The notes under the pieces: generated by a model | Told to the model about the DNA's origin: nothing | What the model saw: only the letters and a program-made list of their open reading frames with translations | Databases searched by the model: none | In this document: one piece after another, positions 1 to 22,238 of the stretch | How the letters are laid out: the number at the start of each line of letters is the position of its first letter | How positions within the stretch are numbered: the first letter of the stretch is position 1 | Translations under genes and position numbers: made by a program | Virus record (IMG/VR): IMGVR_UViG_3300025131_000483 | Span: 1-22,238 of that record | Direction: 5' to 3' (one strand) | DNA: 22,238 nt | From: a virus

Positions 1-93
1 CGGGCGCGGCGCTGGTGGTGTAGGGTGAGGGTGCGCATGCACTACACAAGCACTACTTAGCAACCCAATTGTTGCAATCATTATCTTATTCAT
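1..93 (-). CDS. Small signal-peptide protein, cut by left edge
   Basis: The frame from an ATG at 93 is open to base 1, giving 31 residues before the window ends. It starts MNKIMIATIGLLSSACVVHA and continues with a His/Pro-rich stretch (HPHPTPPAPRP). The N-terminus has a lysine, a hydrophobic core and a possible signal peptidase I site after VHA; Cys16 could instead belong to a weak lipobox, but Ser at -3 is a poor fit. AGGAGA lies 6 bases upstream of the ATG, inside the end of recA, and the start overlaps the recA stop region, so the two are probably translationally coupled. The product is probably exported to the envelope or periplasm. The function is unknown because only the leader is visible. 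A second in-frame ATG at 81 is less likely because it lacks a well-spaced Shine-Dalgarno. Confidence 0.55.
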   Translation of the reverse strand, partial: MNKIMIATIGLLSSACVVHAHPHPTPPAPRP

Positions 94-1234
94 TTGAAAT
101 CTCCTGTTCTTCATAAGGTTCGTAAAAGTCTTCGGCGGTTCCTTCGCGACGATCAAATCGTTGAATGACTTCTTCATCCATTATACGTATGATGCGCTCT
201 TTAAATTCATTATCTGTTTTAATAATCTCGGACCACTTAGAGGGCTGGAACTTCTTGGAGTAACCATCGGATGTCTCCAGTGTGTACCATGCACCCTTCG
301 AAGTCAAGTGTTCGGATGTCTTAATGGCATCGAACCAACTTTCTTCATCGCGGATACCAACCTCGTCGTTCCCCCACATAATGCGGAAAGCACAGTTTCT
401 TCCTTGGGTTCCAAAGCGCGACTTCTCTAGCCGAACTTTAACTTCGGAGCCAATGCGGAAACCTTTATCATCCATCACGAAAGCACTCTTGGCTTTGCGT
501 CCGGTGAGCCAGATGCGCAGCGAATAAGAATAATGCATTGCCTTTCCGCCGGGTGTCATGTAAGGAGTAGTCATGGCAGTGATATGAGCCATGGGTCCAC
601 TAGTAATGTTAGTCTTAAGCTGATTAAGAACCAAGAAGGTTGCTTGCTTGTCAGCGATAGGGAGAGTAAGCTTTGACATTCCCTTTGCGAGAATGCGCGC
701 TTTCATTGCCATCGAGGATTGAGGATTAAAGTCGCCTTCAACATCCGACACTGCCGGAGTGAACGCAAGCGAATCCCAAATCAACAGCAGCTTTTCGTCG
801 GTCGCTCCTAGAAGTTCTTCAATAGTCTCAAGAACAAACTCGACAGACGATGCCTGAACATACATTAAGCGCTCTAGGTCGCAGCCTGCTGCCTCTAAAA
901 AAGCAGGGTCGATGGCAGACTCGGAATCAAAATATACGACGAGCTTACCCATTTTCTGGGCGTTGGCTGCAATCTGTGCAGCCATATAAGACTTACCTGT
1001 GGAGGTGAGTCCTGCAATCTCTGTGACTTTGCCGACAGGAATGCCGCCGATGTGTCCCTTGCATATAATACTGTCAAGCCAACGCGAGCCTGTGGGGATC
1101 CATTCCTTGACTTGGGTGGGGTTCTCCCCCGTTAGATCGTGGGCCACATTGCGGCCCGCCTTCTTGTTTACCAAGGTCATGAGATCCTCCATGGATACAC
1201 GACCTGCTTTTGTTTGTTTTGCCTTTCTCGGCAT
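86..1234 (-). CDS. uvsX: RecA/UvsX-type recombinase
   Basis: ATP-dependent strand-exchange recombinase that forms filaments on single-stranded DNA for recombination-dependent replication and repair. The 382 residues show Walker A GLTSTGKS at 75-82, a Walker B strand LLLIWDS ending near residue 155 (Asp154), the NQLKTNI segment at about 204-210, and the DNA-binding L2/ATP-cap region with TPGGKAMHYS at about 227-236. The C-terminus is acidic (EPYEEQEISNE), as in RecA and UvsX. Length fits UvsX (about 390) and is a little above bacterial RecA (about 350). The gp32-like SSB nearby fits the UvsX/gp32 partnership of T4. AAGGAGAGG precedes the ATG at 1234, and a strong sigma70 promoter lies just upstream, so it can be transcribed independently of the methyltransferase. 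The family is certain; the symbol uvsX rather than recA is a choice based on phage context. Confidence 0.93.
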   Translation of the reverse strand: MPRKAKQTKAGRVSMEDLMTLVNKKAGRNVAHDLTGENPTQVKEWIPTGSRWLDSIICKGHIGGIPVGKVTEIAGLTSTGKSYMAAQIAANAQKMGKLVVYFDSESAIDPAFLEAAGCDLERLMYVQASSVEFVLETIEELLGATDEKLLLIWDSLAFTPAVSDVEGDFNPQSSMAMKARILAKGMSKLTLPIADKQATFLVLNQLKTNITSGPMAHITAMTTPYMTPGGKAMHYSYSLRIWLTGRKAKSAFVMDDKGFRIGSEVKVRLEKSRFGTQGRNCAFRIMWGNDEVGIRDEESWFDAIKTSEHLTSKGAWYTLETSDGYSKKFQPSKWSEIIKTDNEFKERIIRIMDEEVIQRFDRREGTAEDFYEPYEEQEISNE

Positions 1235-1256
1235 AGTGCCTCTCCTTATATATTAT

Positions 1257-1285
1257 ATTATAACACACTTACATGGTTATGGCAA
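1257..1285 (-). promoter_or_regulatory. Sigma70 promoter of uvsX/recA
   Basis: On the minus strand the -35 box TTGCCA (1285-1280, 5/6 match) is separated by exactly 17 bases from a perfect -10 box TATAAT (1262-1257). TGT immediately precedes the -10, giving an extended -10. It overlaps the last codons of the methyltransferase gene (stop at 1277) and lies a little over 20 bases before the recA start. It shares the 11-mer AGTGTGTTATA with the SSB promoter at 4381-4409. Such a site should be read by the host vegetative polymerase without a phage factor. Confidence 0.8.
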
Positions 1286-2134
1286 GCATGTAATAATAAT
1301 TTCTGATGAATTCCCCATCTTTTTCTTTTCTGTTTGGGTTTTCGATTTGACGTTCTTCATTCCCATGGCCCACTTGGCTTCGACAATATCATACTCTTTA
1401 TATAATTCTCGAATCTCTGCGCAATCGTTATAGGATAATATCCAGTTGGACCGTTGAGAGATTATATCATAGAGTCCCCGATGATCAAACCCAAAGTGAG
1501 TGTTTCCCTTGTCTCCATAAAGTTTATCTTTGTCGGCGCCTAGCATATAAGGGGGATCCAGATAGAGCAACGCATCAGAATGCGCTGGGATTGATTGCTT
1601 AAAATCTTTTTGTTCAACTGTGAGATTAGGTTCTTTAAAGTCTCTAAGGCGGTCGATAGAGGAGTCCGTAAACCGCGCATAAGACGCACGCTCTGACCAT
1701 CCTCCACTAAAGGTCGCTCCCGAAAAGCTGCTACGATTAATAGCATAAAACTTGGCAGCGTTTGCATAAGTATAATTACGAGAGTAGCGAATGGCTTGTC
1801 GCAGTTCTTCTCGAATTCGCTCGAAATCTTGACGGAGCAATCCGCGCCCCCAAACTAATTTTCCCTTGTGTTCATATTGATTGGGGCCCGAGCGCAGTTG
1901 GTCAGCTTTTTTTGCTATGAGGAATGGATCGTCCAAGAGGGAGCGCCAGAACCAAACCAACGGTCTGAATAGATCATATCCATACACTCGTGTTCCACGC
2001 TCTGCGAGCGCTAACTCAAATGAGCCGCCCCCAAGAAAGGGGGAGCAAAGCTCCCCACAGTCTTCGGGCACGAACTCCATTAACGTTTTGACCGCGCGGC
2101 TTTTGCCGCCGGGGTACCGCAATGGAGTTTTCAT
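1277..2134 (-). CDS. dam: Dam-type N6-adenine DNA methyltransferase
   Basis: D12-class adenine-N6 DNA methyltransferase that uses S-adenosylmethionine; GATC is the usual target of the Dam branch, but the site is not provable here. In 285 residues: the N-terminal LRYPGGKSR (5-13), the SAM-binding motif I PFLGGGSFELAL (about 32-43), an NRSSFSG segment (about 133-139) and the catalytic motif IV DPPY (193-196). These are in the order of the alpha/T4 Dam group and the length is typical. The start overlaps the stop of the upstream AIPR-like gene as ATGA, so the pair is one translational unit. GATC is common in the window (for example within several GGATCC sites), so it has not been purged. Likely roles are protection from host restriction or timing of replication and packaging. 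No cognate restriction endonuclease is visible. Confidence 0.9.
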   Translation of the reverse strand: MKTPLRYPGGKSRAVKTLMEFVPEDCGELCSPFLGGGSFELALAERGTRVYGYDLFRPLVWFWRSLLDDPFLIAKKADQLRSGPNQYEHKGKLVWGRGLLRQDFERIREELRQAIRYSRNYTYANAAKFYAINRSSFSGATFSGGWSERASYARFTDSSIDRLRDFKEPNLTVEQKDFKQSIPAHSDALLYLDPPYMLGADKDKLYGDKGNTHFGFDHRGLYDIISQRSNWILSYNDCAEIRELYKEYDIVEAKWAMGMKNVKSKTQTEKKKMGNSSEIIITCLP

Positions 2135-3414
2135 CTTTTCCAGGTGCCGCTATCAATGACATCTTCAAAAACATCCGCGGATCTATCCCAGAGGTTCGAC
2201 CAACAGCCGAACTCAGCATGTCGAGAATTAAAGCGCGCATTAAAATATCGCTTAAAGCGATCATCAAGCATGCTCAATACCGCATAACCAGCCTCATCCC
2301 AAATTGCTTTAAGTTCAGACATATTCAGACCATCACGGATAATTACTTTTTCGGTTTTCCGATCAACTTTTAAGATGTTCTTAAGAAACCCATACATGAC
2401 GGGCTGCATATAATCCGAGAGCAGGGCAGTCCCTGCGCGCGTCCCATCAAAAAGCTGCTGGGAAAAGAACTTTCTCTTTTCAATGGGCTTTTTCATATCG
2501 GCTTTTCCAGACTTGCGTACCACCTGAAGCGAATCAAAGAGTTCTCCCTCTTTCGCGTTTCTTTCAAAGGCGGTACGTAAATTCTTCTGAATGTAATCAT
2601 TCAAGTCAAGAATCAGATCGACATGAGAGAACAAGCGCTCAAAGTCTTGAGCCTTGTTGGCGTCTTCCAGGATCATCGTGGAACGATATCCCTTGCGAAG
2701 AATGCTATGCATTTCATCGCCCGTATCCAGATAGTCACTACGTAACGTGGGGACGGCTGTGTAAATGAGAGATACGACTCGATCAATGCGGCACTCCTTA
2801 TCGATCAACTCACCGCCAGTGTTGCGTTCATTCTCGCGCCAGCCAATGTTACTCTTATGGCTATCCGTAAGATAAGTCTTGAGAATATCAAACAACCCTC
2901 GTTGATTCTGTTCGCTATTAAGCTTTTGGACATCACGCGAGTTCCAGGTTTCGGCCGCCTTGCGAATCTGGTCGACGCTATCAAAAAACCGATTTTCTAC
3001 AAACTGAATAGAAACTTGCTGGTTTTGAGCCTTGGGCGCTCCTTGCCGAACACCCTCAACGGTATGTTGTCCATCGTAGTGACCAGAGCCATCCTGCTCA
3101 CAAGTGAAAGAAATCGTGCATGCCTCCTGGTCATAATCAAACGAGTTATCATCAATGACGATACAAACTCCTCCATTATATATAGCAAACCCGCATTCTT
3201 CTTCCAGCGTCTGACGAATCGCCTTAACTTTTTTGGAATCGCTGTTTAGCGCGCGAGGATTGGTACCATTTTCAATATTGAAAAGGTCCATATGCTCAGA
3301 CACGCGAATATAAGCGTGTCCAAAGCGAGCCTCTTCTTCCGAGGCGGTAGCTACCGTCACAACTGACAGTGGCAGGTCCACATCACTGTGGGTGTATAGT
3401 TCTAAAGTATGCAT
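2131..3414 (-). CDS. AIPR-like protein (DGQHT motif)
   Basis: A 427-residue protein resembling the AIPR family (named after an abortive-phage-infection protein) and more loosely the DGQHR-domain proteins. Visible evidence: an AIYNGGVCIVIDD segment (about 77-89) like the AIPR 'yNNGi.ii' strand; an acidic segment ending HYDGQHTVEGV (112-122), at the place of the family 'NG.QT' motif; and downstream TWNSRDVQKLNSEQNQRG (about 157-173), like the conserved Asn/Asp segment that follows it. No membrane segment or signal peptide is present. The C-terminal 200 residues match nothing I recognise. AAGGAG lies 5 bases before the ATG at 3414. It is first in a two-gene unit with the Dam methyltransferase (ATGA overlap), suggesting a DNA-modification or anti-defence role. 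The biochemical activity of AIPR proteins is poorly defined, so the family call is moderate and the function is open. Confidence 0.6.
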   Translation of the reverse strand: MHTLELYTHSDVDLPLSVVTVATASEEEARFGHAYIRVSEHMDLFNIENGTNPRALNSDSKKVKAIRQTLEEECGFAIYNGGVCIVIDDNSFDYDQEACTISFTCEQDGSGHYDGQHTVEGVRQGAPKAQNQQVSIQFVENRFFDSVDQIRKAAETWNSRDVQKLNSEQNQRGLFDILKTYLTDSHKSNIGWRENERNTGGELIDKECRIDRVVSLIYTAVPTLRSDYLDTGDEMHSILRKGYRSTMILEDANKAQDFERLFSHVDLILDLNDYIQKNLRTAFERNAKEGELFDSLQVVRKSGKADMKKPIEKRKFFSQQLFDGTRAGTALLSDYMQPVMYGFLKNILKVDRKTEKVIIRDGLNMSELKAIWDEAGYAVLSMLDDRFKRYFNARFNSRHAEFGCWSNLWDRSADVFEDVIDSGTWKR

Positions 3415-3485
3415 TTATTCTCCTTGTGTTTTTAATAACTTGCATTTAGCTTCATCTGCCTATCTATAGGCGAAGCCTCTTAGCC

Positions 3486-3499
3486 TCTCCATATGGAGA
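3486..3499. promoter_or_regulatory. 14-bp perfect palindrome, possible operator
   Basis: TCTCCATATGGAGA is identical on both strands. It lies 12 bases downstream of the TATAAATA box and about 70 bases upstream of the AIPR-like start codon. A dimeric DNA-binding protein site is the simplest reading; in RNA it would form a hairpin without a proper loop, which argues for a DNA site. Confidence 0.4.
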
Positions 3500-3511
3500 A
3501 CGTGGTCTTTT

Positions 3512-3519
3512 TATTTATA
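3512..3519 (-). promoter_or_regulatory. TATAAATA box, T4-late-like or sigma70 -10
   Basis: The minus strand reads GGATATAAATAAAAAG. TATAAATA is the exact T4 late-promoter octamer recognised by gp55-type sigma factors. It also contains TATAAA, a 5/6 sigma70 -10, with only a weak TTAGTA at -35 spacing of 17. It lies just after the SSB terminator, where a new promoter is needed for the AIPR-dam unit. No gp55 homologue is in this window, so the class is undecided. Confidence 0.4.
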
Positions 3520-3544
3520 TCCTTGACCACTGTGGATACTAATT

Positions 3545-3575
3545 AAAAAGGTGGCAGACTTTTCCCGGTCTGCCA
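3545..3575 (-). terminator. Intrinsic terminator after SSB gene
   Basis: On the minus strand an 8-bp perfect stem TGGCAGAC/GTCTGCCA (3575-3568 with 3559-3552) with an 8-base loop is followed by CC and five T (3549-3545). It begins a few bases after the SSB stop at 3587, so SSB is a single-gene unit between its own promoter and this terminator. Confidence 0.85.
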
Positions 3576-3586
3576 GCGGGGCGAGC

Positions 3587-4354
3587 CTAGCCTGCTACCA
3601 GTTCATTAAACGCACGATCAACGTCAGTAGTTTCGGTCGTACTATACTTAGTAGTCTCAGATGAACGCGACTCAGCGGATCCGTCTCCGGCAAGTTGTTC
3701 ATCAAGAATAGCGCCGACCTGTTCGGGACTAAGGCGGTCGAAAAGACCGTCAAAGTCCGGAATGCCATCAAGGAGGGCGGGGATGGCCTCAGTATCCTCA
3801 AGTAATGTTGAGGTATTACGACGCATTTTCAGGCTCGTCTGTGGGTAAGCACCGGGTTTGGTGGGCTTGGTATAAGTAAGAGTAATATCAGTGCCCTCCT
3901 GAGCGTCTGTGACGTCACCATACTCCGGGTCAAGGATGTAGCCAAGAAGAAGTTCGTATGCGGTCTTACCATAGCCATATACCTTAATTCCCTCGTCTTC
4001 TCGACCACGAACCACAACGGGTGAGAAATAGCGAGTGCGCACAAAGAGTGACTTTGCAAGCTTCTTACTTTCCTCGTCGTTGTTGTCGCTTCCTTCTCGC
4101 CAGAGCGAAGAAGCGAATTCGCAAATTGGACAACCTTCTCCAAAGTTACGCTTGGGGCACAAAACACCGCCCCTATGCTCTCCTACATTATAGTGAAAGA
4201 ACATTTCCTTCAAAGGATCTCCATCATTAGTGGGAACAATACGAATATCCGTATCTCCCTCGTCGGGTTTGAACCAGATAGACTGGCCATCCCCACTATT
4301 TTGGCCGCGCAAAGTTGCGAGCTTGCGGCGCATAAGCTCCATATCAATTGACAT
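3587..4354 (-). CDS. gp32-like ssDNA-binding protein
   Basis: Binds and protects single-stranded DNA at phage replication and recombination forks. The 255-residue protein has a basic N-terminus (MELMRRKLATLRG) followed by a core containing a zinc-binding pattern H54-C66-C75-C78 (FFHYNVGEH...LCPKRNFGEGCPICEF), close to the H64-C77-C87-C90 spacing of T4 gp32. Aromatic residues follow (VRTRYFSP, VYGYGKTAYELLLGYI), typical of the OB-fold groove. The C-terminal tail is Ser/Thr/Asp/Glu-rich and ends DVDRAFNELVAG, matching the acidic tail used by gp32 for partner proteins. T4 gp32 is about 300 residues, so this is somewhat short. AAGGAG lies 10 bases before the ATG. A sigma70 promoter and an intrinsic terminator make it a monocistronic, probably highly expressed gene, as expected for a stoichiometric protein. 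Confidence 0.85.
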   Translation of the reverse strand: MSIDMELMRRKLATLRGQNSGDGQSIWFKPDEGDTDIRIVPTNDGDPLKEMFFHYNVGEHRGGVLCPKRNFGEGCPICEFASSLWREGSDNNDEESKKLAKSLFVRTRYFSPVVVRGREDEGIKVYGYGKTAYELLLGYILDPEYGDVTDAQEGTDITLTYTKPTKPGAYPQTSLKMRRNTSTLLEDTEAIPALLDGIPDFDGLFDRLSPEQVGAILDEQLAGDGSAESRSSETTKYSTTETTDVDRAFNELVAG

Positions 4355-4380
4355 TATTCAATTTCTCCTTTTGTGAATAA

Positions 4381-4409
4381 AGTATAACACACTCAACTTG
4401 AAGAGTCAA
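4381..4409 (-). promoter_or_regulatory. Sigma70 promoter of the SSB gene
   Basis: On the minus strand -35 TTGACT (4409-4404, 5/6) is followed after 17 bases by -10 TATACT (4386-4381, 5/6), again with TGT before it (extended -10). It lies 27 bases before the SSB start and overlaps the 3' end of the tubulin-like gene (stop at 4393). It shares AGTGTGTTATA with the uvsX promoter at 1257-1285. Confidence 0.8.
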
Positions 4410-5241
4410 GAGTATTTTGTACTACGTTTGTGTGGGCAACGCAGAACCCAAAATCATCATGTTCGGTTTCGTATATGGCATACGAAAGTTTTCTAAAAGC
4501 ATTTGTTGGCTTTTCTTTAAGCATTTCAACCAGTTTCTTGTGCAGACCACCCTCGGTCGCTAGTTTTTCTTCGTTTATACATATATAATAACATAGTTCA
4601 CGGGGGGTGTCAAGGTCAAAAAGCCATTTTTCTTCAAGATTTTCTATATCAAGTATCCCAATCGTTCTAATGCGATTTATCTCGGCTGGTTTAGATACTT
4701 GTCCAATCTCGGGATCCGAAAACTCAAAATAGTTTAAATAATGAATTGTAGAAAAAATAGAACTATTTAGCACCTCGTAATATGTCTTAATTGGCACCTC
4801 ACCTATCACTTTTTCAAGGTTTAAATTCGAAATCAAAGTAATAGAACGTAACAGGCCCGATCTACTATATTCTTGAAGGATATTGAATGTAATCTTTTCT
4901 AATATTTGAGGTACTCCTGTTAAAAGCTCTATGTCGGGTCTTATATAAAAGAGGTCTATTTCCTTGTCTTGGATTTGTTCTAAAATTCCAAGTACATAAT
5001 TAGAACTCATAGAAGAGCCCATTATGAAAACCTGCACCCTGCTCCTGATATCTGCGAAAAAATCTTTTAAGTCGGGAACATTAGTTTCATATTCTTCTGG
5101 TGAGCTAAAAGTTTTTAAGGTATGTGTTCGGGCCCCCTTTTCAGTTTTATCGTTTAATAGATATACTTCGTAGTTGTCTACATCAGAAAACTTTTCTGCG
5201 ATAGCTGACGCTGCGTTTCCGATTCCAATTACTGATATCAT
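4393..5241 (-). CDS. Divergent tubulin/FtsZ-like protein, degenerate GTP site
   Basis: A 282-residue protein whose layout follows FtsZ along the whole length. Residues 2-17 (ISVIGIGNAASAIAEK) sit where FtsZ has IKVIGVGGGGGNAVE. YEVYLLND (24-31) matches the strand ending in NTD. VQVFIMGSSMSSN (69-81) occupies the place of MVFITAGMGGGTGTG. SITLISNLNLEKVIGE (133-148) matches the SLIVIPNDKLL strand, then a long helix (about 150-172) and a C-terminal domain (about 214-275). The glycine-rich signature is replaced by GSSMSSN, and the T7-loop NxDxxD cannot be found (KPAEIN instead), so GTP binding and hydrolysis are doubtful. A Rossmann-type NAD-binding protein is the main alternative for the N-terminus alone. 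It starts in an ATGA overlap with the polymerase, which suggests a replication-linked or cytoskeletal role. The assignment rests on my reading by eye. Confidence 0.5.
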   Translation of the reverse strand: MISVIGIGNAASAIAEKFSDVDNYEVYLLNDKTEKGARTHTLKTFSSPEEYETNVPDLKDFFADIRSRVQVFIMGSSMSSNYVLGILEQIQDKEIDLFYIRPDIELLTGVPQILEKITFNILQEYSRSGLLRSITLISNLNLEKVIGEVPIKTYYEVLNSSIFSTIHYLNYFEFSDPEIGQVSKPAEINRIRTIGILDIENLEEKWLFDLDTPRELCYYICINEEKLATEGGLHKKLVEMLKEKPTNAFRKLSYAIYETEHDDFGFCVAHTNVVQNTLDSSS

Positions 5242-6422
5242 AGATTTAGCGCCTTAAGGTCATAATAATTATCACCGCAAGCTAAGTTAACCAAAAATTT
5301 ATCAAGCTTATTGTTTGAAAATATTTCTTTAATTTCGGGTACCAAACTACGTTCATCGTCCGCAAGATCAATAACAATCTCATCATGAACAACGTGTGAA
5401 ATAAATGACTTCTTTCCTTCTAAAAACTTATCTAATGCCACCGCACGATCCATTACAAGATCAGATGTTGTGCTTTGGATTAAGTAGTTAAGTGCTTTTC
5501 TTTTCTCAACTTGTATTTTACGCTTAAACATTGTTGTAATATAACCACGCTTATAGCGCTTGTCAAGAACTTTTTCGCGATGATAAATGCTAAATTCATC
5601 ATCATTGGCATCGGGATTATAGAGCCAAGCAAAAAATCTTGTCTTTGCATCGTCTCTTGTAATCTCTCCTTCAATAAGGTTCTTTATGTGCCACTGGTGC
5701 ACATCTTCTTGTGGCTGTTTCTCGCCAGCCAACGCAATGAAAGTGCGCACTTCTGCGGCATTATAATCAAGGGATAAAAACCACTCATTATGAGGCTTTA
5801 AAAGCTTGCGAAATTCTTTTTGGACCGTCAGTATGGGGAAGCTTTCTGAATGGGTTGTAAGGCGCCCTGTGACCGTGCCAAATGGATTATAGTCTATGTG
5901 CCGGGGCCCATTCAGCAGCACTTTCGCTCTGGTTGAATTCCGGGATGAAACATGCAGGTTTTTACAATCGTCGTTATTTAAATTAAGATTTTGATATCGT
6001 ATCTTATACAAAAGCTTTTGAATATTATTCAAATGATCATAGCATTCTGGTTTTTCATAATTCTCAAAAACATGTTCTGTTATCTTGTTTTTTATTTCAC
6101 AGAACTCTTTAAGAAAGTCTTCTGGGACAAGATCGAAAATACAGTGATCTCGCATATTAATCTTTGCTATCTGGAAAGACTTAATATATGCGCGCAATCG
6201 CTTTTGTGCTTTTTTGAGAGTTTCTTGAAGCTCTGTGGGGCATATCTGATTGAGCGCGAGTCCTTCACAAAATAACCATGCGTATTCCACATCGGCATCT
6301 GCGAGCGATCCGGAATACTTCCAAGTCCTTGTTAGATCTTGAGGAAAATTTTCATAATGAAGCTTTCCCTCCGCGTATACTCCAATGCACTCGGCCTTGT
6401 CGTCTATAGTCTGAAAAATCAT
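5238..6422 (-). CDS. polA: Compact family-A DNA polymerase (no exonuclease domain)
   Basis: Template-directed DNA polymerase of the Pol I/T7 family. Motifs in the 394 residues: FGTVTGRLTTHSESFPILTVQ (about 181-201, the 'GR.ss..PNLQ' region), motif A DYNAAEVR (219-226, Asp219 metal ligand), motif B R256-x3-K260-x3-F264-x3-Y268 aligning with Taq R659-K663-F667-Y671, an NYLIQSTTSDLV helix (about 312-323) and motif C VVHDE (344-348, Asp347). The Gly after the O-helix Tyr is Asn here. Klenow fragment has about 605 residues and T7 polymerase about 700, so the 3'-5' exonuclease and part of the thumb are absent. The N-terminal 180 residues show no exonuclease motif that I can see. The ATG follows directly on the TAG of the upstream gene with a poor Shine-Dalgarno, implying coupling. 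Proofreading may be absent or supplied by a protein outside the window. Confidence 0.85.
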   Translation of the reverse strand: MIFQTIDDKAECIGVYAEGKLHYENFPQDLTRTWKYSGSLADADVEYAWLFCEGLALNQICPTELQETLKKAQKRLRAYIKSFQIAKINMRDHCIFDLVPEDFLKEFCEIKNKITEHVFENYEKPECYDHLNNIQKLLYKIRYQNLNLNNDDCKNLHVSSRNSTRAKVLLNGPRHIDYNPFGTVTGRLTTHSESFPILTVQKEFRKLLKPHNEWFLSLDYNAAEVRTFIALAGEKQPQEDVHQWHIKNLIEGEITRDDAKTRFFAWLYNPDANDDEFSIYHREKVLDKRYKRGYITTMFKRKIQVEKRKALNYLIQSTTSDLVMDRAVALDKFLEGKKSFISHVVHDEIVIDLADDERSLVPEIKEIFSNNKLDKFLVNLACGDNYYDLKALNL

Positions 6423-7688
6423 CTAGTTTTTCTTATTTCTAATACGCAATAATTCACGTTGAACTTCGCGTGGATCTCCCTCTGGGCGTTCGTCTAAAAC
6501 TTCTACCTGTCTATTAATATAACTGAAAGAGCCGCGATAGTCAAATGGTTTATTAATTATTTTTTCAAATGAGGCCATCGCAATCACATACCCTTGAGAT
6601 TCTAAGAGATATAGACAATTATCAATGATTTGATTTTTTTTAGCTTCGGTAAATTGACTTTCTTCTTCGAAAAATCTAATTTCAAAATATTTCTTTAAAA
6701 AGTAAGGTCGTGAGTATTTTTCTCTCAATGCGGTTTCTGAAGTATAAGTTGTACTTTTTTCCGATGAGATTTTTGTTGTGTTATCTTTACAAATATTTGG
6801 TGTTATAACAAAGTTCTTTTTTGTAATATTATAAAGATTGAGCAAGTCTCCAATGAATCTTTCTTTAAAATATACATGACTTACTACATCATATGCCATC
6901 ATAAGAACTATTGTTGCTCCTTTCATGCCATATCTGGATGCATGTTCTTTCATAATTACTGAATCTAGATCAGCCATGAGCCTCCATGGGGCACTTCCAT
7001 CAATTACAAAGCCATATGAATTACATGTTTGAACATAAAAGTCCCAATTAGGGCTGTTTATAAATTTATCTATCTTTACTTGATCATTATTATAATCCAT
7101 ATCAGCTATCTCAATAACAAGTCCACTTGATAACATAGACGAATGCCGGCTTTTTATAAATCCTGTTTTTGTAAATGGAAATGTAAAGGCCCCTTTCTCT
7201 AAAAGTCGCATTAGAGCATTTATAAAATCGTCAAAATCAAAAATATCTATTTTTTCTTGTCGAATTTGATTTTTTAATGTTTGAGAAAGAAGAGATAAAT
7301 ATTCATTATATCTTAAATGTGGATCTTTATATGCTCTATAAACTTTTAAGTTTGAAAGAAACTGATCATGAGGATTAATACGCCCAATTTCTACGCACTT
7401 ATCAAATTGCATTGCCATCCTTTCAAAAATATCTACCACAAAAGCTAAAGCACGAGGCGGCCGAGACCGGTCGATTGCATTTTTTCCTAAAAAAGTTTTC
7501 ATATATTCATTTTTAACAACAACAGGAACAAAAGTCTGGTTTACCTTGCCAAAGAGTCCAACTTCTCCAATATTATAATTAAGTAAATTTGTTGCTGGTA
7601 GCGCGGATGTTGTACTAACATATTCCGCCTTTTTATAAAAAAGCTCTTTTATAGAATTTTCTACGCCGTCTGAATATTTCTTAGCCAT
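6423..7688 (-). CDS. Unknown protein, possibly virion structural
   Basis: I do not firmly recognise this protein of 421 residues. It starts MAKKYSDGVENSIKELFYKK, is rich in Lys, Phe, Tyr and Ile, and has no signal peptide or transmembrane segment. Segments that look conserved are FINSPNWDFYVQTCNSYGF and DGSAPWRLMADLDS (about residues 217-250), which recall large structural proteins of T4-type marine phages; that resemblance is from memory only. AAAGG lies 9 bases before the ATG at 7688. A TTG at 7694 in the same frame would add two residues but sits too close to the Shine-Dalgarno. It follows the 1286-residue tail protein after a short gap, and its stop abuts the polymerase start (TAG then ATG). 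It could therefore be the last structural gene or the first gene of the replication block. Its DNA is more AT-rich than the tail genes. Confidence 0.7.
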   Translation of the reverse strand: MAKKYSDGVENSIKELFYKKAEYVSTTSALPATNLLNYNIGEVGLFGKVNQTFVPVVVKNEYMKTFLGKNAIDRSRPPRALAFVVDIFERMAMQFDKCVEIGRINPHDQFLSNLKVYRAYKDPHLRYNEYLSLLSQTLKNQIRQEKIDIFDFDDFINALMRLLEKGAFTFPFTKTGFIKSRHSSMLSSGLVIEIADMDYNNDQVKIDKFINSPNWDFYVQTCNSYGFVIDGSAPWRLMADLDSVIMKEHASRYGMKGATIVLMMAYDVVSHVYFKERFIGDLLNLYNITKKNFVITPNICKDNTTKISSEKSTTYTSETALREKYSRPYFLKKYFEIRFFEEESQFTEAKKNQIIDNCLYLLESQGYVIAMASFEKIINKPFDYRGSFSYINRQVEVLDERPEGDPREVQRELLRIRNKKN

Positions 7689-7703
7689 TATCAAATACCT
7701 TTA

Positions 7704-10700
7704 TTATAAAGAGTCGCCTGGATTAAGTGGATCATCTTCTGTTACAGGCACAGCGCTGCAGCGTGTAGGTATGGTAGTGTTGCCACTATTATTTTGAACA
7801 TCAGCTTGTTCTTCGGCGCTAACTTCCATTGAATTAACCCATTTGGCATATATTGTTGAGTTTGCAGTGCCGGCACCAAAATTGTGTTCCGACTTAACAA
7901 TCATATAATAGCCACCTAACCCATATTGTGTCAAATTAAATTTATCATCATTGTCTAAATTTGTATTTGGTGCAAACCCGCGGGGATCTACGAAAAGATA
8001 AGTTCCCGGGTAAGTTTTTACATCCGCAAAAGAATCAATCTGAACGTCATATACAACGCGCAATTGTTTAAGTCCATCATAACCATCTTGTTCAAACCTT
8101 ACTTCTGCTAAACCCCTGGAATCTGTTTTTGTGAGCTTAATGGTTTTAATCAGGCCCCGATCTCTTCCTAACATATAATGAAAAATACCCTTTGCTTCGT
8201 CCTCTTCTTTATTACCCTTCATTAACTCTCGTGGCGCTGTGCGACCGGCGAAATAAACAAAATAATTCATTTCTTGGCTAGCAGGCAATGAGGCAATTGG
8301 ATTGGCGCTAAACTCACGAAACCCGTCACTACCTTCTGGGCCTGGGCCAGAGGTATTTAAAATTGGGGCGCCTGATTGTTTTAACTCTGACATAACCCCC
8401 CTAAATTTATTTTTAGCCTTTAAAAGCTGTGTTATTTCGTCATTCTCCCCGCCTGCAGGGTATGATGTTATGACTGATTGATTAACTCTAACCTTTTGCT
8501 TGATATTCCAGTCAAAACATGTTTCATTATTTAAAAAATCTCGAACAAGCTTATTAAACAGATCATTTAAGAATGTAGTTAAAGTGTATGTGGTTTGATC
8601 TTTTTTAAACATTTGAGCAGTAAGCCACTCAATAAAATATCTAACAGATATGGGAATATCTCCAAAATTAACAAACTTGCTGGTACCTCCCAAAGCATCA
8701 TCTCCGCGCTTCCCTTGATTTACAAACTCAACTGGGCCCAATAAGATTCTTAATCTTTTAAAATTTTGTTTCGCTCTTTCTATTTTATCAACCTCAGAGG
8801 TTTTTTGGCACTCGGTAACATCGTCATATACTTTTAGCGATTCACTTAAAATAGTTGGTAGTTCGTCAATTTCGGCGCCCATTAATTCAAGTATGGTATC
8901 TAACAAATCACTTACGTAAAAATAAGATAAAGCATAGTTTGTGGGGCTGTCTGCTTGCAATGATGCTTGGAAAACTTTTTGGGCTGAGGCCTCGTCACCT
9001 TCTGCATTAAAGTTATATGAGCTAAAGGCTTCTTCCATTTCTTCCGTAACGGCATCAGAGTTTTCAGAATCAGTATTTATGCCTAGTTCACGACCTGGAT
9101 CCCATGGATGAAATGGGCCTAAAGAATTAAACATTTGTACTTCTTGAAACGGTAAATTAATGTGATATAATTTGGAATTCTTTCTGAGTGCACTTATCGG
9201 TTTTTGAAGAGCGGTTTGTTTCTCTAGATTGGCCTCTTTGACCAGAGTCTCTCGCATTGAATCTACTACGCCTTCTGCATCTCCACAATTTCTGCTATAA
9301 TATCGTAGTCTTAAATTGCGTATAATTTGCTTGGCAGTAATGTTTGATGGGGCACCTCCAGCAGAAGCCTGTTCATTTGCATTTTCTTCTGATTCTTCCG
9401 CAGGTGGAGAGCCCATCGTGGCGCCGGCAAAAATATTAAATATTGGTGTATCATAATAATCTTCTATGAAAGCAAAATATTTAATTGTAAACGTAACGCG
9501 TCCCATTTCATCGAAATCAAAATCATGAATAGTTGGTGTTAGGTTCAATGTCACATAAGAATTATAAATTCCATCTAATAAGGTATTTCGGCTAGGCTCA
9601 CTATCCGTTGCTGGCTTTAAATAGCTCATATCATCCCATGGGCCGCGGCCATTAGGAGAGGCCCAACCAATCACTGCTTTTAAGCGAAAGTTTAATTTAT
9701 CAAGATTGGCCTCTCTAAGGATATTTCCCCTTGCTTCAGGATCCTGTGCACAGCTATTATTGCTTTGTGTGGGCTGTTTTGTTTTGAGGGCAAGATCAAC
9801 ATAACTAATTGGGTTCTGGCCAGGGATTGTTCTTTCTTCTAAAAGTTCGTCCATGGAGTTAGCAAAAATCTTTAAAGTTGCTTTGATACTCTTTTTAACC
9901 GAAAATGGATTGCTGCCATCGTAAGTAAAATCAAAGTTTTTAATACCCACCCCTACGCCTCTTTGTCGAGTATTTCGAAGAGATTCTTCAATATTTTTTG
10001 TATGAGAGTCAAAAACAAATTCGGTTTCAAAGGGTTCGTTGTCCTCGTCATACTCTACTTTATAAAGCCGTATCATTGGTTGTAAATGGCTTAATACGTC
10101 GCTCTTCATATTAAAAAATACTTTACTGGCGCTACTTTGAACTAGTCGGTTCAAAAAACCATAGGGGTCGCCATCTAACAATAGTGAAGCATTTTTTTCA
10201 GGTGTTGGGAGCGCTTTGTTTAGCCCGAGAGCATTAGAAAATGCCGTTACATTTTGATCGCGAGCTTTTTTATAAGCACTAATCTCTCCAATATAAGAAA
10301 GAAGAAAACATTGCTCGTTAAATATTCCCTTTTGTCTGTCCATGGACATCATAGCGCCCAAGTCCTTGCCGGCTTCAATAAGTTCTGCTATGGGGCCTAA
10401 TCCGATGCCCGTAGCTTCTGGGGTGAAAAACCGGCCTATGCGCTTAAGGAAATCATTTAGGTCACCAAGTTCAATCATGGCGTTTGCAAAATCCAGGTAG
10501 GCTCCTACAAACTCAGTTGCTGGGCCATGAAAACATGCCCATCCATTAGCGAGGCCTCTAAGGGCGGCATTGCCGCGATTACCAAGCTCACCGACGCGAT
10601 TTCCCAAATCAGTTCCTTGTAGGCGCGCCCAAGCATCTCCATAGGTTCCATTCTGAAATCTTCTGGAGCCCAATTGAGCCTTGGCGGCATCGGTGGTCAG

Positions 10701-11564
10701 GGCATCTTCCTCCCCATCACCTATTGTGCGAGACCATAATTCACTATCAAAATCTCCTTCTGAATTATAAAACGAAAGCTTTACTTTGCCAGTCCAGGCG
10801 CTCCCGGCGGTGGTTCGGCCGGCCATTTGTTGTGTAAAGGCGCGCAAATAATGTGGTGCGACTGCAGCTAACTTGCCGGCTTGCTGGCGAGCCTGTTCAT
10901 TTGCTGCGGCGTCTTCTTCCGCTGAGCCACTGTTAGTTAAGCCCGCCATAATGGAATCTGTAATTACATACCCCATCCACCCGCGTGTATCTCCAAAAAA
11001 GGTGACGGGGCCGGGGCCCATGGACCCCTTTAGCCCTCCTGCCGTGGAGGCTATAGCCTGGGTCTCCAGGTCACCTATACTGCCCGCGCGAACGGCCTCC
11101 CAACCACCGAAAATGACGTCGCTGCGAAAATTATGTTCAAATGTATGCCGCGTTGGTGTAGTGAAGCCAGCGTTGATTGATCCGGCTTCTATAGCGGCCT
11201 CCATGGGATCACCAAAGCCACGCATATGATCATACATTACAGCAAGATTAGCCATGTCAACGCTTGTGTCTATTACGCTGTCTCTTGCGGAATTTAAATA
11301 ATCTTGATCTCCAGTCGCAGACGCAGATTCCCAAATTTCTTCCAAACCCCGAGAGACGCGAACTAGTTCTCGCTGGGACTCCTGAATGGCCGGAAAACAT
11401 TCTTTAACTATTGCTGTTTGAAAAGCAGCTGCTTTTTGAGCATAAGCTTGAAGTGAGCTTCTTGCTGTGGCGGCTTGGGCAGGGGTTATGCTTCCGTCAG
11501 CAAGACCCTCTTTTATAATTCGTTCAATTGAATCTGCATTGGTGCCCGTTTCTTCTGCTGACAT
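7704..11564 (-). CDS. Giant tail/baseplate protein, hub-like C-terminus
   Basis: A 1286-residue protein, the longest in the window. The N-terminal 120 residues are helical and Ala/Gln/Glu-rich (AQAATARSSLQAYAQKAAAF). The middle holds many beta-rich stretches such as FKLRLKAVIGW-like and GRVTFTIKYFAFIEDYYDTPIF segments. Near the C-terminus GLGGYYMIVKSEHNFGAGT (about 1213-1233) followed by TIYAKWVNSMEV resembles the closing strand pattern of baseplate hub proteins (gp27/gpD-like). The last 40 residues are polar and low in complexity. The start overlaps the stop of the LysM/wedge gene as TAATG, and GAGGG lies upstream. Position between baseplate proteins makes a hub, wedge or large tail structural role likely. 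No lysozyme or protease motif is evident. The exact T4 equivalent is unknown to me. Confidence 0.7.
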   Translation of the reverse strand: MSAEETGTNADSIERIIKEGLADGSITPAQAATARSSLQAYAQKAAAFQTAIVKECFPAIQESQRELVRVSRGLEEIWESASATGDQDYLNSARDSVIDTSVDMANLAVMYDHMRGFGDPMEAAIEAGSINAGFTTPTRHTFEHNFRSDVIFGGWEAVRAGSIGDLETQAIASTAGGLKGSMGPGPVTFFGDTRGWMGYVITDSIMAGLTNSGSAEEDAAANEQARQQAGKLAAVAPHYLRAFTQQMAGRTTAGSAWTGKVKLSFYNSEGDFDSELWSRTIGDGEEDALTTDAAKAQLGSRRFQNGTYGDAWARLQGTDLGNRVGELGNRGNAALRGLANGWACFHGPATEFVGAYLDFANAMIELGDLNDFLKRIGRFFTPEATGIGLGPIAELIEAGKDLGAMMSMDRQKGIFNEQCFLLSYIGEISAYKKARDQNVTAFSNALGLNKALPTPEKNASLLLDGDPYGFLNRLVQSSASKVFFNMKSDVLSHLQPMIRLYKVEYDEDNEPFETEFVFDSHTKNIEESLRNTRQRGVGVGIKNFDFTYDGSNPFSVKKSIKATLKIFANSMDELLEERTIPGQNPISYVDLALKTKQPTQSNNSCAQDPEARGNILREANLDKLNFRLKAVIGWASPNGRGPWDDMSYLKPATDSEPSRNTLLDGIYNSYVTLNLTPTIHDFDFDEMGRVTFTIKYFAFIEDYYDTPIFNIFAGATMGSPPAEESEENANEQASAGGAPSNITAKQIIRNLRLRYYSRNCGDAEGVVDSMRETLVKEANLEKQTALQKPISALRKNSKLYHINLPFQEVQMFNSLGPFHPWDPGRELGINTDSENSDAVTEEMEEAFSSYNFNAEGDEASAQKVFQASLQADSPTNYALSYFYVSDLLDTILELMGAEIDELPTILSESLKVYDDVTECQKTSEVDKIERAKQNFKRLRILLGPVEFVNQGKRGDDALGGTSKFVNFGDIPISVRYFIEWLTAQMFKKDQTTYTLTTFLNDLFNKLVRDFLNNETCFDWNIKQKVRVNQSVITSYPAGGENDEITQLLKAKNKFRGVMSELKQSGAPILNTSGPGPEGSDGFREFSANPIASLPASQEMNYFVYFAGRTAPRELMKGNKEEDEAKGIFHYMLGRDRGLIKTIKLTKTDSRGLAEVRFEQDGYDGLKQLRVVYDVQIDSFADVKTYPGTYLFVDPRGFAPNTNLDNDDKFNLTQYGLGGYYMIVKSEHNFGAGTANSTIYAKWVNSMEVSAEEQADVQNNSGNTTIPTRCSAVPVTEDDPLNPGDSL

Positions 11565-11905
11565 TAATACACCCTCATTACCTTAAGCGCTTCTTCCAAG
11601 TTTAAAGGAATGGATATAACATCTCCAGGCCGGATGTCGGCTTCTGTCATATATCCATTATAAAGCCCGATTATCCACCAATAGCGCGTGTCTTTATAGT
11701 ATTGATCAGATAGCTTATAAAACCGATCTCCAAGTTTCCAAATATGGTTTGTTGTGCTCAAAGCAGCTCTTTCGGCAACTGAGGGAATGTAGATATAGGG
11801 CGTTTCATACTGCCGAATATTTTTAACTCCGCGGGCTTTGCGTAAAAACTCATATGCGCTACTATTATTATTAATAATTCTATATTTTCCGTATCTTGAA
11901 GCCAT
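11564..11905 (-). CDS. LysM-domain baseplate wedge protein (gp53-like)
   Basis: A 113-residue protein whose second half reads HIWKLGDRFYKLSDQYYKDTRYWWIIGLYNG and then IRPGDVISIPL (about 54-100). This is the LysM-like fold used in phage baseplates by T4 gp53 and by the gpX/LysM tail proteins: a beta-alpha-alpha-beta unit with the 'YW.I..yN' and 'pGd.i.iP' signatures. The N-terminal part (YGKYRIINNNSSAYEFLRKARG) is a basic, Asn-rich arm. The expected role is joining inner baseplate or wedge parts to the tail tube rather than peptidoglycan cleavage. GGAGG lies 8 bases before the ATG. Its stop overlaps the start of the next gene. T4 gp53 is about 196 residues, so this is a small version. Confidence 0.7.
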   Translation of the reverse strand: MASRYGKYRIINNNSSAYEFLRKARGVKNIRQYETPYIYIPSVAERAALSTTNHIWKLGDRFYKLSDQYYKDTRYWWIIGLYNGYMTEADIRPGDVISIPLNLEEALKVMRVY

Positions 11906-11908
11906 AGT

Positions 11909-13198
11909 TTAATCCTCCAGATCTACGAGATCATCGCCGTCTTCTTGGCGCCTCTCTCGAATTGCTCGATAAAGATCGTCCACACCAAGATGACTTAAGG
12001 GGCCTTCAGCACCCAGGGTATACCTGACCCCTGTCTTGATGCCTTTCCAGATATTGCCGCGGCGCTCCTGGCGTTGTCGGATCCTTCTATCGCGAGCATG
12101 CTCGGCGGGTGCCGTGATGGTGGTGCCTACCTGGGACAAGTCATTAGCAAGCGCCATTTCGGTGGCCGCGGTTTCCTCGTCTGTAGCGCTGGAGTCGTTG
12201 TCAAGTGGAGTCTGTTCTTCGAGCACGGGATCGCCTCCTGTTCCTGTCGGCGCGCCGGGGTTTTTGTTTTCTTCTTCCTCGCGCGTGCGCTGGCGGGCAC
12301 TGGCTAGCGCCCACTTTTCTTCTGTCGCGAGAGGAAACGAACCATTGCTCCTTGTCGCGGCATGCGGACTCCGACTGCTCTCATAATCAACCCCGTAAGG
12401 AAATGCTTCATTAGAAAAGTTGCCCTCATTATCCCAACCTAATGGATGCTCATGGATAACAGAAAAATCAAAGTTAATTTCAATTAATTTTGGCAAAATG
12501 GATCCGCCGACGAGAAGTTCGGAGGATCCGGCGCCGGTGGAATCTCCCCTTTCAATTACGCCAGCATCAGTCTCTAAATTATGATTAATTGTTAAACTCT
12601 TCAAAACACCCAATACGCCGGCGTGTGTGCCTCGTCCAGTGCCCATGGATTCCGTAAAACCTTCGCCGGGTTCCAGCACAGGGTATCCATCTTTGCGCAT
12701 TTCTTCGGTGGGCGACCAACGGGTCTGATCTCTTACTAAATTCATAACACCAAGCCTAAGAATTGGAGATTGCGCAATGGTGGTAGCAGATCCTACATCA
12801 TAATAATTTGGATATAAAAACTGCGTCAAAGCTTGAACTTTTGCTAAATTTTCAAAAGCTTCGCTTGATGTTGCTGCTGGTATCTTTAAATTCATTGTAA
12901 TGCTGCGAGTTGTATTTTTAAACTGGTAAATCGGATCCATTCGACCATATACGGTTTCTTCACTCCAGTCAGGCGAAAAGGTTTCGTTATATGCCACTAT
13001 GAAAGCTTTAAAGAATAGTTGCCTACCAGTAGGAACATGTGTGAAGTCTACAACATACCCCAAGTTTGCCAGGGCATCTGACCCGTCAACATAGGCCCGG
13101 TTGCGGTGGCCTTTGCGGAGGGCTGCGCCTTCTAAGCCTAATTTGCCGGCATTAAAAAATGTACTTTCAATCTTCTTTTTATCACGTTTTCTACTCAT
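11909..13198 (-). CDS. Baseplate/tail-tube-associated structural protein
   Basis: A 429-residue protein. Its N-terminal 30 residues are basic (MSRKRDKKKIES). The central part (about 60-200) contains FKAFIVAYNETFSPDWSEE, VYGRMDPIYQFKNTTRSI and QALTQFLYPNYYDV. This pattern, a strand pair followed by 'GRmDPiy.y..t.R.i...f.i' and 'L..f.YP.Y', is familiar from baseplate tube-cap or tube-initiator proteins in myoviruses. After about residue 265 the protein becomes low in complexity: Glu-, Thr- and Gly-rich, then an Arg/Gln/Glu helix (RDRRIRQRQERRG) and an acidic end (DDLVDLED). Lying directly downstream of the tape measure gene, it corresponds in position to T4 gp48/gp54. AAGGA precedes the ATG at 13198. 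The function as a tube cap is inferred; the structural role is more secure. Confidence 0.65.
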   Translation of the reverse strand: MSRKRDKKKIESTFFNAGKLGLEGAALRKGHRNRAYVDGSDALANLGYVVDFTHVPTGRQLFFKAFIVAYNETFSPDWSEETVYGRMDPIYQFKNTTRSITMNLKIPAATSSEAFENLAKVQALTQFLYPNYYDVGSATTIAQSPILRLGVMNLVRDQTRWSPTEEMRKDGYPVLEPGEGFTESMGTGRGTHAGVLGVLKSLTINHNLETDAGVIERGDSTGAGSSELLVGGSILPKLIEINFDFSVIHEHPLGWDNEGNFSNEAFPYGVDYESSRSPHAATRSNGSFPLATEEKWALASARQRTREEEENKNPGAPTGTGGDPVLEEQTPLDNDSSATDEETAATEMALANDLSQVGTTITAPAEHARDRRIRQRQERRGNIWKGIKTGVRYTLGAEGPLSHLGVDDLYRAIRERRQEDGDDLVDLED

Positions 13199-13206
13199 TT
13201 ATATTA

Positions 13207-16029
13207 TTATCCTTCCTTGTGGTATTCGCCCATTACCTTCTCCACTTTCTTCTTGAAAATGTCTCCATCTATTTCTACTACAATTTGAATGGGCTCTGTT
13301 CGCGCGCCGCCGCCTCCTGTGTTGCCGCCTCCTGTGTTGCCGCCTCCTGTGTTGCCGCCGAAAGCGGATCCGATTGCGGCTGTGCCGGCTCCTATTGCGG
13401 CAGCACCCCCGCCAAATGCCGCTACCATTGGTGCTAAAGCTACTGCTGCTATGGCTGCTTCACCAAGTGCTGCTGTTACTAGTGTAGTTTTCAATAAGGG
13501 AAGCTCATTGATGGATGTCGATATGGTGCTAAATGATTGTGCCGGGGCATTCCACTGTGGTTCGGTTAAGCTTCCCATTGCTGCGACTAGTACTTCCATG
13601 GGGGTGACCACGCCGGCAACGGACTCGCCAAGACGATCAAATGCTTCGGCCATTCCTTCCACCGCTTTTATATTCTTGACATCAGCAACTGCCGCAGTAA
13701 TGCCCTTAAGACCGGTTGCTGAATCTTTTAGGCCTTCTCCTTGAAGCAGAGCCATCGATTCCATAATTGTGGCAAGAGAGGCTAGTTTTTTTCCACTAAC
13801 AAACGCAAGAGAAATTCCGAAAGCTACCATCGATGCGGCAAAGAGTCCCATGCCTATGGCTCCTGCTATTATGAACCCAACACCCGCGCCCATGGAGACA
13901 AAAAATTTGCCTAATGCCACTAATTTAGGTATTTCTACGGCAGCAAACATCTTTGCAAATCCTGCGGCCATAAATCCGATGCCGGCAGCTAGTAACGCCA
14001 CCGAGGCAACCACAAGAGCAATTGGGCCCAGAACAGTAAACAATCCTGCTCCAAATACCATCATGGCCAAGCCGGCCGTAGTGAGTCCTGGTGAGACACC
14101 GGGAAGAATAGTTCCAAGGAGATATAGCGCTGCGCCGAAAGCAACTAGCTCAATAACTAATAAAGAAGGTGAAGCAATCATCATAACTAAAGCAAAAGCA
14201 GCAAGACCTGCGACCAATGGAAGTAGTGCTCTAGTGAAAAGCTTGGCGCCACCAGAGGCGACGGTGGAGGATGCCCCAAAAAAGGCTTGGGCGATTGCTG
14301 AACTTATGGTGGCGCCCTCCTGTATCAACAACTGCGCGGCGGTCCATTTTACTTTAAGACCGATGGCGGCCGTAACGACTGCATTCGTTGCCAGGACAGC
14401 ATTATAAGCAGCATATATCATAATTAAGCCTTTAATCAGCCAAGCATACTCCATAAGGCCCGCTATAAAGCCCTGAACCGTATGCATTAATTCAATTATT
14501 TTATCTGAATTTTTAGCAATCATTGCGTTCCATTGTTCTGAAATATTCATTACTTTTTGCTGGCGTTCGGCCAGTTCTATCTGCGATGCGGCGCTTGCTT
14601 GTGTTGCGTCGGTCATTAGATCGGTTCGACCACTCATCATCAAAGCCAAATCACCGACGTCAGAAAGACCCAAGGCTTCAGTATAAAACTGCTTCTGGTA
14701 ATAAGACATTGTATCGAAGGAAAGTCCCGCGTCTTCGATTGCGCCCCTAATAGTATCAAATCTGGATACTGGATCAGTGTCCATCATCATATCCATCGCA
14801 TTAACGAAGTTGCCGCCCAAAGCAGCATTAAGCTTTCCTGTCGCCGTCGCTGCGTCTTCAAAAGTATCAAACTTAGAGGCAATCTGAACTACCTTGCTCA
14901 TTTCCATGCCAGTAAGCTTTTGAATTCTCGCTAATTCTTTAAATGTTTTAGTTCCCTCGGTACCGAATTTTGCTAACTGAGTACCCATCGATGCATATTC
15001 TGCTGCCATTTGTTTTGGGGCAACGCCTAATTCGTTCGCGACTGAAACTAGTTCTCGGGAGGTTTGTTCGGCTTCTGTTATAGATTGTCCAAACAGCTTC
15101 ATGGAGTTTTGAACGCCCTTTGCTGTGTCGGACGCGGCTATACCAAGCTTCGATAATCGTGCGGTCGTATCCTGTAATGCCTTCCTTTGACCTTCAGAAG
15201 CCATGGTAAAATCAGTAACACTATTAATTAACTCTCCGGTACCCTCAGTAAGGTCTTTCATCGAAACGCCAGTAATGGCCAAGTCCTTGTGAAGCTCGCC
15301 TAATTGATCTGTATATTCTTGCGGCATCTGAAAAGTGCGCTCAAATTGTTTTTGCGCATCGAAAGCGGCTGTAGCTACACCTAATGTCTTAGTATACACG
15401 CTGGTGAGAATCGATAGGCCCTTGGCCTTAATTTTATTTATCGCTTCCTCGCCATCCTTTATTTGATCTTGAAGGTCGGCCTGATCCTCCAACGCCTTCG
15501 TTATTTTGTCAATTGCGGCCTGGACTTCTTTCTGCGTTTCGACCAGATCCTGTCCCTTCTCGTCTACTGTCTCTCCGGCGGCGAGTTGGTTATCTAGGGA
15601 CGTTAACTGGTCTTTAAGAACCCCGAGTTGCAGTTCCTGAATTTTCTTTTCCGACTCGGCAATTTCTTTCTTTAATTTGGCGGCGCGGCCACCTTGTTTG
15701 TAGCCGTCTAGAAGATTTTGTTCAGTTTCTAGCTCTTTTAACTTTTCAAAGTTAATACCCTTCGCAAGTTTTTGCTGTTCATCGAGAACCTGCTGGAGAG
15801 TCTTTTCCGCCTCGTAGATGCTTATTAGTCGGGTGTTCTGCTCATCAGAAAGGTCTATGTTCTCCTTGTGGCGCCGAGCAATTTCTTTGAGAACTTCAAG
15901 CTCTTCGCGCCTGACTTTTAAGCCCTCTTTGGACGCCTCAACAACGGCTTCAATATTAGCAACGTCGGTATCAGTTGGAGCGGGGGGAGCGGGGGGGACG
16001 CTAGGATCGTCGGAGTCGCCGTTGGCCAT
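13207..16029 (-). CDS. Tail tape measure protein
   Basis: Sets tail length and occupies the tube lumen. The 940 residues show the classic layout: about 20-195 is a charged coiled-coil region (Glu/Lys/Gln-rich, e.g. EVLKEIARRHKENIDLSDEQ); about 200-510 is alpha-helical and resembles other tape measure proteins (GVSMKDLTEGTGELINS, ELARIQKLTGMEMSKV); about 520-750 contains several long hydrophobic, Ala/Gly-rich segments that would be membrane-active on ejection. A GGNTG repeat linker at about 892-910 is followed by a conserved-looking end (PIQIVVEIDGDIFKKKVEKV). At roughly 0.15 nm per residue the tail would be near 140 nm, an estimate from the general rule. It lies right after the chaperone-like gene pair, as in most tailed phages. 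GAGG precedes the ATG. An intrinsic terminator separates it from the chaperone ORF. Confidence 0.9.
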   Translation of the reverse strand: MANGDSDDPSVPPAPPAPTDTDVANIEAVVEASKEGLKVRREELEVLKEIARRHKENIDLSDEQNTRLISIYEAEKTLQQVLDEQQKLAKGINFEKLKELETEQNLLDGYKQGGRAAKLKKEIAESEKKIQELQLGVLKDQLTSLDNQLAAGETVDEKGQDLVETQKEVQAAIDKITKALEDQADLQDQIKDGEEAINKIKAKGLSILTSVYTKTLGVATAAFDAQKQFERTFQMPQEYTDQLGELHKDLAITGVSMKDLTEGTGELINSVTDFTMASEGQRKALQDTTARLSKLGIAASDTAKGVQNSMKLFGQSITEAEQTSRELVSVANELGVAPKQMAAEYASMGTQLAKFGTEGTKTFKELARIQKLTGMEMSKVVQIASKFDTFEDAATATGKLNAALGGNFVNAMDMMMDTDPVSRFDTIRGAIEDAGLSFDTMSYYQKQFYTEALGLSDVGDLALMMSGRTDLMTDATQASAASQIELAERQQKVMNISEQWNAMIAKNSDKIIELMHTVQGFIAGLMEYAWLIKGLIMIYAAYNAVLATNAVVTAAIGLKVKWTAAQLLIQEGATISSAIAQAFFGASSTVASGGAKLFTRALLPLVAGLAAFALVMMIASPSLLVIELVAFGAALYLLGTILPGVSPGLTTAGLAMMVFGAGLFTVLGPIALVVASVALLAAGIGFMAAGFAKMFAAVEIPKLVALGKFFVSMGAGVGFIIAGAIGMGLFAASMVAFGISLAFVSGKKLASLATIMESMALLQGEGLKDSATGLKGITAAVADVKNIKAVEGMAEAFDRLGESVAGVVTPMEVLVAAMGSLTEPQWNAPAQSFSTISTSINELPLLKTTLVTAALGEAAIAAVALAPMVAAFGGGAAAIGAGTAAIGSAFGGNTGGGNTGGGNTGGGGARTEPIQIVVEIDGDIFKKKVEKVMGEYHKEG
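13311..13355. repeat. Three tandem 15-bp repeats in tape measure gene
   Basis: CGCCTCCTGTGTTGC occurs three times without a mismatch. On the coding strand it gives the GGNTG-type linker near the C-terminus of the tape measure protein. Being in frame and a multiple of three, it can expand or contract without breaking the gene. Confidence 0.9.
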
Positions 16030-16071
16030 AAGTTTGCCTCACATTAATGGGTGTACAGATAATTAGTTTAC

Positions 16072-16099
16072 AAAAAAAAAGACAGGGCTTTACCCTGTC
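16072..16099 (-). terminator. Intrinsic terminator before tape measure gene
   Basis: On the minus strand GACAGGG-TAAAG-CCCTGTC (16099-16081), a perfect 7-bp stem with a 5-base loop, is followed directly by nine T (16080-16072). It overlaps the stop codon of the small chaperone-extension ORF (16100-16098). It should reduce read-through into the tape measure gene, which is needed in few copies relative to sheath and tube. Confidence 0.9.
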
Positions 16100-16313
16100 A
16101 TTTAACTATTGATGCCGGCATCGGATTATTATAGGGGGTAAGCGTCTGTGACTTACCGGTGCCCTTCTGGGCCTGCTCAATCGCCTCAGCTTCATCCTTT
16201 AATTGTGTCGACAAGCGTTTAACAAACCACTCGCGCAAACCAATGGGCAGATTATAGGCTTCAGAGAACGACCATCCGCCAGAATATTTTAAAAAGAAGA
16301 ACTGCTCATACAC
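16098..16313 (-). CDS. Tail chaperone C-terminal extension (frameshift product)
   Basis: As a free ORF it starts at GTG (16313) and gives 71 residues (MYEQFFFLKYSGGWSFSEAY then NLPIGLREWFVKRLSTQL), with only a weak AGAG upstream. The same frame is open further upstream through GLSPEYIEN to a run of seven T (16347-16341) at the end of the gp26-like gene, with no ATG. Sequence character is continuous across the GTG, so the natural product is probably a fusion made by a +1 or -2 frameshift, about 361-362 residues in total (281 shared + 80). This is the G/GT logic of lambda-type tail chaperones, sitting directly before the tape measure gene. Its likely role is to bind the tape measure protein and guide tube assembly. 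If translated alone it would be a small separate chaperone. Confidence 0.7.
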   Translation of the reverse strand: MYEQFFFLKYSGGWSFSEAYNLPIGLREWFVKRLSTQLKDEAEAIEQAQKGTGKSQTLTPYNNPMPASIVK

Positions 16314-16326
16314 GTTCTCTATATAT

Positions 16327-17184
16327 TCAGGACTGAGGCCAAAAAAAGTCCGCGGAAAGCGGAACCTCCATGTCTACTTCATAATCACACTCGTCGCATC
16401 CAAAATTCTGTGTAAGATCAATATTTGGGGTTACTAGTTTGTTTATTACTCTAAGATGACGAGAGTCCATGGACGGAATATTTTCAACTAAATACTTAAT
16501 GGCTTGTGGGCTGTTGTCTCCATTAACCGCGACTACAATATTGTTTAATTGAGTTGTTATTATGTTTTCGTAAATATCGACTTTCTTTTTGTTTGCATTG
16601 TTTAACATTTTTTTCTCGTCTGTTCCAGTTAAAAGCCTAAATGTAACTTCTACTTGTGTCTTTGGAAGGGTTGCATTAAATGTACCATCACTATTATCAA
16701 CAACATCAAACCCTTCATAGTCATCGCCTAAATAAACTTCTGCTTCGTTTAAATCAAAAGAATGAGCCTGTACTGCAGCACAGCCGGGGCAGGTAACACT
16801 TGTTTCGTATATATTTCCATAAGCTGACCGGCGGGCAGCAATGATTATCGCATTTCTATCGCCTATTAGTAAAGTGTCTGTGTTAATACTCTTGTCAATT
16901 ATTAAGCTTTGGAGTACGCGGTCTAAAGCAACACCTTTTTTAAGCAACGTTCTTGACGTCAAAATATCTTCTTCTTTGGCGGTCATCTGTTTAATCTCTA
17001 TACAGTCTTGGCCATGTAATGGATGGCCTTCAGTATAATATAAGCCGTTCGAAGGCAGATCTACGAATTCTGTCGGGACTACAAATGAAAATCCCGGATT
17101 ATCTTGTTGTAACGCTTGGGGAGGGGGACTGTTGTTTTCAGGTTTTGTGGTTCCCGTTCCCAGGCGATCTTTATTGCGTGACAA
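16327..17184 (-). CDS. gp26-like baseplate protein / tail chaperone
   Basis: Belongs to the T4 gp26-type baseplate family. The 285 residues begin with a disordered Pro/Gln-rich 30-residue arm, then VDLPSNGLYYTEGHPL (41-56) and EIKQMTAKEEDILTSRTLLKKG (63-84), which is the family signature, followed by ALDRVLQSLIID. Two CxxC pairs, CPGC (132-135) and CDEC (263-266), make a zinc ribbon. It ends DFFWPQS, the usual end of the family. The start codon is TTG at 17184 with AGAGG about 5-6 bases before it; no ATG fits better. It lies between tail tube and tape measure genes, the usual place of tail assembly chaperones, and its last codons hold a seven-T slippery run leading into the next ORF. T4 gp26 is about 208 residues, so this is longer. 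Confidence 0.8.
   Translation of the reverse strand: MSRNKDRLGTGTTKPENNSPPPQALQQDNPGFSFVVPTEFVDLPSNGLYYTEGHPLHGQDCIEIKQMTAKEEDILTSRTLLKKGVALDRVLQSLIIDKSINTDTLLIGDRNAIIIAARRSAYGNIYETSVTCPGCAAVQAHSFDLNEAEVYLGDDYEGFDVVDNSDGTFNATLPKTQVEVTFRLLTGTDEKKMLNNANKKKVDIYENIITTQLNNIVVAVNGDNSPQAIKYLVENIPSMDSRHLRVINKLVTPNIDLTQNFGCDECDYEVDMEVPLSADFFWPQS
16341..16347 (-). promoter_or_regulatory. Putative programmed frameshift site (seven U)
   Basis: The mRNA reads GGAC-UUUUUUU-GGCC where the gp26-like frame encodes Asp-Phe-Phe-Trp-Pro, 12 bases before its stop. A shift of +1 (Phe codon UUU re-pairs one base on) or -2 (re-pairs two bases back) enters the small downstream ORF. A -1 shift meets a stop after seven codons. 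Both productive shifts keep perfect UUU pairing. Confidence 0.55.
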
Positions 17185-17222
17185 TATTCACCTCTTATTA
17201 TATAAAATTACTAGGGGGTCGA

Positions 17223-17825
17223 CTAGGATTCTGCGCCTGTCCCAGTCTGGAGTGGGCCTTCGAATGCCGTAGTTCCCGTGGAGTCTTCGATCTTCGCCCA
17301 ATCATACTTCAGGGTGACTGATAGCTCTACTAATTCATCATCGCCATAAGCCAAATCACCATATTTTACATCTGAGATCCAAGCATTAAAAAGCGTCCAT
17401 GTTTCAAGTTCCTTCGTGCCTGTATGATCAATCTGAGTGATTGAGACTTGGCCTAATGCCTGGGCAGCTTTACCCTTGGTCATGGTGCTTCGATCATCCG
17501 CGGTACCGGGGGGCACATAGCCTGCTGCCTTAACAATCTGGGAGAGCTTACCGGCCACATCAGGCTCCAGCGGATCGACTAAAGTAATTGCGACTTCGTT
17601 CCATGTAACTGCTCCTGGATAATAAAAAGTATGATTCAAATACTTATGTTCAGTGGCAGCAATTGTAAAGGACGGCTTAGCGGCAGTCTTGGCGTACCAA
17701 AGTGCGGTACTGTCGCCGGTACTACCGCCGGTGATGCCGGTGAATCTAACTAAAAATCTAAATTTTCTTTTCGGTTCGGTGATCGCGGTGTCGGTCGATG
17801 AAAAGTCTGAGGCCCAGAATGGCAT
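17223..17825 (-). CDS. Tail tube protein (gp19-like)
   Basis: Forms the hexameric rings of the inner tail tube. The 200 residues contain KRKFRFLVRFTG (19-30), ALWYAKTAAKPSFTI (41-55) and the family signature EHKYLNHTFYYPGAVTW (59-75), then VDPLEPDVAGKLSQIVKAAGY. These match T4 gp19-type tubes in order and spacing. T4 gp19 is 163 residues, so there is a modest extension, including an acidic Thr/Gly-rich tail (TGTTAFEGPLQTGTGAES). AAGGAG lies 10 bases before the ATG at 17825; a nearer ATG at 17832 is out of frame. It directly follows the sheath gene, as in T4. A 12-base motif upstream is shared with the sheath gene. Confidence 0.92.
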   Translation of the reverse strand: MPFWASDFSSTDTAITEPKRKFRFLVRFTGITGGSTGDSTALWYAKTAAKPSFTIAATEHKYLNHTFYYPGAVTWNEVAITLVDPLEPDVAGKLSQIVKAAGYVPPGTADDRSTMTKGKAAQALGQVSITQIDHTGTKELETWTLFNAWISDVKYGDLAYGDDELVELSVTLKYDWAKIEDSTGTTAFEGPLQTGTGAES

Positions 17826-17860
17826 AATTCATTTACTCCTTAAAGTATAAAGTGTTTCAA

Positions 17861-17872
17861 AATTAAATAGTA
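17861..17872 (-). promoter_or_regulatory. Shared 12-mer upstream of tail tube
   Basis: TACTATTTAATT on the minus strand, 36 bases before the tail tube start codon. The identical 12-mer occurs before the sheath gene (20943-20932), and I found no third exact copy. It may be part of a late promoter; that role is inferred. Confidence 0.35.
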
Positions 17873-17898
17873 AGTTAGAGAAAAAACTCTTACATCTT

Positions 17899-20880
17899 TT
17901 AATCATCAAACGATGCTCCCGTGGAAGCAATCACAAAGTCAATTGCGATATATTCGATTGAGCGCGCGGGCTTAATCATAATCTTGGCATACAAGATATT
18001 TTGGTCAACCAAATCCGGAGTAGTAGTGGATTCATCAAGAATCAATCTAAACTCAGTGATTCCGAAGCTAACCTTGACATTCGCTAAGAATGGCTCAATA
18101 AGTCCTCTAAAGCGAGCCCAAGTATCTTGGACATTTTGCTCGAAAAGAATCTGTGTGGAGAGAATGGAAATCTGCTTCTTCAAGTAAATTACCAATCTTC
18201 TTACATTAATTCTATCGAGTGCAGATTGACGCTCTTGGAGGGTCTTCTGCCCGAAAACCACAATTCCACTAGATGGGAAAGAGGCAATCGGATTAATCCG
18301 TGCGTCATAGAGAGTGTCGCGCTCCTTGGAGGTTAACTTCTCTGTGACAGCAGTAATCGGAATTCCTGCTGCGCCATCGCTCAAGCCGCCGCGGTTGAAG
18401 CCTGCGGGGGCAAACCAAAGATCCGAACGTGCCTCAGAAGTACCAAGAACACCAAGCATTGCGACAGAGGGCGGTATCCAAACATTAACGCCAGACGCTT
18501 CATCTCGGGTTTGAACCCAAGGATAGAATGTGGCGCCATAGCTAGAATCAATTCTCCTGGCGCGAAGAGCATTCGCGGCCTGTTTCGGCGTAGTACCGAT
18601 TCTATTAACCTTGCTAGATTTTTGCGCCTCGTGAGGAGGAATGTACACGTTAGCCAAGTCAATAAGTGCCATGGCATCTGCGCGCTCTTCACAAACATTA
18701 ATCATATGCTGTGTTAATGCGTCCGTCGTTAAGCCGGGAACAGTAAGCACATTCATATCTAATGATTCAGGATCTGCTACGGTATCAATTGCTCTCTTAT
18801 AAGTATAATAAGGATAGCTATTGAATTCTGTAGAAGTAGAACCCATTTCTCCATTGCGGAGAGGATCTGGCTTCCTAATATCAAACCCGTCAAAGCCGCC
18901 GAAGAACGGAGCAGTGAAGCGATCATAACCCTTATCGAGCAAGTCGCCGTAGGAGGCGCTAGTTACACTAGTGCCAGCAACACGAGAGCCAGAGAGATAA
19001 AAATATGTACTCTTAGGCGAGTCAAGAGTAACGTTGTCCAGCGAGAAAACATAAGCATAGCCTTCTACGCCGGCATCAGAAGTCGAACTTGGATCATCAT
19101 CCTGGCCAGTGTACCAGGAGCGATGTACCCCTGCGACACTAACATCGTTTCTGGAGCTACCGTTTGCTCTTGTGTTTTGGAATCCAAAATAACCATCCGT
19201 GGGGTCAGACAAACCACCATCAGAGGCAGAAAGGCGAAGTCGTGCGACAGGGAAGGCTATAGAACCAGTCATTCCTAGGGTGCCACCCGCCGCTGGATCG
19301 GGGGTACCATCCCAGGCGGCGGACTGCAGCTTACCGAACAGATAGTAGCCATTTCCGGTGGAATTAGAAGCAGTAACAGGCGTACCATAAATTACGGAAG
19401 CAGGATTAAAAACCATTAAGTCTTGGGTGGCCAAATCGCCTGAACCTGTTACACTTGTTCCACTCTTGAAGCGGGGGGGCCCGAAATAACCGAAAGGCAG
19501 AAGCTCGGGGTCTGTGGCGCCGCCTTCAACATCGGAGTTCATTTCAACATATACAAATTTTGACTGATTCGGGTATTCGCCATAAGTCTTCAGACGACGA
19601 GCAGTAGTATCCCATTGCGTATACTTGTCTCCAATTACTCGCGAGATAAAATTGGGAGAGGCTGGATTTAATGTACAGTTATCAAAACGCTCCATTACCT
19701 CAACTGCGCTATCGGTATCAGAAAGCACGCGGAGAACAACACTAAATGAGCCATATTCACTAGCAGTAGTGGTAGACTTTCTAATATTCTCAATTGAAAC
19801 CTTACAGTTTCTTTGTAGCCACTCACCATGTCCACGACCTTTAAGTCTAAACAGTTTTTGCATGTTTTGGGGGACATAATCGGTTGGAGTACCAAGGTGC
19901 TGGCCAATAAACCAGCCGGCCTTAGCTTCCTGAGCGCTAAGGCCCAACATGTTGTGGGGACCTGTACCTACCGCACTATTAAGTGCGATGGGGAGCATGA
20001 CACCCTGCAGGGCTTGGGTCTGAGACGTTAAGTCGTTTCCGGTGGTGTCCGTGAAGCGTCCAGCGGTTTGAGGGCCGTCTCTCAATTCCTGTTCGAATGA
20101 TTCTCCAAGCCAATAAGTCTGATATGCGCCTGCCGGGAAAAAGGTGCCGGCTGTCGAAGCAAGCTGTGGGTTAGTCTGAAACCGCTTGCGAATGAAAAGA
20201 TCAGAAGAATCATCAAAGTTAAATCTAATCTTTTCGTTGGTAGAGCCGTCCTTTGCAACTTCAACCGTGAAAGAGCCAGCATTATTGGTATCATTTGCGA
20301 TTACCCAGCCAAGACCACCAGTAGGATGATTGAAGCCGGCAACGGTACCACTTAAAACAAATTGTGTGGCACTGTCTGCATACCAGACAGCAGCAAGAAC
20401 ACCGGGTTTTGTTACATCACCACCAAGAACGTTGGTAGATGAAGAGGGCCAAACCCAAAGACCATAAGCGCCTCCATTCGAGGCAAGGGCAGAAGCAGCG
20501 TTGTTTGATGTTTTCCAGCCGGCTTGAGCGGCTGTGGAACCGTCATTACCGCTGGACTGTTGTCCTAAAAGCCGAATGTATGTCAGGGGCGCCACATTTG
20601 AGCGCAAAAAAGCTTTAGCGGCATAAGTGCCGTACATTGGAGAAGTGCTGCCACCATTTCGATACACATCACCCACACCACCAATACCGGGTTCGGTATT
20701 TCCAAACATCTCAACGAATTCCGAATATGATTGTACCTTTACTGGCTGCATCGCTAGACCGCGACGAGCCCTACCGATAACAACTGGCCCGATAGCGTCT
20801 GCTGATTTGGGGATAAACGAATTATCAATTTCATTTATGAAAACGCCGGGAGATACAAATTTAAAGCTTTTTACTGACAT
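17899..20880 (-). CDS. Contractile tail sheath protein (gp18-like), enlarged
   Basis: Forms the contractile outer cylinder of the tail. It starts MSVKSFKFVSPGVFINEIDN, where SPGV (10-13) and the following acidic strand are the family start. VVIGRARRGLAMQPVKVQSY and EFVEMFG follow, then AKAFLRSNVAPLTYIRLLG. The C-terminal domain is also typical: LYDARINPIASFPSSGIVVF, the NVRRLVIYLKKQI helix, FEQNVQDTWARFRGLIEPFL, and ending SIEYIAIDFVIASTG. Total length is 993 residues against 659 in T4 gp18. The extra roughly 330 residues fall in the middle (about 120-700), which is rich in Ser, Gly, Thr and Asp and would project outward. AAGGA precedes the ATG at 20880. A strong terminator lies upstream after the gp15-like gene, so sheath transcription probably starts fresh. 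Confidence 0.92.
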   Translation of the reverse strand: MSVKSFKFVSPGVFINEIDNSFIPKSADAIGPVVIGRARRGLAMQPVKVQSYSEFVEMFGNTEPGIGGVGDVYRNGGSTSPMYGTYAAKAFLRSNVAPLTYIRLLGQQSSGNDGSTAAQAGWKTSNNAASALASNGGAYGLWVWPSSSTNVLGGDVTKPGVLAAVWYADSATQFVLSGTVAGFNHPTGGLGWVIANDTNNAGSFTVEVAKDGSTNEKIRFNFDDSSDLFIRKRFQTNPQLASTAGTFFPAGAYQTYWLGESFEQELRDGPQTAGRFTDTTGNDLTSQTQALQGVMLPIALNSAVGTGPHNMLGLSAQEAKAGWFIGQHLGTPTDYVPQNMQKLFRLKGRGHGEWLQRNCKVSIENIRKSTTTASEYGSFSVVLRVLSDTDSAVEVMERFDNCTLNPASPNFISRVIGDKYTQWDTTARRLKTYGEYPNQSKFVYVEMNSDVEGGATDPELLPFGYFGPPRFKSGTSVTGSGDLATQDLMVFNPASVIYGTPVTASNSTGNGYYLFGKLQSAAWDGTPDPAAGGTLGMTGSIAFPVARLRLSASDGGLSDPTDGYFGFQNTRANGSSRNDVSVAGVHRSWYTGQDDDPSSTSDAGVEGYAYVFSLDNVTLDSPKSTYFYLSGSRVAGTSVTSASYGDLLDKGYDRFTAPFFGGFDGFDIRKPDPLRNGEMGSTSTEFNSYPYYTYKRAIDTVADPESLDMNVLTVPGLTTDALTQHMINVCEERADAMALIDLANVYIPPHEAQKSSKVNRIGTTPKQAANALRARRIDSSYGATFYPWVQTRDEASGVNVWIPPSVAMLGVLGTSEARSDLWFAPAGFNRGGLSDGAAGIPITAVTEKLTSKERDTLYDARINPIASFPSSGIVVFGQKTLQERQSALDRINVRRLVIYLKKQISILSTQILFEQNVQDTWARFRGLIEPFLANVKVSFGITEFRLILDESTTTPDLVDQNILYAKIMIKPARSIEYIAIDFVIASTGASFDD

Positions 20881-20931
20881 ACTTTGTGATTCCTTTTAAA
20901 ACAATAGCAAAAACATGCTACTACAATCATT

Positions 20932-20943
20932 AATTAAATAGTA
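20932..20943 (-). promoter_or_regulatory. Shared 12-mer upstream of sheath, late-promoter-like
   Basis: TACTATTTAATT on the minus strand, about 50 bases before the sheath start. Here the bases around it read TAAAAATACTATT, 12 of 13 identical to the T4 late consensus TATAAATACTATT. The copy before the tail tube lacks the upstream half, so the assignment as a gp55-type late promoter is tentative. Confidence 0.4.
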
Positions 20944-20954
20944 TTTTTAATCCC

Positions 20955-20999
20955 AAAAAGCTCCTGAACTGTAAAGAAAAATAAGGCTTTACTTCAGGA
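20955..20999 (-). terminator. Intrinsic terminator after gp15-like gene
   Basis: On the minus strand TCCTGAA (20999-20993) pairs with TTCAGGA (20968-20962), and GTAAAG (20992-20987) with CTTTAC (20976-20971). A 2-base bulge separates the two helices and the loop is 10 bases. GC and five T (20959-20955) follow. The stem overlaps the stop codon of the gp15-like gene at 20994-20996. Confidence 0.85.
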
Positions 21000-21884
21000 A
21001 GTGCCCCCAAAGATGTTAGTATTGCCTTCTGGGACGGGGCCCTCGCTGGGAAAAGTAATCTCAACCGCATTTTCTTCTATTGTAACAATGGGCCGATCAT
21101 CGTTGCTTTCTTCCCCCATGAGATATCCCAAAACCCGAATATTAATGTCAGTAGTGAACATGCGCATCTCTTCTCCCAAAGCTGCTACATTATTATTATG
21201 CGCAAAACCTTGTTCGATAAAGGCTTCATAAAGGTGTCCGTTTCTTTTCAAGACAAAAGAATTGATTTGGCCGGTTCGTCCCATAAAAGGAGTCATTAGA
21301 CTGTTCATCTGCTGCTGATATTCAGATCTAATTGAAATCTTATATTCGGCATTAATATAGACTGGGATGGGGACAGACAATGTTTGAATGACGACTTTTT
21401 TGTTTATTCGCGGATAATAACGCTGTTTATCCCCGCCGGCTGTTTCTCGTGTGCCAGAAGCAACAGCAAAATTTCTTGTTTTGTCTTGTACAACTCTTCT
21501 AGCGAGCACAAAACGTCCGACGCGCTGATTTTTCTCTTTAGAATAATAATGTGCCTGGAATCCTCCTTTGCGCCCGGGGTCTTTCGTAATTCCAGTTCTC
21601 TCGATGCTTATTAAAGGAAGTTTGAGCGCGCCGGCGTCATCTCGTAATGATTTTTCATTTTTAATTTGAAAAGTGCGCTCTGGTGTTTGCCACAAAACCG
21701 GCACCTTCGTAAATCCTTCATTTGTGTACACGCTTAGATCAAGATCTTCCTTAATCCACGAAACAAGAGAATAATCTATATTTTCTATAGTAGATGCCAG
21801 CATCCCTACTTCTTTAAGAGTAAAGTCAGCCTTACCGTTACTTCCCGTAGGAATCATCGCAAAATCAAAATTATCAGGTAGCAT
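20994..21884 (-). CDS. Tail sheath terminator / completion protein (gp15-like)
   Basis: Probably caps the tail sheath and tube and joins them to the neck. From the ATG at 21884 it has 296 residues beginning MLPDNFDFAMIPTG. AAAGGGA lies 7 bases upstream, and the start overlaps the neck gene stop by 11 bases. A start at 21950 in the same frame would overlap by 77 bases and lacks this site. The layout resembles T4 gp15: FTKVPVLWQTPERTF (about 56-70), LPLISIERTGI, the central VVIQTLSVPIPVYINAEYKI and the EYQQQMNSLMTPFMGR helix, then EMRMFTTDINIRVLGYLM, with a disordered acidic tail. A Lys/Arg-rich insertion at about 105-165 is extra. Order neck, this gene, sheath, tube also fits. The gp15 match is by pattern and position only. 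Confidence 0.6.
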   Translation of the reverse strand: MLPDNFDFAMIPTGSNGKADFTLKEVGMLASTIENIDYSLVSWIKEDLDLSVYTNEGFTKVPVLWQTPERTFQIKNEKSLRDDAGALKLPLISIERTGITKDPGRKGGFQAHYYSKEKNQRVGRFVLARRVVQDKTRNFAVASGTRETAGGDKQRYYPRINKKVVIQTLSVPIPVYINAEYKISIRSEYQQQMNSLMTPFMGRTGQINSFVLKRNGHLYEAFIEQGFAHNNNVAALGEEMRMFTTDINIRVLGYLMGEESNDDRPIVTIEENAVEITFPSEGPVPEGNTNIFGGTS

Positions 21885-22238
21885 CGAATAGTCCCTTTCT
21901 GGCTCTCTTACAGACAGCAGCAATTTCAAAGCTATGATCGACTTGACCAAAAAGCTTTGTTGGTTCAGATAGTTTTACAATTTCATAAAAATACTCACCA
22001 TATAATACAAAATCGCCTTCACGCACATACAGATCTTGGTCCTCCGTCAAGCGGCGCCTGTGGAAATGAACTGAGATTTCCCACGATTTGTCGATTCCAA
22101 AGCCATCCATATATTCAGTTACATAATCGGTAAATTCGACCAAAGCATACACTCGAATTGGAGGCAAATATGTTTTTTCGATTGCTTCTCCATATAATTC
22201 GTGAAAATTGGTGGTTTCTAAATCAATAGGATAATAAA
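21874..22238 (-). CDS. Neck / head-completion protein, cut by right edge
   Basis: The frame is open to the right edge, so the N-terminus is missing. The visible 121 or so residues start YYPIDLETTNFHELYGEAIE and continue TYLPPIRVYALVEFTDYV, then SVHFHRRRLTEDQDLYVREG and DFVLYGEYFYEIVKLSEP, ending with FGQVDHSFEIAAVCKRAR and KGLFDAT. A TTG at 22167 is an internal codon, not the start, because conserved-looking sequence precedes it. I recall such proteins, lying just before gp15 and the sheath in marine T4-type phages, being listed as neck or head-closure proteins. It would connect the portal vertex to the tail. The stop overlaps the start of the gp15-like gene. The exact T4 counterpart (gp13 or gp14) cannot be decided from the visible part. 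Confidence 0.65.
   Translation of the reverse strand, partial: YYPIDLETTNFHELYGEAIEKTYLPPIRVYALVEFTDYVTEYMDGFGIDKSWEISVHFHRRRLTEDQDLYVREGDFVLYGEYFYEIVKLSEPTKLFGQVDHSFEIAAVCKRARKGLFDAT

Follow-up and report, generated by a model that had tools for sequence, protein, structure and literature searches.

We analysed a window of 22,238 nucleotides, corresponding to positions 1–22,238 of the IMG/VR virus record IMGVR_UViG_3300025131_000483. The window is phage sequence, as a first-pass annotation of the same DNA had stated, since it encodes a gp32-like single-stranded DNA-binding protein (SSB), a UvsX-like recombinase, a tail sheath and a gp53-like baseplate protein and derives from a virus record. 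Along the reverse strand, tail genes are followed by a piece of a family-A DNA polymerase, an open reading frame (ORF) of no assigned family, the SSB, two ORFs of 427 and 285 amino acids, and the recombinase. The features of the locus are:

3587–4354 (−): gp32-like SSB, left border of the cargo slot and anchor of the slot survey (Pfam gp32, 1.1e-14; PHROG 1192, 2.8e-23)
3552–3575 (−): terminator-like hairpin 3′ of the SSB gene (pattern scan)
3415–3530 (−): structured leader of the cargo operon (fold z-score, weak covariation, elements common to other slots)
2131–3414 (−): AIPR-like protein, 427 amino acids (hhalign, alignment, structure)
2968–3372 (−): AIPR-core region, about residues 15–149 (profile–profile comparison with hhalign)
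3064–3084 (−): GHYDGQH motif, residues 111–117 (invariant in 18 family members)
2131–2134 (−): ATGA stop/start overlap coupling the AIPR-like and methyltransferase genes (ORF coordinates)
1277–2134 (−): D12-class DNA N6-adenine methyltransferase, 285 amino acids (Pfam, PHROG, PADLOC, DPPY)
86–1234 (−): UvsX/RecA-like recombinase, right border of the cargo slot (PHROG 97 UvsX-like, 1e-60)

Both the 427- and the 285-residue ORF start with ATG and the four bases ATGA are common to the two, confirming the overlap described previously. Upstream of the SSB, positions 4393–5241 (−) encode a conserved protein with only a weak Pfam match, to F420_oxidored; its N-terminus (in L018, IIGLGQAGCNIADKF) resembles the glycine-rich start of FtsZ/tubulin or of a Rossmann protein. 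The 394-residue ORF at 5238–6422 (−) matches only the C-terminal part of family-A DNA polymerase, and relatives carry a separate 5′–3′ exonuclease gene 3′ of uvsX (L010), which together suggest a split polymerase. The tail sheath (17899–20880, −) has 993 residues, roughly double the length of PHROG 23, the sheath profile, and includes a long region that most phage sheaths do not match.

The 285-residue ORF (METHYLTRANSFERASE) encodes a D12-class adenine methyltransferase, with a Pfam MethyltransfD12 match of E = 1.3e-25 (91.1 bits against a cut-off of 22), matches to the PHROG 56 DNA methyltransferase (4e-44) and PADLOC MTase_II (1.5e-50) profiles, and a DPPY motif at residue 193. The earlier name ‘Dam’ was right as to class but went too far in detail: at 66.9 bits the protein stays below the curated cut-off of 114.85 for NCBIfam ‘dam’ (TIGR00571), so that ‘Dam’ serves as a loose family label that names no target site. 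Its closest named phage relatives are cyanophage methyltransferases at 33–35% identity. A scan of the window found neither depletion of GATC nor avoidance of any palindrome that would name the target site, and no cognate endonuclease gene, as expected of a type II restriction-modification system, lies beside the methyltransferase in the window.

Direct family searches with the 427-residue protein returned nothing usable in Pfam, NCBIfam, PADLOC, PHROGs or PDB sequences. The Pfam AIPR model (PF10592) gave no match at E ≤ 1, nor any at E ≤ 10 in genome searches, and PHP-domain matches in NCBIfam were rejected as far below cut-off. Relatives were found in IMG/VR only, with none among INPHARED phages, plasmids or GTDB genome contigs. 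We drew an AIPR reference set independently from bacterial, archaeal and viral contigs, using a DNA pattern for the AIPR motif [FY][FY]NNGITI; 107 of the sequences contained NGxQ[TS] as well, and from these we retained 51 that were non-redundant. All ten members sampled from this set matched Pfam AIPR, at 100–172 bits against a cut-off of 25.

Compared with these 51 proteins by hhalign, the phage family scored 49.4 (E = 1.2e-5, 81% probability, profile columns 15–149), against a maximum of 29.2 in 100 column shuffles (mean 15.4, s.d. 3.0) and 13.6 for the reversed profile. Across alignments, settings and member sets the probability was 61–93%; the C-terminal half of the family had no hhalign match to AIPR. 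In the profile–profile alignment, NPR, YNGG and DGQHT of the phage protein line up with the AIPR motifs N[IVL]R, YNNGIT and NGxQT, respectively, and N52, R54, G82 and G115 are invariant across 15 phage and 31 AIPR rows of a joint alignment. Within the phage family, NNGIT has mostly become NGG[VIM] and NGxQT has become DGQH[TS]; identity to sampled AIPRs is about 20%. The NNGIT motif lies at a median residue 269 of 574 in bacterial AIPRs and its counterpart near residue 79 in the phage protein, that is, about 190 residues earlier than in most bacterial AIPRs, which indicates a phage form without their N-terminal part.

Structure prediction points the same way. A first AlphaFold model built without AIPR rows was set aside, its N-terminal half being below a pLDDT of 50. 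With AIPR cores in the alignment, pLDDT rose from 61.8 to 92.3, a gain not due to the AIPR rows alone because on the phage side, too, the second alignment was the wider one. The top viral Foldseek match of the model is an annotated ‘AIPR protein’ from Podoviridae sp. ct8nN1 (E = 3.2e-7, TM 0.45), a match not fully independent because AIPR rows fed the model. Weak viral matches included GmrSD_N proteins (E = 0.06–0.12). Against the PDB nothing was significant, with no match below E = 0.3 and a pNOB8-like ParB-N at E = 1.3–2.6; by hhalign, the family matched neither GmrSD_N nor ParB.

Profile and model comparisons thus support a predicted remote relative of AIPR in a short form. Like AIPR (PF10592), an abortive-infection- and restriction-modification-associated family of bacteria and archaea, it has a core with N-x-R, NG/NNG and [ND]GxQ/DGQH in register; unlike AIPR, it falls below the Pfam model, has DGQH[TS] for NGxQT and a C-terminal half of its own, and sits in a phage operon. 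Its catalytic activity is not readable from the sequence. The AIPR likeness first proposed from the sequence therefore stands as remote homology, while direct HMM support for it is absent; the profile search proposed at the time yields profile–profile matches to both AIPR and DGQHR families and does not reach the curated Pfam AIPR model. The link to DGQHR, also proposed then, holds in part. The motif GHYDGQH[TS], whose first seven residues are invariant in 18 family members, resembles that of DGQHR domain proteins (TIGR03187/PF14072, DndB-like) and is aligned on it in a weak profile match (TIGR03187; hhalign E = 1.4e-3, 17.5%), but the final R is absent, replaced by T or S, and no phosphorothioation genes were seen in the window.

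We surveyed the genomic setting by anchoring on the SSB gene, which yielded 150 complete SSB–uvsX intervals, or 121 after dereplication by SSB identity and slot content. The survey took the best 80 of about 550 confirmed matches per scan and favours the closest relatives of two anchor sequences. Within it (best 80 of about 550 per scan), 49 of the 121 dereplicated slots were empty, 33 held a D12 methyltransferase and 13 an AIPR-like gene, nine with and four without a methyltransferase; because of the way they were dereplicated, these counts are not independent evolutionary events. Recurrence of the pair in other phages, the check suggested by the first-pass annotation, was thus found, but as an arrangement that is not obligate. 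Solo AIPR-like genes occur in L012–L015, L019–L021, L325 and L329; the records of the four AIPR-only slots, which may be fragments, showed no D12 methyltransferase at any other place.

The position between SSB and uvsX, together with a copy 3′ of uvsX in L018, would also suit an ordinary replication or recombination factor that works with these two proteins. With 49 of 121 slots empty and no AIPR-like copy elsewhere in long records (up to 166 kb) with an empty slot or other cargo, we regard such a role as very improbable.

The methyltransferase also sits in slots alone or with unrelated partners, and the position before it can instead hold DGQHR-like, ParB-like, GmrSD_N/NsnA-like or MzaB-like genes. 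Occupants, all from metagenome fragments, include a DGQHR-like family (C281; hhalign 87%, E = 3.9e-6), a ParB-like protein found without methyltransferase (C308; hhalign 83%, E = 9.7e-6), a GmrSD_N/NsnA-like protein (C353; Pfam 6.2e-5, PADLOC NsnA 2e-19), an MzaB-like GHKL ATPase (C293; PADLOC 9.2e-25), a family annotated as ParB in one cyanophage (C294; weak in hhalign, E = 0.03) and a possible nuclease (C296). Classes of unassigned partners rest on small alignments, and C299, C319, C282 and C326 bear a motif-like resemblance to ParB-type proteins that profiles do not firmly support. In L002, L297, L299, L301/L303 and L419, a PD-(D/E)xK-type protein with invariant E, SD and ExK is encoded 3′ of the methyltransferase, and the L002 operon combines it with AIPR-like and methyltransferase genes; the earlier remark that the locus has no nuclease is accurate for the window but not for the same locus in relatives. 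Five long records carry a methyltransferase in the slot; in none of them did a D12 match lie outside it.

Methyltransferase and supported ParB-type or AIPR partners co-occur (Fisher p = 2.4e-6 across all slots, p = 0.036 in the close set), an association that arises because both share the slot; among cargo-bearing close relatives, with a wider partner list, it disappears (p = 0.51). An obligate AIPR–methyltransferase pair was accordingly rejected, on the strength of this test and the solo genes.

The shortened core invites a reading as a counter-defence decoy, in which a truncated AIPR core would poison a host defence complex containing AIPR (Mza-like, for instance) and the methyltransferase would let the phage escape restriction by the host. 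The early position of the core motif (near residue 79 against a median of 269) would fit, as would the MzaB-like protein in the same slot of other phages, as expected of part-homologues of host defence proteins. A decoy should, however, resemble its target, whereas the phage protein is only about 20% identical to sampled AIPRs, and one genome scan turned up no bacterial protein closely related to it. Some partners, moreover, look like whole effectors (a helicase with a possible nuclease in L318/L348), and we consider a decoy rather improbable.

Exchange at the slot proceeds gene by gene. Whatever the partner, its gap to the methyltransferase gene is mostly −4 to +3 nt, with exceptions in L023, L301/L303 and L326. 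Between the window and L290, nucleotide identity is 84% for SSB, 53% for the AIPR-like gene and 97% for the methyltransferase, with the drop limited to the AIPR-like gene and its leader; methyltransferases at 99% amino acid identity adjoin AIPR alleles at 44%. Conversely, L002 and L003 share an AIPR-like protein at 99% and a methyltransferase at 58% amino acid identity. In the methyltransferase tree, L005 (AIPR) joins L294 (ParB-like) and L011 (AIPR) joins L293 (MzaB-like), each with support of 100/100, and the AIPR label requires six changes, at least four of them forced by well-supported branches. These comparisons show that partners and alleles have been swapped at the slot, as judged from identity patterns and tree topology.

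Such swapping bears on whether the AIPR-like protein is a regulator or accessory, in the manner of DndB in phosphorothioation systems or of ParB-fold/methyltransferase fusions, that binds nucleotide and adjusts the sites or the extent of methyltransferase action; the module would then do no more than protect the phage from host restriction. Tight gene coupling favours this reading, as do the DGQHR-like motif with its weak profile match: DndB has been described as a repressor that depends on ATP, both ATP and GTP are bound by a DndB-like protein, and ParB-fold domains of phages are often fused to methyltransferase domains (PMC12704722). Yet AIPR-like genes occur without a methyltransferase, related methyltransferases pair with unrelated proteins, and a 99% identical methyltransferase beside AIPR alleles at 44% is unlike what a specific subunit would give. 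On balance, a purely regulatory partner seems unlikely, though it merits serious consideration.

The borders of the slot are sharp. Cargo begins right after the terminator-like hairpin of SSB, and empty relatives keep this hairpin and continue directly into the uvsX leader, the sequence at the hairpin being near-identical in empty and filled slots; the hairpin comes from a pattern scan, whose matches are near chance level as a class. In the window, the leader at 3415–3530 (−) contains a hairpin GTGGTC..GACCAC with an AAGG/A-rich loop (3502–3530), a second hairpin CTCC..GGAG (about 3486–3500) and a third, bipartite one (about 3449–3476), and its Shine-Dalgarno sequence could pair with UUCUCC. 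The fold is more stable than all 200 shuffles (z-score −3.6); covariation across six sequences is weak because these are few. The conserved leader lies upstream of cargo in the window, L290, L286, L009, L011, L016, L326, L353 and L419, and its first hairpin is found before unrelated cargo as well (L353, L419 and L326). No Rfam family matched the leader at the gathering threshold, and looking for the hairpin at other sites with a crude regular expression yielded noise only.

In L290, L293, L294, L011 and L300, a common sigma-70-like promoter (TTGACA..TATATT type) lies just after the SSB terminator, before different cargo genes, so that cargo appears to come with its own promoter. A T4 late promoter (TATAAATA) before the AIPR-like gene was rejected, with one site in the window against 1.5 expected and no conservation.

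Precise empty and filled sites, and leaders and junctions common to unrelated genes, might be expected if the cargo genes were homing-like cassettes or selfish modification cassettes, moving between phages through cutting or recombination at the SSB–uvsX junction and bringing the phage no benefit. Relatives of the ParB-like partner between other core genes in P-SSM3 and RN05-S, with no annotated methyltransferase adjoining, would suit this too. Most recognisable occupants, however, belong to restriction, modification or anti-phage families and not to homing endonuclease families, and methyltransferases are prominent among them, which leaves selfish insertion distinctly improbable.

Comparison of the contigs shows the SSB–uvsX interval to be an exchangeable cargo slot in uncultured marine myophages of a T4-like clade. 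The remote AIPR relationship, gene coupling, slot and exchange of partners and alleles are what our comparisons of predicted genes demonstrate; from them we tentatively favour an exchangeable module for modification and interference. The AIPR-like protein would be one of several interchangeable partners placed directly before, and translated with, the D12 methyltransferase. The methyltransferase would mark the phage’s own DNA, and the partner would act as a DNA-sensing switch or as an effector against wrongly marked DNA, alone or with a nuclease. The module would thereby protect the phage genome while harming phages that compete with it or other foreign DNA present in the cell. Counting against it are the unreadable catalytic activity and missing N-terminal part of the AIPR-like protein, the p value of 0.51, the four AIPR slots without methyltransferase and the lack of GATC depletion. 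Anti-restriction, superinfection exclusion and control of methylation, the roles first suggested, are all candidate functions of the pair.

Several known systems offer parallels. AIPR proteins are common in restriction-modification operons (PMC2292703, PMC3506569), and there is a link to DNA modification for DGQHR/DndB and GmrSD-type proteins, with nucleotide binding reported or proposed (PMC4619093, PMC10853773, PMC12704722). The ParB-fold/methyltransferase fusions frequent in phages (PMC12704722) likewise link a possible ParB-superfamily protein physically to a DNA methyltransferase; the pair in the window differs in being separate, coupled and swappable genes, in its D12 class and in that a ParB fold of the AIPR-like protein is only putative. 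An AIPR protein occurs in Mza-like systems (PMC9523054), and both MzaB-like (the Mza ATPase) and AIPR-like proteins occupy the slot, but in different phages: the two were not seen together, and none of the remaining components of Mza was found. P2-like phages and P4-like satellites have defence-gene hotspots (PMC9122126) that resemble the slot in offering exchangeable defence-type cargo at one fixed place in the phage core; the slot differs in its marine myophage clade, its position between SSB and uvsX and the recurrence of a methyltransferase in its cargo. The protein families at the slot are thus already known, and what seems new is the occurrence, in marine myophages, of a short AIPR core at a swappable locus with a methyltransferase, of which we found no description in the literature searched, a body that left out most subscription journals.

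Bacterial systems of defence and modification repeatedly include AIPR, DGQHR/DndB, GmrSD_N and ParB-type proteins, and the action of AIPR is poorly understood. That close relatives exchange the short AIPR core for members of the other families at the same position suggests, and does not prove, equivalent jobs. We therefore propose, as a plausible but far from assured generalization, that marine myophages keep an SSB–uvsX slot pairing an adenine methyltransferase with swappable AIPR-like, DGQHR-like, ParB-like, GmrSD_N-like and GHKL (MzaB-like) partners, which would be functionally equivalent parts of a modification-and-interference system against rival phages or host defence. Slot content suggests that the module may be an exchangeable weapon, aimed at rival viruses or at the defences of the host. 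The two-gene phage system offers a small setting in which to test the role of the AIPR core, and the slot marks where uncharacterised phage weapons might be sought within a large marine clade that is uncultured.

Related genes also occur outside this arrangement. The cyanophage relatives of the C294 ParB-like partner, at 3974–5038 of L437 (P-SSM3) and 3989–5074 of L438 (RN05-S), lie between other core genes, one behind the major head protein gene and one close to genes for clamp loader and polymerase, and the stretch shown has no annotated methyltransferase beside either. In L018, an AIPR-like gene (3911–5206) is found 3′ of uvsX. More distant relatives (L365, L367, L372, L377–L379, L393 and L417) have a slot with small genes, among them one for an FKBP-type isomerase-like protein, and in L022 an FKBP-like gene (1509–1943) lies between the AIPR-like gene and uvsX.
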